Below, piece by piece: positions 1-64,000 of a DNA stretch of 64,000 bases; the stretch's first letter is position 1, and each line of letters begins with the position of its first letter. The position numbers were made by a program, and so were the translations under genes. Below the pieces are notes generated by a model that saw only the letters and a list, made by a program, of their open reading frames with translations, was not told where the DNA came from and made no database searches. This DNA is from Flavobacterium johnsoniae UW101 (GTDB taxonomy: Bacteria; Bacteroidota; Bacteroidia; Flavobacteriales; Flavobacteriaceae). The stretch covers positions 5,704,001 through 5,768,000 of the forward strand of contig NC_009441.1 of the NCBI RefSeq assembly GCF_000016645.1. Direction: 5' to 3'.

Positions 1-1569
1 ACAACTCAAAGATGCGGCAATTATTCTGCCGAAGGCGATTGCTACAATAGAGAACATATAATTCCTCAGTCGGTTTTTAACGAACAGTCACCAATGGTTG
101 CCGATGCACATTTTATTACACCAACCGACGGAAAAGTAAACGGAATGCGTTCTAATTATCCGCACGGAACTGTAAACTCCGCAACTTATACTTCTCAAAA
201 TGGAAGTAAACTAGGCTCAAGCAGCGTATCCGGATATTCAGGAACCGTTTTTGAGCCCATCAATGCTTTTAAAGGCGATATTGCCCGAATGTATTTTTAT
301 TTTGCAACACGTTACGAAAACACAGTTGCCGGATATTCTTATGCTATGTTTAATGGTTCAAGCAATCAGGTTTTTACAACTGCTTTCTTAAATATGCTTT
401 TGGCGTGGCACGCACAAGATCCTGTAAGTGCCAGAGAAATTGCCAGAAATAATGCTATTTATGCTCGTCAAAACAACAGAAATCCGTTTATCGATCATCC
501 GGAATATGTAAACCAAATCTGGGGCGGAACATCTTCTACAGATACACAGGCTCCTACTGCTCCAACGAGTTTAGCCTCAACTTCAAAAACAGCGGTTTCA
601 ATTTCACTTTCGTGGAACGCTTCTACAGATAATGTAGCCGTTACAGGTTATGATGTTTATGCAAACAGTGCTTACAAAACAACTGTTTCGGGCACAACAG
701 CAACCATTACAGGTTTAACAGCTTCTACAGCTTATTCTATTTATGTAAAAGCAAAAGATGCAGCCGGAAATGCTTCTGCGTCAAGCAATACTATTTCGGT
801 TACAACCAACAGCAGCGGAACTGGAACTGCAACAGACCTGCTTTTCTCTGAATACATTGAAGGTTCAGGAAATAACAAAGCCCTTGAAATTGCAAACAAT
901 ACCGGAAGTTCTGTTAGTTTGTCTGCTTACACCATTAAAAAACAAACAAACGGAGCTGGTTCGTGGAGTACAGGATTGGCTTTAACAGGAACATTAGCAA
1001 CAGGAAGTAAATTTGTAATAGTAAACAGTTCAATGTCATCAAGCTGTTTCCCCACTAGTTCTGCCAATATTTCGACAACAGCAACAGAATTAACTTTCAA
1101 TGGAAACGATGCTGTAGGTTTATTTAAAAACGGAGTTTTAATTGACATCATAGGAACTTTTAACGGCGGAACTGCAAATTTTGCAGCAGATGTAACTTTA
1201 AGAAGAAAATCGACTGTAACTTCTCCAAGCACAACTTTTAACTTAAGTGCCCAATGGGATTCGTTTTCACAAGATACCTGCAATAATTTAGGAAGCAAAA
1301 TGGCCAGACCAATCGAAGAAGAAGTTGTTGAAACTTCAGATGAGATTGTGATTTTCCCTAATCCTTCAGATGGAAATTTTAATATTGGTTTAAACAATTT
1401 TAATTTTCCTTACAGCTTAGAAATATTCTCTTTTACAGGGCAAAAAGTTTTTGAAAAACAAAATGCTTCAGATTCTATAATCTCTGTAAGTTATCTTCCA
1501 AGCGGAATTTATATTGTTAAAATCGAAAAGGATTCAAAAACTACTATTAAAAAGATCATAATCAATTAA
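1..1569 (+). CDS. Secreted endonuclease I family protein with T9SS sorting tail (5' end missing)
   Basis: The reading frame is open from the first base, so the N-terminus lies outside the window. The visible start carries the endonuclease I signature: REHIIPQS (putative catalytic His) followed by the family's DGKVNGMRSNYPHG stretch. Counting from the Met at base 94, a fibronectin type III domain lies at about 155-243, a lamin-tail-like domain at about 248-360, and a C-terminal Por-secretion tail at about 412-491, with the typical FPNPSDG and LPSGIYIVKI motifs. The family degrades extracellular DNA/RNA, and the tail predicts export by the type IX secretion system. The LTD domain may anchor or bind substrate (inference). 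No hairpin terminator is seen; the gene is followed by a dispersed inverted repeat. Confidence 0.88.
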   Translation, partial: TTQRCGNYSAEGDCYNREHIIPQSVFNEQSPMVADAHFITPTDGKVNGMRSNYPHGTVNSATYTSQNGSKLGSSSVSGYSGTVFEPINAFKGDIARMYFYFATRYENTVAGYSYAMFNGSSNQVFTTAFLNMLLAWHAQDPVSAREIARNNAIYARQNNRNPFIDHPEYVNQIWGGTSSTDTQAPTAPTSLASTSKTAVSISLSWNASTDNVAVTGYDVYANSAYKTTVSGTTATITGLTASTAYSIYVKAKDAAGNASASSNTISVTTNSSGTGTATDLLFSEYIEGSGNNKALEIANNTGSSVSLSAYTIKKQTNGAGSWSTGLALTGTLATGSKFVIVNSSMSSSCFPTSSANISTTATELTFNGNDAVGLFKNGVLIDIIGTFNGGTANFAADVTLRRKSTVTSPSTTFNLSAQWDSFSQDTCNNLGSKMARPIEEEVVETSDEIVIFPNPSDGNFNIGLNNFNFPYSLEIFSFTGQKVFEKQNASDSIISVSYLPSGIYIVKIEKDSKTTIKKIIIN

Positions 1570-1576
1570 TTTTTTT

Positions 1577-1726
1577 CACGCAGATTCGGCAGATATGGCA
1601 GATTAAGAAATCTTAATAAATATATTGACACAGATTTATTGATAACTCTATTACATTAAATCTGCTCAATCTGCTGCATCTGCGTGAAACAAAAAAACTT
1701 TGCGTCTTAGCGCCTTTGCGGGATTA
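1577..1726. repeat. Dispersed intergenic repeat with imperfect 28-bp inverted arms
   Basis: The arms at 1577-1604 and 1659-1686 are imperfect inverted repeats rich in GCAGAT/ATCTGC. They are followed by an 'aaaaaactttgcgtcttagcg'-type tail to about 1726. Related segments occur at 5562-5640, 13379-13493, 32560-32656 and 42802-42902, always between genes. I see no gene in it. Confidence 0.7.
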
Positions 1727-1798
1727 AATACAAAATCCTTAAAATTCAATCGCATTTCAGAGCAATTTCATTTTTTTCAAAAGAGTTTGTTATCAAAT

Positions 1799-1829
1799 TT
1801 GCGCTTGCTATTTATTTACATTAAATTTG
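1799..1829 (+). promoter_or_regulatory. purL promoter
   Basis: TTG at 1799-1801, a 20-nt spacer, and the perfect -7 box TAAATTTG at 1822-1829. The predicted transcript starts near 1833. This places the start codon at 1859 and excludes the longer in-frame extension upstream. Confidence 0.75.
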
Positions 1830-1858
1830 CAGCTCAATACAACAAACTACACATCACA

Positions 1859-4800
1859 ATGATCCATTTCTTTGAAAACCAAAGCAAAACTGTTTTTGCC
1901 GTACAAACGCAAAACGAAATTTCAGCTCAAGACATTTCAAAATTAAACTGGCTTTTTGCCGACGCAAATAAGATCGAAAAATCCGCACTGACGGGTTTTT
2001 TTGTTGGTCCCCGTGCCACTATGATCACACCGTGGAGCACAAATGCTGTAGAAATCACTCAAAATATGGGTGTTCCGGGCATTATCAGAATTGAAGAATT
2101 TCATCCGGCAACGGAAGATTTCAATGATTTTGACCCAATGCTTTCTCAAAAATTCAACGAATTAGATCAGGAAATCTTCACGATTAACATTCAGCCGGAA
2201 CCAATTCTGGAAATTGATGATATTGCTGCTTACAACAAAGTTGAAGGTTTAGCTTTAAGCGAAGAAGAAGTTGAATACTTAAACAATCTTGCTGCTAAAC
2301 TAGGAAGAAAATTAACTGATTCTGAAATTTTCGCCTTCTCTCAGGCAAACTCAGAACACTGTCGTCACAAAATCTTCAACGGAACTTTTGTTATTGACGG
2401 TGAAGAAAAAGAGACTTCTCTTTTTAAATTAATCAAAAAAACATCTCAGGAAAACCCTAACGATATTGTTTCTGCTTACAAAGACAACGTTGCTTTTGTA
2501 AAAGGACCAAAAGTGCAGCAATTTGCACCAAAATCGGCAGATAAACCTGATTTTTACGAAATAAAAGAATTTGATTCGGTAATCTCATTAAAAGCCGAAA
2601 CACACAATTTCCCAACAACAGTTGAACCTTTCAACGGAGCTGCAACAGGTTCTGGAGGAGAAATTCGTGACCGTCTTGCAGGTGGTCAAGGTTCACTGCC
2701 ATTAGCAGGAACTGCAGTTTATATGACATCTTATTCTCGTTTGAACGATGACAGAAAATGGGAAAATGCAGTTGAAGAAAGAAAATGGTTGTACCAAACT
2801 CCAATGGATATTTTGATCAAAGCTTCAAACGGAGCTTCTGATTTTGGAAATAAATTTGGACAACCGCTTATTACAGGTTCAGTTTTAACTTTCGAACATT
2901 CAGAAAACGACCGTAAAATTGGTTACGATAAAGTAATCATGCAGGCAGGTGGAATTGGATACGGAAAACTAGATCAATCAATCAAAAAGAAACCACAAGA
3001 AGGCGATAAAATCGTAATTCTTGGAGGTGAAAACTATAGAATTGGAATGGGTGGTGCTGCAGTTTCTTCTGCAGATACAGGAGCTTTCGGTTCAGGAATC
3101 GAATTAAATGCCATTCAGCGTTCAAACCCTGAAATGCAAAAACGTGCTGCTAACGCGATTCGCGGTTTGGTAGAAAGCGACAATAACCCAATTGTTTCTA
3201 TTCACGATCACGGAGCTGGAGGACACTTAAACTGTCTTTCAGAATTGGTTGAAGAAACTGGAGGTTTAATCGATTTAGACAAATTACCAGTTGGAGATCC
3301 TACTCTTTCTGCAAAAGAAATCATTGGTAACGAATCTCAGGAAAGAATGGGATTGGTTATTGGTCAAAAAGATATTGATACGCTGCAAAGAATTGCCGAC
3401 AGAGAGCGTTCGCCAATGTATCAGGTTGGAGATGTAACGGGAGATCACCGTTTTACTTTCCAATCACAGTCAAATGGTTCAAAACCGATGGATTATGCTT
3501 TAGAAGATTTCTTCGGAAGTTCTCCAAAAACGGTTATGACAGACAAAACGGTTGACAGAAAATATGCTGATGTTGGATACAACGCAGGAGATTTCGAATC
3601 ATATTTAAAAGACGTTTTACGTTTAGAAGCGGTTGCTTCAAAAGACTGGTTGACAAACAAAGTTGACCGTTGTGTTGGAGGAAAAGTTGCTAAACAGCAA
3701 AATGCAGGTCCGTTACAATTGCCTTTGAATAACGTTGGAGTTATGGCTCTGGATTATTTAGGCAAAGAAGGTATTGCAACTTCTATTGGTCACGCTCCTA
3801 TCGCAGCTTTAATTGATCCGGTTGCAGGATCTAGAAATGCTATTGCAGAATCGTTATCAAACTTAGTTTGGGCGCCAATCATCAATGGTTTAAAAGGAGT
3901 TTCATTATCTGCAAACTGGATGTGGGCTTGTAAAAACGAAGGTGAAGATGCTCGTTTATACGATGCAGTACAAGGTTGTTCAGATTTCGCAATTGAATTA
4001 GGAATCAATATTCCAACAGGAAAAGATTCTCTTTCAATGAAACAAAAATATCCAAACGATGAAGTAATTGCACCGGGAACTGTTATTATTTCAGCTGCCG
4101 GAAACTGTACAGATATTAGAAAAGTAGTTGAACCAGTTTTACAGAAAAACGGAGATTCAATTTACTATATCAATTTGTCTCAGGATGATTTCAAACTTGG
4201 AGGTTCATCTTTTGCACAAATCAGAAACACAATCGGAAACGAAACGTCTACCATTAAAGATTCGGCTTTCTTTAAAAATGCATTTAATACCATTCAGGAA
4301 TTAATTGGTGAAAACCAAATTTTAGCAGGTCACGATATTGGAAGCGGTGGTTTAATTACTACTTTATTAGAATTGTGTTTTGCTGATATAAATCTTGGAG
4401 CTAAAATTGATTTCAGTGCTTTCGCAGAAAAAGATTTATTAAAAATCCTATTCGCTGAAAATATCGGAATTGTATTCCAGGCTAAATCTGATGCAGCTGT
4501 TGAAGCTAAATTAAACGCAAACAACATCGAATTTTTCAAATTAGGAAAAGCGACAACTACCGAGACTTTAGACCTTGGACCTTGGACTTTAGACATAAAA
4601 GCTTACAGAGATGTTTGGTTCGAAACTTCTTATTTATTAGATCAAAAACAATCTAAAAACGGAAGAGCTCAGGCACGTTTTGAAAACTATAAAAATCAGG
4701 TTTTAAACTATACTTTCCCTGCACATTTTACAGGAAAGAAACCAGAAATCGACAATTCTAAACCAAGACCAAAAGCGGCTATTATTCGTGAAAAAGGAAG

Positions 4801-5512
4801 TAATTCTGAGCGTGAAATGGCAAATGCAATGTACTTGGCAGGTTTTGATGTAAAAGACGTCCACATGACCGATTTAATTTCGGGTCGTGAAACGCTTGAA
4901 GATATTCAGTTTATCGGAGCAGTTGGAGGATTCTCTAACTCAGATGTTTTAGGTTCTGCTAAAGGCTGGGCCGGAGCTTTCTTATACAACGAAAAAGCAA
5001 AAACAGCTTTAGATAATTTCTTTAAAAGAGAAGATACTTTATCAGTTGGAATCTGTAACGGATGCCAGTTGTTTATGGAATTAGAAGTAATTAACCCAGA
5101 ACATGAAGTTCACGGAAAAATGCTTCATAACGAAAGCCAGAAACACGAAAGTATCTTTACATCAGTAAAAGTTCAGGAAAATAACTCTGTTATGTTATCG
5201 ACATTGGCTGGAAGTACTTTAGGAGTTTGGGTTTCTCACGGAGAAGGTAAATTCAAATTGCCTTATGCAGAAGACCAATACAACATTGTTTCTAAATATG
5301 CTTACGAAGGTTATCCTGCAAACCCAAATGGTTCTGACTACAACACGGCAATGATGTGTGATAAAACAGGAAGACATTTGGTTATGATGCCTCATATTGA
5401 GCGTTCTACTTTCCAATGGAACTGGGCGCATTATCCAAAAGACAGAAATGACGAGGTTTCTCCTTGGCATGAAGCTTTTGTTAACGCCAGAAAATGGATT
5501 GAGAAAAACTAA
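1859..5512 (+). CDS. purL: Phosphoribosylformylglycinamidine synthase
   Basis: A 1217-residue large-form FGAM synthase. It converts FGAR plus glutamine and ATP to FGAM in step 4 of purine synthesis, in the cytoplasm. The order is N-terminal domain, linker, paired ATP-grasp-like synthetase domains (for example AETHNFPTTVEPFNGAATG and FSQANSEHCRHK, which are family hallmarks) and a C-terminal glutaminase with nucleophile Cys in GICNGCQLF and the triad region PHIERS. The length matches single-chain PurL of proteobacteria and Bacteroidota. The frame is open to base 1700 from a TTG, but the ATG at 1859 fits both the homologous start and the promoter just upstream. The gene stands alone and ends in a strong hairpin terminator. 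Confidence 0.97.
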   Translation: MIHFFENQSKTVFAVQTQNEISAQDISKLNWLFADANKIEKSALTGFFVGPRATMITPWSTNAVEITQNMGVPGIIRIEEFHPATEDFNDFDPMLSQKFNELDQEIFTINIQPEPILEIDDIAAYNKVEGLALSEEEVEYLNNLAAKLGRKLTDSEIFAFSQANSEHCRHKIFNGTFVIDGEEKETSLFKLIKKTSQENPNDIVSAYKDNVAFVKGPKVQQFAPKSADKPDFYEIKEFDSVISLKAETHNFPTTVEPFNGAATGSGGEIRDRLAGGQGSLPLAGTAVYMTSYSRLNDDRKWENAVEERKWLYQTPMDILIKASNGASDFGNKFGQPLITGSVLTFEHSENDRKIGYDKVIMQAGGIGYGKLDQSIKKKPQEGDKIVILGGENYRIGMGGAAVSSADTGAFGSGIELNAIQRSNPEMQKRAANAIRGLVESDNNPIVSIHDHGAGGHLNCLSELVEETGGLIDLDKLPVGDPTLSAKEIIGNESQERMGLVIGQKDIDTLQRIADRERSPMYQVGDVTGDHRFTFQSQSNGSKPMDYALEDFFGSSPKTVMTDKTVDRKYADVGYNAGDFESYLKDVLRLEAVASKDWLTNKVDRCVGGKVAKQQNAGPLQLPLNNVGVMALDYLGKEGIATSIGHAPIAALIDPVAGSRNAIAESLSNLVWAPIINGLKGVSLSANWMWACKNEGEDARLYDAVQGCSDFAIELGINIPTGKDSLSMKQKYPNDEVIAPGTVIISAAGNCTDIRKVVEPVLQKNGDSIYYINLSQDDFKLGGSSFAQIRNTIGNETSTIKDSAFFKNAFNTIQELIGENQILAGHDIGSGGLITTLLELCFADINLGAKIDFSAFAEKDLLKILFAENIGIVFQAKSDAAVEAKLNANNIEFFKLGKATTTETLDLGPWTLDIKAYRDVWFETSYLLDQKQSKNGRAQARFENYKNQVLNYTFPAHFTGKKPEIDNSKPRPKAAIIREKGSNSEREMANAMYLAGFDVKDVHMTDLISGRETLEDIQFIGAVGGFSNSDVLGSAKGWAGAFLYNEKAKTALDNFFKREDTLSVGICNGCQLFMELEVINPEHEVHGKMLHNESQKHESIFTSVKVQENNSVMLSTLAGSTLGVWVSHGEGKFKLPYAEDQYNIVSKYAYEGYPANPNGSDYNTAMMCDKTGRHLVMMPHIERSTFQWNWAHYPKDRNDEVSPWHEAFVNARKWIEKN

Positions 5513-5531
5513 AAATATATTTTTACTAAAG

Positions 5532-5559
5532 CGCCCGAAACTATCGGGCGTTTTTTTTT
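5532..5559 (+). terminator. Rho-independent terminator of purL
   Basis: A 7-bp stem CGCCCGA/TCGGGCG (5532-5538, 5544-5550) with loop AACTA, then nine T. It begins 20 nt after the purL stop. Confidence 0.9.
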
Positions 5560-5561
5560 AG

Positions 5562-5690
5562 CCGCAGATTACACAGATTAGCACAGATTTTTTCTGAATA
5601 AAAAAGAAATCATTTTAATCTGTGGCAATAAAAAAACAGCTCGTAAAAATTCGTGTAATTTATAGCCGACAAAATATTTCATTCTAAAAA
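5562..5690. repeat. Copy of the dispersed cagatt/aatctg intergenic repeat
   Basis: The stretch contains 'cacagattagcacagattttt' and later 'aatctgtgg', the same building blocks seen near 1577, 13379, 32560 and 42802. No coding potential is visible. Confidence 0.5.
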
Positions 5691-5724
5691 AAATGCCCCG
5701 ACGCTATCCCTAAGTCGAAGCATT
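5686..5724 (-). terminator. Terminator of the 94-aa membrane protein gene
   Basis: On the minus strand an 11-bp stem (5714-5724 pairing with 5692-5702, two G-U pairs) is followed by six U (A run at 5686-5691). It lies 5 nt beyond the stop codon of the leftward gene. Confidence 0.8.
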
Positions 5725-5728
5725 TTTT

Positions 5729-6013
5729 CTAATTTCTAAAAGAAGAAGCAATACCTGTTATAACATTTGAAGCTCCAAATGCAAACAGCCCTGAAGCAAC
5801 TGCATTTTGGCCTGCAAAAAATTGATTTTCTGTGATGGCATTGCTAAAGAATAATCCGCCTGCAGCTCCTGCTACAAGTCCAATTCCAATTAAGGCAACA
5901 GTCCACCAAGGTTCCGGATCCGGAGGTGGCGGCGGGTTTTTCCAAAAACGTCTCCACCAGCCTGGGTATTTGGTTCCGCACCAGCCCATTGCTAAAAATA
6001 AAGCAGTTTCCAT
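5729..6013 (-). CDS. Small membrane protein, unknown function
   Basis: 94 residues. The N-terminal part is Trp/Gly/Pro rich and ends in a five-proline run followed by DPEPWW. Residues about 38-58 form a clear hydrophobic glycine/alanine-rich helix (VALIGIGLVAGAAGGLFF), and a second, weaker one is at about 68-88. It is predicted to sit in the inner membrane. I do not recognise the family. It stands alone between purL and the TonB-type receptor, and the matched terminator just downstream supports real expression. Confidence 0.65.
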   Translation of the reverse strand: METALFLAMGWCGTKYPGWWRRFWKNPPPPPDPEPWWTVALIGIGLVAGAAGGLFFSNAITENQFFAGQNAVASGLFAFGASNVITGIASSFRN

Positions 6014-6210
6014 AATTTCATGATTTGATTTGCGCCTACTCTTTTGCTTTTCGGCTTCCGCATTTGATTGAGGTAAAATTAGAATAAGCCAAATTTGGTT
6101 TCATAAGGTAAACTACTGTTTTTGAAAGGGGAAAAAGCCTGTTTTTTTTCTTCATTAATTATACTCTAATTGACATATAAGAATAGCTTAATGATATCTT
6201 AAGGCAGTTT

Positions 6211-6243
6211 TTGAGGCTTCATTTAACATGATAGATAACTTTG
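6211..6243 (+). promoter_or_regulatory. Promoter giving an almost leaderless mRNA
   Basis: TTG at 6211-6213, a 22-nt spacer, and the perfect -7 box TAACTTTG at 6236-6243. The box ends only 4 nt before the ATG at 6248. With the usual Bacteroidota start site about 4 nt after the box, the transcript would begin at or one base before the start codon. Confidence 0.65.
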
Positions 6244-6247
6244 CTGC

Positions 6248-8659
6248 ATGGAAAAATGGAAACAAAATTTAATCGCCGCAATTCTCTTATTTGCTATAAG
6301 CCAATACTCATTTAGTCAAAAAACAAATTCTGTTACCGGAACTATTTCAGACGGTAAAACTCCTCTTGAATTTGTCGATGTAGTTTTAAAACCTCTTACA
6401 GATACTACAAAAACAGCAGCGTATGCTGTTACAGATTCGTCAGGAAAATTTGTTCTTGAAAATATCAACTCAGCAGAATATATTTTAAAATTTCGTTTAA
6501 TTGGTTTCAAATCAAATAGTCAGAAAATAAAATATACAGGAACTCCTATTTCGCTTGGAAATATTGTTTTGCAGGAAGATGCCAATCTTCTTAATACGGT
6601 AGTTGTAAATTCTCAGAAAAAGCAGATTCAAAAAACAAACGAAGGTTTTGTTTTTAATGCCGTTTCTAATATATCACAAACCGGCGGCACTGCAATTGAT
6701 ATGCTCAAAAATATCCCAACTGTTGCTGTTGATGCAGACGATGCTATTTCACTTAGAGGAAAAACACCTTTAATTTTAATTAATGGAAAAAATTCTGCTG
6801 TTACAAATATGAATCAGATTCCGGCAAGCAGTATCGAAAGTATCGAAATCATTACAAGTCCAACAGCAAAATATGATGCCAATGCCGAAAGTGGAATCAT
6901 CAATATTAAATTAAAGAAAAACAACTTAAACGGATTAAACGGTGCGGCTGTTCTGGGCGGCGGATTTGGAGCAAAAGGAAGAATGAACAGCTCTGTACTT
7001 TTAAACAATAAAACCGATAAATGGAATATTGGTCTTGCGTATGATAATCGTTTTGCCGGAAGAACCAAGAGTATTAAAGGTGAAAGAACGAATTACTTCA
7101 TTGATGATGAACATTTTATTAATCAGAGCAGAAGTGATGAAAGAACTGAAGGTCTGCAGAATTTAAAACTGAACGTTGATTTTTCACCAAATGACAGAAA
7201 TACTATTTCTTTTGAAGCACTTGGAAACATGGAAAGTCAGGATAATGATGAAACCTTAAAAACAGATATTCTCAATAGTTCTAATCAGTTTTACTCTAGT
7301 AATAAACGTCATTCCCTGGAATTAGAACGTTCTAAAGCTGCAGAATTTGCTTTTAATTACGATCGAAAGTTTTCTGATGACAGAAAAAGTTTAACTGCAA
7401 GTATTACCACCTCATACAATTTCCACAGAGAAAATACCGATATCGACACAGATAATTATGATAAAAATTATGCACCAATTGGCGATACTTTTTGGCAGCG
7501 AACACATAATTATGAAAAAGAAAATATTTCGAATGCAATTGTAAACTATGCTTTTACTATTTCAGAAAAATCTATAATTGAAACCGGATATAAAGGAACT
7601 TTTAGACTTTTTAATTCAGATTTTCAAAGTGCAGACCTTATAAATGGTGAGTATGTGGTAAATCCGATGGTGAGTAATATTTTTGATTTTAATGAGCAGA
7701 TAAATGCCGTTTATGTACTTTGGAATTCGTATTCAGGTTCTAAGGAAAATCAAAAATGGAAATACAATTTAGGACTTCGTGCAGAAAATGTTTCTAACAA
7801 TGGGGCAACACAAAACAATAGTGATCATTTTAGCAATGATTATTTAAAAATTTTCCCTTCCGGATCTGTACAATTGAATTTAAAATCTGATGAATTTTTA
7901 AAATTTGGTTACAGTAAACGTATTAATCGTCCGGATTTAGATGATTTAAATCCTTTTATTGATATTACAGACGCTTTGAATCCGCATGGAGGAAATCCAT
8001 ATTTAAAGCCTGAAATTATATATATTGTAGAATTAAGCTACAATAAAGACTGGGACAAATATTCTCTTTCCGGAAATGCTTTTTACAGAAATGCCAATAA
8101 TACGATTAGACAATACGGTGTTCTTCAAGATAACGGAGTGATTTTATTGCAGCCACAAAACATTGGAAATACAGTTACGTACGGACTTGAAACTATTTTC
8201 AGCTTTAAGCCAATTTCTTTCTACGATGGAAATATTAGTTTAACGGCTTTTCAGCAAAATATTAATGCCGGTAATTTACCGCAATCAGAAGATGTTGTGA
8301 GCAGTGCTTTTAGCTGGTACGGAAAAATCATTAATAATTTTACGCCTTGGAAAGGCGGTAAACTTCAGGTAATAGGCAACTATAATTCTGCTGTGGCAAC
8401 TGCTCAGGGAAAAAGAATTCCAATTTATAATGTAGACATGGGATTCCAGCAGAAATTAGGAAAAAGCAATGCCAGATTAGGTCTTGTTGTAACCGATATG
8501 TTCAACACTTTAGAAAGCGGTTATAAAAACAATACTCTGCTATTTAGAAACAACAGAACTTCTAAATCTGATACCCGTGCTCTTATGCTTACTTTTGCTT
8601 ATACCTTCAGATCTGATTTTAAAGAAAAGCTGTTAGAAAATCAGTTTTCTACAGAATAA
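6248..8659 (+). CDS. TonB-dependent-receptor-like outer-membrane protein
   Basis: 803 residues. A signal peptide spans about 1-23 (ends SQYSFSQ). A carboxypeptidase-D regulatory-like beta-sandwich covers about 27-112, a plug-like region about 120-225 (LLNTVVVNSQKK, GTAIDMLKNIPTV, SIESIEIITSP), and then an outer-membrane beta-barrel of the OMP_b-brl_3 type ends in alternating aromatic strands. Such proteins import a ligand or act in surface assembly. No SusD partner is adjacent, so the substrate cannot be named. It is monocistronic, with a near-leaderless promoter. Confidence 0.85.
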   Translation: MEKWKQNLIAAILLFAISQYSFSQKTNSVTGTISDGKTPLEFVDVVLKPLTDTTKTAAYAVTDSSGKFVLENINSAEYILKFRLIGFKSNSQKIKYTGTPISLGNIVLQEDANLLNTVVVNSQKKQIQKTNEGFVFNAVSNISQTGGTAIDMLKNIPTVAVDADDAISLRGKTPLILINGKNSAVTNMNQIPASSIESIEIITSPTAKYDANAESGIINIKLKKNNLNGLNGAAVLGGGFGAKGRMNSSVLLNNKTDKWNIGLAYDNRFAGRTKSIKGERTNYFIDDEHFINQSRSDERTEGLQNLKLNVDFSPNDRNTISFEALGNMESQDNDETLKTDILNSSNQFYSSNKRHSLELERSKAAEFAFNYDRKFSDDRKSLTASITTSYNFHRENTDIDTDNYDKNYAPIGDTFWQRTHNYEKENISNAIVNYAFTISEKSIIETGYKGTFRLFNSDFQSADLINGEYVVNPMVSNIFDFNEQINAVYVLWNSYSGSKENQKWKYNLGLRAENVSNNGATQNNSDHFSNDYLKIFPSGSVQLNLKSDEFLKFGYSKRINRPDLDDLNPFIDITDALNPHGGNPYLKPEIIYIVELSYNKDWDKYSLSGNAFYRNANNTIRQYGVLQDNGVILLQPQNIGNTVTYGLETIFSFKPISFYDGNISLTAFQQNINAGNLPQSEDVVSSAFSWYGKIINNFTPWKGGKLQVIGNYNSAVATAQGKRIPIYNVDMGFQQKLGKSNARLGLVVTDMFNTLESGYKNNTLLFRNNRTSKSDTRALMLTFAYTFRSDFKEKLLENQFSTE

Positions 8660-8803
8660 ATAATCTCAAAAAACTAAAACTTAAAAAAACAGCATTCTTA
8701 ATATTTCAGATTCGTCTTTCTATTAAAATTTAAACTATATTAGCCTCGAAAAATCTGCCGCTGATTTTTCTGTAAACGCCAAAAACACTTAAACCTACAT
8801 AGA

Positions 8804-9235
8804 ATGAAATCTGTACATGTATTCCTTGCTGCCTTATTTTTTATTGCTGTAAAATCATATTCGCAAGTTGAAGTAAACCAAATTACCCATAATTCTAAAG
8901 AACGATATATTACTACTACAATTGGTTTTCCGGTTCAGGGAACTTATGCCCCTATTGGAATGAAAGAACCTGTTACGGTTTTAAATCCAGATGGCACCGG
9001 TTTTATCCAGGCAGATGATTTAAGCAAGAAAAAAATCAATTGGGGAATTGAATGCTCTGAAGAAGGTGTTGCTATTTTTAAAGAAGGTTTTAACAGCAAA
9101 TCTTATACTTTTTGGTACAGACCAAACGACAGCAATGAATGGTACTATTCTCAATTCTCTATTCATTTTGCCAAGAAAAAAATGTTTTTAATGGGTGAAA
9201 GAGTAAAAGCTTACGAAGATTACAACGTACAGTAG
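8804..9235 (+). CDS. Secreted protein, unknown function
   Basis: 143 residues. A standard signal peptide (about 1-20, ending KSYSQ) precedes a compact soluble domain rich in Thr, Gly and aromatics, with one Cys in the mature part. The domain is beta-rich by pattern. No lipobox is seen, so a periplasmic location or release is likely. I do not recognise the family. It lies 144 nt after the receptor gene, with no visible terminator between them, and could be read from the same transcript. Confidence 0.7.
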   Translation: MKSVHVFLAALFFIAVKSYSQVEVNQITHNSKERYITTTIGFPVQGTYAPIGMKEPVTVLNPDGTGFIQADDLSKKKINWGIECSEEGVAIFKEGFNSKSYTFWYRPNDSNEWYYSQFSIHFAKKKMFLMGERVKAYEDYNVQ

Positions 9236-9412
9236 GCTTTTAAAAACGGCTTCAAATTAAATTTTTCTTGATTTTTTTGAAATTTTACGAGAAAAAAGAA
9301 AACGTTTTCGTTGATTTTTAATAGTCTCTATAAATTTTCCCATAAAATTCCATAAAATAAAAAATCATACCTAAATTTTATTTAATTTGCAGTAAAATTC
9401 AATATATTAAAC

Positions 9413-11191
9413 ATGGTTTCAATCACACGCCTTTTTGATTTTCCCTATTATCAACAAGAAACTTACAACCTCCCAGTTGCTCTGGCAAACAAAAAAAACG
9501 GAGTCTGGGAAAAAACATCCACCGAGGAATATATTGCAAAAGCTAATGCCGTTTCGAGAGCATTATTGCGCATGGGCGTTCAAAAAGATGATAAAATTGC
9601 TTTAATAAGTTCTAATAACCGTACCGAATGGAATATAATGGATATTGGTATTTTGCAGACTGGTGCGCAAAATGTTCCAATTTATCCAACAATTGCAGAG
9701 GAAGATTACGAATATATTTTAAATCACAGCGGCAGTATTTATTGCTTTGTTTCTGATGACGAAGTTTTACAAAAAGTAAATGCAATTAAAGCCAATGTGC
9801 CTACTTTGAAAGAAGTTTATTCTTTTAATGAAATTCCTGGATGCAAACACTGGTCAGATCTTCTTTTGGCCGGCGAAGACGAAAGCAATCAAAGCGAAGT
9901 TGAGGCCAGAAAAGACAGCATCCACACAGATGATTTAGCTACAATTATTTATACTTCCGGAACTACAGGAAGACCTAAGGGCGTTATGCTTTCTCATAAA
10001 AATATCGTTTCAAATGTTCTGGACAGTGCTCCAAGAATTCCATTTGATCCGGGAAAAAGCACTGCTTTGAGCTTTCTGCCAATCTGCCATATTTTTGAAA
10101 GAATGATTTTATACATTTATCAATATTATGGAGTTTCGGTTTATTTTGGAGAATCTATTGATAAAATCAGCGATAACTTAAAAGAAGTTCGTCCAACTGT
10201 AATTACAGCTGTACCACGACTTTTAGAAAAAGTTTACGATAAAATTTACGCAAAAGGGACTGAATTAACAGGTATCAAGAAAAAACTTTTTTTCTGGGCT
10301 ATTGATTTAGGCTTAAAATATGAACCATACGGAGCAAATGGCTTTTGGTATGAATTTCAATTGAAAATCGCCCGCAAACTTATTTTCAGTAAATGGAAAG
10401 AAGGTTTAGGAGGAAAATTAGACTTGATGGTTTCCGGAAGTGCCGCTTTACAGCCGCGCTTATCAAGAGTTTTTGCTGCTGCAGAAATCCCGGTTATGGA
10501 AGGATATGGTTTAACAGAAACTTCTCCCGTAATTGCCGTTAACGATCAAAGAAACAGAGGATTTAAAATTGGAACCGTTGGAAAACCAATCCGCAATGTT
10601 GAAGTTAAAATTGCCGAAGACGGAGAAATTTTATTAAAAGGTCCAAACGTAATGCTGGGTTATTATAAAGATCCTGAAAAAACTGCAGAAGCTGTTATTG
10701 ACGGGTATTTCCATACAGGCGATATTGGAGAAATTGACAGTGAAGGTTTCTTAAAAATTACCGACCGTAAAAAAGAAATGTTTAAAACTTCAGGAGGTAA
10801 ATATATTGCGCCGCAGATGATCGAAAATGCCATGAAACAATCTCGTTTTATTGAGCAGATTATGGTTATTGGCGAAGGTGAAAAAATGCCTGGAGCTTTT
10901 ATTCAGCCAAACTTTGAATTTGTAAAAGAATGGGCAAAAATCCATAAAATTACTTTGGGAAGTTCTGATGCCGAAATTAGTTCAAATCCAGATGTTATTA
11001 AACGTATCGATGAAGAAGTAGAAAGCATCAACAAAAAATTCGGACACTGGGAACAAGTAAAACGCTTTGAATTAACACCAGATGTATGGTCTATCGATGG
11101 CGGACAGCTTACTCCTACTCTAAAATTGAAACGTAAAATCATTAAAGAAATCTACAAAGATCTTTACGCTAAAATCTATGATCATAATTAA
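9413..11191 (+). CDS. Long-chain fatty-acid--CoA ligase (AMP-forming)
   Basis: 592 residues of the ANL superfamily. The ATP/AMP P-loop IIYTSGTTGRPKGVMLSH is at about 180, the A5-type motif EGYGLTETSP at about 364, and the hinge/A8 region YFHTGDIG...ITDRKKEMFKTSGGKYIAP at about 430-460. It activates long-chain fatty acids to acyl-CoA, feeding lipid synthesis or the beta-oxidation enzymes encoded at 44.6-50.6 kb. The length and motif order fit the FadD/FAA-like family that is typical in Bacteroidota. Its close -7 relative TTAATTTG lies upstream. It ends at a bidirectional terminator. Confidence 0.92.
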   Translation: MVSITRLFDFPYYQQETYNLPVALANKKNGVWEKTSTEEYIAKANAVSRALLRMGVQKDDKIALISSNNRTEWNIMDIGILQTGAQNVPIYPTIAEEDYEYILNHSGSIYCFVSDDEVLQKVNAIKANVPTLKEVYSFNEIPGCKHWSDLLLAGEDESNQSEVEARKDSIHTDDLATIIYTSGTTGRPKGVMLSHKNIVSNVLDSAPRIPFDPGKSTALSFLPICHIFERMILYIYQYYGVSVYFGESIDKISDNLKEVRPTVITAVPRLLEKVYDKIYAKGTELTGIKKKLFFWAIDLGLKYEPYGANGFWYEFQLKIARKLIFSKWKEGLGGKLDLMVSGSAALQPRLSRVFAAAEIPVMEGYGLTETSPVIAVNDQRNRGFKIGTVGKPIRNVEVKIAEDGEILLKGPNVMLGYYKDPEKTAEAVIDGYFHTGDIGEIDSEGFLKITDRKKEMFKTSGGKYIAPQMIENAMKQSRFIEQIMVIGEGEKMPGAFIQPNFEFVKEWAKIHKITLGSSDAEISSNPDVIKRIDEEVESINKKFGHWEQVKRFELTPDVWSIDGGQLTPTLKLKRKIIKEIYKDLYAKIYDHN

Positions 11192-11213
11192 ATCAAAATA
11201 ATATAACCAAACG

Positions 11214-11244
11214 AAAAAGGCTGTTCAATTGAACAGCCTTTTTT
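11214..11244. terminator. Bidirectional terminator
   Basis: A 10-bp perfect stem AAGGCTGTTC/GAACAGCCTT (11217-11226, 11231-11240) with loop AATT, flanked by an A run on the left and a T run on the right. It serves the rightward acyl-CoA ligase and the leftward gene ending at 11288. Confidence 0.9.
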
Positions 11245-11287
11245 AATACAGGTAATATGGATACTAAAAACATCTTTTGATTAAAAA

Positions 11288-12553
11288 TTACCATTTAATT
11301 CTAATTTTAGGCACTGCCTTCCTTACCGCTTTACTCACATTATCAGCAGCTCTATCAACTTCATTACTTATATTTCTTATTGTTTTTACTGCATCATGAT
11401 TATAACCTGGGCCATTTGTAATATCGCTTACCGTATTATTCCATAATTTTGTAATATCATTATTTGGTCCAAATTTTACATTAAGGGCATCTCCAATTGC
11501 TTTAAGCCCTTTTACAATATCATTATTTTTACCAAAACATCCACTATCACCACCAACACCATTTGTAAAACATTTGTCTAGTTCTCTTGCCAGTAACTGC
11601 CCACCCGCACATCCGGCAAAAGTATAAGGTTCTCCTCCCGAAGCTGCAGCACATTGTAATATAATCTGAGTTTCTGCATTCATATTAAATTCTTGCAATC
11701 CATAGCACATAGCTGTTCCCATAAAACTAACATTACCTGATTTACTTTGCTGTTCCATACAGGCTAGTACCTTAGATACTGTTGGATCATTTACATAAGA
11801 TGACATACACAATGGATATTTACTCCAATCACTTCCATAATTCGCATAGCATTCTGAAATTTTTTGAGCAATTTCTCTTTCTTTAGATCCTCCTAATTTT
11901 CCAAATAGACAAAGAGTTTGTTCTTCTGGCGTTTTAGAATCTCGAACACAATTTAAAATATCCAGTTCTCTTTTACCTGCCATATTTTGAATCATACACA
12001 TAGTAAATTTTTCTCTATCAAGTCCTGTTGAAGGAGAAAAGGCATTTTGATAACATTCCTGCGCTTTGACTTCATTTGTAATCATAATATCCCCAAAAGA
12101 TTTATTTTCATCTACAACTCCATCAGGAATTGGAGTAAAATTGCCTGGTGAAATCTCAACTCCAAAATTTTGATTATAACTGGGTGTATGGTAAACTGTA
12201 TTATACGGATTTACAGGAACAAAACCTTCATAACGTCCCACTATATTAGCGCCCCTATATCGATTAATTTCTACTATATTTTTATCCCAAGCAACAAAAT
12301 AAGCATTATCAATAGGATTTACAGCTGGTATCCTAAGATACATAAATCCCGAAGGGTCTCGTTGTACATAACCACTATTCATAGGATTCTCATTCTGTAT
12401 AATGAATCCATTATCAAAAAGCACAAAGCTTTGCTGTCTTACATAATCATAAATTCTTCCCACCATGGTCTGGCTGATTCCTTTATACGAAATATTCATT
12501 AAAAAAATAAATACAAGAATTTTACTTACTGAATAATTTTTACAACTTTTCAT
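11288..12553 (-). CDS. Secreted cysteine-rich repeat protein, unknown function
   Basis: 421 residues with an N-terminal signal peptide (about 1-27, ending YKGISQ). The first 150 residues resemble a beta-rich head. Residues about 165-345 then hold twelve Cys arranged as six successive pairs, 10-18 residues apart, separated by helical stretches of 12-19 residues. This looks like a row of degenerate two-Cys modules, probably disulfide-linked after export. The tail is basic. No known domain is recognised and no T9SS tail is seen. The promoter carries the 24-nt element shared with the two-component system at 21-24 kb, so it is a likely target of that regulator. Confidence 0.75.
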   Translation of the reverse strand: MKSCKNYSVSKILVFIFLMNISYKGISQTMVGRIYDYVRQQSFVLFDNGFIIQNENPMNSGYVQRDPSGFMYLRIPAVNPIDNAYFVAWDKNIVEINRYRGANIVGRYEGFVPVNPYNTVYHTPSYNQNFGVEISPGNFTPIPDGVVDENKSFGDIMITNEVKAQECYQNAFSPSTGLDREKFTMCMIQNMAGKRELDILNCVRDSKTPEEQTLCLFGKLGGSKEREIAQKISECYANYGSDWSKYPLCMSSYVNDPTVSKVLACMEQQSKSGNVSFMGTAMCYGLQEFNMNAETQIILQCAAASGGEPYTFAGCAGGQLLARELDKCFTNGVGGDSGCFGKNNDIVKGLKAIGDALNVKFGPNNDITKLWNNTVSDITNGPGYNHDAVKTIRNISNEVDRAADNVSKAVRKAVPKIRIKW

Positions 12554-12641
12554 GATATCGTTTTTTAGGTTTACTTAATAGTATTTTTTGAAAACTCTCA
12601 AAGGCAAAATGATTTATTCTATACTGTCTTTATTAATGATT

Positions 12642-12695
12642 CAAATGTATAGTTAGAACAGTATAGTAATCAATTACCCTTTTGGGTGATATTTT
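12642..12695 (-). promoter_or_regulatory. Promoter with shared response-regulator operator
   Basis: On the minus strand the operator TATCACCCAAAAGGGTAATT (within 12672-12695) runs straight into TTG (12673-12671), followed by a 21-nt spacer and the perfect -7 box TACATTTG (12649-12642). The 24-nt operator is identical to those at 21399-21423 and 21481-21504. The leader to the ATG at 12553 is about 85 nt. Confidence 0.75.
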
Positions 12696-12714
12696 AAATT
12701 GTAAACTATTATAA

Positions 12715-12748
12715 AAAACAAAAACTGCAGATACTAAATTATCTGCAG
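12715..12748 (-). terminator. Terminator of the exonuclease gene
   Basis: A 9-bp perfect stem CTGCAGATA/TATCTGCAG (12725-12733, 12740-12748) with a 6-nt loop. On the minus strand it is followed by a U-rich tail (A-rich at 12715-12724). Confidence 0.85.
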
Positions 12749-12804
12749 CTTCATTGCACAGTTATCTGCTATCCTTTTGATAACTGTTCTTAACAAATTA
12801 AATT

Positions 12805-13350
12805 CTAATTTTTAAGGCACCAATGCATAATCTTAGCGATGTTTTTGGCATCGTCAATTCCGCGGTGATGTGTTCCTTCAAGCGGAATATTCAATAATTG
12901 CAGGGCACCGTTCATTCCGGTGGATCTTTTTAGACCAAACTTTTCAGCAAAATGCTCTTTTACGTTAATATGTTCCTCTCCCATTGGATATGGAATACCA
13001 AACGATTTGCATTGTTTTGTAAGCATATTTAAGTCGTACTGACCGTAACTTGCCCAAGTATATAAATCGGGATTGTATTCGTCGATTAAGAGATTTACAG
13101 CTTCCTCAAAAGAAACACCGTTTTTATCTAATAAATCCTGAGTAATGGTGGTTAATTCTGTACAAAACGGACTCACGGTCGAGCGCTGGGGCTTTATTAA
13201 AATTCCCTTGTTCTTTGTAATTTCACCTGTTTGTGAATCTAAAACCGCTAATCCAATTTCGATAATTTCATTTTGCTGGCCTTTCGGGACCACGCCCTGC
13301 CAGCATGTTGCTTCTAAATCGATAATAATAATTTTATCTGTTGTTTTCAT
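12805..13350 (-). CDS. 3'-5' exonuclease, DEDDh family (Eri1/KapD-like)
   Basis: 181 residues. The DEDDh exonuclease signature is complete: DLEATCW at the N-terminus (first Asp and Glu), YDLN in the middle and HRGIDDA near the C-terminus. The spacing and the EATCW form resemble the Eri1/KapD RNA-exonuclease branch more than DnaQ proofreading subunits, so a structured-RNA or DNA 3' end is the likely substrate (inference). A TTG 36 nt upstream would add 12 residues, but it lies in a dispersed repeat. The ATG at 13350, preceded by an A/T-rich leader, is preferred. It has its own terminator. Confidence 0.85.
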   Translation of the reverse strand: MKTTDKIIIIDLEATCWQGVVPKGQQNEIIEIGLAVLDSQTGEITKNKGILIKPQRSTVSPFCTELTTITQDLLDKNGVSFEEAVNLLIDEYNPDLYTWASYGQYDLNMLTKQCKSFGIPYPMGEEHINVKEHFAEKFGLKRSTGMNGALQLLNIPLEGTHHRGIDDAKNIAKIMHWCLKN

Positions 13351-13378
13351 TTTTAAATTTTTAATAATTGTTTTTTTT

Positions 13379-13493
13379 AACCGCAAGGAACGCTAAGATA
13401 GTTTCTCACAGATCTGGCAGATTTTTTATAATCCTTTTAATCTTTATAATCTGTGGATAAAAATTTTGTGTCTTAGCGTCTTTGTGGCAAACC
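13379..13493. repeat. Dispersed intergenic repeat copy
   Basis: It contains 'ctcacagatctggcagatttttt', 'ataatctgtgg' and 'gtgtcttagcgtctttgtgg', the same modules as at 1577-1726, 32560-32656 and 42802-42902. No gene is seen in it. Confidence 0.6.
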
Positions 13494-13494
13494 C

Positions 13495-13995
13495 CTAGAA
13501 AAACATGCTTTTAAAATCTAGAAAGAAACTTTTCTTAGACTTTTTTTCATGCTTTTCTTTTTTTGCAGTACTCTTTTTCTCAAAGACTGCTTTAGCTTTA
13601 TCCATCCGTTTAACTGGTTTTATTTCATCAGTCTTAGAATTTTCGTAAAACTTTTTGAAAGGACGCGGATGGAAATCGACCATAATCGCTGCCATATTTA
13701 TAGCATCAATGTTCGATAGATCTGTTTCTCCCTTAAAGAAAGTTTCAATAGGTCTGAACTTATCTTTTTTCTCCTTAAACTTATTCTTTTTGGTGTGATC
13801 AAAATCCATAGAAAGGAAATTGCTGAAAACATTTAAATCCTCTTTGGTTGTGTTATTCTCGAAAATAAGCCAGCACAAATCACGCAGTTTTCCACGAGAA
13901 GGCTTGTACAAATAATCAAAGTATCTGCCTTCTTTTTCTATGTCGTATTTTTTTCTAATTGCTTTTTTGTATTTTTCTAGTGTATTGTTTTGCAT
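13495..13995 (-). CDS. Hypothetical protein, basic C-terminus
   Basis: 166 residues from the ATG at 13995; a GTG at 14028 in the same frame would add 11 residues. The first 110 residues look helical and soluble (KYDIEKEGRYFDYLYKPSRGKLRDLCW and similar). The last 50 are strongly basic (KKSTAKKEKHEKKSKKS) and end SMFF. There is no signal peptide or membrane segment. I do not recognise the family. The basic tail suggests nucleic-acid or membrane contact (inference only). It lies just downstream of the small-gene region. Confidence 0.6.
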   Translation of the reverse strand: MQNNTLEKYKKAIRKKYDIEKEGRYFDYLYKPSRGKLRDLCWLIFENNTTKEDLNVFSNFLSMDFDHTKKNKFKEKKDKFRPIETFFKGETDLSNIDAINMAAIMVDFHPRPFKKFYENSKTDEIKPVKRMDKAKAVFEKKSTAKKEKHEKKSKKSFFLDFKSMFF

Positions 13996-14104
13996 GGTAT
14001 TTTTTTTTTTGCAATTCTTGGAAATCACAGGAAATCAAAGGTTTTTCCGGGAAATCCAATATCACAAAAGTTCAAAGCACCCTTGCTTTACCAGAGAAAT
14101 ATCT

Positions 14105-14266
14105 CTAAATGATATATATCATATCCCAAAAATTTACCTTTTCATTCCATAGGTTAATCAGCTCTAAATCCATCTTTTTAATTGAGGCAGATGACAGCTC
14201 ACTAAACTCTACTCTATTGGCTTGACTAATATGCCCCGCCGATTCAAATCCTATTTCTTGATTCAT
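14105..14266 (-). CDS. Small ORF of 53 residues
   Basis: It begins MNQEIGFESAGHISQ and ends WDMIYII. It is acidic and soluble, and matches no family I recognise. The ATG at 14266 is preceded by an A-rich leader and, about 90 nt further up, by the dyad promoter at 14352-14388. That is the same promoter architecture as in the RtcB island. No terminator is visible. The promoter is the main support for it being real. Confidence 0.4.
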   Translation of the reverse strand: MNQEIGFESAGHISQANRVEFSELSSASIKKMDLELINLWNEKVNFWDMIYII

Positions 14267-14351
14267 CCTTAAATTTTTATTATTAAACTTAAACTATCAG
14301 CATTTACTGCTAACGGTTCTTACTTTTTACTTCACATTAATTCTTTACGAA

Positions 14352-14388
14352 CAAATATTACAATCGTTCTACGCAATTATTTTGCGTA
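14352..14388 (-). promoter_or_regulatory. Dyad promoter (copy A of the RtcB-island type)
   Basis: A perfect inverted repeat TACGCAA-TTATT-TTGCGTA (14370-14388), exactly 10 nt upstream (minus strand) of the -7-like box AATATTTG (14359-14352). The spacing is identical to that at 32350-32386, 35473-35509 and 35562-35598. Confidence 0.6.
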
Positions 14389-14456
14389 TTTATTTTAAGA
14401 TTCCAGGTTAGGTAAAAAACTTTTTTCTTTTAATCTCTAACCTTTTGCCCTAAAAC

Positions 14457-14483
14457 AAAAAAAGCACCCAATTAAAGGTGCTT
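14457..14483 (-). terminator. Terminator of the 31-residue ORF
   Basis: A 7-bp stem AAGCACC/GGTGCTT (14462-14468, 14477-14483). On the minus strand it is followed by a U run (A run 14457-14461, continuing A-rich). It begins 25 nt after the stop codon of the small ORF. Confidence 0.75.
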
Positions 14484-14507
14484 CATAACAAATACGATAT
14501 AAATATC

Positions 14508-14603
14508 CTATTGCCTATATTGATGCACCATCATGTAAAACCCTTCACGGTATGAAACCGAGGCTGCTAGTATTGGGTTTTGTATGTATAGTTTAAAACT
14601 CAT
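14508..14603 (-). CDS. Small ORF of 31 residues with CAA-repeat leader
   Basis: It begins MSFKLYIQNPILAAS and ends MMVHQYRQ. It is too short for family assignment. It is supported as an expressed unit by a full promoter (14699-14730), a terminator (14457-14483) and nothing else between them. The roughly 90-nt leader contains fifteen CAA triplets. There is no signal peptide and no Cys. It could be a regulatory peptide, or the transcript could act as a small RNA. Confidence 0.5.
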   Translation of the reverse strand: MSFKLYIQNPILAASVSYREGFYMMVHQYRQ

Positions 14604-14623
14604 TGTATTCTATTTTAAAATTT

Positions 14624-14669
<46 letters not shown>

Positions 14670-14698
14670 ATGAAACTCTTTGTTTCAATTTTGTTTGG

Positions 14699-14730
14699 CA
14701 AAGATAATGATGAAAAAATCATATTTGCAA
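14699..14730 (-). promoter_or_regulatory. Promoter of the 31-residue ORF
   Basis: On the minus strand: TTG (14730-14728), 21-nt spacer, perfect -7 box TATCTTTG (14706-14699). The predicted start is near 14695, giving a leader of about 90 nt. Confidence 0.7.
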
Positions 14731-15002
14731 ATCTTTTTTAACATTATTTTATTGATTATCAATTGGTTACTTATAAGGTTAAAGCAAAGAAATTCCTGTC
14801 CGCAAACTGGTGCAGATTTATCTTTTTATCAAATGACTGTTACTCATCGGATTACTTTCCAAGATTATATTTCGCTATTTTTATTAATCATTAAACATTT
14901 GGTCAATTATTTTTTTAGTTTTTTTTAGCTGCGACTTCTTTTTTAATCATTTTTCAATCTCTTTTTGCACTATTCGACGAATTCAAATGGTCTAAAAAAA
15001 CA

Positions 15003-15034
15003 AAAAAAGCGCCCTGAAATGAGGACGCTTTTTT
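15003..15034 (-). terminator. Terminator of the 32-residue ORF
   Basis: A 13-bp stem with one G-U pair (15003-15015 with 15022-15034) and a 6-nt loop. On the minus strand it is followed by U-rich sequence. Confidence 0.85.
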
Positions 15035-15061
15035 GTATTATGATGAGTTTGACTCTAAATT

Positions 15062-15160
15062 TTACATTTTAATTTCATAAAAACACATATAGCATCCTGA
15101 GCTTTCAGCTGGATAATCTCCGGCTAAACGTTCAAATTTTTTGCTTACTGAAAGTGTCAT
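15062..15160 (-). CDS. Small ORF of 32 residues
   Basis: It begins MTLSVSKKFERLAGDYP and ends CYMCFYEIKM, so the C-terminal third has a CxxC pair among aromatics. It has its own perfect promoter (15191-15222) and a strong terminator 28 nt after the stop. I recognise no family. The N-terminal half is polar and the C-terminal half carries the Cys, Ser and Tyr residues. That pattern is seen in some modified-peptide precursors, but no modifying enzyme is adjacent. Confidence 0.5.
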   Translation of the reverse strand: MTLSVSKKFERLAGDYPAESSGCYMCFYEIKM

Positions 15161-15190
15161 ATGTATTTTTTCTATTTTTAATTACAGGTA

Positions 15191-15222
15191 CAAATGTAGC
15201 ATATTTCACCTTAATTTAACAA
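15191..15222 (-). promoter_or_regulatory. Promoter of the 32-residue ORF
   Basis: On the minus strand: TTG (15222-15220), 21-nt spacer, perfect -7 box TACATTTG (15198-15191). The leader to the ATG at 15160 is about 27 nt. Confidence 0.7.
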
Positions 15223-15261
15223 ATAATTGCAAAAACCATGAATTTATCACAATATACTATA

Positions 15262-16590
15262 CTAAGAAATCGTCATTTTTACTGCTAAAATATGTTTACA
15301 GATTCCTCTTTTTCCCTGATAAGCTGTAAACCAATCGCAGGTGCATCTTTGCGAAGTATTGTCGATAATTACTTTATGCACCACGCCTGAACCTTTTACT
15401 TTGGCTTCGATATAGTCAGCCTTTCTTTCAACGATTTCTACTTCTTCATTATCGATTAGTTTTTTGGCATTTTTTAATCTCGGGTTTAAAGACAAAATAC
15501 GCTCTGTTTTAAAAGGAAGACGACGGTAAAAATGTGCTTTTTCGCTTAAATCATAACCCAATAATCCCATCGAAGATAAATTGGAAGTCAGATTATCCAT
15601 TGTTCCAAAATCAATATCATTTTCTATCGAAAGCATTGTTGGGTCAAACATTTCATTTGATTTTAATAAACTGTTTAATCCGTAAACCCATTCTATAGGC
15701 AGGTTTTCTGTCATGGTTTCCAATACGTTTCCTTCACCCGAAAATCCGCGGTACGAATCTGGAGAAAAAGCCATTAACAACTGCATTTTTCCAAATTCGC
15801 AGACAACAGCACAAGTTTGTTTATCATCAGATTCGTAAATAAAAATCTTATCTACAATTGCCAGAATACCTTCTAATAAACGCAATCTTTGTACACCACC
15901 AATTCTAACACTGTCTGCTGTGGCTAATGTCGAAAACATAAATTTTCCGGCTCTTTTGGTTATAAAGAAATCACCTTTTACATTTCCTTTTGGCAGACTT
16001 TGAAAAAGCTGAATGGTTTGGATTTTATTCAATTCGAACTTTAAATCCATATCAGCCAGATACAACTGTACGCTTGTTAATCCTTTTATCCAGCGCATTG
16101 GCAAAGTCACTTTTTTCTCGACTACTTTTGCTTTGCTGGTAATTACCTGAACGTCCTGCTGACCAACGGCAAGGGTTACTTTTTCGTTTTTTTGAATCGC
16201 ATTCAGCGCATTCAGCATTGGATCATTAAAGTCAACATTTGTTGTTCCGTTTGCGATAAATTCTCCGTCAACGGCTTCAGGTTTCATGTCTAATCTTACA
16301 TAAACTCCGTTGCAGGAAGAAAATCCCTCAAAACGAAGTCTTTCTGATCCCGCAGAAACAATAGGATCACGAAGACTTGGCGGAATTGGTCCAAAACTCG
16401 AACGAACGACTTTTGCAATCGTACTCCAGCATTTTGCCGTTACATAAGGATCTGTTAAACTTCCCCAGAAAAAACACGGAATATTATTGACTTCCTCGAT
16501 TTCGGTTTGATGTGCCAAAACCAAATTATTAATGCCTTTTGTTTTACTATACGTCGAAACTCCTTTATAATTATATTCTAAATCTGTCAT
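15262..16590 (-). CDS. SWIM zinc-finger protein
   Basis: 442 residues. The C-terminus holds a SWIM motif (CTCDWF...GICKHILA, pattern CxC-xn-CxH), known to bind zinc and DNA or protein. The long N-terminal region is soluble, with no recognised catalytic motif. It starts 5 nt after the stop of the WGR-domain gene, so the two form an operon and probably one complex. This pairing resembles the yehQ/yehI (molR) type loci of enterobacteria, which also encode MoxR-type AAA and vWA proteins; those partners are not visible here. The function is unknown. Confidence 0.8.
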   Translation of the reverse strand: MTDLEYNYKGVSTYSKTKGINNLVLAHQTEIEEVNNIPCFFWGSLTDPYVTAKCWSTIAKVVRSSFGPIPPSLRDPIVSAGSERLRFEGFSSCNGVYVRLDMKPEAVDGEFIANGTTNVDFNDPMLNALNAIQKNEKVTLAVGQQDVQVITSKAKVVEKKVTLPMRWIKGLTSVQLYLADMDLKFELNKIQTIQLFQSLPKGNVKGDFFITKRAGKFMFSTLATADSVRIGGVQRLRLLEGILAIVDKIFIYESDDKQTCAVVCEFGKMQLLMAFSPDSYRGFSGEGNVLETMTENLPIEWVYGLNSLLKSNEMFDPTMLSIENDIDFGTMDNLTSNLSSMGLLGYDLSEKAHFYRRLPFKTERILSLNPRLKNAKKLIDNEEVEIVERKADYIEAKVKGSGVVHKVIIDNTSQRCTCDWFTAYQGKRGICKHILAVKMTIS

Positions 16591-16595
16591 TTTGT

Positions 16596-19500
16596 TTATT
16601 TTAAAATCTGCTTCACTAATGATTTAAGTGCTGAATTGTCTTTCCATTGTTCAAAAAATGCAACGGCTTTTGGCGTAGGTTTTTGATTGGTTTTCGTTAA
16701 AATATCGACATAATTTTCGACCATTTTTTTGAAATTTGTCGGCAGTTTGTCTTTCAAGTCAAGATTATCAAAGAAAGCATTGAACAATTGCAGTAAAGCA
16801 CTGTTATGAAGCGGTGAAATATCTTTTAAAGCCGTAATTCCGTCTGAAAACCTTAAGAAAACACCATATTTTTCTGAAGCCAGTTTGGCCGCTTTTTCAG
16901 CAAAAACAACAACATCAACAGCTTGTTTTTCAATTAAATTTATCAATACTTCTGATGCCAGCAATCGTAAATCTTTCTTTTCCTGAAAGAAACAGGCAGC
17001 AAATAAAAGCTGAGTCGTTTCAGAAGATCTAAATTCTGGTCGGTTCATAACGTCTAAAAATCCTTTTAATTCTGGTTTTGACCCATCGCCAGTGGCACAA
17101 TTTTGTAATAAAGTCAAAGCCAGTGCATCTGAATTCTGTGGGGTTAAACTGTGCCAATAATAGGTATTTCCGGCATAACTTAATAAATAATCCCAGCTGT
17201 TGCCGCGATTGTAAATATCCTGACTGTACAATAAGTAGTTTGGAATTTTGGTGTAATTTGGTAAATCAAACTTTAATTCATACCAAGAAGGTGTTCTTTC
17301 TTTTTCTTTGGTTTGATAATTTGTCCATTCGTTCCATTTTTCTTTAAATTTTATTTCCGCAACAAAGGGCGAAACCACAAACGGAATCTCTTTTAAATAG
17401 GTATTTTCAAATTCTGTAAAAGTATCGTTTGGATAAAAAGTTCTTGCTGCTGTTGCCCAAAGCGATAAATTTCCGGTTTCTTTTGTCGTTTTTCCTAAAA
17501 CAGCCAACGCTTTTGAAAATAACGAAGTCGAATCTAAATTCAATTTTTCGTCTACTCCAAGACAGAATGATAAAAGCGGTTTTATTTCTCCTTCAACCTG
17601 ATCTAATAACGGAATTGCTTCTTCGACATTTTCTCTCGGCATACGTGCTATTGCAATCGCTAAATCGACTGAATCTATTTCTTCATTGTTTTTTTGATAT
17701 TGAATTACTCTTTCTACTAAAACTTTTGGTGCGACCCAATAGGGTTTATGACTCGGAAATGAAAGCAAAGGCAGAGTAGAATTTGAATCCATTTTCTCCT
17801 GCACTTTCTCCAGTAAAGGTTTTATTAATAGATTGGTATTTATTTTTGAGTAGTGTTTGTATTTACTGTCAAATTTGGCGTTGATATTTTCTATTTTTTG
17901 AGATAAAAACGACTTCATAAAGTTTTTATGAACGGCTTCAAAATAATGCTTTTGAAGCTGTTTTTCATACGGCTGCAACTGTGTTTTATAGTCTGCCGGA
18001 AATAAATCTCTCTGCTGAATATAGGTATTCATTAAAATCTCAGTATCGAGCGTTTCATCTGATGCAATGAAATTTCCAAACTGAAACACAATATCATTCC
18101 AGTCATTTGGAAGCTGTACTTCTTCCAGAAGCAAAGTTTCTTTTTTAGGCTCAAAATGATATTCTTCTAAAGTATCATGATCTGCCGTTAAAGCTTCTTC
18201 ATCTAAAAACTGACTTAATCCTGATTTTATATTTCCCTGCATTAAAGTAACATACGAACTCAGTTTTTCTTTCAGTACTTTGTCTTTTGCAGAACCTATT
18301 TTCAGGATAATTTTAGATACTTTTTCTTGTAATGTTAAATCAGAAATCACATAAACATCGGCCAGAATTGAAGCGATTTGATTGTTCAATTTCGGATTGG
18401 CTTTGCTTATTTTTTCTAAAACCGGAAGAACACTTTTTATTGCTGCCTTGCAGTCGCCGCGCATCATTAAAGGTTCAAGCCATTCTAAGAATGATTTGGT
18501 TTTAAATTTTGGATGATTGTAGATTTTCTTTACCAGCTCGATTCCGTAGCTCGTTATGGGCGGATACGCGTTGTGTAAAAACGAAAATATATTTTCCTGA
18601 AAAACAACCAGTTCATCTTCTGCTGCCTGAAATTCTTCGATTCTTTTTCTAAAGAAAGATTTCAGGTTGTTGTTCCATTCTTTGGTTTGAATCTGGATGG
18701 CATTTTCGATAAAGAAACTGCGATCCATTTTTTTCTCGTCTAATAACGTTTTGTATACAATACTCCAGGTCTGAAATTCGTCATAATTTTGTTTATCATT
18801 ATCACGGAAAAAACTGTTATGAAGAATTGTTTCGTAGTTAAACAATTCAGGAATATCTCTTTGATATCCCGTTTTATCATTTACAATCGTTTCGATAAAC
18901 TTTCTGGTTTTCATTTTTGCGCGCCACTCATTTGTTGCCGCTAAACTCAAAGCATATAATTCTGGATTGAATTGCAATAATCCTTCGTCTTCAAGTTTTC
19001 TCAAATTATGATAATTAAAGGTTACCCAATCCTGTCTTTTTACTTTATCAAGAATAAACGTTTCCAGCCAGTTTGGTTTTGCCCATATCAGGGTTTCCAA
19101 CACTTGAGGTTTTGTATCGATATCGTTAAGCAAATGCAGGGCTTCATCCCACGAATTAATATCGGTTTTGTCAAATAAGGCTATAGCACTCAGGGTGATA
19201 ATGTCATTTTGTTCCATATCGCCGCGTCGGCCCCAGCCGTAGTCGTGTTTGTCTTTTTTTACATAACCCGGATCTTTGGTCAAATCAGTATACGTCATCC
19301 AGTAACGCTTGCATTTTTTAATGTGCTTTTTTAAAGCTTCAATATTGCCTTTTGATTTTTCTTTTAGAAACGGCAGTAACAAAGAAATCTTTTTAGCTTT
19401 TATAATGCTGTCATATTCTTCAATAACCTCATCTGAGTTTTTGGTTTTCGCCGATTTTGGTTTCGAAACCACATCTACTTCACCTGATTCTGAATATCCT

Positions 19501-19688
19501 TTTTTTACTTTTTCGGCCAATACTTTCTCAGCCATTTTTAAACATTCTTCGTCAGAACCAAAGCTTTTGGTTTGCGTTGTTCCTGATGTTCCGTTTTTTC
19601 CGTAAGTCACGGTATAATTTGATCCTGTAACTTCGATTTCCCAGAATTTATCCGAAGTTCCGTCGATGTATTTAAGACTTTTTTTCAT
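16596..19688 (-). CDS. WGR-domain protein (MolR/YehI-like)
   Basis: 1030 residues. The N-terminus (about 1-68) is a WGR domain: [24 protein letters not shown] and the closing KKGYSESG are typical. The next 30 residues are a charged linker, and the remaining 900 are mostly helical without a recognised enzymatic motif. That resembles the large alpha-helical regions of MolR-like proteins. WGR domains are nucleic-acid-binding modules, best known from PARPs. It is translationally coupled in spacing to the SWIM gene. The role is unknown; a stress or nucleic-acid-linked complex is an inference from the domain pair. Confidence 0.8.
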
Positions 19689-20046
19689 TATGTATTAGTG
19701 TAAAACAAGCGTTATTTCTAAATATTTACAGTTTAGTTTGTGTAGTATTGGTTCGGGTTTAAAGTGAAAAACCGTCACTTTTTTGCAGAAGGGGATATTT
19801 TTTGTTTTCTAAATCTTGGATTGGTGTGCTTCTATTCATCTCTACGGGCTTTTAATTTGAAATTGTAAAGTAAGAATTTTAAACTAATTTTTTCATAAAA
19901 GAATATCTTTTGATTGTTAAAAAATCTTACGAATTAAAAGTACTATTTGATTGCAAAAAAATACCCTGCAAATTGGTATTTGCAGGGTTTGGGTTTTTAT
20001 TGGTATAAAATTTCTTTTTCACCAAAATAAGAAAAAGTCTCTTTAT
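19689..20046. other. Intergenic region with hairpins, no gene seen
   Basis: A 7-bp hairpin AAAGTGA/TCACTTT at about 19761-19781 is followed by T on the plus strand, but no plus-strand gene precedes it. The terminator of the leftward 431-aa gene is at 19955-19988. Otherwise the region is A/T-rich with no coding potential that I can support. Confidence 0.5.
19955..19988 (-). terminator. Terminator of the 431-aa secreted protein gene
   Basis: An 11-bp perfect stem ACCCTGCAAAT/ATTTGCAGGGT (19963-19973, 19978-19988) with a 4-nt loop. On the minus strand it is followed by AU and then a U run (A run at 19955-19960). Confidence 0.88.
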
Positions 20047-21342
20047 CTAGTTTTGTTCGATTCCTTTATCGAGGCTTATTTTTTTAACTTTGGTTAAATT
20101 ATAGGTAATTCCAAAAAAGTGCCCAAATTTAAACTGGTTTTGCGTAGGAACGTCTCCGGAATTTCCCAGATTATAAGAACCACCAACAGAATAAGAGTCT
20201 GCAATTCTAGTAACTTTCCCCATAGTAAGCCCGCCAGAAAAAATAATGCGTTCTTGCTTGCCCAATATAAGCCCGCCTCCTAAAAGTATCTGCAACTTTT
20301 GATTTTGAGTTATGACTGCACCAAAGTTAAGTGTTGGCACAACCCAGGAATTCATACGCATATAAGTATTAATTGTCGAACCAAATGCTAAATCATAATC
20401 TCCTCCATTTTTTAGAGTAATAATTTTATTGCCTGCAATGGCTGGATCGTCTTTTGTACTAAATTCTGAATCGTAAAGCGAAGTGAAAAACACTCCCGCA
20501 CTTACATCAATTTTTAAACCGCCTTTTATCCAGATATTATACGGTTTACTATCGAAATTTTCATCTTTCTTTTTGGTTTCTTTATTAGATTGATTAATTG
20601 TGAATTCTACAACATCAATATTTTTACCTTGTACGTCGATTGGTCGCGTATAAACATCAAAATCAATGCTGTAGAATTTTTCAATAATTGAATCAATGCT
20701 TTTTTCAGCTTTTACTTTTGTTTCGATTAGACTACTTTTAACTGTTCCATATTGTTCATTGTCACTAAACTGTTCTAAAACATTCAACAATTCATAACTA
20801 TTTCTCAACTGTGCTTTTGCTTTATTTAGGAAATCTTTTCTCGGAGCGTAATCATTTGCTTTTAGTGTGTTTTTTTGCTTTAAAATTCCATAAAGACTCT
20901 TTACTTCGTAGCCTAAGCTATCGATACCTTGAGCTAATTGCTGATTTTGGTCAATAATGTTTTTAATATACATTTTATCTCTATCAGGAAAAAAAGACAA
21001 TAATTTAAACGTGCTATCTGCACTTATTTTTGCTTTTGCTTTTAAGTTTTCTCCTGTCGCACTTTGATCATTAAAAAAAGAGATTTCTTTAGTATCAATT
21101 TTATAAGTATATTTAAAAGGATTAGCGTTTAATAATTTAACCGCAATCATTTCACTACATTTTGCAGAAAGCCATTTTTTATTTTCTACAGGCGTACATC
21201 CTACATCATTACACATTTTAATGCTATTTGAATTAGGTTCGCTTAAATCGATTTCAATAATTTTAGTAACTATTCGGCTTTCTTTGTCTTGGCTATAGCC
21301 TATAAATCCAAAAAATAAAAAAAATAATAAGGTTGTTTTCAT
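20047..21342 (-). CDS. Secreted/outer-membrane protein of the two-component regulon
   Basis: 431 residues. It has a signal peptide (about 1-18, ending IGYSQ), a head with three Cys in the first 75 residues, and a helical middle (about 130-235, partly coiled-coil-like). The C-terminal 165 residues are Gly-rich alternating strands (IWIKGGLKIDVSAGVFF, LLGGGLILGKQ, FGITYNL), resembling an outer-membrane beta-barrel. I recognise no named family. It is divergent from the response-regulator operon, and both promoters carry the same 24-nt operator, so it is probably the main output, or a surface sensor, of that system. Confidence 0.75.
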   Translation of the reverse strand: MKTTLLFFLFFGFIGYSQDKESRIVTKIIEIDLSEPNSNSIKMCNDVGCTPVENKKWLSAKCSEMIAVKLLNANPFKYTYKIDTKEISFFNDQSATGENLKAKAKISADSTFKLLSFFPDRDKMYIKNIIDQNQQLAQGIDSLGYEVKSLYGILKQKNTLKANDYAPRKDFLNKAKAQLRNSYELLNVLEQFSDNEQYGTVKSSLIETKVKAEKSIDSIIEKFYSIDFDVYTRPIDVQGKNIDVVEFTINQSNKETKKKDENFDSKPYNIWIKGGLKIDVSAGVFFTSLYDSEFSTKDDPAIAGNKIITLKNGGDYDLAFGSTINTYMRMNSWVVPTLNFGAVITQNQKLQILLGGGLILGKQERIIFSGGLTMGKVTRIADSYSVGGSYNLGNSGDVPTQNQFKFGHFFGITYNLTKVKKISLDKGIEQN

Positions 21343-21369
21343 GATTTCTAATGTTTTTAGTTAACGTAT

Positions 21370-21423
21370 CAAATGTATTTAGAGATCACTACACCAATCA
21401 ATTACCCTTTTGGGTGATATTTT
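21370..21423 (-). promoter_or_regulatory. Promoter with shared operator, leftward
   Basis: On the minus strand the 24-nt operator (21422-21399) ends in TTG (21401-21399), followed by a 21-nt spacer and the -7 box TACATTTG (21377-21370). Both spacer length and -7 box are identical to the promoter at 12642-12695. Confidence 0.78.
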
Positions 21424-21480
21424 TTTTCTTACATTCTTCTTTATTTTTTTGTAAGTTTATCCACGTTAAGCTTAATTCTG

Positions 21481-21532
21481 AAATATCACCCAAAAGGGTA
21501 ATTGTGGTCAAAATACTTATTACCCAACTTTG
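21481..21532 (+). promoter_or_regulatory. Promoter with shared operator, rightward (response-regulator operon)
   Basis: The 24-nt operator at 21481-21504 ends in TTG (21502-21504), followed by a 20-nt spacer and the near-consensus -7 box CAACTTTG (21525-21532). Its dyad centre is 84 bp from the leftward operator's centre, about eight helical turns. Autoregulation is likely. Confidence 0.72.
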
Positions 21533-21550
21533 TAATGAAAATGTAACAAC

Positions 21551-22180
21551 ATGAAAATAAGAGTTGCCATAGTAGAAGATGATAAACATTACAGTCAGGC
21601 CCTGAAGAGTATCATCGATTTTCAGGAAGACATGGAATGCGCAGCTCAGTTTTTTAATGGTAAAAGCGCATTGCAAAAATTGGAAGACCTGGAACCAGAC
21701 GTGGTTTTAATGGATATTCAGCTTCAGGATGCATCAGGAATTGATATCGTTTCTAAATTGACAGAAGCAATGCCGGGAACGAGTTTTATAATGTGCACCA
21801 GTTTCGAAAACGACGAAAAAATCTTTTCGGCCCTGCGTGCAGGCGCGAGCGGTTATCTTGTAAAAGGTGATCCTCTCGATAAAATTATTCAGGCTATTCT
21901 CGAAGCTCATAAAGGAGGCGCACCCATGAGTTTTACAATTGCAAAGCGGGTTTTACAGCATTTTCAGGAATCGAAAGTACAGGTACAAAGTTTGGCCTTA
22001 CTTACCGTAACCGAAAAAGAAGTTCTTGAACTGCTGGCACAAGGACTGCTCTACAAAGAAATTGCCGATAAAAAAAATGTCACCATCGACACTATAAAAA
22101 AACACATTGGCAATATCTACAGAAAATTACAAGTAAGTAATAAAATTGAAGCTATTAATAAGTTTAACACCAAAAACTAA
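21551..22180 (+). CDS. Response regulator, NarL/LuxR family
   Basis: 209 residues. The receiver domain (about 1-120) has the acidic pair E9/D10/D11, phospho-acceptor Asp55 (VVLMDIQ), Thr/Ser 83-84 and Lys105 (GYLVKGD). A LuxR-type helix-turn-helix (about 145-205) carries LTVTEKEVLELLAQG and KEIADKK...TIKKHIGNIYRKL. It binds DNA as a phosphorylated dimer in this family. The gene opens a four-gene operon ending in a HisKA_3 histidine kinase, the usual partner. The palindromic operator upstream of this gene and of two other genes is the expected binding site (inference). Confidence 0.93.
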   Translation: MKIRVAIVEDDKHYSQALKSIIDFQEDMECAAQFFNGKSALQKLEDLEPDVVLMDIQLQDASGIDIVSKLTEAMPGTSFIMCTSFENDEKIFSALRAGASGYLVKGDPLDKIIQAILEAHKGGAPMSFTIAKRVLQHFQESKVQVQSLALLTVTEKEVLELLAQGLLYKEIADKKNVTIDTIKKHIGNIYRKLQVSNKIEAINKFNTKN

Positions 22181-22186
22181 CAAATC

Positions 22187-22834
22187 ATGGAACTAGAAAA
22201 ATTAAAACAAGAAAAAATCGATGTAATTGATTTTGCAAAAAAAATTGATAGAGAAATCGAAAATCTTTTTGTCGAGAACTACCAAAAATTAAGGATTGAT
22301 GGATTAACAGAAACCTTTTTTATAGATTTAGAAATCTTTAAAGAGTTACTTATTAAAAATGAAAACAAAAAGTTTTGTAAGTTTTATTATATCCAAAAAG
22401 GTAAGGCTTTATATTTAGGATTATCTTTTTCAGATAATGATCAATGCCCAATTAAAAGTGATGACAAAAAATATATTTTAGATGATAAATCTATCATAGA
22501 AGAAGGTGATTTTACAAATTTGAAAGATAATTTTGTGAATGGTATAGGAGCTAAATTACCTACTCATCCTGAAAATAAGAAAGACACATTAATCTCATAT
22601 TCTATGGAAGAAATTAATAAATACTTAGGCGAAATGAAAAAAGTACATCCTAGCATTTCTGCCTTAAAATTTAACATGTTTCAGTATTCCCCGGTTAGTG
22701 CAGATCATGAATTTTCTGCACATTTTATAGATAGAGACAAAAGAATTGCTTTCTGCGTTCATGCCATATTTGACAAGAAGAACAACTTGTATAGTGAAGG
22801 CGATGGTTACGATCTAGGAAACCTTAGACCTTAA
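22187..22834 (+). CDS. Unknown soluble protein in two-component operon
   Basis: 215 residues, with no signal peptide and no membrane segment. It is Lys/Asp/Glu rich, with a helical N-terminus and C-terminal motifs FNMFQYSPVSADHEFSAHFIDRDKRIAFCVHAIFD and EGDGYDLGNL. I do not recognise the family. It begins 7 nt after the response-regulator stop, and its TAA overlaps the next ATG by one base (TAATG), so it is translated with the signalling proteins. It may modulate the kinase or sense an intracellular ligand (inference). Confidence 0.75.
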   Translation: MELEKLKQEKIDVIDFAKKIDREIENLFVENYQKLRIDGLTETFFIDLEIFKELLIKNENKKFCKFYYIQKGKALYLGLSFSDNDQCPIKSDDKKYILDDKSIIEEGDFTNLKDNFVNGIGAKLPTHPENKKDTLISYSMEEINKYLGEMKKVHPSISALKFNMFQYSPVSADHEFSAHFIDRDKRIAFCVHAIFDKKNNLYSEGDGYDLGNLRP

Positions 22835-23469
22835 TGATATATCTTTATGAGATAATATTACTTATAACACTATTAAAATCAATAGTTTTGGCTAGAAAAT
22901 TTAGTCTTTCTAGCCAGAACTATTTGTTTGTATATCTTCTTATTACCTTCCTTATAGAATTATCTTCATGGATAATTATTTTAATTAAAAAAGATTGGAG
23001 TTTTCAGTATACATTATATTGCATATTCTGTATTGCATTTTTCTGGTTTTATTATGCTCAGTCATTTCAAAAAAAATTAAGAAAGAAATTTCACTTTGTA
23101 TCTGGTTTAAGCTCTTTAAGCGTTTTATTATTCTCATTTTTTTCAAAGGAAGAAATAGGTTCTTTGTTAATAATAGCATTACCTATTTTTTATATTGTAT
23201 TTAGCATATTTTGGTTCTATCAAAAAATTGCTTTGCCTTCAGAATCTAAAATTACAAACGATCCTAATTTTTGGATTTCGACAGGTTTACTTCTTTGGAG
23301 TTGTTTTTTTATCTTTAGAGTTGTTCCAAGAGATTTTTTTAATATCGAAGATCAGCCTTTTTTAGAATTACTCAGAGAATTTTTATATGCGATAAACTGC
23401 GTTATGTATCTTTTATTTTTTAAAGCTTTAATTGAATACGAGACAATCGCAAAAAACATAAAAAAATGA
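22834..23469 (+). CDS. Multi-pass membrane protein of two-component operon
   Basis: 211 residues with about seven hydrophobic helices (roughly 2-20, 30-50, 60-75, 90-105, 108-128, 145-165, 180-200), short loops and a Lys-rich C-terminus. I recognise no family. The ORF overlaps its upstream neighbour by 1 nt and the kinase downstream by 4 nt. The kinase has only one short membrane segment and no extracytoplasmic sensor domain, so this protein is a good candidate for its membrane sensor partner (inference). Confidence 0.78.
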   Translation: MIYLYEIILLITLLKSIVLARKFSLSSQNYLFVYLLITFLIELSSWIIILIKKDWSFQYTLYCIFCIAFFWFYYAQSFQKKLRKKFHFVSGLSSLSVLLFSFFSKEEIGSLLIIALPIFYIVFSIFWFYQKIALPSESKITNDPNFWISTGLLLWSCFFIFRVVPRDFFNIEDQPFLELLREFLYAINCVMYLLFFKALIEYETIAKNIKK

Positions 23470-24260
23470 GAGAACTGCCCCCAGAAATAAAATTAACCTA
23501 CATTATCGCCATTATCATAATGCTGATGTTTGTGTGCTTCATTATTATGATGGTCTTTATTTACAACAAAAAACAGCTGATTCAGCAGCAGGAAAATCAA
23601 ATAAAAGAAAGCGAATTCCAGAACCAATTACTGCAAAAAGAATTAGAACGCCAAAAAGCCATTCAGCTCGAAAGAGAACGTATTTCGCAAGATATGCACG
23701 ATGATCTGGGTGCGGGAATTTCGGCTATAAAACTTCAGGCCGAATTTTTAAAATATAAAATGCCTCAGGAAAGTTTTTCTGAAGATTTAGAAGCCATAAT
23801 AAATACTTCTGAAGATATGAATTTAGCCATGCGCGAAATTCTTTGGAGTTTGAACTCGCAAAACGATACTGTTGGTAATTTTATAGAATATACGACTTTG
23901 TATATCAAACGTTTCCTAAGTAAAACGAGTATCGATTCGCATTTCAAATTGAATGTTCCCGAAAAGGAAACGAATCTAACGGTAAAAGCCAGACGGAATC
24001 TTTTTTTAGCAGTTAAAGAAGCAGTTCACAATATATACAAACACAGCCAGGCAAGTGAGATTTTTATTGAATTTGACCAAAATGAAGATTCTTTCAGTAT
24101 TACGATTATCGATAACGGAATTGGATTATCTGAAACCACACAAAAGGGAAACGGCATGAGTAATATGTCCTTAAGAATGGAAAGCATAAACGGAACTTTT
24201 AAAATTATTCCTGCTCAAAAAGGTCTTCGGTTATTGTTTGTGTATCCATTACAGGATTAA
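23466..24260 (+). CDS. Sensor histidine kinase, HisKA_3 (NarX-type core)
   Basis: 264 residues. One membrane helix (11-33) with almost no periplasmic part, then a coiled-coil linker (about 36-70). The HisKA_3 dimerisation domain has phospho-acceptor His78 in ISQDMHDDLGAG. A HATPase_c domain has an N-box (AVKEAVHNIYKHS), G1 (DNGIGLS) and G2 (GNGMSNM). It overlaps the membrane protein gene by 4 nt. It should phosphorylate the NarL-type regulator at the start of the operon. The lack of a sensor domain points to a partner sensor. Confidence 0.92.
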   Translation: MRELPPEIKLTYIIAIIIMLMFVCFIIMMVFIYNKKQLIQQQENQIKESEFQNQLLQKELERQKAIQLERERISQDMHDDLGAGISAIKLQAEFLKYKMPQESFSEDLEAIINTSEDMNLAMREILWSLNSQNDTVGNFIEYTTLYIKRFLSKTSIDSHFKLNVPEKETNLTVKARRNLFLAVKEAVHNIYKHSQASEIFIEFDQNEDSFSITIIDNGIGLSETTQKGNGMSNMSLRMESINGTFKIIPAQKGLRLLFVYPLQD

Positions 24261-24287
24261 AAAGGTTTTCTCCTGTTAAGTCGTCAC

Positions 24288-24434
24288 TTATAAATGTTTC
24301 TTCACTTTTGATTTGCTTGCCTGACTTAAGCGTTCTACCTGCGCTCTGGCTTTTTCTAAGGTAACTGGAGACTGTTTGGATAGAATTTCCATGCCTAACT
24401 TAGCTCTTTCCTTAAATGATATTTTGTAGTTCAT
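24288..24434 (-). CDS. Small ORF of 48 residues, possibly a decayed antitoxin
   Basis: It begins MNYKISFKERAKLGMEILSK and ends KVKKHL. It is basic and helical, resembling the N-terminal part of small Bacteroidota antitoxin-type proteins by general look only. A perfect -7 box TATATTTG (24462-24455) lies 20 nt upstream. After the stop, a shifted frame stays open and reads TFISDDLTGENLFNP, which suggests that a longer protein was truncated by a frameshift. That extension runs into the kinase 3' end on the other strand. No toxin gene is adjacent. Confidence 0.4.
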   Translation of the reverse strand: MNYKISFKERAKLGMEILSKQSPVTLEKARAQVERLSQASKSKVKKHL

Positions 24435-24454
24435 TTTTCATGAGGTTTATAATG

Positions 24455-24462
24455 CAAATATA
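24455..24462 (-). promoter_or_regulatory. -7 box of the 48-residue ORF
   Basis: A perfect TATATTTG on the minus strand, 20 nt before the ATG. No TTG lies at the normal -33 distance. Confidence 0.45.
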
Positions 24463-24578
24463 CAATTTAATTAAAGTAAGAAAAAGTGTATATTTGATTT
24501 TGTAAAAACTAAACAAAATCGTATAATACCAATTGATCTTGTATTTTACAAATAGCTGTTTTTATCAAAAAAAATAAA

Positions 24579-24586
24579 TACCTTTG
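24579..24586 (+). promoter_or_regulatory. -7 box giving a nearly leaderless xre mRNA
   Basis: A perfect TACCTTTG, ending 4 nt before the ATG at 24591. This is the same box-to-ATG distance as in the receptor gene at 6248. Confidence 0.6.
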
Positions 24587-24590
24587 AATT

Positions 24591-24989
24591 ATGAGTACAG
24601 TAAACAGACCCAAACATATCGGTAGAAATATCAGCCGAATTAGAGAACTTCGCGGCATGAAACAAGGAGCACTTGCTGATGCCATTGGCACAAGCCAGCA
24701 GACGATTTCAAGCATTGAAACCAGCGAAACTGTAGATTTTGATAAACTGGTACAAATTGCAAAAGCACTTGGAGTAACAGTAGAAGCGATTGAAAATTTT
24801 ACCGAAGAATCTGTTTTTAATTTCTTTAATAATTTTTACGATAATAGTGCTAACCACGGCCAAGTAAATGGTCCTTTTAATTCTTGTACTTTCAATGCTC
24901 TTGACAAAGTTGTCGAACTTTATGAGCGTTTGGTTCAGGCTGAAAAAGATAAGGTTGAATATTTAGAAAAATTGATGAAATTGAAATAA
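24591..24989 (+). CDS. XRE-family transcriptional regulator
   Basis: 132 residues. A Cro/C1-type HTH covers about 11-66 (IGRNISRIRELRGMKQGALADAIG, then TSQQTISSIE). A short Asn/Phe-rich linker follows, and then a C-terminal helix (about 102-132) likely to mediate dimerisation. The type is common as a free-standing regulator in Bacteroidota. It sits beside, and is convergent with, the TrlF-like gene, so it may or may not control it. A bidirectional terminator follows. Confidence 0.88.
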   Translation: MSTVNRPKHIGRNISRIRELRGMKQGALADAIGTSQQTISSIETSETVDFDKLVQIAKALGVTVEAIENFTEESVFNFFNNFYDNSANHGQVNGPFNSCTFNALDKVVELYERLVQAEKDKVEYLEKLMKLK

Positions 24990-25016
24990 GGATTTTTCTT
25001 TTTATATATAGAATTG

Positions 25017-25050
25017 AAAAAAGCGCAAATCATAAGTTTTGCGCTTTTTT
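25017..25050. terminator. Bidirectional terminator
   Basis: A 13-bp stem (25017-25029 with 25038-25050, core GCGCAAA/TTTGCGC), flanked by A and T runs. It separates the xre gene from the convergent TrlF-like gene. Confidence 0.9.
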
Positions 25051-25058
25051 TGTTTTTC

Positions 25059-27977
25059 TTAAAATCCGTATTTTTCTTCTCGCTTTTTAAAAGCTTCTTT
25101 TCCTCCTTCAACGATATCCGCAATATGCTCCCTAATTCCCATACTTCTTAAAATATCTGTTTCTTCTAATATTTTCTCAAAAGTATTTTCAATTGAACCA
25201 TTTATCAAATCAAATTTAAAATTACTGGAACTATCAATCTCATTCTGTCCTTTCTGATTTGCCACAATAACATTTTCAGCATCTGAATTAACAACTATAT
25301 TTGCGTTATGAGTAACAATGATAATTTGTCTTTCCAATTTTTTATTCTTTAAATAAGAAACTAAATCCAAAGTTATCGATCTATTATCTAAATTATCTTC
25401 TGGTTGATCAATCAAAATAGGCGCTTTTGATTTACTTAAACCAATTATTAACATTAAGATCACAAAACTCGCTTTTCCTGTAGACATCTCTCCTAATTTG
25501 TCCTCTTTATAAGTTATTTTCCAATAATCAAAGAAATAATCATCCAGCAATTCTTTTACGGCTTGCATTTTACCAAACTTTGCTAAAATAAAATAATCAC
25601 CATTAATTATGTCAATAAATATTTTTTCAATTTCGTTAATAATTTCTTCAAAATTTGTTGGTGAAGTAGCTTTATGAGTTTCCTTTAAAATTGTATAATT
25701 ATTATATGACGCTTTTCTACCGTCACTAACTTCATACAAATTTTTAACAAATTTTGGAAAATTAAACTGTGCTATACCATCTATTTTTAATCCGTCACCT
25801 TCTAGTTCTAAAGTTCTATGCTTAAGTTCGTTTATAATCTTATTATATTCTTCAAAGTTTTCTCTAAATAGTTTAAATATATCTTGTCTGCAATTTTCAC
25901 TGAGCGATTTTTTATCCAATATCGCTTTATTTAATAAATCAATATCAGCCAATAGTTTTTTATCATCTATAATTGATTGATTTAAAACTTCAATCTGCTT
26001 TTTCAATTTTTCATTTTGCTGATATGGCTCTAATTCTTTTGTTAAAGTTGCTTTTTCTCCATTTATAGAAATTAAATTCTTTTTTAAAAGATTTTCATTT
26101 TTAAAAGACCTCTTTCCTGCTTCATCAGTCTGAATTTCAATCTCTTCAAATATTTTTGTGATATCTAAATAAATTTTATCAATAAATGATAATTTATCGA
26201 CATAATATTGTTTAACACTTTCTGTTTTAATTTTTTCTACAAATTCTTTTTTCTTCTCTAAAATATCATTTGAAAGCTTTTTTAAATCAGATAAACCAGC
26301 ATTAATATTGTTAAAATCATCGTTAAAATTATTTTTCTGAATAGTATTAAACTCTAACTTCGTTTGAATTTCTTTATACTTTAAAATTTCTTGATCACTT
26401 AAACCTGATTCTTTATTTAATTTTTCGACACTCTCAGTATTCGATTTAATGTTTTTTTCAAGAACTTCTTTATTTGACTTGGTTTTCAATTCAGATTCAG
26501 TTTTTGCTATTTCTTCTAAAAGTTCAAAATATTTACTTAGCAAATCATCTCTCTCTTTATCATTTTGCTTTACATTCCTAATAAACTGATCATATTTGTC
26601 TTTTGAATCTTGATCTTCTTTAATTAAATCACGCACTAATTTATTTAAAGATTTTCCTTTTTTATTTATATCCGGTTCGGCTAATTTTACCAAATAATTT
26701 TGTGGAATATATTTAATATCTGGAATTACGGAATTCTCGTCCAAACTGCGAAACATTTCTTGTGAAATTCCTGAATTCGTTGTAATTCTAAAATTAAAGT
26801 CCGAATCAATAGATCTCAAATTGTATTTTTCTTCTAAATTTTCATTTTTCAAAATAGTGTCATCAACTAATAATGTTTTTGCCATAGAATAAAGAAAAAT
26901 TGATTTACCTGAAGATTTACCACCTATTATAACATTTAAATTTGGATTCAAATAAATTTCTTTATTGGTAAAGACTTTATTCTCTGATATAAATTGAACC
27001 TTATTGATTATTACTTTATCTTCCTTAAAATCCGGTTTATCATTTTGTATTTTAACTCTTTGTTCAGGTTCGTAACATATTTGCCTTAATCCTTCAAAAG
27101 TTAAATCTGATTTTACCCATGTAAATCTACTAAATAAAGTATCTTCGCTATGAGAATCACATCCGATTATACATGGTTTTAAAGATCCTGTATGACTTAT
27201 TACTTCTTGTTCTGAAGTTTTTTTTCCTAAAAAATATTCCTTATCAGAAGGAGCATTGGAGAATACAATATTGGTTAATTTATAAATTGATTTAACAGTT
27301 CCAAGAAGACTTCCTCCTTCTTTTTCAAATTCTTCATAATAATCTTTTAACCCCGAAACTCCATCATTCGATTTACTACTAACTGCAATAAGCGAATTAT
27401 CTCTAATTAATTTGTTTGATTCCAATAAAGATTTGATACTCCCAAACTCTATATTATAATTATCAATCCCAAACTTATAAAGTTGATCATCATTTAATAA
27501 AGGATTTATATGCTTAGCATAATCCTTTATACCTTGATAATTCATTAAATAATTCTCAACATTACTAATCTTGTTAAAAAATTCATTATTCAAATTTTCA
27601 ACAATCTTTGGATCAAATATAAAATGTAAGTTTATAAACTTTCCTTTTTTTGTAGTTGGGGAAATTCGAAGTTCTACATTTGGGAAAATAAATATCTTTC
27701 GGATAAAATTTATTTCATCCTCAGAAAAAAGTTTTTCCTCCCAATCTTCATCTTCTTTAGTATGTATTTCTTTGACATAATTAATTGCATCTAAATATCT
27801 ATCTATTGAAAAATAATCAGTTATTCCTATAGCCTCAATTTTATCTTCATATGCCTTTTTAAAAAATGTACAAAAAAAATCATCCATACTTCCAGAAGTA
27901 AACTGATCATTTTTATTTGTTCCCTTAGTATGAACATGAAAATTCCATTTTCTCCATTCTGAACCTCTATTACTCAT
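25059..27977 (-). CDS. TrlF-like PHP-domain / SMC-type ATPase, probable defence protein
   Basis: 972 residues. The N-terminal PHP-type phosphoesterase region has HVH (14-16), GITDYFS (51-57) and the late metal-site motif GCDSHSE (272-278). The Walker A motif GGKSSGKS is at 352-359. Long charged coiled coils fill about 430-700. Near the C-terminus lie a signature-like MSTGKASFVILML, a Walker B/D-loop PILIDQPEDNLDNR and an H-loop THNANIVV. This architecture is the TrlF-type AAA-like ATPase, found in genomic islands and considered an anti-phage or mobile-element function. The gene is clearly more A/T-rich than the metabolic genes around it, consistent with transfer. Confidence 0.8.
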   Translation of the reverse strand: MSNRGSEWRKWNFHVHTKGTNKNDQFTSGSMDDFFCTFFKKAYEDKIEAIGITDYFSIDRYLDAINYVKEIHTKEDEDWEEKLFSEDEINFIRKIFIFPNVELRISPTTKKGKFINLHFIFDPKIVENLNNEFFNKISNVENYLMNYQGIKDYAKHINPLLNDDQLYKFGIDNYNIEFGSIKSLLESNKLIRDNSLIAVSSKSNDGVSGLKDYYEEFEKEGGSLLGTVKSIYKLTNIVFSNAPSDKEYFLGKKTSEQEVISHTGSLKPCIIGCDSHSEDTLFSRFTWVKSDLTFEGLRQICYEPEQRVKIQNDKPDFKEDKVIINKVQFISENKVFTNKEIYLNPNLNVIIGGKSSGKSIFLYSMAKTLLVDDTILKNENLEEKYNLRSIDSDFNFRITTNSGISQEMFRSLDENSVIPDIKYIPQNYLVKLAEPDINKKGKSLNKLVRDLIKEDQDSKDKYDQFIRNVKQNDKERDDLLSKYFELLEEIAKTESELKTKSNKEVLEKNIKSNTESVEKLNKESGLSDQEILKYKEIQTKLEFNTIQKNNFNDDFNNINAGLSDLKKLSNDILEKKKEFVEKIKTESVKQYYVDKLSFIDKIYLDITKIFEEIEIQTDEAGKRSFKNENLLKKNLISINGEKATLTKELEPYQQNEKLKKQIEVLNQSIIDDKKLLADIDLLNKAILDKKSLSENCRQDIFKLFRENFEEYNKIINELKHRTLELEGDGLKIDGIAQFNFPKFVKNLYEVSDGRKASYNNYTILKETHKATSPTNFEEIINEIEKIFIDIINGDYFILAKFGKMQAVKELLDDYFFDYWKITYKEDKLGEMSTGKASFVILMLIIGLSKSKAPILIDQPEDNLDNRSITLDLVSYLKNKKLERQIIIVTHNANIVVNSDAENVIVANQKGQNEIDSSSNFKFDLINGSIENTFEKILEETDILRSMGIREHIADIVEGGKEAFKKREEKYGF

Positions 27978-28182
27978 AATTATTTTGGTTTATGTTGGTT
28001 AGTTAGCTTTATTTTCTGTTAAAAAATCTAGTAATCAAAAATGCAAAAATTTTTAGAAGATATTTTACGGTTTTCCATAATATAGAAATTGAATATTTCC
28101 AAATATATACAAACAAAAAGCCTTCAAACCAAGTACAAACCCCTGATTTAAAAGCCAACAAATAATCTTTATAAATTAAAAT

Positions 28183-28980
28183 CTAAATCCCAAAAAAGCA
28201 TTTAGAATTCCTAGTTGTTTCCTCCGCGACTTTAGCCAAAGTAATTCCTTTAAACTGTGCAATAGTTCCAGCAACATACGGTAGAAAAGCAGGTTCGCAA
28301 CGGCGTTCGTGGTATTTTTTTAAAAGGCTGTTCGGGACATTTTTAGGAAGCATAAACGGCGCATCGGTTTCAATCATCATTCGGTCGAGCGGTACGTACT
28401 GAATGACTTCTTTTAAATGGCTGAAACGTTTAACATCTGAAATCGCTCCTGTAAAACCCAGATAAAATCCGTTATCGAGATAGGTTTTGGCTTCCTGCAA
28501 AGTTCCCGTAAAACAATGCACAACGGCTTTAGGCAGTTTTGGCAGATAGTCTTTTGTGATATTCATAAATGAATTAAAAGCGCTTCTTTCGTGCAAAAAC
28601 AAAGGTTTCTGTACTTCAATCGCCAATTCTAATTGAACTTTGTAACATTCTTCCTGTTTGTTTCGGGGCGAAAAGTCACGATCAAAATCGAGTCCGCATT
28701 CGCCAACCGAAACGACTTGTTTCAGTTCTAATAATTTCCTGAGTTTCGAAATACTCTGCGCATCAAAACTCTTCGCATCATGCGGGTGAATTCCGGCTGT
28801 AGCATATAATACTCCCGGATATTGTTTTGCGATTTCTAATGATGCTTCGCTGTTTCGCACGCTTGTTCCCGTTAGGATCATTTGCGATACATCGGCGTCA
28901 ATCGCGTCTTGTACAACATCGTCTATGTCGTTTTGGAATTGTTTGTTGGTTAGGTTGATACCTATGTCTATGTAATTCAT
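28183..28980 (-). CDS. tatD: TatD-family metal-dependent hydrolase
   Basis: 265 residues of the TatD DNase branch. The start IDIGINLTN matches the E. coli TatD form, and GIHPHD, GECGLDF, LHERSAF, HCFTGT and the closing ETDAPF supply the metal and active-site residues. The family degrades DNA 3' ends and takes part in DNA repair or RNA quality control. The ATG is followed by canonical sequence. Just upstream (on the minus strand) is one copy of a 68-bp direct repeat. Confidence 0.93.
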   Translation of the reverse strand: MNYIDIGINLTNKQFQNDIDDVVQDAIDADVSQMILTGTSVRNSEASLEIAKQYPGVLYATAGIHPHDAKSFDAQSISKLRKLLELKQVVSVGECGLDFDRDFSPRNKQEECYKVQLELAIEVQKPLFLHERSAFNSFMNITKDYLPKLPKAVVHCFTGTLQEAKTYLDNGFYLGFTGAISDVKRFSHLKEVIQYVPLDRMMIETDAPFMLPKNVPNSLLKKYHERRCEPAFLPYVAGTIAQFKGITLAKVAEETTRNSKCFFGI

Positions 28981-28988
28981 TTTTTTTT

Positions 28989-29056
28989 AAGGTGCTAAGG
29001 TTCTGAGAGGCTAAGGTGCTAAGTTTTTTTTTCTCTCTTTGAGACCTTTATTATTT
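28989..29056. repeat. Direct repeat, left copy
   Basis: It starts 'aaggtgctaaggttctgaga'. It is about 85% alike to 29748-29813 in the same orientation. The pair encloses the 112-aa and S24-like genes. Confidence 0.75.
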
Positions 29057-29072
29057 ATTTTTTTGTGATTTT

Positions 29073-29411
29073 TTAATCGTGTAAAGCTTTACTATTGATA
29101 CTTTCGCAAAATTTTTTTAAGTCCGTTTGTAAAATATCCTTAAGATAAATATTCTCAAAAAAAGTATTACTAACATTACATGGCACTAATGAAAAACCAA
29201 TTTCTACAATGTTCTTTTTAGGATAATCTAACTCATTTATCAATAAAACCATATAAAGTTTTTTACCCAGAGGACTCCAAACGGAAACAAATTCAATAAT
29301 CTCAGCGAAATACCATTCTATAACCTGATCGCTAAAGCCTGCATTTTTCCATCCATTTGATTCCAAAGCATTTATTAGTGCTATTATTCTTTTATCATCT
29401 ACCAACATCAT
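29073..29411 (-). CDS. Hypothetical protein, accessory
   Basis: 112 residues, soluble, with mixed alpha/beta pattern and several aromatics (WYFAEIIEFVSVWSPLGKK, LDYPKKNIVEIGFSLVP). I do not recognise the family. A second Met directly follows the first. It starts 4 nt after the S24-like gene and both lie between two direct repeats, so they look like a two-gene cassette. The size and acidic/aromatic style would fit an immunity-type protein, but nothing in the sequence proves it. Confidence 0.55.
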   Translation of the reverse strand: MMLVDDKRIIALINALESNGWKNAGFSDQVIEWYFAEIIEFVSVWSPLGKKLYMVLLINELDYPKKNIVEIGFSLVPCNVSNTFFENIYLKDILQTDLKKFCESINSKALHD

Positions 29412-29415
29412 TCAA

Positions 29416-29736
29416 TTACTTTTTATAAATAATTTCATTTTTAAATTCTGCTTCAACCACTTTTCCGTAAATAATTTTGGTCCAGCCATTTTCGAATCCG
29501 TGATTGTTGGCGATTAGGAAACCTTTGTTTACGTCGGTTTTTATAATTTTATGAGCGTCGATATATCTGCCTTTTACTTTGCAGAATACAATATCTCCTA
29601 TTTGGTAATTTTCGCTTTTTTGAAAAGTTAAGAGACTGCCGCTTTTTAAAATCGGACGCATTGAGTCTCCAAATGCTTTCATCTTTCCATTTCCGACTGT
29701 TTCTAATTCTGTTTTCAGTCGTTCGTATTTGTTCAT
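29416..29736 (-). CDS. S24/S26-type peptidase-like protein without DNA-binding domain
   Basis: 106 residues. The LexA/signal-peptidase-like fold is marked by GDSMRPILKSG (catalytic Ser25), GDIVFCKV and AHKI with the catalytic-position Lys63. The N-terminal HTH of LexA or phage repressors is absent. It may therefore be a stand-alone processing enzyme, an UmuD-like protein, or a remnant of a repressor. It precedes the 112-aa gene by 4 nt within the repeat-bounded segment. Confidence 0.75.
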   Translation of the reverse strand: MNKYERLKTELETVGNGKMKAFGDSMRPILKSGSLLTFQKSENYQIGDIVFCKVKGRYIDAHKIIKTDVNKGFLIANNHGFENGWTKIIYGKVVEAEFKNEIIYKK

Positions 29737-29747
29737 TTTTTTAAAAA

Positions 29748-29813
29748 AAGGTGCTAAGGTTCTAAGAGGCTGAGATGCTAAGTTTTTTTCCTCTTTGTGA
29801 CCTGTTATTATTT
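29748..29813. repeat. Direct repeat, right copy
   Basis: It starts 'aaggtgctaaggttctaaga'. It is the partner of 28989-29056. A looser relative sits upstream of rtcB at about 31710-31745. Confidence 0.75.
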
Positions 29814-29828
29814 AAGTATCCGTAATCA

Positions 29829-30050
29829 TTATTTTAGCTCACGGGGTTTTAGATCTGCATGTTTCTCATATAATGGATTCAACACATCCAATAAAATGTT
29901 TCCCATAATAATTCCAACCTGTCTTCGATAAATAAAAAATTCACTCTCACTGCATTGCTCCTGAACCAGGAATACAGATTCATTTAATTCCTTACCAATA
30001 TTGAGCATTAACTCACTAATTTTTGTCGCTACTTCTTTACTTTCGATCAT
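29829..30050 (-). CDS. Small hypothetical protein
   Basis: 73 residues, helical, acidic to neutral, beginning MIESKEVATKISELMLN and ending KHADLKPRELK, without a signal peptide. It has the look of a small dimeric helical protein, family not recognised. It lies between the repeat-bounded cassette and the tRNA-like element downstream of rtcB. No promoter was identified. Confidence 0.5.
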   Translation of the reverse strand: MIESKEVATKISELMLNIGKELNESVFLVQEQCSESEFFIYRRQVGIIMGNILLDVLNPLYEKHADLKPRELK

Positions 30051-30148
30051 TTTAATTCATATTTGTAATTATTAACTTACAAATATAAACTAATTTCTCT
30101 TTAATTTAAAACCAACTGTTTTCCCTTGCTAAACTACCGCGACTTATT

Positions 30149-30228
30149 TGCTGCGAAGGAAGGATTTGAACCTTCGTCTTTTGGATTTATTTTAATTTTA
30201 TTCATATTCTGTTACACGAACTGCAGCA
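30149..30228 (-). ncRNA. tRNA-like element downstream of rtcB
   Basis: The minus strand has a perfect T-arm, GAAGG-TTCAAAT-CCTTC (30175-30159), whose loop fits the tRNA consensus TTCRANYC. Six base pairs TGCTGC/GCAGCA (30228-30223 with 30154-30149) close an 80-nt element around it. A weak D-arm (GTTC...GAAT) is possible, but the anticodon region is replaced by an A-rich stretch and the closing stem is offset four bases from the T-arm. It is not a normal tRNA. It begins 47 nt after the rtcB stop. Confidence 0.4.
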
Positions 30229-30274
30229 CACCTCTACACTGAAAACTGTGACTGAGACTGAATACTAAAAAAAC

Positions 30275-31696
30275 TTAGTCTTCCTTGCTTCCGTCATCAG
30301 CCATTCTAACCAGTTTCGGCGTGAATTTGGCAACAACATCGACTAACTCTTTCTGCGCTTCCATAACCTGATTGATATCTTTATACGCCATTGGAGCTTC
30401 GTCCAGACCTGCTCCAATAAGCGTAACGCCATGATCTCTCAGTATCGATTTCATTTCGGTTTGTGTAATGTTTTTTATGGCTTGGGTTCTGCTCATTTGT
30501 CTTCCTGCTCCATGCGAAGCCGAATTAATGGCATTCTCCTCACCTTTTCCTCTCACCAAAAATCCCGGTGCGGTCATACTTCCCGGAATGATTCCCATAA
30601 CGCCTTTTCCGGCTGGGGTTGCTCCTTTTCTATGTACGATCACTTCTTCGCCGTTCCAGATTTCTTTCCAGGCAAAATTATGATGGTTTTCGACTTTGGC
30701 TAAAATCGTCGCACCCAAAGCGCGTTCCATTTTGTTATGGATAATCTCATGACAAGCCGAAGCGTAATCTCCCGCCAAATTCATCGCAAGCCAGTATTCT
30801 TGTCCTAATTGCGAGTTCATATCCAGATACGCCAAGTTTTTGGCAACTTCTGGAAGTTTACATTCGTCTTTGGCTATTTTAGTATAATGTCCGGCAATGG
30901 TTGCTCCCATTCCGCGTGAACCAGAATGCGTTAACAAAGCGACGTATTTTCCTTTTGGGATATTCAAGACCGCATCGTCTTTCGCAAATTCCATGATTCC
31001 GAATTCCACAAAGTGATTCCCGCCACCCGAAGATCCTAATTGCGACCAGGCTTTATCTTTCAAATTCTTCACAAACGGATTCATATTAAACGTTTCGTTC
31101 TCTAAAACCGCATGATCTGATTTGTACTGACCGTGAAATCCGTGACCCGCTCCAAAAATGGAATTCGTAATTAATTCTTTTTTGAACTTCGCTTCGTTTT
31201 CAAAGTAAAAATCCTCTGGAATATCATAAACCGACAACGCCATTCTACATCCAATATCAACTCCAACACCATACGGAATAATGGCATTTTTTGTGGCTAA
31301 AACTCCGCCAATTGGTAATCCGTAACCTTGGTGTGCGTCTGGCATTAAAGCTCCCGCAACGGTAACTGGCAGTTTCATGGCCACTTCCATTTGTTTTCTG
31401 GCTCCGTCTTCGATATGATCCAATCCGTAAGCCGAATACGCATTCGGATTCTGATTTAAAGCAATGAAATCTTCTGGTTTTTCATTCGATTTTTCGATTA
31501 AAGCCACAGCCAGTTTGCTGAAGATTTTATCGTCTATATAGTTTTCTGGAGTTTCTAAGACGTTTTTGAAATTGGCAATCATTTCGTCTCTTGTGAATCC
31601 GTTTCTTTTGCTGTTTATTTTTAAGGCAATTCCAATTATTTTTCCTTCTGGGAATCCTAATTCTAATATATCTGTACCGTTTATTTGTGTTTTCAT
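30275..31696 (-). CDS. rtcB: RNA-splicing/repair ligase RtcB
   Basis: 473 residues. Mn-binding and catalytic residues are all present: D120/H122 (MPDAHQGYG), C150 (GVDIGCRM), H228 (GGNHFVEFG), H257 (HSGSRGMG), the ENHHNF region near 338, and His395 in SHGAGR, the position guanylylated in the family. RtcB joins 2',3'-cyclic-phosphate (or 3'-phosphate) and 5'-OH RNA ends, rejoining cleaved tRNAs. Here it is the last protein of a leftward island with a HEPN-motif protein, a RING/TerD-like protein and tRNA-like RNAs. No RtcA cyclase or sigma-54 regulator RtcR is visible nearby. Confidence 0.95.
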   Translation of the reverse strand: MKTQINGTDILELGFPEGKIIGIALKINSKRNGFTRDEMIANFKNVLETPENYIDDKIFSKLAVALIEKSNEKPEDFIALNQNPNAYSAYGLDHIEDGARKQMEVAMKLPVTVAGALMPDAHQGYGLPIGGVLATKNAIIPYGVGVDIGCRMALSVYDIPEDFYFENEAKFKKELITNSIFGAGHGFHGQYKSDHAVLENETFNMNPFVKNLKDKAWSQLGSSGGGNHFVEFGIMEFAKDDAVLNIPKGKYVALLTHSGSRGMGATIAGHYTKIAKDECKLPEVAKNLAYLDMNSQLGQEYWLAMNLAGDYASACHEIIHNKMERALGATILAKVENHHNFAWKEIWNGEEVIVHRKGATPAGKGVMGIIPGSMTAPGFLVRGKGEENAINSASHGAGRQMSRTQAIKNITQTEMKSILRDHGVTLIGAGLDEAPMAYKDINQVMEAQKELVDVVAKFTPKLVRMADDGSKED

Positions 31697-31740
31697 TTTT
31701 TTTCTTTTTTAAGGGACAAAGTGCCAGAGGTTCATAGGTG

Positions 31741-31771
31741 CAAAGGTTCTTTGCTGCTGCGCAGTTATTTT
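31741..31771 (-). promoter_or_regulatory. Degenerate dyad promoter upstream of rtcB (copy F)
   Basis: One half of the island dyad (TGCGCAGTTATTTT, 31758-31771) lies 9-10 nt upstream of an AACCTTTG box (31748-31741) on the minus strand. The other dyad half is lost. The leader to rtcB would be about 40 nt. Confidence 0.4.
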
Positions 31772-32330
31772 AAAATCGACTACCATTTTTTTGTTGTTGT
31801 AATAAAATCTCATGAATTCTTCTAATTTCAGCAATAATTGGCTCCATTTCATATTCTACGTTGAAAATTTTAAAAATATCCTTATCATAAAAATATGCTC
31901 TGAAAAATGTTCTATTATCATCTACAAAAGTTAATGGCCCCACATACTTTCGCGTTACTTTCCATGTAGAAAATTCTTTTAAAAAATCATCTAATTTTTC
32001 ATCAAAATGTTCGATGTGATTCCGCATGTCTCGATTTTTTAAAACATTTGAATCATTAATTTCATAAACTTCGCGTAGTTTTTTCCCTCTAATTTTATAA
32101 TGTACTTTTTTGCTTGAAGGCCAAAAAAATCTGGAAACTCCTCCCGCATTAAGAATAATATTCTCAAATAAATCTAGAATCATATCGTCATTTTTACAAT
32201 GATAGTTCCTCTTCATCCAAAATTTATTTAATGATTTAGCATCATTTAAAACTGAATGTGTTTTCTTTAATAAAGATTCAATATAGAAAGCTTGATCAAA
32301 AGGATGGATTTCAAATTCTAAATTTCTCAT
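31770..32330 (-). CDS. HEPN-motif protein, possible RNase
   Basis: 186 residues from the ATG at 32330; a TTG 9 nt upstream is also in frame. It is mostly helical. Residues 103-108 read RNHIEH within KNRDMRNHIEHFDEK. That is the RNxxxH form of the Rx4-6H signature of HEPN ribonucleases, at the start of a helix as expected. HEPN proteins include anticodon nucleases and many toxins, but also non-catalytic forms. It lies 73 nt upstream of rtcB under its own dyad promoter. A cleave-and-reseal partnership is an inference. Confidence 0.6.
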   Translation of the reverse strand: MRNLEFEIHPFDQAFYIESLLKKTHSVLNDAKSLNKFWMKRNYHCKNDDMILDLFENIILNAGGVSRFFWPSSKKVHYKIRGKKLREVYEINDSNVLKNRDMRNHIEHFDEKLDDFLKEFSTWKVTRKYVGPLTFVDDNRTFFRAYFYDKDIFKIFNVEYEMEPIIAEIRRIHEILLQQQKNGSRF

Positions 32331-32349
32331 ATCTCTCAATTTATTTTTT

Positions 32350-32386
32350 CAAAGATTCAAATACTACTGCGCAGTTATTTTGCGTA
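32350..32386 (-). promoter_or_regulatory. Dyad promoter of the HEPN-motif gene (copy C)
   Basis: TGCGCAG-TTATT-TTGCGTA (32368-32386) lies exactly 10 nt upstream (minus strand) of the box AATCTTTG (32357-32350). The leader to the ATG at 32330 is about 15 nt. Confidence 0.6.
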
Positions 32387-32408
32387 GTTTTTTTTATTTC
32401 TCATTTTA

Positions 32409-32509
32409 TGTCATTTCGACGAAGGAGAAATCTTCGCGAGAAGCTCTACAAAGATTGGCTTCTCTTTGCGGAGTTACTTGTGGAGATTTCTCCTTATGTC
32501 GAAATGACA
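32409..32509. repeat. 101-bp inverted-repeat element
   Basis: The ends TGTCATTTCGAC...GGAGAAATCT (32409-32432) and AGATTTCTCC...GTCGAAATGACA (32484-32509) are inverted, so the whole can fold into one long hairpin. This is MITE-like and carries no gene. Confidence 0.8.
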
Positions 32510-32539
32510 AACTTTGTGGTTACTGTATCTTAAAGATTA

Positions 32540-32656
32540 TTCTCACGCTCCCGATAGCTATCGGGATTGCAGATTCAGCAGATAAAAAATCCTTTTAATC
32601 CTCATAATCTGTGGCAAAAAAAACTTAGCGCCTTTGCGCCTTTGCGAGATTAAATT
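32540..32656. repeat. Short palindrome plus dispersed repeat copy
   Basis: CCCGATAGCTATCGGG (about 32549-32564) is a perfect palindrome. It is followed by 'gcagattcagcagataaaaa', 'aatctgtggc' and 'cttagcgcctttgcgcc', the modules of the dispersed intergenic family. No gene is seen. Confidence 0.6.
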
Positions 32657-32733
32657 TACCAATCTTTACGGAGAGGCACAGCTGTGCGCCTCTACAAAAC
32701 CTTTGTCACTTTGTTACTATGAACCTTTGCAAC

Positions 32734-34974
32734 TTAATCAACCAATAATTGTGTAACAACCGCTGGGTTCATTGCCCATTGCGCTGTGTAAACCTCATCG
32801 GCAATTTCATTTTCGGTGATTGTTAAACCTTGAGCTTCCGCTTTTAGCTGTAACAAACTACCAATATTCAATTTGCTGTTTAGTTTTGCCAACAATGCCT
32901 GAACGCCTTTGAAATCCAATCCACCAACTACCTGACCTCCGAAAGTCATCTCTAACCAAACGATTTCTCTTTTGGCTACATCCAACACTCCAAAAACCAA
33001 ACCTTTGGCAATATTCTGCGTTACACGAACCTGATGATCTACACACGACGGATCGTATGCTACACCTGTTTTCTCCGAAATTTTCATCGGATATTTGCTG
33101 TTCATCCAACCTACGACTAAATTTGGCGTAATACTTCCGTTGCTGTACGCGTTGCAAGTAAAAGTTACAAATTTTGCTTTGGCTTTTGCCAATTCGTCGA
33201 TGTTGATATTGATATATTCGGCAGTTCCAATTTTATTCGGAATACTTCTGATATCACCGCTATGCTGACAACCTGTAGTCGTCAATCGGCTGAAAGAGCA
33301 CATATCTAAGCGATCTTCGTATGCAATCTGACAGCTCAAATCCATATCTAAATGCTGCGCTGGCAAATCTTTACCCCACTGCATAAACAATCGCACTTCG
33401 TTTCCTTCAACTGGGAAACGTGTTCCCATTAAAGCAACTGGTAAATCCTGAACTGTATCGCTTCGATCTCCTATAGAAACCGGAATGTTAAACAATTGCG
33501 GATCGATATAGATTGTTTTATTGGTATTAGCAATTTTCGCAAATCGCTTTTTCATGGCCAAAAGACACAATTCTTCGATTTGATTTTTCATTGCTTCCAA
33601 CTGAAAATCTTCGTACAACTTCAATAAAGCGTTTGCTTCAATTCTTTTGTTTGTTCCACCCAAAGGTTTCACACTTCTCTGCATGTTTTTATCAAAGTAA
33701 TTTTGAGCATACATGTTTAAAGTAAACACCAACCGAGCCGGAACTTTATCGATGATTTCTTCAAAATGAGCAACAGTTTCCTCTGCTCCAAACCATAGCA
33801 TGTTCGAAAATAACGAACGTGCAAATAATCCCGGACGTTGTTTTAATAATCCAAATGTTTTATCGGCATCAAATTTCAATCTTGACGAATCTACTTTGCT
33901 TTGCCAAACATCATACACTTGGTTGTAGAAAACATCCATTAAAAAGTTCAATTTCTCAAACCCTTTTCTTTTGCTGTATTCTGCCAAACGAAGCGCGCGG
34001 ATAAAACGAACCCACATTCCTCTTTTTGGGTGCATGGTTTCGCACATCGCCTCCACTTCCATATTCATGTTGTTCAACCAATTTGCGACCATTAAACATT
34101 CTTTTCGGGAATATTTTAGTTTCAAATCTTTTTGAGATGCAATTCTGGCCTGAACGCTTGTATCTAAAACATTATGGAAATGCTGCGCATTTTTTGATGT
34201 TCTTTTGATAATCGTTTTTGGCTCAATAATTTGAAGCATTCCTGTGTTTTTATACCACAAGTATCGTAAGATATCTGTTGGCGTTTTCAAAAACTGAGAC
34301 GCTTCGTCTTCTTTACCATTTTCGATCAAAAGATCGATTACGAGCATTAAAGTTTCCTTCATTGCCACTTCTGTTTTTGGCAAAGGCAAATATTGCATTG
34401 CCATTTTTAAACTATCTACCTGAGTAGCGTCTAAAGCGGTTTTAGATTGCAATAACGATATATAGAAATCATTTAAATCTTTTTCTGTCCACAATTCAAG
34501 CACTTTCATTTTGCTTCCTTGTCCGATGTTTTCCAGTTTTCCAAATTCAAACGGAGTTCCGCAGAACGGACAACCATTGTATCTTTCTAACGGAAAAGTA
34601 TTATCTGGGATAATATGGCCGCATTGTAAAGTTGTTCCGTTTTTAGTTTTAAAAACGTTTCCGAAATACGTGATAATATGATCTATAACAGATTCATTGG
34701 TTGGAACGTTCCATTCTTTTACCAATGGCGTCCAGTTTTTATCTGTTCCTAAAACTTCTCTCAAAACTTCTAAAACCTCGATTTTATAAGTTGGGCTCAC
34801 GTTGTTTAAAGCGTGAAGCAAAGATTCAGAAAATGTAAATCCAAGTTTAGAAACATTGGCTAAAAAAACTGAAGTTGTTCCTGATAAATTTTTAATATCA
34901 TTCGTAATCATTTCTGATGGAATGAAAATAGCATTTTGACGTAAACTGATTTTTAATAATTCTTTTGTTTTCAT
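32734..34974 (-). CDS. RING-type zinc finger / TerD-like protein (MXAN_6230/SCO0854-like)
   Basis: 746 residues. A four-ligand zinc motif C118/H120...C135/C138 (QCGHIIP...GCPFCG) resembles a prokaryotic RING/zinc-ribbon. The middle (about 200-500) is helical. The C-terminal about 200 residues match the TerD pattern: LDMDLSCQIAYED, CQHSGDIR, YININIDEL, FVTFTCNAYSNG and LVFGVLDV...IVWLEM. TerD domains bind calcium and occur in stress and phage-related systems. The 490-nt leader carries the interrupted tRNA and the repeat array, so the RNA elements and this protein appear to be one transcription unit. The function is unknown. Confidence 0.75.
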   Translation of the reverse strand: MKTKELLKISLRQNAIFIPSEMITNDIKNLSGTTSVFLANVSKLGFTFSESLLHALNNVSPTYKIEVLEVLREVLGTDKNWTPLVKEWNVPTNESVIDHIITYFGNVFKTKNGTTLQCGHIIPDNTFPLERYNGCPFCGTPFEFGKLENIGQGSKMKVLELWTEKDLNDFYISLLQSKTALDATQVDSLKMAMQYLPLPKTEVAMKETLMLVIDLLIENGKEDEASQFLKTPTDILRYLWYKNTGMLQIIEPKTIIKRTSKNAQHFHNVLDTSVQARIASQKDLKLKYSRKECLMVANWLNNMNMEVEAMCETMHPKRGMWVRFIRALRLAEYSKRKGFEKLNFLMDVFYNQVYDVWQSKVDSSRLKFDADKTFGLLKQRPGLFARSLFSNMLWFGAEETVAHFEEIIDKVPARLVFTLNMYAQNYFDKNMQRSVKPLGGTNKRIEANALLKLYEDFQLEAMKNQIEELCLLAMKKRFAKIANTNKTIYIDPQLFNIPVSIGDRSDTVQDLPVALMGTRFPVEGNEVRLFMQWGKDLPAQHLDMDLSCQIAYEDRLDMCSFSRLTTTGCQHSGDIRSIPNKIGTAEYININIDELAKAKAKFVTFTCNAYSNGSITPNLVVGWMNSKYPMKISEKTGVAYDPSCVDHQVRVTQNIAKGLVFGVLDVAKREIVWLEMTFGGQVVGGLDFKGVQALLAKLNSKLNIGSLLQLKAEAQGLTITENEIADEVYTAQWAMNPAVVTQLLVD

Positions 34975-35155
34975 TTTTTTAATTTTTAAAATTTAGATAA
35001 TTGTGCTTCTGAGTTCTACCTAAAAGATTTTGAAGTAAGAAACACTTGACCTGAAATTGGAGTGTAATGAATTAACTAAGCTAAAATGGAGCGGGCTACC
35101 CCGAAAGAAGTAAGTTAATCTTGACCCTCGTTTTTTTATTAATGATAATTTTAAA

Positions 35156-35202
35156 ACTTAATAACCAGCAACTTCCTTTCGGAAGTTAGGAGTCGAACCT
35201 AA
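35156..35202 (-). ncRNA. Second tRNA-like element, T-arm followed by closed acceptor-like hairpin
   Basis: Minus strand in order: T-arm TTAGG-TTCGACT-CCTAA (35202-35186) with a consensus T-loop, then the hairpin AACTTCC-GAAA-GGAAGTT (35187-35170), overlapping the T-arm by AA. Next is a possible D-arm GCT-GGTTATTA-AGT (35169-35156). This is the order expected for a circularly permuted tRNA whose acceptor ends are joined by a GAAA loop. No complete anticodon arm is present. It is bounded by copies of the 20-nt motif. Confidence 0.4.
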
Positions 35203-35230
35203 GAAGTAAGTTTTAATTGACCATTAATTG

Positions 35231-35348
35231 TGAAGCAGGTGGGATTCGAACCCACGACCTGGACGTTAAAAGCGTAAGAAGTAAATTTTGATTGACCTTT
35301 GATTGATAATTTCAAAACTACCTGCTCTATCCGCTGAGCTACTGCTTC
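35231..35348 (-). tRNA. tRNA-Lys(UUU)-like gene interrupted by a 45-nt insert in the anticodon stem
   Basis: Exon 1 is 35348-35321 (acceptor GAAGCAG, D-arm GCTC-AGCGGATA-GAGC, A26, G27, G28). The insert is 35320-35276. Exon 2 is 35275-35231 (A29-C30-G31, loop CTTTTAA with anticodon TTT, CGTCC, variable AGGTC, T-arm GTGGG-TTCGAAT-CCCAC, acceptor CTGCTTC, A73). Joined, they give exactly 73 nt with all stems perfect, including GGACG/CGTCC across the junction. U33, G18G19, A14, A21 and G15-C48 are all present. CCA is not encoded. The insert contains one GGTCAA-N7-TTACTTC copy. Confidence 0.75.
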
Positions 35349-35472
35349 GTATATAATTGAATAAAAAGGTAATGGTGTAAGTGTGTACATTGGAAAGTGT
35401 TTTCGAAGTAACTCAAACTTGACCTGTTTTATTCTTTTTTTATTTCTATGAACGTTTGTTTTTATTTCTGAA

Positions 35473-35509
35473 CAAAGATTTCAAAACTAGTACGCAGTTA
35501 TTTTGCGTA
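35473..35509 (-). promoter_or_regulatory. Dyad promoter of the tRNA-like array, proximal (copy D)
   Basis: TACGCAG-TTATT-TTGCGTA (35491-35509) lies exactly 10 nt upstream (minus strand) of AATCTTTG (35480-35473). It would start transcription near 35469, reading through the whole tRNA-like array into the RING/TerD gene. Confidence 0.6.
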
Positions 35510-35561
35510 GTGAAATTTTTGTTTTCATTTTTTAGAAATACTATTTGTTTTATTTCTTGAA

Positions 35562-35598
35562 CAAAGATTTCAAAACCACTACGCAATTATTTTGCGCA
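35562..35598 (-). promoter_or_regulatory. Dyad promoter of the tRNA-like array, distal (copy E)
   Basis: TACGCAA-TTATT-TTGCGCA (35580-35598) lies exactly 10 nt upstream of AATCTTTG (35569-35562). It is a tandem duplicate of copy D, 89 bp further up, with conserved flanks. Confidence 0.6.
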
Positions 35599-35644
35599 GT
35601 AAAAAAGAATTTTAAATTTGAGTGAAAATTAATTTAAAAAAAGC

Positions 35645-35880
35645 ACGTAAGTCCCAGAACGAAGGTATATTTATAGATATTTTTAAATTACAAAAAAACA
35701 CGAGTCCCAGAGGGACGATATATTTATAGCAATTTTAGGATTCATTTTAAAAGCCCCAGAGGGTTGGCATATTTATAGCTATTTTCAAATTACAAAAAAC
35801 ATAAGTCCCAGAGGGACGATATATTTATAGCCATTTCAGCATTCATTTCAAAAGCCCCAGCGGGGTGATATATTATTAAT
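35645..35880. repeat. Array of REP-like units, left arm
   Basis: Five degenerate units of about 50 bp begin at about 35649, 35702, 35752, 35803 and 35852. Each starts with agtcccagagggac or agccccagcgggg and runs into atatttatagc. Core palindromes such as GTCCCAGAGGGAC can form small hairpins. No gene is seen. Confidence 0.8.
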
Positions 35881-35884
35881 GAAT

Positions 35885-36240
35885 ATAAAAATTGAAGGTG
35901 TCGCTCCGCTGGAGCTTTTTAACCGTTGGATATAAATCGGCTATAAATATTTTGCTATAAATATCTAACTCCTCCGGAGCTTGGTAATACGTTGAATAAT
36001 TGGCAATAAATATTTTGCTATAAATATCTAACTCCTCCGGAGCTTGGTAATACGTTGAATAATTGGCAATAAATATTTTGCTATAAATATCTAACTCCTC
36101 CGGAGCTTGGTAATACGTTGAATAATTGGCAATAAATATTTTGCTATAAATATCTAACTCCTCCGGAGCTTGGTAATACGTTGAATAATTGGCAATAAAT
36201 ATTTTGCTATAAATATTTAACTCCTCCGAAGCTTTTTACT
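35885..36240. repeat. Tandem 63-bp repeats, right arm in opposite orientation
   Basis: The CTCCTCCGGAGC core recurs every 63 bp at about 35969, 36032, 36095, 36158 and 36221, with near-identical intervening sequence. A related CGCTCCGCTGGAGC unit lies at about 35911. The orientation is inverted relative to the left arm, with the turning point near 35885. There are no spacers, so it is not CRISPR. Confidence 0.9.
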
Positions 36241-36309
36241 ACATTCAAATGTGATTAGTTATAATATTGTGCTTCGTTGGAGGTTTTAATAGATTAAATA
36301 AAATACAAC

Positions 36310-36957
36310 ATGAATTTAGAGAAAATTTATTCTGAATTACTTTCGAATATTGGCTTTTCAGCAAATGAAATACAGAAAAACTGGATTGACTTAGAAAAGG
36401 CATATTCTAAAAAATCAAGACATTATCATAATCTCACGCATTTAAAAGAAATGACTGCCAGTTTTGAAACGTATCGTGATAAACTTCAAAATCCGAATGA
36501 AGTATTATTTTCTATCTTTTATCATGATTATGTGTATTCCGCTTCAAAGAAAGATAACGAACTCAAAAGTGCCGAATATGCTGTATCTATTTTTACAGAT
36601 GATAAACCCGACAGGTTTCAAAAACCTGTCGGGTTTGCGGAATTTGATCGTCAATTAGTTTTTGATGCGATTTGTGCAACACAGCAGCATCAGCAAAATG
36701 TAATTGAAGATATTAATTGGTTAATCGATTTTGATTTGAAAATCCTTGCTAAAGATTGGGAAGATTATAAAATCTATTTTGAGCAAATTAGAAAAGAATA
36801 CCGCATTTATCCTGATTTTCTCTACAAACCCGGGCGCGCCAAAGCCTTGACGCATTTTCTGGAGAATGAATTTATTTTTCAGACTGAGGAATTCAGAGGT
36901 TTATATGAGGAAAAAGCGAGAGCAAATATTGAAAAGGAGATTTTATTATTAACGTAG
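36310..36957 (+). CDS. HD-superfamily metal-dependent phosphohydrolase-like protein
   Basis: 215 residues. The HD-type metal motifs are visible: SRHYHNLTHL near 38-47 and the HD pair in SIFYHDYVY near 70, followed by conserved helices (DAICATQQHQ, INWLIDFDLKILA). It is a predicted soluble hydrolase of the 'predicted HD phosphohydrolase' family, substrate unknown. Oddly, bases 36604-36636 are a perfect 15-bp inverted repeat, translated in frame as KPDRFQKPVGF. The same palindrome follows the gene and also occurs after ilvE, so a mobile palindrome seems to have been accepted into the protein as a loop. Confidence 0.85.
   Translation: MNLEKIYSELLSNIGFSANEIQKNWIDLEKAYSKKSRHYHNLTHLKEMTASFETYRDKLQNPNEVLFSIFYHDYVYSASKKDNELKSAEYAVSIFTDDKPDRFQKPVGFAEFDRQLVFDAICATQQHQQNVIEDINWLIDFDLKILAKDWEDYKIYFEQIRKEYRIYPDFLYKPGRAKALTHFLENEFIFQTEEFRGLYEEKARANIEKEILLLT
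36604..36636. repeat. Palindromic repeat inside the HD-domain gene
   Basis: Arms AAACCCGACAGGTTT (36604-36618) and its exact inverse (36622-36636), with a 3-nt loop. It lies within a coding sequence and keeps the frame. Confidence 0.95.
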
Positions 36958-36976
36958 ATAATATGCATACGTTGTT

Positions 36977-37009
36977 AAACCCGACAGGTTTTGAAAACCT
37001 GTCGGGTTT
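36977..37009 (+). repeat. Same palindromic repeat after the HD gene (terminator-like)
   Basis: The arms at 36977-36992 and 36994-37009 match the copy in the gene. It starts 19 nt after the stop codon and can act as a terminator stem, though the T run is short. Confidence 0.85.
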
Positions 37010-37080
37010 GTTATCGAAACAATGTTATGAGACGAAATTTAATTATTACCGTAAATGCGTGAGGGATTGAGGCGGTATCT

Positions 37081-37129
37081 CCCGATTTAGAAAAACAAGG
37101 CTTTTTAGCCGTAGTTTTTCTAAATCGGG
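37081..37129. repeat. 16-bp inverted repeat in intergenic region
   Basis: Arms CCCGATTTAGAAAAAC (37081-37096) and its exact inverse (37114-37129). It is set in a stretch with other GC-rich short motifs (to about 37170) resembling dispersed non-coding elements. No gene is seen between 37010 and 37189. Confidence 0.75.
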
Positions 37130-37189
37130 AATAAAGCCGAAAGCCCGACCCGTAGGGACACGCCCATATTATGCAAAGGTTTGCTGAAG

Positions 37190-38191
37190 CTAATTTCCTG
37201 AGTAATTAGGACAGCCAAAACATTTTCTGCGGAGATCAAACTGATAGGTTAAAGAAAGCTCATAAATACCTCCTGTTTTTCCAATTTTGGTTGTATTAAA
37301 ATCATAAGAAAAACCTAGTCTTAAATGTTCGTACTGCAATCCTGTCAATAAATTTACTGAGGTCATTAAATCGCCGTTGGCACCATTTTTTGCTGGATTT
37401 GTAACCGCTGTAGCTCCAAAAAATATCTTTTCGAATAATATAGAAGCTCCTAAGTCAAGTCTGTTGTATCGGCCTTGCTGCATATAATTTGAAGTTAGAA
37501 AAAACTTTGTTTCATACGGAAGCAGCAATACGTCTATATAATCTATTATCAAAAATTCGTAGCCGGCACTCAGCGAAAAAAAGGTGTTTAAAGGCACGTT
37601 TCCTTCAGAGCTAAATGCAATATTGGGTCTGTTAAGATGTTTCATTGACAGACCTATCCAGGCTTTGTCTGTATTGAAAACCATTCCGGCAGAGACATCA
37701 AAAAATGTGGCTTTTCTGTTGAGCAGCATAGGATCCATTGAACTGGTATTAATAACTCCTGTTCGTATGTTAATCTGATCTTCGAGCAGTAAATTCTGGA
37801 ACGCAAATGATTTTAATCCAAATCCGGCTTCTATTCCGGGTCTAAATTCCCAATAATCATTCAGCCTTACTTTGTAAGCATAATTTGCGTTTAATTGAGA
37901 GAAATTATAATTGGTTACATTTTCCCTTTGGTTTAAAAAGCTGATTCCTAAACCGCTGTTCATGCTGTCACTCCATGTATTTACAAAAGCATAATCGGTG
38001 TCGATTCTAAGGTCTAATTCCGGCCATTGTTCACGGTGAATTATACCTGCATAGGTAGTTTCCATAAAACCTGTAAATCCGGGATTTAAGGTTTCGGGTA
38101 TTAAAAAATATTGTGTAAAAATAGGATCCTGAGCTCTTGCCTTTGTAAATAAGCAACATGCAATTATTATGGTAAATAGTTTTAATTTCAT
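37190..38191 (-). CDS. PorP/SprF-family outer-membrane protein
   Basis: 333 residues with a signal peptide (about 1-20, ending ARAQ) followed by DPIFTQYFLIPETLNPGFTG, the family's opening motif. Repeated beta-strand segments follow, with a C-terminal GIYELSLTYQF. In F. johnsoniae SprF is needed to secrete the SprB adhesin through the T9SS. Here the gene is directly downstream (16 nt) of a large SprB-like gene, which makes it the dedicated partner of that protein. Confidence 0.93.
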   Translation of the reverse strand: MKLKLFTIIIACCLFTKARAQDPIFTQYFLIPETLNPGFTGFMETTYAGIIHREQWPELDLRIDTDYAFVNTWSDSMNSGLGISFLNQRENVTNYNFSQLNANYAYKVRLNDYWEFRPGIEAGFGLKSFAFQNLLLEDQINIRTGVINTSSMDPMLLNRKATFFDVSAGMVFNTDKAWIGLSMKHLNRPNIAFSSEGNVPLNTFFSLSAGYEFLIIDYIDVLLLPYETKFFLTSNYMQQGRYNRLDLGASILFEKIFFGATAVTNPAKNGANGDLMTSVNLLTGLQYEHLRLGFSYDFNTTKIGKTGGIYELSLTYQFDLRRKCFGCPNYSGN

Positions 38192-38207
38192 TGGTAATTC
38201 TGGCTGC

Positions 38208-41200
38208 TTATTTAATTAGTGTAAAGGCTCCTTTTTCGACTATAGTATGGTTGTAAAAGGTTTTTAAGATTATTTTGTAATAGTAATTTCCATTTTCGGC
38301 ATCAATATCTTTTACTTTACCATTCCAGCCTCTAATATTGGTTCCTTTCTCTGTATAAATTACACCGCCCCATGTATCAAAAACATCCAGTGTTATATCT
38401 GATAATCCTAAAAATACCGGAGCAAACGTATCATTATATCCATCATTATTAGGAGTAAAAGCATTTGGCATTATGAGACTGTAACCTTTCTCAACTTTAA
38501 TGGTTGCTGAATAAGAATATTGACAGCCAAAAGGATAAGTGACAGTTTGCTTAATAGTATAGGTTCCTACTTTAGTATAAATATGTTTTGGATTTTCTTC
38601 ATTTGAAAAATTACCGTCTCCAAAATCCCATGAAATCAATGTAAAATCTCCTGTAGCTAAATTGGTAAACGTTATTGGATCGTAAATAGAGTATAAATCA
38701 TACATATCTTTTCCATAAGATCCGGTTGAGAAATTAGCAGTACCCAAAACAGGTGTGTTGACATTGTATGCTACTTCGGCTTTACAGCCAAAACTGTCTG
38801 TTACGCTAAATATGACCAAACCATTATTTTCGGTATTCATAATTTCATTATTAGCTCCAGAAACTATTCCGTCTGACCAGTTTAAGGTATAAGGCGGAAT
38901 CCCTCCTTTTACATGACCTACAAAGGTTTGTTTTACATATTTGGTTTCACAATTATGATCGGTTATTACTTCGATTGAAGGTGTAAGCTGATCAAATCTC
39001 ATAATTGTCCAGGTATCAGATTGTTTACAGCCGTTAGCATCTGTTACAACTACGGTGTATTTTCCCGGAACAAGATTTACTAGGTCTTCTGTCCTGGCAC
39101 CATTCGACCAGCTGTAAGTATAGGGCTGTGTACCTCCTGTTACAATTAGATTGACTGCTCCGGTATCGGATCTTGTACAATCTAAAGTATTAGAAACTTC
39201 TCCTTTTATTTCCAGCAATAATGGTTCTACAATTGTAAAAGTTTCTTTTATTTCACAATTTTTTGCATCGGTAATAGTTACAGAATACTTTCCTGGCCCT
39301 ATATTATTTCTTTCAATTCCAGCAGTCGCATCATCATCCCAAACAAGTCGCACAGGAGCTTTGCCTCCTACGAGATTTAAACGTATGTGTGCATCTTTCT
39401 GACCAAAACAAGAAATCTGCCTTACATCTGGTTTTATCGTAAATACCGGCGCATTGTCTATAACTATTGTAAACACTTTTGGACAGCCTAAAGCATCTGT
39501 AATCGTTATTACATAAGTCCCAGCCGATAAGTTATTCTGTACACGTCCTGAACCTAAATTACTCCATTTAATAATATATGGCTCTCCCGTTGCAAAAGGA
39601 ACACCACCTGTAATGTTATTTATAGTAATCGAAGCATCGGCATAATTATAACACGCTATTTCGGTTTTTGTATAATCTAACTTTATTTCGTCATTTTGAA
39701 GCAGCACAACCTGTAAATTAGAAACACAGCCAGAATTATCAGTAACGGTTAAATTATAAGTTCCGGCAGCTAAATTTCTCGGATTTTGAACTGTGCTTCT
39801 ATATCCATTTGGTCCAGTCCAGTTGTATCGGTAATTAAATATTCCCGGAGAAATTTCTGTTGCTCTTCCTCCCGTAGTTGTTACATTAATTTCGCCGGTT
39901 GAATATCCATAACACAATATATCTACCTGGCTTACATAACTAACTTTTAACAACGGAGGTTCAATTATCGTAAAACTTCTATTCAGGACATCACAGGAAT
40001 TTACTTCTGTAATGGTAACATTATAATCACCAGGTCCTAAATTGGCCGGATTTCCGGTATTAGCAGTATAAGGCGCTCCGTTTTTAGTCCATACATAAGT
40101 GTAAGGCAGAGTTCCTCCAGATACTGACACATTAATTCTTCCGTCATTTAAACCAAAACAGGTAATGTCATTTTTAGATTCTCCAACAACCTGAAATTTA
40201 CCTGGTTCGCTGACATAATAACTTTGATTGAAAGGACATCTTCCGTTATCAATAACTCTTAAATTATAATATCCCGGTTTTAAGTTTGAAATATTTTGAT
40301 CTGAACTTGCAAATCCGTTAGGACCTGTCCAGGAAAAATTATATGGATTTCCTGTTGCAAAAGGAATTCCACCAGCAACAGCAATAGTTATACTTCCGTC
40401 ATTTGAGCCAAAACAAGTACCTGTTTTTATTGTTTCAGTAACTTTAATTAATGGGTCGACCGTTACTGTAATTGTAAAATCTGGTCCCGGACAAACCGTA
40501 GATATTGGCGATACAGTATACGTAACTGTTGCCGGTGCATTTGTATTATTGGTAAGTGTCTGACTAATATTTGTTCTTGGAGATGATTGTGCAAAGGCAC
40601 CGCTTACAGCTACAGGAGGAGAAACTACAGGAGCAGACCATACATAGGTCGTTCCTGCCGGAACATTATCTGTTCCGTTTGTAAATGGTGTAACCTGAAA
40701 AGATGCTCCGCTGCATATCTGTACAGATTTTGGTGTTATAACAGGAGATAAAACTGTATTAACAGAAAAATTTTGTGTTTTTGTGGTAGTACCACAGCTG
40801 TTCGTTACACTAAAAGTTGCCTGATAATTTCCACTGACTGTATAATTAATTGACCCCGGATCAAGTAAAGTTGACGATGAAGGCGTTCCTCCGGGAAAAC
40901 TCCATAAATAGGTAATTTCGCTGGCCGGAGCACAAGTTTCTTCTACCTTTCCGACTGGTTTAATTGTTGCCGAATTACAAAAATCAGATATCTTTTCTAA
41001 TGTAATTACCGGCGGTTTTTTCACCTGAATAGTTTTTACAATCGAACGGTCTATTCCGCAGGAGTTTCTTGTAGTTAATCTAACATAATAAGTTCCCGGC
41101 ATTACAAAATTAAATACTGGCTCTTTTGAATAAGAATAAGTACCATTAGCAAAATTCCACTGTCCTCTTCCTGCCCCCGGAACTGACTCTTTACCGCAAA

Positions 41201-42599
41201 ATCCTTCAACATAATTAATTACTTCCCAATAATAGCTTTCTACACCACAGCTTAAACTTGTATCTGTAGTATTTGTAATTTGTAAATTACTGGCTGCACA
41301 AGCATTACCAAAAGTAAAATTGGGTTCCAAAATTGGTTCAACACATATTTGTCTTGTTGCCGTATTGCCTATTCCACAAGGCGTTTGTGCCCTTAATGTA
41401 ATTGTATAAGTTCCTGGTCTTGTATATACGTGTGCAGGATTTACTTCTCTCGATACCGGAGTTCCGTCTCCAAAATCCCACGTGTAAACATTGTATGTAC
41501 TGCAGCCATTAGTATAACCAGCCATTGTGGTATTGCTAAAATAAGCGTAAGTATTAGCACATATTATACTGTTTACATTAAAACTTACGGTTGGTACATC
41601 TAAAATAATAATAGGACCAGCTGTTAAATAAGTGCTCCCGCAAGATGTTGTTATCGTTAAAGTTACTGTATTTCCAGACGGACAATTAAATCGTGTAAAA
41701 GTATGCGGAATAGGAAAGTTTTGCGACGCACCAGGATTTGCACTATTGTAATAAGGTGAACTTTCTAATTGTTGCTGCGTATAATTTTGGAACGTACCAT
41801 CTCCATAATTTACCTGATAATTGGTATCAGACGGATTCAGTCCCCATGATCCTATTGCAAAATCCATTGGAGGAACCGGTGTACATAAATTGGTAGTATT
41901 ACCCGGCGCAATAAGAGCACCTATTGGATTATTAGAATTTTTTACAACATAAGTGATCGAATTACTGCAGGAATTTGTTCCTAAGGCAGTAATCGTCATA
42001 TTAAACGCCCCTAATTTTTGATATTCATGGGTTCTGGGAAACGTAACGTTTGTTTCTGAAGTACCATCCCCCCAATTGACATTATAAGAAGTAATACAGG
42101 AAACCGAAGCCGAACTATTTCCTACATTAATTGTATACTTAGGATTCGAGTTATTATCACCGCATCGCTCAAAAGGTTTCGCAGATCCAGCCGCATTTAA
42201 ATCTACAAACTTTAAATCAGGCTTTTGTGCAACTGAAACAGTTTTTACAACAGTATTTATCTCACCATTTGCATCTGTAACAGTAAGTCTTACGGTAAAA
42301 TTTTGGAATCCGCAGCCAAGTGCTGTAAAAGTATGATTCGGATTATTAACTGTCGATGTAGTTCCATCACCAAAATCCCAGCTGTAAACAAAAGGAGCTG
42401 CACCGCTCACTATTGCGTTGAATGTTACCGGTGTACCGGAACAGCTGTTATTATTTGTAAAATTAAAATCTACAGAAGGGGGAACAGTTAAATTATAACT
42501 ATTAAAAAACAGGTTTGAATTATCATCTGCATGAAGAGCAAACACTGAAGTGGTTATTAAAAAAATAAAGCTTAAAGGCAGTAAGTAAAGTTTCCCCAT
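38208..42599 (-). CDS. SprB-like giant surface adhesin with gliding motility-associated C-terminal domain
   Basis: 1463 residues, opening with a signal peptide (about 1-22). PKD domains follow, with repeated WDFGDGT/VNWGDGT motifs across about 40-430. The central part (about 730-1230) holds many SprB-type repeats, each with a TITDA-, GGxxPYTYxW- or NLxPGxYxVxVTD-like core. A further PKD-like domain (SWDFGDGNFSNEENPKH) precedes the C-terminal about 90 residues, a type B T9SS tail with the hallmark MPNAFTPNNDGYND and FDTWGGVIY. Such proteins are displayed at the surface in gliding or adhesion. It forms an operon with the PorP/SprF-like gene. It is shorter than F. johnsoniae SprB, so it is a paralogue. 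Confidence 0.93.
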   Translation of the reverse strand: MGKLYLLPLSFIFLITTSVFALHADDNSNLFFNSYNLTVPPSVDFNFTNNNSCSGTPVTFNAIVSGAAPFVYSWDFGDGTTSTVNNPNHTFTALGCGFQNFTVRLTVTDANGEINTVVKTVSVAQKPDLKFVDLNAAGSAKPFERCGDNNSNPKYTINVGNSSASVSCITSYNVNWGDGTSETNVTFPRTHEYQKLGAFNMTITALGTNSCSNSITYVVKNSNNPIGALIAPGNTTNLCTPVPPMDFAIGSWGLNPSDTNYQVNYGDGTFQNYTQQQLESSPYYNSANPGASQNFPIPHTFTRFNCPSGNTVTLTITTSCGSTYLTAGPIIILDVPTVSFNVNSIICANTYAYFSNTTMAGYTNGCSTYNVYTWDFGDGTPVSREVNPAHVYTRPGTYTITLRAQTPCGIGNTATRQICVEPILEPNFTFGNACAASNLQITNTTDTSLSCGVESYYWEVINYVEGFCGKESVPGAGRGQWNFANGTYSYSKEPVFNFVMPGTYYVRLTTRNSCGIDRSIVKTIQVKKPPVITLEKISDFCNSATIKPVGKVEETCAPASEITYLWSFPGGTPSSSTLLDPGSINYTVSGNYQATFSVTNSCGTTTKTQNFSVNTVLSPVITPKSVQICSGASFQVTPFTNGTDNVPAGTTYVWSAPVVSPPVAVSGAFAQSSPRTNISQTLTNNTNAPATVTYTVSPISTVCPGPDFTITVTVDPLIKVTETIKTGTCFGSNDGSITIAVAGGIPFATGNPYNFSWTGPNGFASSDQNISNLKPGYYNLRVIDNGRCPFNQSYYVSEPGKFQVVGESKNDITCFGLNDGRINVSVSGGTLPYTYVWTKNGAPYTANTGNPANLGPGDYNVTITEVNSCDVLNRSFTIIEPPLLKVSYVSQVDILCYGYSTGEINVTTTGGRATEISPGIFNYRYNWTGPNGYRSTVQNPRNLAAGTYNLTVTDNSGCVSNLQVVLLQNDEIKLDYTKTEIACYNYADASITINNITGGVPFATGEPYIIKWSNLGSGRVQNNLSAGTYVITITDALGCPKVFTIVIDNAPVFTIKPDVRQISCFGQKDAHIRLNLVGGKAPVRLVWDDDATAGIERNNIGPGKYSVTITDAKNCEIKETFTIVEPLLLEIKGEVSNTLDCTRSDTGAVNLIVTGGTQPYTYSWSNGARTEDLVNLVPGKYTVVVTDANGCKQSDTWTIMRFDQLTPSIEVITDHNCETKYVKQTFVGHVKGGIPPYTLNWSDGIVSGANNEIMNTENNGLVIFSVTDSFGCKAEVAYNVNTPVLGTANFSTGSYGKDMYDLYSIYDPITFTNLATGDFTLISWDFGDGNFSNEENPKHIYTKVGTYTIKQTVTYPFGCQYSYSATIKVEKGYSLIMPNAFTPNNDGYNDTFAPVFLGLSDITLDVFDTWGGVIYTEKGTNIRGWNGKVKDIDAENGNYYYKIILKTFYNHTIVEKGAFTLIK

Positions 42600-42693
42600 A
42601 TATGTCGAATCAAATTTGTGCGTAAAAGTATATGATTTTTTAACATAAAAAAATATTAAAAAACCGATTTAAAATCAATATGTTAAATTTTAG

Positions 42694-42712
42694 TACGCAA
42701 CACTATTGCGTA
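42694..42712. promoter_or_regulatory. Perfect dyad of the RtcB-island type between the adhesin and WYL genes (copy B)
   Basis: TACGCAA-CACTA-TTGCGTA: arms identical to copy A and the same 5-nt spacer length, but with a different spacer sequence. At the fixed 10-nt distance leftward there is only a weak box (ACATATTG), so it may act differently here. It lies 95 bp from the adhesin start and 200 bp from the WYL regulator start. Confidence 0.5.
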
Positions 42713-42801
42713 TTAAGATTAAATGAAATATTTTTAATGAAAAATGAATAGTAATCATATGTAAATCACGCAAAGACATCAAATAGTAAAGTTTTTATTT
42801 A

Positions 42802-42902
42802 CAGCCACAGATTAAGGATTAAAATGATTTCAAAAATCTGCTTAAATCTGCCAGATCAGCGTGAAACAAAAAACTTAGTGCTTTAGTGACTTTGCAGCAA
42901 AC
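42802..42902. repeat. Dispersed intergenic repeat copy
   Basis: It contains 'cagccacagatt', 'aaatctgcttaaatctgcca', 'cgtgaaacaaaaaacttagtg' and 'tgactttgcagc', matching the family at 1577-1726. It ends 10 nt before the WYL gene. No other gene is seen between 42600 and 42911. Confidence 0.65.
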
Positions 42903-42911
42903 AAAAACATA

Positions 42912-43949
42912 ATGTCACAAAACAAAAACGCCTTAATACGATACAAAACAATCGATAAATGCCTCCAGAATAAATACAGGCAATGGTCTCTCGAAGATTT
43001 AATCGAAGAATGCTCTGAAGCTTTATTTGAATATGAAGGAAGACAAAACCCAATAAGTAAGCGAACCATTCAGATGGATATTCAGCTGATGCGAAGTGAA
43101 AAACTGGGTTATAATGCGCCAATCGTAGTTTACGATAAAAAGTATTATAAATATGAAGACGAAGATTTTTCGATAACCGATATTCCGCTGACGGAAACCG
43201 ATATGAATGTTTTGACAGAAACGGTTTCTATGCTGAAACAGTTTAAAGATTTCTCTTTATTTAATGATGTATCAGATATTCTACAGCGATTGGAAGATAA
43301 AATCTACGCCGAAAAATCGCATACTAAACCCGTTATTTATCTGGATAAAAATGATAAACTAAAAGGACTCCATTATCTGGACGAAATCTATCAGGCAATT
43401 ATCAAAAAAATGGTTCTCATTATTACGTATAAATCTTTTAAATCTGCTGAAGAAAGCAAATTCCACTTTCATCCTTTCATATTGAAGGAATTCAATAACC
43501 GCTGGTTTTTAATTGGAAAGAAGAAAGCCTCACAGCCGATTACCAATTTAGCATTGGACAGAATCATTTCTATTGATTACGATTTTAATCATCCTTATTT
43601 AGAAGAAGATTTTGATGCTGATAATTTTTATAAAGATGTAATTGGTGTTACGGTGAATTCAGGATTGAATGCAAGACGAATTGAGTTATGGGTCGATGCT
43701 TCAAATGCGCCTTATGTACTTACAAAACCTCTGCATACTTCTCAGCGGTTAATTAAACAAAACAAAGACGGAAGTGTCATTATACACATATATGTAATCC
43801 CAAATTACGAGATGGAAAGGCTTTTATTAGGTTTTGGAAGCTGTTTGGAGATTTTAAAGCCAGAAGGTCTGAGAAATCGTATGAAAAAGATTCTCCAGGA
43901 TGCGATTTCACGCTACGATTCTGAAAAACCAACTGAAATAAATGCATAA
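42912..43949 (+). CDS. WYL-domain transcriptional regulator
   Basis: 345 residues. The N-terminal winged-helix-like region (about 5-80, ALIRYKTIDKCLQNK and SKRTIQMDIQLMRSE) binds DNA. The WYL domain covers about 155-235, with the RWFLIGKK and RIISIDYD segments, and a WCX-like C-terminal extension follows. WYL regulators sense nucleic-acid or nucleotide ligands in known cases (for example PafBC responds to single-stranded DNA). The gene is alone, but the region upstream holds a perfect dyad of the type found in the RtcB-island promoters. It is therefore a candidate regulator of that island (inference). Confidence 0.88.
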   Translation: MSQNKNALIRYKTIDKCLQNKYRQWSLEDLIEECSEALFEYEGRQNPISKRTIQMDIQLMRSEKLGYNAPIVVYDKKYYKYEDEDFSITDIPLTETDMNVLTETVSMLKQFKDFSLFNDVSDILQRLEDKIYAEKSHTKPVIYLDKNDKLKGLHYLDEIYQAIIKKMVLIITYKSFKSAEESKFHFHPFILKEFNNRWFLIGKKKASQPITNLALDRIISIDYDFNHPYLEEDFDADNFYKDVIGVTVNSGLNARRIELWVDASNAPYVLTKPLHTSQRLIKQNKDGSVIIHIYVIPNYEMERLLLGFGSCLEILKPEGLRNRMKKILQDAISRYDSEKPTEINA

Positions 43950-44120
43950 TTTTTTACGGAATATAGAATTATATGCTTTTTAAAAATTAAAAAAAGATTT
44001 TTACCGCATTAAAAATGTTAAAATCTAAAAAAAGAATAGTATATTACACTTAAAATAAACCACCAAAACCCTCTAAATCAGGGATATTTTATAACTAACC
44101 AAAAAATTATTAAAAAATTA

Positions 44121-44152
44121 TATGCATGCATAGTATTTTTTAATTATATTTG
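44121..44152 (+). promoter_or_regulatory. marR-fad operon promoter with palindromic operator
   Basis: A 12-bp perfect palindrome TATGCATGCATA (44121-44132), followed 12 nt later by the perfect -7 box TATATTTG (44145-44152). The palindrome occupies the -33 region, a position suited to repression by the MarR protein encoded 18 nt downstream. Confidence 0.65.
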
Positions 44153-44170
44153 AAATCGATATAGTTACCT

Positions 44171-44629
44171 ATGAAAGACAAAACGATAGATTATATTTTG
44201 AGAGCTACATGGCAGGCTGTTTCAAGAATGTATAATGAAGAAGCTGCTAAATACGACGCAACAATGGCGACAGGATTTGCTCTTTTAAGTATGGATAAGG
44301 AAGAAGGAACTCCATCAACCGCTTTGGGTCCTAGAATGGGCATGGAAGCAACCAGCTTAACAAGAACACTTAAATCTATGGAAGAAAAAGGTTTAATTGT
44401 TCGCAAAAAAAACCCAAGCGACGGCCGAGGTGTTTTAATCTACCTGACCGATTTTGGGAAAGAAAAAAGAGATTTATCTAAAAATACAGTTCTAAAGTTT
44501 AATGAAACCGTTAGAAAACATGTTTCAGAAGAAAAACTGAATCATTTTATCGAAGTTTCTGAAATCATCAATGAACTGATTCACGATAAAAACATTTTTA
44601 ATCAAATAGAAAACACAGAAAAAGAATAA
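44171..44629 (+). CDS. MarR-family regulator of the fatty-acid oxidation operon
   Basis: 152 residues with MarR winged-helix features: LGPRMGMEATSLTRTLKSMEEKGLIVRKKNPSDGRGVLIYLTDFG, with the DGR wing near residue 81. Members are usually repressors relieved by small ligands such as CoA esters or phenolics. It is the first gene of an operon (34 nt before the fadB-like gene), and a palindrome overlaps its promoter, so autoregulation by acyl-CoA or fatty acids is likely (inference). Confidence 0.9.
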   Translation: MKDKTIDYILRATWQAVSRMYNEEAAKYDATMATGFALLSMDKEEGTPSTALGPRMGMEATSLTRTLKSMEEKGLIVRKKNPSDGRGVLIYLTDFGKEKRDLSKNTVLKFNETVRKHVSEEKLNHFIEVSEIINELIHDKNIFNQIENTEKE

Positions 44630-44663
44630 TATTCTTTTCCTCCTACAAACAAATAATAACAAT

Positions 44664-47054
44664 ATGAAACGCACAATTAAAAAAGTTGCTGTAATTGGAT
44701 CCGGAATTATGGGTTCAGGTATAGCTTGTCATTTTGCTAACATTGGTGTCGAAGTTTTACTTCTTGACATTGTACCGCGTGAATTGACCGAAGCTGAAGC
44801 TAAAAAAGGGTTAACACTTGAAAGTAAAGCCGTTCGTAACCGTGTGGTAAACGAACATTTGGCGAATTCATTAAAATCAAAACCATCTCCTATTTACAGT
44901 CAGAAATTCGCAAATAGAATCACGACTGGAAATACAACAGATGATATGGCAAAAATTGCCAATGTTGACTGGATTATCGAGGTTGTTGTAGAGCGTTTAG
45001 ACATTAAGAAATTAGTTTTTGAACAAATCGAGAAATTCCGTAAACCCGGAACTTTGGTTACTTCAAACACTTCTGGTATTCCAATTCATTTTATGAGTGA
45101 AGGAAGAAGCGAAGATTTCCAACAGCACTTCTGCGGAACCCACTTTTTTAACCCTGCGCGTTACTTAAAATTATTTGAAATTATTCCTGGTCCAAAAACT
45201 TCAACTGAAGTATTGGATTTCTTAAACGAATACGGATCTAAATTCTTAGGAAAAACTTCGGTTGTTGCTAAAGATACTCCTGCGTTTATTGGAAACAGAA
45301 TTGGGATTTACGGAATCCAAAGTTTATTCCATTTAGTTAAAGAAATGGGATTAACGATTGAAGAAGTTGATAAATTGACTGGACCAGTAATTGGCCGTCC
45401 AAAATCGGCTACTTTCCGTACAGTTGACGTTGTTGGTTTAGATACTTTGGTACACGTTGCCAATGGTATTTACGAAAACTGCCCGAACGACGAACAACAC
45501 GAATTGTTCAAACTTCCTGATTTCATCAACAAAATGATGGAAAATAATTGGTTAGGGAGCAAAACTGGACAAGGTTTTTATAAAAAAGTAGATAAAGATA
45601 TTCTTTCTTTAGACTTAAATACATTAGAATACCGCGCTGCGAAAAAAGCAAATTTTGCTACTCTTGAACTAACAAAAACTATCGATAAACCTATCAATCG
45701 TTTTAAAGTTTTAGTGAAAGGAACAGACAAAGCGGGAGAATTCTATCGTAAGAGTTTCGCCGGAATGTTTGCTTATGTGTCAAACAGAGTTCCAGAAATC
45801 TCAGACGAATTATACAAAATTGACGATGCCATGAAAGCTGGTTTTGGATGGGAAAATGGTCCATTCGAAATCTGGGATGCAATTGGTGTTGCCAAAGGAA
45901 TTGAAATCATGAAAGCTGAAGGTTTAGAGCCTGCTGCATGGGTTACTGAAATGCTGGCTTCTGGAAGCGATAGTTTCTATACTGTAAAAGAAGGAGCAAC
46001 TTATTTCTATAACATTCCAACAAAATCTCAAGTAAAAGTTCCTGGACAAGATTCATTTATTATCCTAAACAACATTCGCGAAAGCAAAAAAGTTTGGAGC
46101 AACAGTGGTGCAATCATTCAGGATTTAGGAGACGGAATCTTGAACTTAGAATTCCAATCTAAAATGAATACAATTGGTGGCGATGTACTTACTGCTATCA
46201 ATAAAGCAATCGACTTATCTGAAAAAGAATATCAAGGCTTAGTTATTGGAAACCAAGCAGCTAATTTCTCAGTTGGAGCTAATATCGGAATGATTTTCAT
46301 GATGGCAGTTGAGCAGGAATACGACGAATTAAACATGGCAATTAAATTGTTCCAAGATACCATGATGCGTGTTCGTTACTCTTCTATTCCAGTTGTAGTG
46401 GCACCTCACGGAATGACTTTTGGTGGTGGTTGCGAAATGAGCTTACACGCTGATAAAGTGGTTGCTGCTGCAGAAACTTACATGGGATTAGTTGAATTTG
46501 GTGTTGGAGTTATCCCTGGTGGTGGTGGATCTAAAGAAATGACTTTAAGAGCATCTGATTTATTCCGCAAAAACGATGTGGAATTGAATGTTCTTCAAGA
46601 GTATTTCTTAACAATCGCAATGGCTAAAGTTTCGACTTCTGGTTATGAAGCTTTTGATACTGGACTTCTTCAACATGGAAAAGATGTTATTGTAGTAAAC
46701 AAAGATCGTCAGATTGCAGAAGCTAAGAAACATGCTTTATTATTAGCAGAAGCCGGTTATACACAGCCTATCAGAAGAAACGATATTAAAGTTCTAGGAA
46801 AACAAGCTTTAGGTATGTTCTTAGTGGGAACAGATCAAATGCAGGCTGGAAAATACATTTCTGAGCACGACAAGAAAATCGCTAACAAACTGGCTTATGT
46901 AATGGCTGGTGGTGATTTATCTGAAGCAACTTTAGTATCTGAACAATATTTATTAGATATCGAACGTGAAGCTTTCTTGAGTTTATGTACAGAACGTAAG
47001 ACTTTAGAAAGAATTCAATACATGTTGACTAAAGGAAAACCGCTTAGAAATTAG
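44664..47054 (+). CDS. fadB: 3-hydroxyacyl-CoA dehydrogenase / enoyl-CoA hydratase
   Basis: 796 residues. The N-terminus is the NAD-binding HCDH domain (AVIGSGIMGSGIACHFA), followed by two C-terminal HCDH segments. The crotonase fold is at the C-terminus (QAANFSVGANIGMIF, HGMTFGGGCEMSLHADKV). This order is reversed relative to E. coli FadB and typical of FadN-like and Bacteroidota enzymes. It carries out hydration and NAD-dependent oxidation of enoyl-CoA in beta-oxidation. It forms an operon with marR, thiolase and acyl-CoA dehydrogenase. Confidence 0.93.
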   Translation: MKRTIKKVAVIGSGIMGSGIACHFANIGVEVLLLDIVPRELTEAEAKKGLTLESKAVRNRVVNEHLANSLKSKPSPIYSQKFANRITTGNTTDDMAKIANVDWIIEVVVERLDIKKLVFEQIEKFRKPGTLVTSNTSGIPIHFMSEGRSEDFQQHFCGTHFFNPARYLKLFEIIPGPKTSTEVLDFLNEYGSKFLGKTSVVAKDTPAFIGNRIGIYGIQSLFHLVKEMGLTIEEVDKLTGPVIGRPKSATFRTVDVVGLDTLVHVANGIYENCPNDEQHELFKLPDFINKMMENNWLGSKTGQGFYKKVDKDILSLDLNTLEYRAAKKANFATLELTKTIDKPINRFKVLVKGTDKAGEFYRKSFAGMFAYVSNRVPEISDELYKIDDAMKAGFGWENGPFEIWDAIGVAKGIEIMKAEGLEPAAWVTEMLASGSDSFYTVKEGATYFYNIPTKSQVKVPGQDSFIILNNIRESKKVWSNSGAIIQDLGDGILNLEFQSKMNTIGGDVLTAINKAIDLSEKEYQGLVIGNQAANFSVGANIGMIFMMAVEQEYDELNMAIKLFQDTMMRVRYSSIPVVVAPHGMTFGGGCEMSLHADKVVAAAETYMGLVEFGVGVIPGGGGSKEMTLRASDLFRKNDVELNVLQEYFLTIAMAKVSTSGYEAFDTGLLQHGKDVIVVNKDRQIAEAKKHALLLAEAGYTQPIRRNDIKVLGKQALGMFLVGTDQMQAGKYISEHDKKIANKLAYVMAGGDLSEATLVSEQYLLDIEREAFLSLCTERKTLERIQYMLTKGKPLRN

Positions 47055-47075
47055 TATTTGAGTATTAAGATCTGA

Positions 47076-47492
47076 GTATTAAGTATTAAGATTAAAAAGA
47101 ATTATGCATCAATTTGAAAAGTTGAAAATCTGGCAGAAAGCTATGGATATAACTGAAAATGTATATAAAGTTTGTTCAGAATTACCCTCAGATGAGAAAT
47201 TCAACTTAATAAGTCAAATAAAAAGATGTGCAGTATCTATTCCTTCAAATATAGCGGAAGGCTCTGGTAGAAATTCCAATAATGAGTTTGCTCATTTTTT
47301 AGGAATTGCAAATGGTTCGACTTATGAATTAATCACTCAATTAATGATTTCAAAACGTTTGAAATTAATAGCTGAAGAAAAAATATCAACTATAATAAAT
47401 GAATTAGTAGAAGTCAGCAACATGAATTTTGCGCTTCAAAGATCTCTAAAAAAATAATAACTATATCGATTGGCAGTCTTAATACTTAATAC
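47076..47492. repeat. 16-bp perfect inverted repeats bounding the four-helix-bundle gene
   Basis: GTATTAAGTATTAAGA at 47076-47091 and its exact inverse at 47477-47492. Further 'cttaatac' copies lie just outside. The enclosed 417-bp unit contains one gene and interrupts the fad operon. Confidence 0.8.
47104..47457 (+). CDS. Four-helix-bundle protein (S23 / 23S rRNA intervening-sequence family)
   Basis: 117 residues with the family's hallmarks: FEKLKIWQKAMDITENVY at the start, the central SQIKRCAVSIPSNIAEGSGRNS and the FLGIANGSTYEL motif. Relatives are encoded in intervening sequences of 23S rRNA and in diversity-generating retroelements, and may bind nucleic acid as a pentameric bundle. Here it sits inside a beta-oxidation operon and is bounded by perfect inverted repeats, so it looks like an inserted cassette rather than a metabolic gene. 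Confidence 0.88.
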   Translation: MHQFEKLKIWQKAMDITENVYKVCSELPSDEKFNLISQIKRCAVSIPSNIAEGSGRNSNNEFAHFLGIANGSTYELITQLMISKRLKLIAEEKISTIINELVEVSNMNFALQRSLKK

Positions 47493-47515
47493 ACCAATCT
47501 TAATACATTTTATAA

Positions 47516-48697
47516 ATGAAAACAGCATATATAGTAAAAGCATATAGAACAGCAGTTGGAAAAGCTCCAAAAGGTGTTTTTAGATTTAAAAGACCTGATG
47601 AATTAGCTGCAGAAACCATTCAGTTTATGATGGACGAACTGCCTAATTTCGATAAAAAACGTATCGATGATGTTATGGTAGGAAATGCCATGCCGGAGGC
47701 GGAACAAGGTCTTAACGTTGGACGTTTAATCTCTTTAATGGGATTAAAAGTAGAAGACGTTCCTGGAGTTACAGTAAACCGCTATTGCGCATCTGGATTA
47801 GAAACTATCGGAATGGCAACTGCTAAAATCCAATCAGGAATGGCAGATTGTATCATCGCTGGTGGTGCAGAAAGTATGAGTTATATTCCGATGGGAGGTT
47901 ACAAACCAACTCCGGATTATAAAGTTGCTGCAGCGGGTCACGAAGATTACTATTGGGGAATGGGTTTAACTGCTGAGGCGGTGGCTAACCAATACAAAAT
48001 CTCTAGAGAAGATCAGGATGAGTTTGCTTACAACTCTCACATGAAAGCATTAAAAGCGCAGGCAGAAGGGAAATTCGATAAACAAATCGTTCCAATTACT
48101 GTTGAGCAGACTTTCATCAATGAAAATGGTAAAAAAGAAACAAAATCATACGTTGTAAACAAAGACGAAGGACCAAGAGCAGGAACTTCTAAAGAAGCTT
48201 TAGCAGGTTTAAAACCAGTTTTTGCTGCTGACGGAAGTGTAACAGCTGGTAACTCTTCTCAAATGAGCGACGGTGCTGCATTCGTTTTAATCATGAGCGA
48301 AGAAATGGTAAAAGAATTAAACCTTGAACCAATTGCACGTTTGGTAAACTTTGCTTCTTCTGGTGTTGAGCCAAGAATTATGGGTATCGGTCCTGTAAAA
48401 GCAATTCCGAAAGCGTTGAAACAAGCAGGATTAACATTGAACGATATTGAGTTAATTGAATTAAATGAGGCTTTTGCTTCACAAGCTTTAGCAGTAACTC
48501 GCGAATTAAACATAAACCCAGAAATCGTAAACGTAAATGGTGGAGCAATTGCTTTAGGTCACCCTCTGGGATGTACTGGAGCTAAACTTTCTGTTCAGTT
48601 GTTTGATGAAATGAAACGTAGAGGCAATAAGTACGGAATCGTTTCTATGTGTGTAGGAACTGGGCAAGGAAGCGCGGGGATTTACGAAGTGTTGTAA
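47516..48697 (+). CDS. fadA: Acetyl-CoA acyltransferase (thiolase)
   Basis: 393 residues with thiolase signatures: the nucleophilic Cys in VNRYCASGLETIGMA, the C-terminal NVNGGAIALGHPLGCTGAK and the second catalytic Cys in SMCVGTGQGSAGIYE. It cleaves 3-ketoacyl-CoA in the last step of beta-oxidation. It follows the fadB-like gene after the inserted four-helix-bundle cassette. The length and motifs are standard. Confidence 0.95.
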   Translation: MKTAYIVKAYRTAVGKAPKGVFRFKRPDELAAETIQFMMDELPNFDKKRIDDVMVGNAMPEAEQGLNVGRLISLMGLKVEDVPGVTVNRYCASGLETIGMATAKIQSGMADCIIAGGAESMSYIPMGGYKPTPDYKVAAAGHEDYYWGMGLTAEAVANQYKISREDQDEFAYNSHMKALKAQAEGKFDKQIVPITVEQTFINENGKKETKSYVVNKDEGPRAGTSKEALAGLKPVFAADGSVTAGNSSQMSDGAAFVLIMSEEMVKELNLEPIARLVNFASSGVEPRIMGIGPVKAIPKALKQAGLTLNDIELIELNEAFASQALAVTRELNINPEIVNVNGGAIALGHPLGCTGAKLSVQLFDEMKRRGNKYGIVSMCVGTGQGSAGIYEVL

Positions 48698-48732
48698 TAA
48701 GTAGTATTAAGTAAAGTATACGTCCAGTTTGG

Positions 48733-48805
48733 TCATTGCGAGGAACGAAGCAACCTCGCTAACAATTGCGCAAAGCAAGTGTGGTTGCTTCGTTCCTCGC
48801 AATGA
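48733..48805. repeat. 73-bp palindromic element with 23-bp arms
   Basis: Perfect inverted arms at 48733-48755 and 48783-48805 (core GCGAGGAACGAAGCAACC), with a 27-bp centre. It lies between the thiolase and acyl-CoA dehydrogenase genes and would form a strong hairpin in the operon mRNA. Confidence 0.92.
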
Positions 48806-48843
48806 CAAGATTGAGCAAAAACAAAATATAAAAAAACATAATC

Positions 48844-50649
48844 ATGGCAGATACAATTCAAAAAAACGTGACTCGTGGTGGTCAGTTTTTAGTTAAAGAA
48901 ACAAAATGCGAAGATATCTTCACACCAGAAGATTTCTCAGAAGAGCAGTTAATGATGCGTGACTCAGTAAAGGAGTTCGTAGACAAAGAATTATGGGCGC
49001 ACAAAGATCGTTTTGAGAAAAAAGATTATGCGTATACAGAATCATCTATGCGTAAAGCTGGTGAACTAGGACTTCTGGGAGTTGCAGTTCCAGAAGAATA
49101 CGGCGGATTAGGAATGGGATTTGTTTCTACAATGTTAGTTTGTGACTACATTTCTGGAGCAACAGGTTCTTTCTCTACTGCTTTTGGTGCACATACAGGA
49201 ATTGGAACTATGCCAATTACACTTTACGGTACTGAAGAACAAAAGAAAAAATACGTTCCGAAATTGGCTTCTGGAGAATGGTTTGGAGCTTATTGCTTAA
49301 CTGAGCCAGGCGCAGGATCTGATGCTAACTCAGGAAAAACTAAAGCAGTTTTATCTGATGATGGAAAGTACTACTCTATTACAGGACAAAAAATGTGGAT
49401 TTCGAATGCAGGTTTCTGCAGCGTTTTCATCGTTTTTGCTCGTATTGGAGATGATAAAAATATTACAGGTTTCATCGTAGAAAACGATCCTTCAAACGGA
49501 ATTTCTATGAATGAAGAAGAACATAAATTAGGAATCCGTGCTTCATCTACTCGTCAGGTTTTCTTCAACGAAACAAAAGTTCCGGTTGAAAATATGTTAT
49601 CTGAAAGAGGAAACGGTTTCAAAATTGCAATGAATGCTTTAAATGTTGGTCGTATTAAATTAGCAGCAGCTTGTTTAGATGCTCAAAGAAGAGTTACTTC
49701 TGGAGCTGTAAAATATGCTAACGAAAGAATTCAGTTCAATACATCTATTTCATCTTTTGGAGCTATTCGTTCTAAATTAGCTGAAATGGCAACTAATGCT
49801 TATGCAGGAGAAAGTGCTTCTTACCGTGCTGCAAAAGATATCGAAGACAGAATCGCTGCTCGTGAGGCGGAAGGAACAAGTCACCAGGAAGCAGAATTGA
49901 AAGGTGTTGAAGAATACGCTATCGAGTGTTCTATCTTGAAAGTAGCGGTTTCTGAGGACGTTCAAAACTGTTCTGACGAAGGTATCCAGGTTTTTGGTGG
50001 AATGGGATTCTCTGAAGATACTCCAATGGAGAGTGCCTGGAGAGATGCTCGTATCGCTCGTATCTACGAAGGAACAAACGAAATCAACAGAATGCTTTCT
50101 GTAGGTATGCTGATCAAAAAAGCAATGAAAGGACACGTTGATTTACTTGGACCAGCAATGAAAGTTCAGGAAGAATTAATGGGAATTCCATCTTTTGATA
50201 CGCCTGATTTCTCTGAATTATTCTCTGAAGAAAAAGTAATCGTGGCTAACTTGAAAAAAGTTTTCTTAATGGTTGCCGGAAGCGCTGTTCAAAAATACGG
50301 TCCGGAATTAGATTCTCACCAACAATTATTGATGGCTGCAGCTGATATCTTAATCGAAATCTACATGGCTGAAAGTACTATTCTTAGAACTGAGAAATTA
50401 GCTAAAAAAGAAGGTGAAGATAAAGTACAAGAGCAAATCGCTATGGCAAAATTATACTTGTACAAAGCAGTAGATATCGTAAACTTAAGAGGAAAAGAAG
50501 GAATCGCTTCTTTCTCTGAAGGTGACGAACAGCGTATGATGTTAATGGGACTTAAACGTTTCACTAAATACACTAACCTGCCAAACGTAGTAGCATTAAG
50601 AGAAAAAATCGCAGAAAAATTAGTTGCAGAAAATTCATACTGCTTCTAA
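48844..50649 (+). CDS. Acyl-CoA dehydrogenase
   Basis: 601 residues: three-domain acyl-CoA dehydrogenase (about 30-440) with YCLTEPGAGSDANS and WISNAGF as substrate/FAD contacts and the C-terminal RIYEGTNEINRM with the catalytic Glu. An extra helical C-terminal domain of about 150 residues is found in the larger VLCAD-like bacterial forms. It oxidises acyl-CoA to enoyl-CoA, the first step of beta-oxidation, and completes the operon. A terminator follows. Confidence 0.95.
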   Translation: MADTIQKNVTRGGQFLVKETKCEDIFTPEDFSEEQLMMRDSVKEFVDKELWAHKDRFEKKDYAYTESSMRKAGELGLLGVAVPEEYGGLGMGFVSTMLVCDYISGATGSFSTAFGAHTGIGTMPITLYGTEEQKKKYVPKLASGEWFGAYCLTEPGAGSDANSGKTKAVLSDDGKYYSITGQKMWISNAGFCSVFIVFARIGDDKNITGFIVENDPSNGISMNEEEHKLGIRASSTRQVFFNETKVPVENMLSERGNGFKIAMNALNVGRIKLAAACLDAQRRVTSGAVKYANERIQFNTSISSFGAIRSKLAEMATNAYAGESASYRAAKDIEDRIAAREAEGTSHQEAELKGVEEYAIECSILKVAVSEDVQNCSDEGIQVFGGMGFSEDTPMESAWRDARIARIYEGTNEINRMLSVGMLIKKAMKGHVDLLGPAMKVQEELMGIPSFDTPDFSELFSEEKVIVANLKKVFLMVAGSAVQKYGPELDSHQQLLMAAADILIEIYMAESTILRTEKLAKKEGEDKVQEQIAMAKLYLYKAVDIVNLRGKEGIASFSEGDEQRMMLMGLKRFTKYTNLPNVVALREKIAEKLVAENSYCF

Positions 50650-50681
50650 TATCAAAATAGTTTTTAGCTTTTAATTTGTTT

Positions 50682-50722
50682 AAACCCGTACAAGTCCGAA
50701 ACTGTGCGGGTTTATTTTTTTT
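50682..50722 (+). terminator. Terminator of the fad operon
   Basis: An 11-bp stem with one G-U pair (50682-50692 with 50703-50713, core AAACCCG/CGGGTTT), then a run of eight T. Confidence 0.88.
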
Positions 50723-50876
50723 ATCAATTTTGAAAAGCCGTAAAAGCATTACACGCAATATTTTTGCAACGATTTGCAAAATATTCGTTAAAATTAACTT
50801 TTCGAAGCAGGCAGCATAGTAAATCTTAAATTCTAATGTTTTAAATTTAGCGTTCTAAAACTTCAAAAAACATAAA

Positions 50877-51971
50877 ATGAAACAAATTAACCTAATTGCA
50901 CTTTTATTTTGCTGCATCTTATCCACAACAACTTTTGCGCAGAAAAATAAAAAATTCGACATTATTGCTTATTACACAGGCGATTCTCAATTAATTGACC
51001 AATACGAAGTCAGTAAATTAAATCAAATTATTTTTAGTTTCTGTCATTTAAAAGATGGAAAACTAAGTGTAGACTCTGCTAAAGATTCTCTTACTATTAA
51101 ACACTTAGTATCTTTAAAAGCTAAAAATCCACAATTAAAAATTATTGTATCACTTGGCGGCTGGGGAGGCTGCGAACCTTGTTCAGATGCATTTTCAACC
51201 GCTGAGGGACGTTTGAAATTTGCTAAATCTGTAAAAGAAGTAAGTGATTATTTCAAAGTAGACGGTTTAGATTTAGACTGGGAATATCCTTCAATCGAAG
51301 GACTTCCGGGACATTTATACCAAGCTGCTGATAAGCCTAATTTTACTGAATTGGTAAAAATATTACGTTCTACTTTAGGTAAAAAATACGAATTGAGTTT
51401 TGCTGCAGGAGGTTTTCAAAAATGTTTAGACGAATCTATCGATTGGAAAGCTGTTGCTCCATTTGTAAACCGTATCAATATTATGAGTTATGATTTAGTA
51501 AACGGATATTCAAAAGTTACGGGTCATCATACACCATTATACAGCACAAATCCTAAAGAAGAATCTACAGACAGAGCTGTTGAATTTTTATTAAAACAAG
51601 GCGTTCCGGCTGAAAAATTAGTAATTGGAGGCGCATTTTATACCAGACAATGGAAAAATGTAGAAAATATCAATAACGGATTGTATCAGGCTGGAGAACA
51701 TTTTCAAGGTGTTGATTTTAAAAACTACGCGACAACCTATACAGAAGCTAACGGCTGGAAATATTTCTGGGATGATAAAGCAAAAGCTCCATATTGGTAC
51801 AATGCACAGACTAAAACTTTTGCTACATCTGATGATCTTAAATCTATCAAAGCAAAAACTGAATATGTAAAAGAGAAAAAACTGGGAGGAATCATGTTCT
51901 GGGAACTTACTCTGGACAGTTTCCGTAACGGAATGGTCGATGAAATTTATAAAGTTAAAACGGCTAAATAA
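50877..51971 (+). CDS. Secreted chitinase, glycoside hydrolase family 18
   Basis: 364 residues. A signal peptide (about 1-22, ending TTFAQ) precedes a single GH18 barrel: SLGGWGG, the catalytic DGLDLDWEYP (DxxDxDxE), MSYDLVNGY and the final GGIMFWELTLD. It hydrolyses chitin or related N-acetylglucosamine polymers in the periplasm or outside. There is no T9SS tail and no carbohydrate-binding module. It is monocistronic with a strong terminator. Confidence 0.93.
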   Translation: MKQINLIALLFCCILSTTTFAQKNKKFDIIAYYTGDSQLIDQYEVSKLNQIIFSFCHLKDGKLSVDSAKDSLTIKHLVSLKAKNPQLKIIVSLGGWGGCEPCSDAFSTAEGRLKFAKSVKEVSDYFKVDGLDLDWEYPSIEGLPGHLYQAADKPNFTELVKILRSTLGKKYELSFAAGGFQKCLDESIDWKAVAPFVNRINIMSYDLVNGYSKVTGHHTPLYSTNPKEESTDRAVEFLLKQGVPAEKLVIGGAFYTRQWKNVENINNGLYQAGEHFQGVDFKNYATTYTEANGWKYFWDDKAKAPYWYNAQTKTFATSDDLKSIKAKTEYVKEKKLGGIMFWELTLDSFRNGMVDEIYKVKTAK

Positions 51972-51990
51972 GTTTTTGAAAAGCAGATAA

Positions 51991-52026
51991 AAAAAGGCAG
52001 TTATTTAAAAATAACTGCCTTTTTTT
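51991..52026. terminator. Bidirectional terminator
   Basis: A long stem built on AAGGCAGTTATTT/AAATAACTGCCTT (51994-52006 with 52009-52021), flanked by A and T runs. It serves the chitinase and the leftward 161-aa gene. Confidence 0.9.
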
Positions 52027-52041
52027 ATATAACAAGAGATT

Positions 52042-52527
52042 TTATTGGATTTTAGATTTATCTAATTCACCAATAAACGGAATTGCTTCCAGAATTTCAG
52101 ATCGAATTATGGTTTGAAGATATACTTCTAACTGAATAAATTTAGCCGCATTTATACTTCCAATCGCTTTCTTTGCTTTTCCATATGTTTTACTATACAA
52201 CTTTTCATAATCTATGTGATTTTTTAAAGTTGCTTTTGCCAATTCATCTGCTTTTGCATCAGTAAGCGTTTCATAATTAGCTGCATAATCATTAATTAAT
52301 TGAAATTTAGTCTGCCCAAGAGCTTTACGCTGTACTTCATAATCGTCATAAACCTTTGTAAAAGCTGCCGATTGTGCATCAGACAAATTCATATATTGTT
52401 TTACGAGATCACTTTTTGATTTTCCGTAAAGACTTTGTAAAACATCTACATCTTCTTTAAATGAAGACTGTGCATAAGATGAAAACGCGGCAAGGGCCAT
52501 AATAAAAATAAGACTTAATTTTTTCAT
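52042..52527 (-). CDS. Secreted helical protein, unknown function
   Basis: 161 residues from the ATG at 52527; an upstream ATG at 52566 would bury the signal peptide. The signal peptide is MKKLSLIFIMALAAFSSYAQ. The mature part is wholly helical, with Tyr/Lys/Ala-rich segments (SDAQSAAFTKVYDDYEVQRKAL, YSKTYGKAKKAIG). This looks like a small periplasmic helical bundle; the family is not recognised. It is the last of three leftward genes for small exported proteins. Confidence 0.7.
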   Translation of the reverse strand: MKKLSLIFIMALAAFSSYAQSSFKEDVDVLQSLYGKSKSDLVKQYMNLSDAQSAAFTKVYDDYEVQRKALGQTKFQLINDYAANYETLTDAKADELAKATLKNHIDYEKLYSKTYGKAKKAIGSINAAKFIQLEVYLQTIIRSEILEAIPFIGELDKSKIQ

Positions 52528-52638
52528 AGTTTCAATTTTTAAATTTGTTTCTAAATAATTATGCATTCAAAATATATAGTTTTTAAAATCGTAATTCATT
52601 TCAAAAGAGTTTTATAAAGCATAAAAACTATGCAGATG

Positions 52639-53160
52639 TTATTTTTTATTTTCATCTGTTTTTGGGGCGCTTATTTCGCCATCATAAAAAATTGGCGCGC
52701 GATTATTACTATTTACCGAAAGTGAGGTGCCTCCATTATAAAAAATAGTAAACATCAAATCGTAAACATCATCTTTACCTTTAACAGAAGCCTTAATAGT
52801 TGTGTTTTTCTTCTTTTTCTCTACTTTAATATTTTCGGGTATCCCTTCAAATTTAATTCCGCCGTCGCTTCCGTATCCTACATTATAACCCCTTCCAAAA
52901 AACGGAAGATCTGCAGTAGTTTTTTCAGTATTAAAATTTAAAAAATACATATTATAGTCTAGATTAATGAGCCTTCCTCCTTGCGGGGTAAGCTTTTGAG
53001 CCTCAAAAACAAAATTTTTAGAATCAATAAGCGCTTCAATTTCTTTTTGCTTTTGCGCCTCACGTTCGGCTTTTAATTCTTTTTTCGTTTTTTCCTGAGC
53101 AAAGGCAGAAAAATTCAAAAAAACAGATAATACGAGTAAAATGAATACTTTATTTTTCAT
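52639..53160 (-). CDS. DUF4251-type exported protein
   Basis: 173 residues. A signal peptide (1-21, ending SAFAQ), then a Lys/Glu-rich helix, then a beta-domain with FVFEAQKLTPQGGRLINLDYNMYFL and LPFFGRGYNVGYGSDGG, which are the features of DUF4251. Such proteins are common and uncharacterised in Bacteroidota and are likely periplasmic. It lies 34 nt after the META-domain lipoprotein gene, with no terminator between, so they probably share a transcript. Confidence 0.75.
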   Translation of the reverse strand: MKNKVFILLVLSVFLNFSAFAQEKTKKELKAEREAQKQKEIEALIDSKNFVFEAQKLTPQGGRLINLDYNMYFLNFNTEKTTADLPFFGRGYNVGYGSDGGIKFEGIPENIKVEKKKKNTTIKASVKGKDDVYDLMFTIFYNGGTSLSVNSNNRAPIFYDGEISAPKTDENKK

Positions 53161-53194
53161 CTCAATTCAATTTTTATTACTTAAAAATAGAAGT

Positions 53195-53632
53195 TTACTT
53201 TTTGGTAAATCTCATCATGGCAATATCTCCCGAAATTAAATTCAGCATTTTACCATCATCTGTTATATCATAAGAAGTTATTTTTTGAAGCGTGCTCATA
53301 TACGTCTGCTCGCCCTGCTGTCCGTTTAGGCACATCATTTTTGTCATTGCCATTGGCTGTGTAAAATCTATTTTGTTTCCGTCTACAACCAATTTACCTG
53401 TATAGTTATTACAACTGCTATTGCCGGAAACCTGATTGTCTTTTGTATTAAAAGTAATAGTAGGCTTTTTATTGGGATACAAACCATCAAAAGTAATTCG
53501 CGGTCCGGTAATATAATTTAGTTCCCAGGTTCCATCAAGTTTTGAAACGGCATCTGTTTTTTTACATTTAAAGACATTGCAGGAAAGCAATATTGAACTA
53601 AGAAAAACGAGAGTAAAAATCTTTTTCATCAT
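53195..53632 (-). CDS. META-domain (HslJ-like) lipoprotein
   Basis: 145 residues. The lipobox ILLSC places the lipid-anchored Cys at 18. The META domain follows with LDGTWELNYITGP, PTITFNTKDNQVSGNSSCNNYTG, the MAMTKMMC element and the final ISGDIAMMRF. Family members such as HslJ respond to heat or novobiocin stress, but their biochemical role is not firmly known. It is upstream of the DUF4251 gene and divergent from the Cu/Zn SOD gene. Confidence 0.85.
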   Translation of the reverse strand: MMKKIFTLVFLSSILLSCNVFKCKKTDAVSKLDGTWELNYITGPRITFDGLYPNKKPTITFNTKDNQVSGNSSCNNYTGKLVVDGNKIDFTQPMAMTKMMCLNGQQGEQTYMSTLQKITSYDITDDGKMLNLISGDIAMMRFTKK

Positions 53633-53846
53633 AACATTAAGAATTAAATATGAATGAATTAGGAAAGTCAGTTTTCAGAACATATCTACAAAAACTATCA
53701 CGAATTTAAGCATATTTTTTGGCTTTTGTGCTCAATCAATCTTAAATTATAAAGTATAGTTTGACTTTTTTTTAACTTTTAGAGTTAAACTATTCCGTTA
53801 TTTTATGTTAAATTTACTTAATCTTTAATTTAAAATGCCCGTATTT

Positions 53847-54374
53847 ATGAAAAAACTAATCGTATCTTTCGCTATAATTACAGCTTTAATAGTTGGCTGT
53901 AAGACAAATACAAAATCAAACGATGCAAAAACCATAACGGTTGCCTTAGAGCCAAAAAGTAACAGTAAAGTAGCCGGAACTGCTGTTTTTACTGAAAAAA
54001 ACGGCAAGGTTACCTTTACTGCAAAAATGACTGGACTAGAGCCGGGAGTTCATGCAATACATATTCACGAAAAAGCTGATTGCAGCTCTGCTGATGGAAG
54101 TTCTGCAGGCGGACACTGGAATCCTACTTTCAAAAAACATGGAAAATGGGGTGTTGGAGAATACCACAAAGGTGATATTGGAAACTTTACTGCAGATGCA
54201 AATGGTAACGGATCTATCACATTTACTACAGACGAATGGTGCATAGGATGTGAAGATGAAACTAAAAATGTACTTAACAAAGGTTTAATTGTTCATCAGG
54301 GAACTGATGATTTTACTACTCAGCCAACCGGAAATGCCGGCGGACGTGTAGCCTGTGCAGGGATCATTAAATAA
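53847..54374 (+). CDS. sodC: Cu/Zn superoxide dismutase, lipoprotein
   Basis: 175 residues from the ATG at 53847; an ATG 12 nt upstream is also in frame. The lipobox ALIVGC gives Cys18. Metal ligands are visible in HAIHIHEKADCSS, GGHWNP, YHKGDIGN and the C-terminal GLIVHQGTDDF, with the disulfide Cys in the first of these and in VACAG. It dismutates superoxide outside the cytoplasm, probably at a membrane surface. It is monocistronic with a terminator. Confidence 0.93.
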   Translation: MKKLIVSFAIITALIVGCKTNTKSNDAKTITVALEPKSNSKVAGTAVFTEKNGKVTFTAKMTGLEPGVHAIHIHEKADCSSADGSSAGGHWNPTFKKHGKWGVGEYHKGDIGNFTADANGNGSITFTTDEWCIGCEDETKNVLNKGLIVHQGTDDFTTQPTGNAGGRVACAGIIK

Positions 54375-54386
54375 GCAAAAATTTAC

Positions 54387-54431
54387 AATAACCACTATTT
54401 TCACAAAAATCTAGTGGTTATTTTATTTTAA
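54387..54431 (+). terminator. Terminator of sodC
   Basis: An 11-bp perfect stem AATAACCACTA/TAGTGGTTATT (54387-54397, 54412-54422), followed by a T-rich tail. Confidence 0.85.
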
Positions 54432-54456
54432 TATATTCTGTAACAAGAAAAAGATA

Positions 54457-54464
54457 TAGCTTTG
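54457..54464 (+). promoter_or_regulatory. -7 box of the LETM1-related gene
   Basis: A perfect TAGCTTTG, 19 nt before the ATG at 54484. It sits in a small inverted repeat TAGCT-TTGC-AGCTA. No good -33 TTG is visible. Confidence 0.55.
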
Positions 54465-54483
54465 CAGCTATAAATTTAATGCA

Positions 54484-55686
54484 ATGATTAACCCATCAGC
54501 ACACGGCTGGATAGATAAATTTTTTAGTGAGCAGAAGTTTTCAGAGGCGATACCTTTTGAAACTACAGATTCTTTTTACTATAAAGTGAGAGAAACAGGG
54601 TTTATTTATGGTCATATCATTGCCATTGATTCTCAAATTCCAATTCCTATAAAAGGCTGGTTCAAAACCGAAATTTCTAAAGTTGCCTTATTAAATACAC
54701 TTTACCATGTTTTTTGTTTAGAGAAAAGAAGCTCTGAACCCAACAATTTTATTACCGAAGTTGTAAAGTTCTATAAACAAATGAACCCGGAAGGCTTTAA
54801 TTTGTTTAAAATTCTGCTTCCAAAAGACAGTCCTTCTCATTCATTAGAAAGTATAATTGATGAGAGAGTACAGACAAATGACAGTATTATAAGCAAAAAC
54901 TTTTCGCATTTAGTAACCAATGCACTTTTGTTTATTGATGTTCTGGCTTTCAGACAATATTTAGAACATGGTGAAATTCCAGAAAAATATTTAAAACGTA
55001 TTGAGGAAACCGTTCTGGGCATAGTAGGTTTGGCTTTAAAAACCAAAACTATAAAATCGCAGCACGACGATTTATTAATTAAACTTTTTGAAGCTTCTAT
55101 TCGTTATTCTAAATTTTCAAAAGTTACTGTCGAGACTTTAGAGACTTTACAATTGGATTATTTCAAAAATAAATTAGAACATTATTACCTGATTGATATG
55201 GCCGGAATGGCTTTATGGAGTGATGGTGTTGTTGAAAATGAAGAATCGTATTTCTTGTATTCCTTAGGTTCTACAATGGGTGTTGGCGATGATTTTGTAA
55301 CCAAAAGTATTGACACAACACATACTTTTATTACAACACATAAAAAGAAAATTCCATACTTTAATTATTCAAATCCGGTTAAGCATTTCTACGATCAAAT
55401 GACGCACAGCGTTGTAAAACTGATTATAAGAAACAAAAACAGATTGATTAAAGAAATTGTTCAAAGTAAGGAATTAATGGTTTTACTGGCCTACTCTACA
55501 ACAAGAGATTTAGATGCAAAGGAAAAGAAAAAGGTCAAGAAACAACTTTTAGACATCTGTAAAACAATTCCGTCGCTCACTATATTTTTACTTCCGGGAG
55601 GAAGTTTATTACTGCCGATTTTAATTAAGTTTATACCAACCATGTTACCATCTGCATTTAATGAAAATCTAGACGAAAACGAATAA
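54484..55686 (+). CDS. LETM1-related protein
   Basis: 400 residues, no signal peptide. The large N-terminal helical part is acidic, with a TerB-like middle (LIDMAGMALWSDGVVENEESYFLYSL). The C-terminus (about 325-390) has a Lys-rich helix followed by LDICKTIPSLTIFLLPGGSLLLPILIKFIPTMLPSAF. That is the LETM1 hydrophobic motif seen in Bacteroidota 'LETM1-related biofilm-associated' proteins. Membrane association through this segment is likely. Its role in ion balance or biofilm is only by family name. Confidence 0.82.
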   Translation: MINPSAHGWIDKFFSEQKFSEAIPFETTDSFYYKVRETGFIYGHIIAIDSQIPIPIKGWFKTEISKVALLNTLYHVFCLEKRSSEPNNFITEVVKFYKQMNPEGFNLFKILLPKDSPSHSLESIIDERVQTNDSIISKNFSHLVTNALLFIDVLAFRQYLEHGEIPEKYLKRIEETVLGIVGLALKTKTIKSQHDDLLIKLFEASIRYSKFSKVTVETLETLQLDYFKNKLEHYYLIDMAGMALWSDGVVENEESYFLYSLGSTMGVGDDFVTKSIDTTHTFITTHKKKIPYFNYSNPVKHFYDQMTHSVVKLIIRNKNRLIKEIVQSKELMVLLAYSTTRDLDAKEKKKVKKQLLDICKTIPSLTIFLLPGGSLLLPILIKFIPTMLPSAFNENLDENE

Positions 55687-55689
55687 AAA

Positions 55690-55718
55690 AAATCGCCCTT
55701 TTGAGGCGATTTTCTTTT
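55690..55718. terminator. Bidirectional terminator
   Basis: An 8-bp stem AAATCGCC/GGCGATTT (55690-55697, 55705-55712) with a 7-nt loop, A and T runs on its two sides, between convergent genes. Confidence 0.88.
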
Positions 55719-55722
55719 TATA

Positions 55723-56358
55723 TTAAAGATCAAGCTGATAAACCTGATCTAGTTCTTCATTTGAACTAATGGTAACATTTAAATCGGTTACAAAACCAGA
55801 ATTTAATCCGTAAACCCATCCGTGAAGCATTAAATCCTGACCGCTTTTCCAAGCTCCCTGCACAATCGAAGTTTTAGCTAAATTGTAAACCTGCTCTTTT
55901 GCATTGATTTCAACAAAAGCATTAAAACGCTCAGTTTCGTCAGTAATTGAATTTAAATATTTGTCATGCAGACGGTATTCATCTTTAATATGACGAAGCC
56001 AGTTGTCGATAATTCCAACAGACTGCTGTCCCATTGCTGCTTTTACACCACCGCATCCGTAATGTCCGCATACAATAACGTGTTTTACTTTTAAAACGTT
56101 TACAGCATAATCCAGTACACTTAACATATTCATGTCTGAGTGAACTACCATGTTAGCAATGTTTCTGTGAACAAAAACTTCACCTGGTTTTGCTCCAATA
56201 ATTTCATTTGCAGGAACACGGCTGTCAGAACATCCAATCCATAATAAAGGCGGTGATTGTCCTTTAGCTAAATCAGCAAAGTAATTCGGGTCTTTTGCTA
56301 AAGAATCTTCAACCCATTTTTTATTGTTCTCTAGTATTTGTTCATAAAACTTTCTCAT
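55723..56358 (-). CDS. Beta-carbonic anhydrase
   Basis: 211 residues from the ATG at 56358 (MRKFYEQILENNKKW); an in-frame GTG further up is not needed. The zinc ligands and catalytic dyad are in IGCSDSRVPA and CGHYGCGG, with the HRNIAN motif between them. It interconverts CO2 and bicarbonate in the cytoplasm. It lies directly downstream of the SulP transporter gene on the same strand, suggesting a joint role in bicarbonate uptake and use. Confidence 0.95.
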   Translation of the reverse strand: MRKFYEQILENNKKWVEDSLAKDPNYFADLAKGQSPPLLWIGCSDSRVPANEIIGAKPGEVFVHRNIANMVVHSDMNMLSVLDYAVNVLKVKHVIVCGHYGCGGVKAAMGQQSVGIIDNWLRHIKDEYRLHDKYLNSITDETERFNAFVEINAKEQVYNLAKTSIVQGAWKSGQDLMLHGWVYGLNSGFVTDLNVTISSNEELDQVYQLDL

Positions 56359-56484
56359 CCTTTTTTTTGTTTTTTTGGAATTATCAATGCTTAAGCATAT
56401 CAAAAACACCTTTAATTTCCGTAAAGTTATTTAAATTTTGATAGTTCTCAAACCTGATAAATATCTTTATTTATATAATTTGTT

Positions 56485-58134
56485 TTAAAAACCTTCTTTA
56501 ACTTCTTCTTTTCTTACAACTTCTCTTTTTACAATATCATAATAATGCTCTATTGTAACATGATTATTGTTTTCCGGAGTATTTTCTAATTCGTAAGCTT
56601 CTTTAAAACCAGTCAGTTTTACCCTAATGTTTTCGTCGACTGCACGGGTTTCTTTAAATTCACGAATTAAATCCAGAACATCGTGTGCAATATACTCTGT
56701 ATCGTGAGCATTGATAACCACTTTTGAATTTTCAGGAATTTCACTCAATGTTTGTTTTATCGCAGCTTTGTTTAAAAACGAAACTTCCTGTGCTAAATCG
56801 ATATGAATAATATCACCGTCTTCGTATTCTTCTTTCTTAAAGTTATACGCACGTTTTAAGTTTCCTCTTAAAACAAAGATGATACTAATCACAATTCCTA
56901 AAGCAACTCCTTTAAGCAAATCTGTCGCAACGACAAAGACCAAAGTTGCAATAAAAGGGATAAACTGGTATTTCCCCTTTTCCCAGAAATGCATAAAGGT
57001 TGCTGGTTTTGCTAATTTATATCCAACTAAAATTAAAACGGTTGCCAAAGTTGCCAATGGAATTTTATTTAAAATTACCGGGATAGATAAAACGCTTATT
57101 AATAAAAGTACACCATGAATGATGGTTGACATTTTTGATTTTGCACCTGCATTATTATTTGCAGAAGATCTAACAACTACAGATGTCATTGGCAGTCCTC
57201 CTAAAAGTGAACTTATAATATTACCAACACCTTGCGCCTTAAGCTCAATGTTTGTATTTGTGTAACGTTTTTGAACATCCATTCTGTCTGAAGCTTCAAT
57301 ACATAAAAGTGTTTCAATAGAAGCAACAATGGCAATTGTAACAGCTACAACCCAAACCTGCGGATTTGTAATAGCAGCAAAATTTGGCGTAACCAGAATA
57401 GACTTGAATTCATCAAAAGATTTTGGAACAGGCAAAGAAACCAAATGTTCTTTTGCAATTGCCAAGGAGCTTCCTGTAGATATAAAAAATTCGTTTAACA
57501 ACACTCCTAAAATTACAGCAACAAGCGCACCCGGAACTAATTTCAATCTCTTTAAAAACGGAACTTTATCCCAAGAAATTAAAACTGCAAGTGAAATTGC
57601 CGAAATTAAAACAGCACCTAAATGAATGTGATTTAAAACGTCAAAAAGAAATGAAAATGAGTTGCTTCCATCGTTTTGGATAAAAGCCTGATCACCTTCA
57701 AAATCAGCATCGTAACCAAAAGCGTGCGGTATTTGTTTTAGAATAATAATAATTCCAATACCCGCCAGCATTCCTTCGATTACGTTGGTTGGAAAATAAT
57801 TGGATATACTTCCGGCTTTTAAAAATCCTAATGCTAATTGAATTATTCCTGCAATAAATACAGACAATAAAAACACATCAAAAGCGCCAAAATCAGTAAT
57901 AGCTGTTAATATAATAGCTGTTAACCCAGCTGCAGGTCCAGAAACGCTGATGTGTGACTGGCTCAAATAACCTACCACAATACCACCAACAACACCTGCA
58001 ATAATTCCAGAAAATAACGGCGCTCCAGAAGCCATTGCAATACCTAAACACAATGGAAGAGCCACCAAGAAAACCACTAAACCTGAAGCAAAATCAGATT
58101 TAAGGTTGGCAAAAAGATTGATTTTTTTTGTCAT
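56485..58134 (-). CDS. SulP-family anion (bicarbonate-type) transporter
   Basis: 549 residues. About 12 membrane helices in the first 400 residues include the SulP motif GAPLFSGIIAGVVGGIVVGYLSQSHISVSGPAAG and the conserved IETLLCIEASDRMD. A cytoplasmic STAS-type domain (about 440-520, IIHIDLAQEVSFLNKAAIK) follows. SulP proteins carry sulfate, bicarbonate or chloride. The adjacent carbonic anhydrase gene argues for bicarbonate. Confidence 0.92.
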   Translation of the reverse strand: MTKKINLFANLKSDFASGLVVFLVALPLCLGIAMASGAPLFSGIIAGVVGGIVVGYLSQSHISVSGPAAGLTAIILTAITDFGAFDVFLLSVFIAGIIQLALGFLKAGSISNYFPTNVIEGMLAGIGIIIILKQIPHAFGYDADFEGDQAFIQNDGSNSFSFLFDVLNHIHLGAVLISAISLAVLISWDKVPFLKRLKLVPGALVAVILGVLLNEFFISTGSSLAIAKEHLVSLPVPKSFDEFKSILVTPNFAAITNPQVWVVAVTIAIVASIETLLCIEASDRMDVQKRYTNTNIELKAQGVGNIISSLLGGLPMTSVVVRSSANNNAGAKSKMSTIIHGVLLLISVLSIPVILNKIPLATLATVLILVGYKLAKPATFMHFWEKGKYQFIPFIATLVFVVATDLLKGVALGIVISIIFVLRGNLKRAYNFKKEEYEDGDIIHIDLAQEVSFLNKAAIKQTLSEIPENSKVVINAHDTEYIAHDVLDLIREFKETRAVDENIRVKLTGFKEAYELENTPENNNHVTIEHYYDIVKREVVRKEEVKEGF

Positions 58135-58213
58135 AATACAATACTAAAAATGAATACATTAAAGACCGGCCGTATTTATTTCAAATACAGCATCTTTCAA
58201 ATAATCGGAAGTA

Positions 58214-58495
58214 TTATACTAAATTGGGAGGTGGAGCAAATATGCTCGGAGAAATATTATCTAGTTTTACGATGTTTTCAGAAAGGATCGTTTTCTTTTC
58301 AATGTAAACCGGTATCAGCACTTCATGTTCTAAAATAACAGGATGCACTATATTTTTAAGTTCTTTATGAACTTCTTCTTCAGAAATACTAAAAGACACG
58401 CAGGTATTATTCCCTTTCTTTATCGCCTGAACAATTGTCGGAGTCGATAAAAAGGCAATAAATATGAATAATAATATGCGTGCAAGTATTTTCAT
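58214..58495 (-). CDS. Small exported or membrane-anchored protein
   Basis: 93 residues from the ATG at 58495. An N-terminal hydrophobic helix (MKILARILLFIFIAFLSTPTIVQA) acts as signal or anchor. The remaining 68 residues are polar, with one Cys, ending in SIFAPPPNLV. The family is not recognised. It lies between dps and the SulP gene on the same strand, and the long gap after dps holds a terminator, so it probably has its own promoter. Confidence 0.6.
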   Translation of the reverse strand: MKILARILLFIFIAFLSTPTIVQAIKKGNNTCVSFSISEEEVHKELKNIVHPVILEHEVLIPVYIEKKTILSENIVKLDNISPSIFAPPPNLV

Positions 58496-58571
58496 CGAAA
58501 CAAAAATAGCGTTAAACAAATAAAATCAAAGCCGGAAGGCAAAATTTTTATACAATTTTAACAAAAATAGA

Positions 58572-58605
58572 AAAGCAGAATGATCAAATTCAATCATCCT
58601 GCTTT
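58572..58605 (-). terminator. Terminator of dps
   Basis: A stem of about 12 bp (58572-58584 with 58593-58605, core AAAGCAG/CTGCTTT, one mismatch). On the minus strand it is followed by U-rich sequence. Confidence 0.8.
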
Positions 58606-58628
58606 TTAACACATTAACAAACAACTTA

Positions 58629-59108
58629 TTACAAGCTTTCGTCTAACCATGCATTCATCATCCAAATGGTTTTTTCCTGCTCTGCAATAAAGTCACTCAT
58701 CATAGAATTCGTACCTTCATCGTTAATTTCATCAGATTTTTTCAAAATTTCTCTTTCAATTTTTAATAAATCCGATAATGAATTTACAATTAAGTGAACC
58801 GCTTTTTCGTCATTTGAGATATTCTTTCCAACTGTTAATTTGTTGTTTTTAATATAATCTTCAAAAGTATGTAATGGAGTGCCGCCAATTGTCAAAACTC
58901 TCTCGGCAATCATATCAATTTTTAATTGTGAATCTGTATATAATTCTTCAAATTTTACATGAAGATCAAAGAAACGTTTACCACGAATATTCCAATGAAT
59001 TCCTCTTAAATTTTGATAGTAAACTTGAAAATTTGATAATAACACATTTAATTCTTCTACTAACAATTCTGACTCTTTTACAGGTAATCCTAAAATATTT
59101 GTTTTCAT
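58629..59108 (-). CDS. dps: Dps-family ferritin-like DNA-protection protein
   Basis: 159 residues. The ferroxidase-site motifs of Dps are present: HWNIRGKRFFDLHVKFEELY (His and Asp/Glu ligands), DMIAERVLTIGG, and the C-terminal DFIAEQEKTIWMMNAWL. It oxidises ferrous iron with hydrogen peroxide, stores iron and can protect DNA. It is divergent from oxyR, whose product activates dps under peroxide stress in related bacteria. Confidence 0.94.
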   Translation of the reverse strand: MKTNILGLPVKESELLVEELNVLLSNFQVYYQNLRGIHWNIRGKRFFDLHVKFEELYTDSQLKIDMIAERVLTIGGTPLHTFEDYIKNNKLTVGKNISNDEKAVHLIVNSLSDLLKIEREILKKSDEINDEGTNSMMSDFIAEQEKTIWMMNAWLDESL

Positions 59109-59137
59109 AATCTTGTATTTTAATAACTAAGTTACTA

Positions 59138-59145
59138 CAAATTTA
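59138..59145 (-). promoter_or_regulatory. -7 box of dps
   Basis: A perfect TAAATTTG on the minus strand, start predicted near 59134. No TTG lies at the -33 position, as expected for a promoter that needs an activator such as OxyR. Confidence 0.6.
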
Positions 59146-59189
59146 AAGCAACTTGATTAAAAAAATTATAAAAAAAAATTATATTTACC

Positions 59190-59197
59190 TATTTTTG
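59190..59197 (+). promoter_or_regulatory. -7 box of oxyR
   Basis: A perfect TATTTTTG, 20 nt before the ATG at 59218. Confidence 0.55.
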
Positions 59198-59217
59198 CAT
59201 CAAAAATTACTATCAAA

Positions 59218-60159
59218 ATGACGATAACTCAATTACAATATGTATTAGCTGTTGCAGAGCATAAAAACTTTACACTTGCCGCCGAAAAGTGTTTCGTAAC
59301 ACAGCCAACATTAAGTATGCAGATTCAAAAAATTGAAGAAGAACTTAATATTTTAATTTTCGACAGAAGCAAAAAACCAATTCAGCTTACAGACATTGGA
59401 CAAAAAATTGTAAATCAGGCTAAAAATATTGTAAACGAAGCTGACCGAATCAAAGATATTGTAGAACAGCAGAAAGGTTTTATTGGCGGAGAATTTCGAT
59501 TAGGAATTATACCTACTATTATGCCAACCCTTTTACCAATGTTTTTAAATAATTTTATTAAAAAATATCCAAAAGTTAAGCTTTTAATTGAAGAGCTTAA
59601 TACAGATGAAATTATAGTAAAATTAAAAAACGGTCATCTGGACGCTGCCATTGCCGCCACGCCTCTTGAAGATGAAAAGATAAAAGAAATTGTTTTGTAT
59701 TTTGAGCCTTTTGTGGCTTATATTCCGGAACATCATCATAGTTTTCAAAAAGAAGAAATTGAAGTTGCCGATTTAAACATTAATGAAATCCTGCTTTTAC
59801 AAGACGGACATTGTTTTAGAGACGGAATTTTAAATTTATGCAAAAACGGCACTGATGTCGACCAAAACAATTTTCAGATTCAAAGCGGCAGTTTTGAAAC
59901 TTTAATAAAATTAGCCGATGAAGGTTTGGGCACAACGTTACTTCCGTACTTGCACACCTTAGACTTAAAAGAATCCGATAAACTAAAACTACGAAACTTT
60001 AAAGAACCAAAACCTGCCCGAGAGGTAAGTTTAATTTACCCAAAGAGCGAATTAAAAATGCAGATCATTGATGCCATTCGATCTACAATTGCCGGTGTTG
60101 TAAAAGGCGCTATTGTTTTTCAAAATGTGCAGATCATCAGCCCGCTGCAAAAAAAGTAA
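59218..60159 (+). CDS. oxyR: Hydrogen-peroxide-sensing regulator OxyR
   Basis: 313 residues, LysR type: N-terminal HTH (TITQLQYVLAVAEHKNFTLAAEKC) and a periplasmic-binding-protein-like sensor domain. Cys199 and Cys208, within LLLQDGHCFRDGILNLCKN, occupy exactly the positions of the redox pair of E. coli OxyR. Disulfide formation by peroxide activates it. It is divergent from dps with a 109-bp shared control region. Confidence 0.94.
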   Translation: MTITQLQYVLAVAEHKNFTLAAEKCFVTQPTLSMQIQKIEEELNILIFDRSKKPIQLTDIGQKIVNQAKNIVNEADRIKDIVEQQKGFIGGEFRLGIIPTIMPTLLPMFLNNFIKKYPKVKLLIEELNTDEIIVKLKNGHLDAAIAATPLEDEKIKEIVLYFEPFVAYIPEHHHSFQKEEIEVADLNINEILLLQDGHCFRDGILNLCKNGTDVDQNNFQIQSGSFETLIKLADEGLGTTLLPYLHTLDLKESDKLKLRNFKEPKPAREVSLIYPKSELKMQIIDAIRSTIAGVVKGAIVFQNVQIISPLQKK

Positions 60160-60167
60160 TCATAAAA

Positions 60168-60194
60168 AAAGGAGCCAGTTTGGCTCCTTTTTCT
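60168..60194. terminator. Terminator of oxyR (bidirectional)
   Basis: A 10-bp perfect stem AAAGGAGCCA/TGGCTCCTTT (60168-60177, 60181-60190) with a 3-nt loop, A and T runs on either side. Confidence 0.9.
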
Positions 60195-60195
60195 T

Positions 60196-60393
60196 TTATA
60201 CTTTAATTAGCTGTAGACTTGGTTTTAATTCTGGTTTTTCGATTACAAAACTTAATAACCATTCTTGTAATTGTTCCATTTCGTAAGGTAACAGTGTTTT
60301 GATAGCTTTTTCTAACTCTTTGCAGAAAAGTACCGGATCGAAACTTACTCTTTCAAGTATTGATTTTGTGTAATCAAACATCATTTTTGACAT
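60196..60393 (-). CDS. Small conserved protein
   Basis: 65 residues from the ATG at 60393, beginning MSKMMFDYTKSILERVSFDP, followed by LFCKELEKAIKTLLPYEMEQLQEWL. It is helical, acidic and cytoplasmic. I recall it as a widely conserved small flavobacterial protein without known function. Upstream in-frame codons to 60459 are possible but unlikely to be used. It shares the oxyR terminator region. Confidence 0.7.
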   Translation of the reverse strand: MSKMMFDYTKSILERVSFDPVLFCKELEKAIKTLLPYEMEQLQEWLLSFVIEKPELKPSLQLIKV

Positions 60394-60559
60394 AATAAAA
60401 TAAGATTTTTGGGGGTTATCTATATTTTTAAACTCGCAACAAATGTAAACAAATAACATTCACAGATACTATTTTTAACTTATTTTTTTAAAAATTTTAG
60501 CAGCGAATACGTTTTCTTAATGCGTTTAAATCAATATAGAACTATTCTAAATAACTCAC

Positions 60560-61225
60560 TTAAACCTTTTTAAAGGCTCTAAACATTTCTCGTTTTCCCG
60601 GAGGCCCTGCCAATTTTTCGACCGTAAATCCAACAGAAATCATACTTCTTTTAACAACTCCACGAGCTGCATAAGTAACGAGAACTCCATTTGGCTTTAA
60701 ACTATTGTACATTTTTTGAAAAATTTCAGTACTCCAAAGCTCCGGCTGAACCCGATATCCAAAGGCGTCAAAGTAAATCAAATCAAAAATTTCTAAATCG
60801 TTTATTTCATCAAAAAATTGTTTCCTTTTGGTTAACGAGAAACGGCTGCTAATTTCTATTTTTTTACCCCATTCAGATTTATGCATTTCTTCAAAAATGT
60901 TACGAAATTCCAATGCTTCGAGTTCTTCGACATAATTCATTGCTAAAACTTCTTCTGCATTTACCGGATATCCCTCTACTCCAACATAGTCAATTTTTTG
61001 ATCTTTATTTTCAGACTCCAAAAAAGTAATAAAAGCATTTAGACCAGTCCCAAAACCAATTTCCATTATAGTTACCGGATTATTCTCAAATAAAGAAAGT
61101 CCATTCATTATAAATACGTGTTTTGCTTCCTGTATTGCACCATGTTTAGAGTGATAACTTTCATTCCACTCTTCCAAATGAATTGTCGTTGAACCATCTA
61201 GCGTTTTAATTATTTCCCTTTTCAC
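60560..61225 (-). CDS. mnmD: tRNA (5-methylaminomethyl-2-thiouridine)(34) methyltransferase MnmD
   Basis: 221 residues. The SAM-binding motif MEIGFGTGLNAF is preceded by the family's GAIQEAKHVFIMNGL and followed by FDLIYFDAFGYRVQPELWS. It corresponds to the N-terminal methyltransferase half of bifunctional MnmC, without the FAD domain, the usual form in Bacteroidota. It completes the wobble uridine modification of tRNA-Lys, -Glu and -Gln. The start is a GTG (61225); no nearer ATG fits the conserved N-terminus. Confidence 0.9.
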   Translation of the reverse strand: MKREIIKTLDGSTTIHLEEWNESYHSKHGAIQEAKHVFIMNGLSLFENNPVTIMEIGFGTGLNAFITFLESENKDQKIDYVGVEGYPVNAEEVLAMNYVEELEALEFRNIFEEMHKSEWGKKIEISSRFSLTKRKQFFDEINDLEIFDLIYFDAFGYRVQPELWSTEIFQKMYNSLKPNGVLVTYAARGVVKRSMISVGFTVEKLAGPPGKREMFRAFKKV

Positions 61226-61441
61226 AATTTTCGAATTTTACAATGGTGTTTTATTGATTTTGAGTTTATTTTATCAGTCAAAATTAATTAAAACAAATGC
61301 GTAAAGCCTTAAAAAACGACAGTTTTTTCATAAATTCTTTATAAAACTTCGCTAAAATTTTAGGTTTATTGTAAGATAAATAAATCTCAGTCAAATGCAG
61401 GAATTAATGCAGTTTTACCAAGTAAATTATATATTTTTCCG

Positions 61442-61449
61442 TAATTTTG
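61442..61449 (+). promoter_or_regulatory. -7 box of ilvE
   Basis: A perfect TAATTTTG. It predicts a leader of about 83 nt before the ATG at 61536. Apart from this box and the hairpin at 61464-61508, the 310-nt gap from 61226 shows nothing else. Confidence 0.55.
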
Positions 61450-61463
61450 CATTCAGTAAAACC

Positions 61464-61508
61464 TATTCTTCATCAGATCATTACGTTAGATTTTCATCTG
61501 AAAGAATA
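61464..61508 (+). promoter_or_regulatory. Hairpin in the ilvE 5' leader
   Basis: A 13-bp stem with a 2-nt bulge: TATTCTT-(CA)-TCAGAT (61464-61478) pairs with ATCTGA-AAGAATA (61496-61508). The loop is 17 nt. There is no following U run, so it is not a simple terminator. It could be an mRNA-stability or translation-control element. Confidence 0.5.
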
Positions 61509-61535
61509 CAAAATAGATAAAAACTTTACATAATT

Positions 61536-62606
61536 ATGAGTACAACTCAAACAAGCAAAATTGAAATCAGAAAAGCTGAATCGTCTAAGATAAGCTCTGT
61601 AGACTTTGAAAACTTAAGCTTTGGTGCTGTATTTACAGACCATTTATTTGAATGTGATTACAAAAACGGACAATGGCAGACTCCGGTCATTAAGCCTTAT
61701 GCTCCTATTTTAATGGATCCTTCTTCTAAAGTCTTTCATTATGGTCAAGCAATTTTTGAGGGAATGAAAGCTTATAAAGATGAAAATAATGATGTTTGGT
61801 TGTTTAGACCTGATGAAAACTACAAACGTTTTAACAATTCTGCTGTTCGTATGGCAATGCCAGAAGTTCCGGAAGATATTTTCATGGACGGTTTAAATGA
61901 ATTATTAAAAATTGACCAAGAATGGATTCAGAGAGGAAACGGAGCAAGTATGTATATCCGTCCTTTTATGATTGCTACAGGACCTGGAGTAATTGCTAAT
62001 CCTTCTGACGAATATAAGTTCATGATTTTACTTTCTCCTGCAAAAGCATATTACGGAGGCGAAGTAAAAGTTATTATTGCTGAGCATTACAGCCGCGCTG
62101 CAAATGGCGGAATTGGTGCTGCAAAAGCTGCAGGAAACTATGCTGCACAGTTTTACCCAACTAATTTAGCAAACAAAGATGGTTTCCAGCAAGTTATCTG
62201 GACTGACGATGCAACTCATACAAAGTTAGAAGAAGCTGGAACAATGAATGTTTTCTTCAGAATTAACGATACTTTATTAACTGCGCCGACAAGCGAAAGA
62301 ATTTTAGATGGTGTTACCAGAAAAAGTTTAATTGCTATGGCAGAAAAAGAAGGATTAAATGTTGAAGTTCGCCCTGTAATTGTTTCAGAATTAGTAGAAG
62401 CTGCTAAAAACGGATCTTTAAAAGAAATTTTCGGAGCTGGTACTGCCGCTGTTATCAGCGTTATTAAAGGCTTCTCATACAAAGATGAGTATTTTGAATT
62501 AACTCCAATCGAGAATTCATATGCTTCATTCTTAAAAGAAAAATTAACAAGTCTTCAAAACAAACTTTCTGAAGATACTTACGGATGGACAGTTAAAGTT
62601 CAATAA
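61536..62606 (+). CDS. ilvE: Branched-chain amino-acid aminotransferase
   Basis: 356 residues, fold-type IV PLP enzyme of the eukaryotic-like BCAT2 branch: FHYGQAIFEGMKAY, RMAMPEVPEDIF and the PLP-binding Lys197 in GGIGAAKAAGNYAAQ, then EEAGTMNVFF and GVTRKSLI. It transfers amino groups between 2-oxoglutarate and leucine, isoleucine or valine, in synthesis or degradation. It is monocistronic, with a structured leader and a strong palindromic terminator. Confidence 0.95.
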   Translation: MSTTQTSKIEIRKAESSKISSVDFENLSFGAVFTDHLFECDYKNGQWQTPVIKPYAPILMDPSSKVFHYGQAIFEGMKAYKDENNDVWLFRPDENYKRFNNSAVRMAMPEVPEDIFMDGLNELLKIDQEWIQRGNGASMYIRPFMIATGPGVIANPSDEYKFMILLSPAKAYYGGEVKVIIAEHYSRAANGGIGAAKAAGNYAAQFYPTNLANKDGFQQVIWTDDATHTKLEEAGTMNVFFRINDTLLTAPTSERILDGVTRKSLIAMAEKEGLNVEVRPVIVSELVEAAKNGSLKEIFGAGTAAVISVIKGFSYKDEYFELTPIENSYASFLKEKLTSLQNKLSEDTYGWTVKVQ

Positions 62607-62627
62607 TCCATAATTAGTTTAAAATAT

Positions 62628-62661
62628 AAACCCGACAGATTTTAAAAAATTTGTCGGGTTT
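62628..62661. terminator. Terminator of ilvE, copy of the CCCGACAGG-type palindrome
   Basis: A 15-bp stem with one G-U pair (62628-62642 with 62647-62661, core AAACCCGACA/TGTCGGGTTT), T-rich after it. It closely resembles the palindromes at 36604-36636 and 36977-37009. It overlaps the stop codon of the leftward immunity-like gene. Confidence 0.82.
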
Positions 62662-63025
62662 ATTTTTCTTTATAATTATCATATTCCCAATCAAAATATT
62701 TTTTAAGTTTCTCTACGCACAAAGACCAGCTATCATCTTGGCATGATGCAATTATTTCTTCCAAAGAATTCCAAATTTGACCGAAGTCGTATCTTTCAAC
62801 TATTAGCAATGGTCGACGTGTAGCTATTATTCCCTTTTCTCTAAGCAAAAGCTGAAATCCCTGAGGAGTAACTAAATTGAATGTAAACCCATCACTTCCT
62901 TTTTTATTTTTTATACCAATTTCTAAATTAATCAGCTCTGAGACAACTTCCTCATTTTCTGGCTGCCATTTACGTAAATTTATAAAACCACCTACACAAG
63001 CTGAATAAAGTGCTAATTTTATCAT
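62660..63025 (-). CDS. Imm8-like immunity protein, orphan
   Basis: 121 residues. The C-terminal part, LLIVERYDFGQIWNSLEEII...KLKKYFDWEYDNY, fits the Imm8 type of polymorphic-toxin immunity proteins, which end in a similar F/YxWEYExY motif. No toxin gene is next to it. It starts 3 nt after the stop of the 125-aa gene, so both are cotranscribed. Orphan immunity genes protect against toxins from neighbouring strains (inference). Confidence 0.65.
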   Translation of the reverse strand: MIKLALYSACVGGFINLRKWQPENEEVVSELINLEIGIKNKKGSDGFTFNLVTPQGFQLLLREKGIIATRRPLLIVERYDFGQIWNSLEEIIASCQDDSWSLCVEKLKKYFDWEYDNYKEK

Positions 63026-63028
63026 ATA

Positions 63029-63406
63029 TTATATATTTTCATTTAGATATTGCAACGGAATTGGAGAATAAACTAGGGTATCACCGTCCTCATCCCTTTT
63101 CAATATAACACAAAATGCAACTCCATTTGTATGATCCCCTTTAGGTATAGGAAAAACCATTGGAAGGCAACGTAGATTTTCATCCCCATGAAATTCTTTT
63201 TTAAAATGTTTTTTAGCCTTCGCAACAGTTTTATCTATCAAAGAAAAAGTTTCCGATAAATCTCCTGCAATATGATGATTATACTCTTCATTCTGATAAT
63301 ATTTTTCCTTTAATTTTTCCTTATATTCATCTACAGTCAAAAAACAAAATTCCCAATCCAAAGGAAAAAGACCATAACCAAGGTTATATACGTATAATTT
63401 ACTCAT
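63029..63406 (-). CDS. Hypothetical protein paired with the immunity-like gene
   Basis: 125 residues, no signal peptide. It is acidic and aromatic-rich (YVYNLGYGLFPLDWEFCFLTVDEYKEKL, FPIPKGDHTNGVAFCVILKRDEDGD). I do not recognise the family. The tight 3-nt spacing to the Imm8-like gene and similar size and composition suggest a second immunity-type protein. Confidence 0.55.
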   Translation of the reverse strand: MSKLYVYNLGYGLFPLDWEFCFLTVDEYKEKLKEKYYQNEEYNHHIAGDLSETFSLIDKTVAKAKKHFKKEFHGDENLRCLPMVFPIPKGDHTNGVAFCVILKRDEDGDTLVYSPIPLQYLNENI

Positions 63407-63661
63407 CGAATCAATTTTAACAAAAAGCTATTTTTTATAGGACTAAAAAACCATTTAATCCTTCCTAATTGGCATAGCTAAAAATCTTTAAAATAAGAGA
63501 TTAATCCTACAAATATATAACTTAAATAACAAACTACTTCGAGTAATATCAATTTTGTACTTATCATTATATAGAATCACTATTATAAAATTCTATATCA
63601 TTAAATAAAAAGCCCTTAATAAATTACATCATTAAGGGTCTTATTTTTACGAAATACTAAA
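63407..63661. other. Intergenic region
   Basis: A/T-rich. It contains the terminator of the following leftward gene (63613-63638) and presumably the promoter of the 125-aa gene. No gene is seen. Confidence 0.5.
63608..63638 (-). terminator. Terminator of the NTP-pyrophosphohydrolase gene
   Basis: An 8-bp stem CCCTTAAT/ATTAAGGG (63613-63620, 63631-63638) with a 10-nt loop. On the minus strand it is followed by CUUUUUAUUU. Confidence 0.75.
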
Positions 63662-64000
63662 TTACAACAACTTCGAAAAATCCGGTTTAAAATAATTCGG
63701 TCCTTTCATTACTTTTCCGTCTTCACGATAAATAGGCTGTCCGTCCTCACCTAATTTACTCATATTACTGCGTTGGATTTCATCAAATACAGCTTCAATT
63801 TTATCCTGTAAGCCATGTTCAATGATAGTACCGCATAAAATGTACATCATATCTCCAAGAGCATCAGCAATTTCAACTAAATCATTATTTTTAACCGCTT
63901 CCAGATATTCTTCGTTTTCTTCTTTCATTAAATTATAACGAAGCAGTTTTTTAGTTTCTCCCAAATCAGCAATTGGAGTCTGGCTGTGGCCTATTTTAAA
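63662..64000 (-). CDS. Nucleoside-triphosphate pyrophosphohydrolase-like protein (5' end missing)
   Basis: The frame is open to the last base of the window, reading FKIGHSQTPIADLGETKKL and onward, so the start lies outside. All-alpha NTP-PPase features are visible: LMKEENEEYLEA, the metal-binding EIADALGDMMYILCGT and NMSKLGEDG. The end VMKGPNYFKPD matches the family's usual KGxxY..P close. It probably hydrolyses non-canonical nucleotides or a related triphosphate. Confidence 0.85.
   Translation of the reverse strand, partial: FKIGHSQTPIADLGETKKLLRYNLMKEENEEYLEAVKNNDLVEIADALGDMMYILCGTIIEHGLQDKIEAVFDEIQRSNMSKLGEDGQPIYREDGKVMKGPNYFKPDFSKLL

Follow-up and report, generated by a model that had tools for sequence, protein, structure and literature searches.

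The window analysed here, a stretch of 64,000 nucleotides from Flavobacterium johnsoniae UW101, carries on its minus strand an array of short repeats directly upstream of an ORF of 746 aa, which is followed by a 189-aa ORF and then by rtcB (Table 1). One of the repeats lies inside a tRNA-like RNA. The original prediction had placed an RtcB ligase gene beside an interrupted tRNA; the gene was recovered as a PF01139 match, but it lies 3.5 kb downstream of the tRNA-like RNA, behind the 746-aa and 189-aa ORFs. The 746-aa protein matched the MXAN_6230/SCO0854 RING family (NF041916) over nearly its full length (E 5e-36), a weak match of 124 bits compared to a cut-off of 600, and neither MXAN_6230 nor SCO0854 was met in the part of the matching papers that our literature search covered. 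Elsewhere in the window, a TrlF-family AAA-like ATPase is encoded at 25059–27977 (NF045780, E 4e-184) and a DUF805b RNA was matched at 6033–6064 (43.5 bits).

Table 1. Features of the repeat array, its operon and its candidate regulatory sites, in window coordinates.
Feature	Position	Strand	Remark
tRNA-like RNA (unit R2), hairpin module in anticodon arm	35231–35348	−	RF00005 match by cmscan
Permuted module, AGUUUUGA / AAUUAUC / loop / GGUCAA / UCAAAAUU / UACUUC	35278–35319	−	8/8 pairs
Direct module R1	35368–35424	−	7/8 pairs; outer stem 35354–35436 around it
Direct module R3	35144–35222	−	8/8 pairs
Direct module R4	35063–35126	−	8/8 pairs
Direct module R5	34996–35051	−	8/8 pairs; immediately upstream of 746-aa ORF
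746-aa protein: zinc/RING-like N part, helical repeats, TerD-like C part	32734–34974	−	
189-aa ORF, between 746-aa ORF and rtcB	31770–32339	−	No family above cut-off
rtcB, RNA ligase	30275–31696	−	PF01139, E 1.1e-82
WYL/WCX regulator	42912–43949	+	PF13280 and PF25583
Palindrome TACGCA-N7-TGCGTA, upstream of array	35488–35512		
Palindrome, second copy upstream of array	35577–35601		
Palindrome upstream of 189-aa ORF and rtcB	32365–32389		
Palindrome before WYL gene	42691–42715		
Palindrome upstream of ORF neighbouring DEDDh-type exonuclease	14367–14391		

The tRNA-like RNA was recognized by cmscan of the window with its insert in place, scoring 48.2 bits compared to a gathering score of 29, and was not reported by ARAGORN at default settings. 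As originally described, its acceptor, D and T arms are perfect, with GAAGCAG/CTGCTTC pairing at 7/7 positions, a D stem of 4/4 pairs and an intact T stem. Excision of 45 nt (35276–35320) left 73 nt that ARAGORN called as tRNA-Lys(ttt), with the anticodon stem GGACG/CGTCC around the loop CTTTTAA. The original observation of an interrupted tRNA-like sequence is thus confirmed. None of 200 shuffles folded as well as the 118-nt RNA (minimum free energy z-score −2.71), and our own covariance model of this unit (R2), built partly from the same sequence, gave it 132.7 bits. Both RNAalifold and the minimum-free-energy structure paired the ends of the RNA as an acceptor stem and placed the module in the anticodon arm. 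ARAGORN scans of 30 stretches covering the genome's 47 further tRNA-model matches gave 47 ordinary host tRNAs, including three tRNA-Lys(ttt) with the acceptor GACTCGA/TCGGGTC. The acceptor GAAGCAG/CTGCTTC was absent from all 47, the closest of which was 73% identical. Since the host has three tRNA-Lys(ttt) and none carries its acceptor, the tRNA-like RNA is hardly needed for decoding and is no copy of a host tRNA. The anticodon was also not constant among 35 orthologous copies, reading UUU in 17, UCU in seven and other triplets in 11 at the best cut.

The insert contains a motif whose recurrence the original prediction had overlooked. GGUCAA-N7-UUACUUC occurs in five exact copies on the minus strand from 35424 to 35032, within 400 bp, and the copy inside the insert spans 35278–35297. 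With up to two mismatches allowed, nine matches were found in the 64 kb compared to 2.0 expected, a number reached by none of 100 shuffles. The motif belongs to a hairpin module, GGU-CAA-N8-UACUUC ... N8'-NAUU-ACC, composed of a GGU/ACC stem, a CAA/NAUU internal loop and an 8-bp stem. In the four direct copies, the eight bases after GGTCAA pair at seven or eight positions with a downstream octamer, followed by NAUUAYC or similar. In the tRNA-like RNA the partner strand lies upstream instead (AGTTTTGA AATTATC, 8/8 pairs), and the module is circularly permuted, so that its outside becomes the upper stem and a short loop is closed by the GGU/AUC pairing. This permuted hairpin was present in the minimum-free-energy structure of the 118-nt RNA and was also predicted by RNAalifold on 28 sequences. 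The loops of the direct modules have contents of their own: that of R3 contains a T-arm-like stretch, accompanied in relatives by D-loop-like letters (by eye), the T arms of R2 and R3 forming a direct repeat of 76%, and that of R4 bears a small hairpin, of the GGGGAAACCC type in relatives (by eye). The array was found again in relatives, where the stem pairs of R4 are AATTAGCT/AGCTAATT, GATTAACT/AGTTAATC and GATGAACT/AGTTCATC and those of R5 are GTGTTTCT/AGAAACAC, GTGCTTCT/AGAAGCAC and GTACTTCT/AGAAGTAC. A tandem repeat with a period of ~63 bp, including CTCCTCCGGAGCTTGGTAATACG, was read separately at 35950–36200.

The helices of the module were assessed by covariation. Alignment of 24 of 74 short direct modules, picked to be varied among those with at least 6/8 pairs, gave 83.7% paired cells compared to 62.9% in shuffles, with 18 of 22 pairs changed on both sides and a covariation score of 0.546 compared to 0.187 in shuffled and at most 0.187 in slid alignments; none of 500 shuffles reached this score. 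RNAalifold, unaided, recovered the GGU/ACC and 8-bp stems of the direct modules and did not recover the outer stem around them. For the tRNA-like RNA with its module, 28 of the 35 copies were aligned, the other seven being very similar and the 28 themselves sharing much ancestry. Here 97.1% of cells were paired compared to 92.5% in shuffles and 14 of 27 pairs changed on both sides, while the number of further pair types was not clearly above shuffles (reached by 33 of 500); RNAalifold, again unaided, returned the acceptor, D and T stems and the permuted module. Modules entered these alignments by a pairing threshold, and their helices were then also found by RNAalifold.

Across genomes, the array accompanies the gene for the 746-aa protein. 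The protein was found in 20 of 150 genomes of the genus, and all 20 loci carry the motif in two to seven copies by pattern. The R2 model scored at least 99 bits in 19 of these 20 genomes, which had helped to build it, and in none of the other 130, the next-best rows among genus genomes reaching at most 55.7 bits and mostly having ordinary tRNA length; because only 23 first-look candidates per genome were scored, a weak tRNA-like copy could be missed. A later search added nine loci, and a script found the tRNA-like RNA with its module in 27 of the resulting 29; it returned 37 rows, of which two lacking the module strand were dropped and 35 kept, and missed at least one copy (the first cassette of L026). 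The protein and direct modules are present in the two remaining loci, L020 and L029, where the scan found no tRNA-like RNA. In L020 (G076) the protein is 56% identical and only two direct modules are present, rtcB follows the protein gene by eye as it does in the window, and a Band-7 gene lies beside the operon. Distant relatives of the protein were encoded on a Microscilla contig (L048), with six tRNA-likes and one direct module, and on two Bacteroidales contigs (L049 and L050, the latter with only 392 bases of upstream sequence), with one direct module each before the gene, in which GGC/GCC replaces GGU/ACC.

Following up weak R2 matches in a Flavobacteriaceae genus and in another genus of the order uncovered tRNA-likes of 108–121 nt whose anticodon arm holds a different hairpin. 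Eight candidates were fetched, of which L131–L133 did not belong; the loci of this second variant are L127–L130, L134 and L135–L156. In L127 the tRNA-like RNA is flanked on one side by an RtcB gene (PF01139, E 2e-34, for the part of it in L107) and on the other by the gene for a ~590-aa protein; a WYL regulator, to which that of the window is 51% identical, is also present. By eye, L129 and L134 have a similar layout with rtcB, RlaP and WYL genes, RlaP nucleotidyltransferases being encoded in both L127 and L129, and no rtcB was found in the fetched stretch of the Flavobacteriaceae loci L128 and L130. The ~590-aa protein had no Pfam match, but comparing profiles linked it to the 746-aa family (probability 94.8%, E 5e-8, 533 columns). 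It was matched in 23 of 296 genomes of the order, in one of them (G313) weakly, and a tRNA-like RNA lies upstream of it in 17 of the 22 loci examined, the other five having none by the script's criteria. Its leader contains direct copies of GRY-AAA-N4GU-UCC ... AC-N4'-C-RYY, the same hairpin that occurs in the tRNA-like RNA. In an alignment of 16 of the 55 direct copies, which had been required to form at least 5/6 pairs, both sides had changed at 8 of 12 pairs (reached by 10 of 500 shuffles), the covariation score exceeded all 500 shuffles, and the count of further pair types was below the shuffle mean (reached by 484 of 500); RNAalifold found both stems. In L154 and L156, as in R3 of the window, a T arm can be made out by eye within one direct loop. 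The hairpin thus changes with the protein while the layout stays, the clearest sequence-level hint that the protein may bind the hairpin. Near the second-variant locus L128, 15 tRNA-clan matches are clustered (L128:5549–7288), one of them to the tRNA-Sec model.

Five copies of the palindrome TACGCA-N7-TGCGTA lie in the window, compared to 0.06 matches expected at up to two mismatches, and a fuller pattern occurs at five places in the 6.1-Mb genome. In a scan allowing up to two half-site mismatches and run without a chance control, the palindrome also preceded rtcB and RlaP in L129 and L134, lay ahead of the tRNA-likes in L048, L128 and L130, and was present in every one of L002–L019. No copy was found in L127 or L049, and only a poor one, inside the gene, in L020. 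The palindromes may mark a small regulon of the WYL protein encoded in the window, which is the probable regulator and may bind them. A DEDDh-type exonuclease encoded at 12805–13386 is 63% identical to one adjoining the second-variant locus L128.

We consider it likely that the insert is a permanent hairpin module rather than an intron, and that the tRNA-shaped RNA is the partner of an RNA-repair protein. The organization that we regard as probable is a ribonucleoprotein in which a leader or operon RNA carries five copies of one putative protein-binding hairpin, one of which, in circularly permuted form, makes up part of the anticodon arm of a complete tRNA mimic, with the insert retained unspliced in the mature RNA. 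The 746-aa RING-like/helical/TerD-like protein would bind the module, and the tRNA body would bring it to tRNA-handling or tRNA-damaging enzymes, or bait them with the anticodon loop, in the vicinity of RtcB. Through the copy at the start of its gene (R5), the protein may control its own synthesis, and the WYL regulator would turn the genes on via the palindromes. Sequence comparison itself shows the modules, the covariation of their stems, the permuted copy, the link with the 746-aa gene across genomes and a parallel system with another hairpin. A pure scaffold would not need an anticodon loop with UUU or UCU in 24 of 35 copies (best cut), an observation that speaks against the proposed organization, as does the lack of a tRNA-like RNA in our scan of L020 and L029.

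The original prediction had entertained a processed bacterial tRNA intron; on this reading a nuclease would excise the 45 nt and RtcB would join the exons into tRNA-Lys. The joined exons are indeed a tRNA by ARAGORN, an RtcB gene is nearby, and, when the cut in each copy could be chosen freely among 99 positions, with three lengths of variable loop, and only the best one was kept, 28 of the 35 copies regained a 5-bp anticodon stem, U33 and the D stem, with the same cut relative to the module in 21 of 29 genus copies. This reading fits poorly, however, with an insert that is a permuted copy of a hairpin occurring four times outside the tRNA and whose helix covaries in relatives. Seven copies failed the test and the free choice of cut inflates the rest; U33 was not regained in the second cassettes of L011, L012 and L026, and a few tRNA-like copies retain no usual anticodon loop. 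In other copies the best cut falls at varying distances from the module, so that splicing would need moving splice sites with a fixed module; most copies have the module ahead of the anticodon loop, the order being reversed in L048:4748, where CTTCCAA forms a full loop ahead of the module (by eye). The lower stem covaries in the 21 same-cut genus copies (ACG/CGT, ACA/TGT), which does not decide the matter because the same three pairs form in the unexcised RNA, as a third helix. The host's three tRNA-Lys(ttt), none with a shared acceptor stem, are a further point against an intron. RtcB is the ligase of archaeal and eukaryotic tRNA introns, and the likeness to these lies in an anticodon-arm insert with an RtcB gene nearby. 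The usual site of those introns is given, in the portion of the source consulted, as one base 3' of the anticodon (PMC4090602), whereas here the cut falls between positions 28 and 29, and further copies of the inserted module occur outside the tRNA. A group I or other known intron was rejected (45 nt, no Rfam match by cmscan). We judge processing as an intron very unlikely; a permuted insertion in a tRNA can mimic an intron, and such RNAs escape a common tRNA finder at default settings.

Still less credible is an inactivated tRNA pseudogene, which we rejected on grounds of conservation: ARAGORN saw no tRNA here, but the tRNA body is kept with compensatory changes across genera, the tRNA-like RNA with its module recurs in nearly all genus loci, and the comparison of orthologous loci that had been proposed as a check found the exons conserved, which speaks against a dead tRNA. 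Alternatively, the repeats could serve in the leader as iterons, DNA sites for a regulator, the tRNA-like shape being incidental. A constant 20-bp motif with fixed inner spacing upstream of an ORF would suit such sites, but the partner strands covary as RNA stems, the one permuted copy suits RNA folding rather than a direct DNA site, and the separate palindrome fits a regulator better, making this reading highly improbable. The remaining alternative concerns the function of the ribonucleoprotein and not its structure. As a bait or sentinel, the RNA would present a varying anticodon loop for anticodon nucleases to cut; its cleavage, or its resealing by RtcB, would signal attack or soak up the nuclease. 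The loops are kept but varied, GUC being readable in L014 and UCC on the 5' side in L048:4748 (both by eye), RtcB adjoins, joined by RlaP in the second variant, and YrlA has been suggested as a competitor of an anticodon nuclease by Hughes et al. 2020 (PMC7790460). The same paper reports no YrlA fragments, no nuclease is known at the locus, and the usual anticodon loop is missing from the three second cassettes lacking U33, so that a bait function seems possible yet rather doubtful. The tie to RNA repair and the idea of a decoy or reporter in the original prediction are consistent with the evidence.

The closest known system to the proposed ribonucleoprotein is YrlA, encoded as rsr-yrlBA-rtcBA. 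In the portions of the literature consulted, YrlA is described as a noncoding RNA with D-, T- and acceptor-like domains and a protein-holding stem, encoded with RtcB in some bacteria, which holds Rsr/Ro60 via a stem in which its 5' and 3' ends pair (PMC8394870, PMC7790460). The tRNA-like D, T and acceptor domain is present here as well, again in what would be a tRNA mimic tied to a protein; the window RNA, as read from its sequence, differs from those descriptions in that its ends form an acceptor stem and the module is placed in the anticodon arm. The presumed 746-aa partner also differs in showing no TROVE similarity by profile (probability 0.1% for its family against 11 Bacteroidota TROVE proteins, both alignments being shallow). 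No TROVE match was found in its own genome, and a whole-model VIA-align of the protein listed no TROVE chain in 50 rows, which were filled by the TerD domain and so say nothing about TROVE. Among six cmscan matches up to E 10 there was no Rfam Y RNA family, and only tRNA passed its gathering score. Our best reading is that the window system may work like a YrlA Y RNA without a recognisable TROVE/Ro60 partner. Burroughs and Aravind reportedly announced in 2016 a 'novel tRNA-like molecule' in RNA-repair systems with SPFH/Band-7 and RtcB, and the RNA class may for this reason be partly known; the points of resemblance would be a tRNA-like RNA in RNA repair and, in L020, a Band-7 gene. Titles and abstract openings in the literature searched gave no account of a permuted anticodon-arm module, of the direct repeats or of two hairpin codes. 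For the questions of what bacterial RtcB acts on and what tRNA-like RNAs do in repair operons, the locus is a compact test case: it offers two separate protein/hairpin pairs of equal layout, tRNA mimics whose anticodon loops can vary, and a hairpin copy where the protein gene begins.

Relatives of the 746-aa protein with 21–26% identity are also encoded on viral contigs, at 68 IMG/VR loci (L173–L240). Scanned with Rfam, nine of 18 such loci contained tRNA matches, several in clusters. Near the phage relative, tRNA-likes of 117–144 nt at L203:190–446 and L229:1242–1385 have TTCCTTC in their anticodon region. This motif was found flanked by signs of D and T arms in six of the 68 phage loci, in six distinct sequences, three of which resemble by eye an ordinary tRNA plus a second piece; 34 letter permutations used as controls averaged 0.44, the best reaching 6 and 4 and both overlapping the same letters. 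These tRNA-likes are possibly a third hairpin code, an unproven lead. Tentatively, and with less conviction than for the locus in the window, we suggest a new, widespread class of RNA-repair ribonucleoproteins in bacteria and large phages, in which helical/TerD-like proteins would each have a cognate hairpin code, permuted in the anticodon arm of bait or sensor tRNA mimics and direct in the leader for feedback, with two codes seen and a possible third in phages. A GOLLD RNA with a tRNA match inside it (L183:5408–5874, 184.7 bits) lies near one phage relative of the 746-aa protein.
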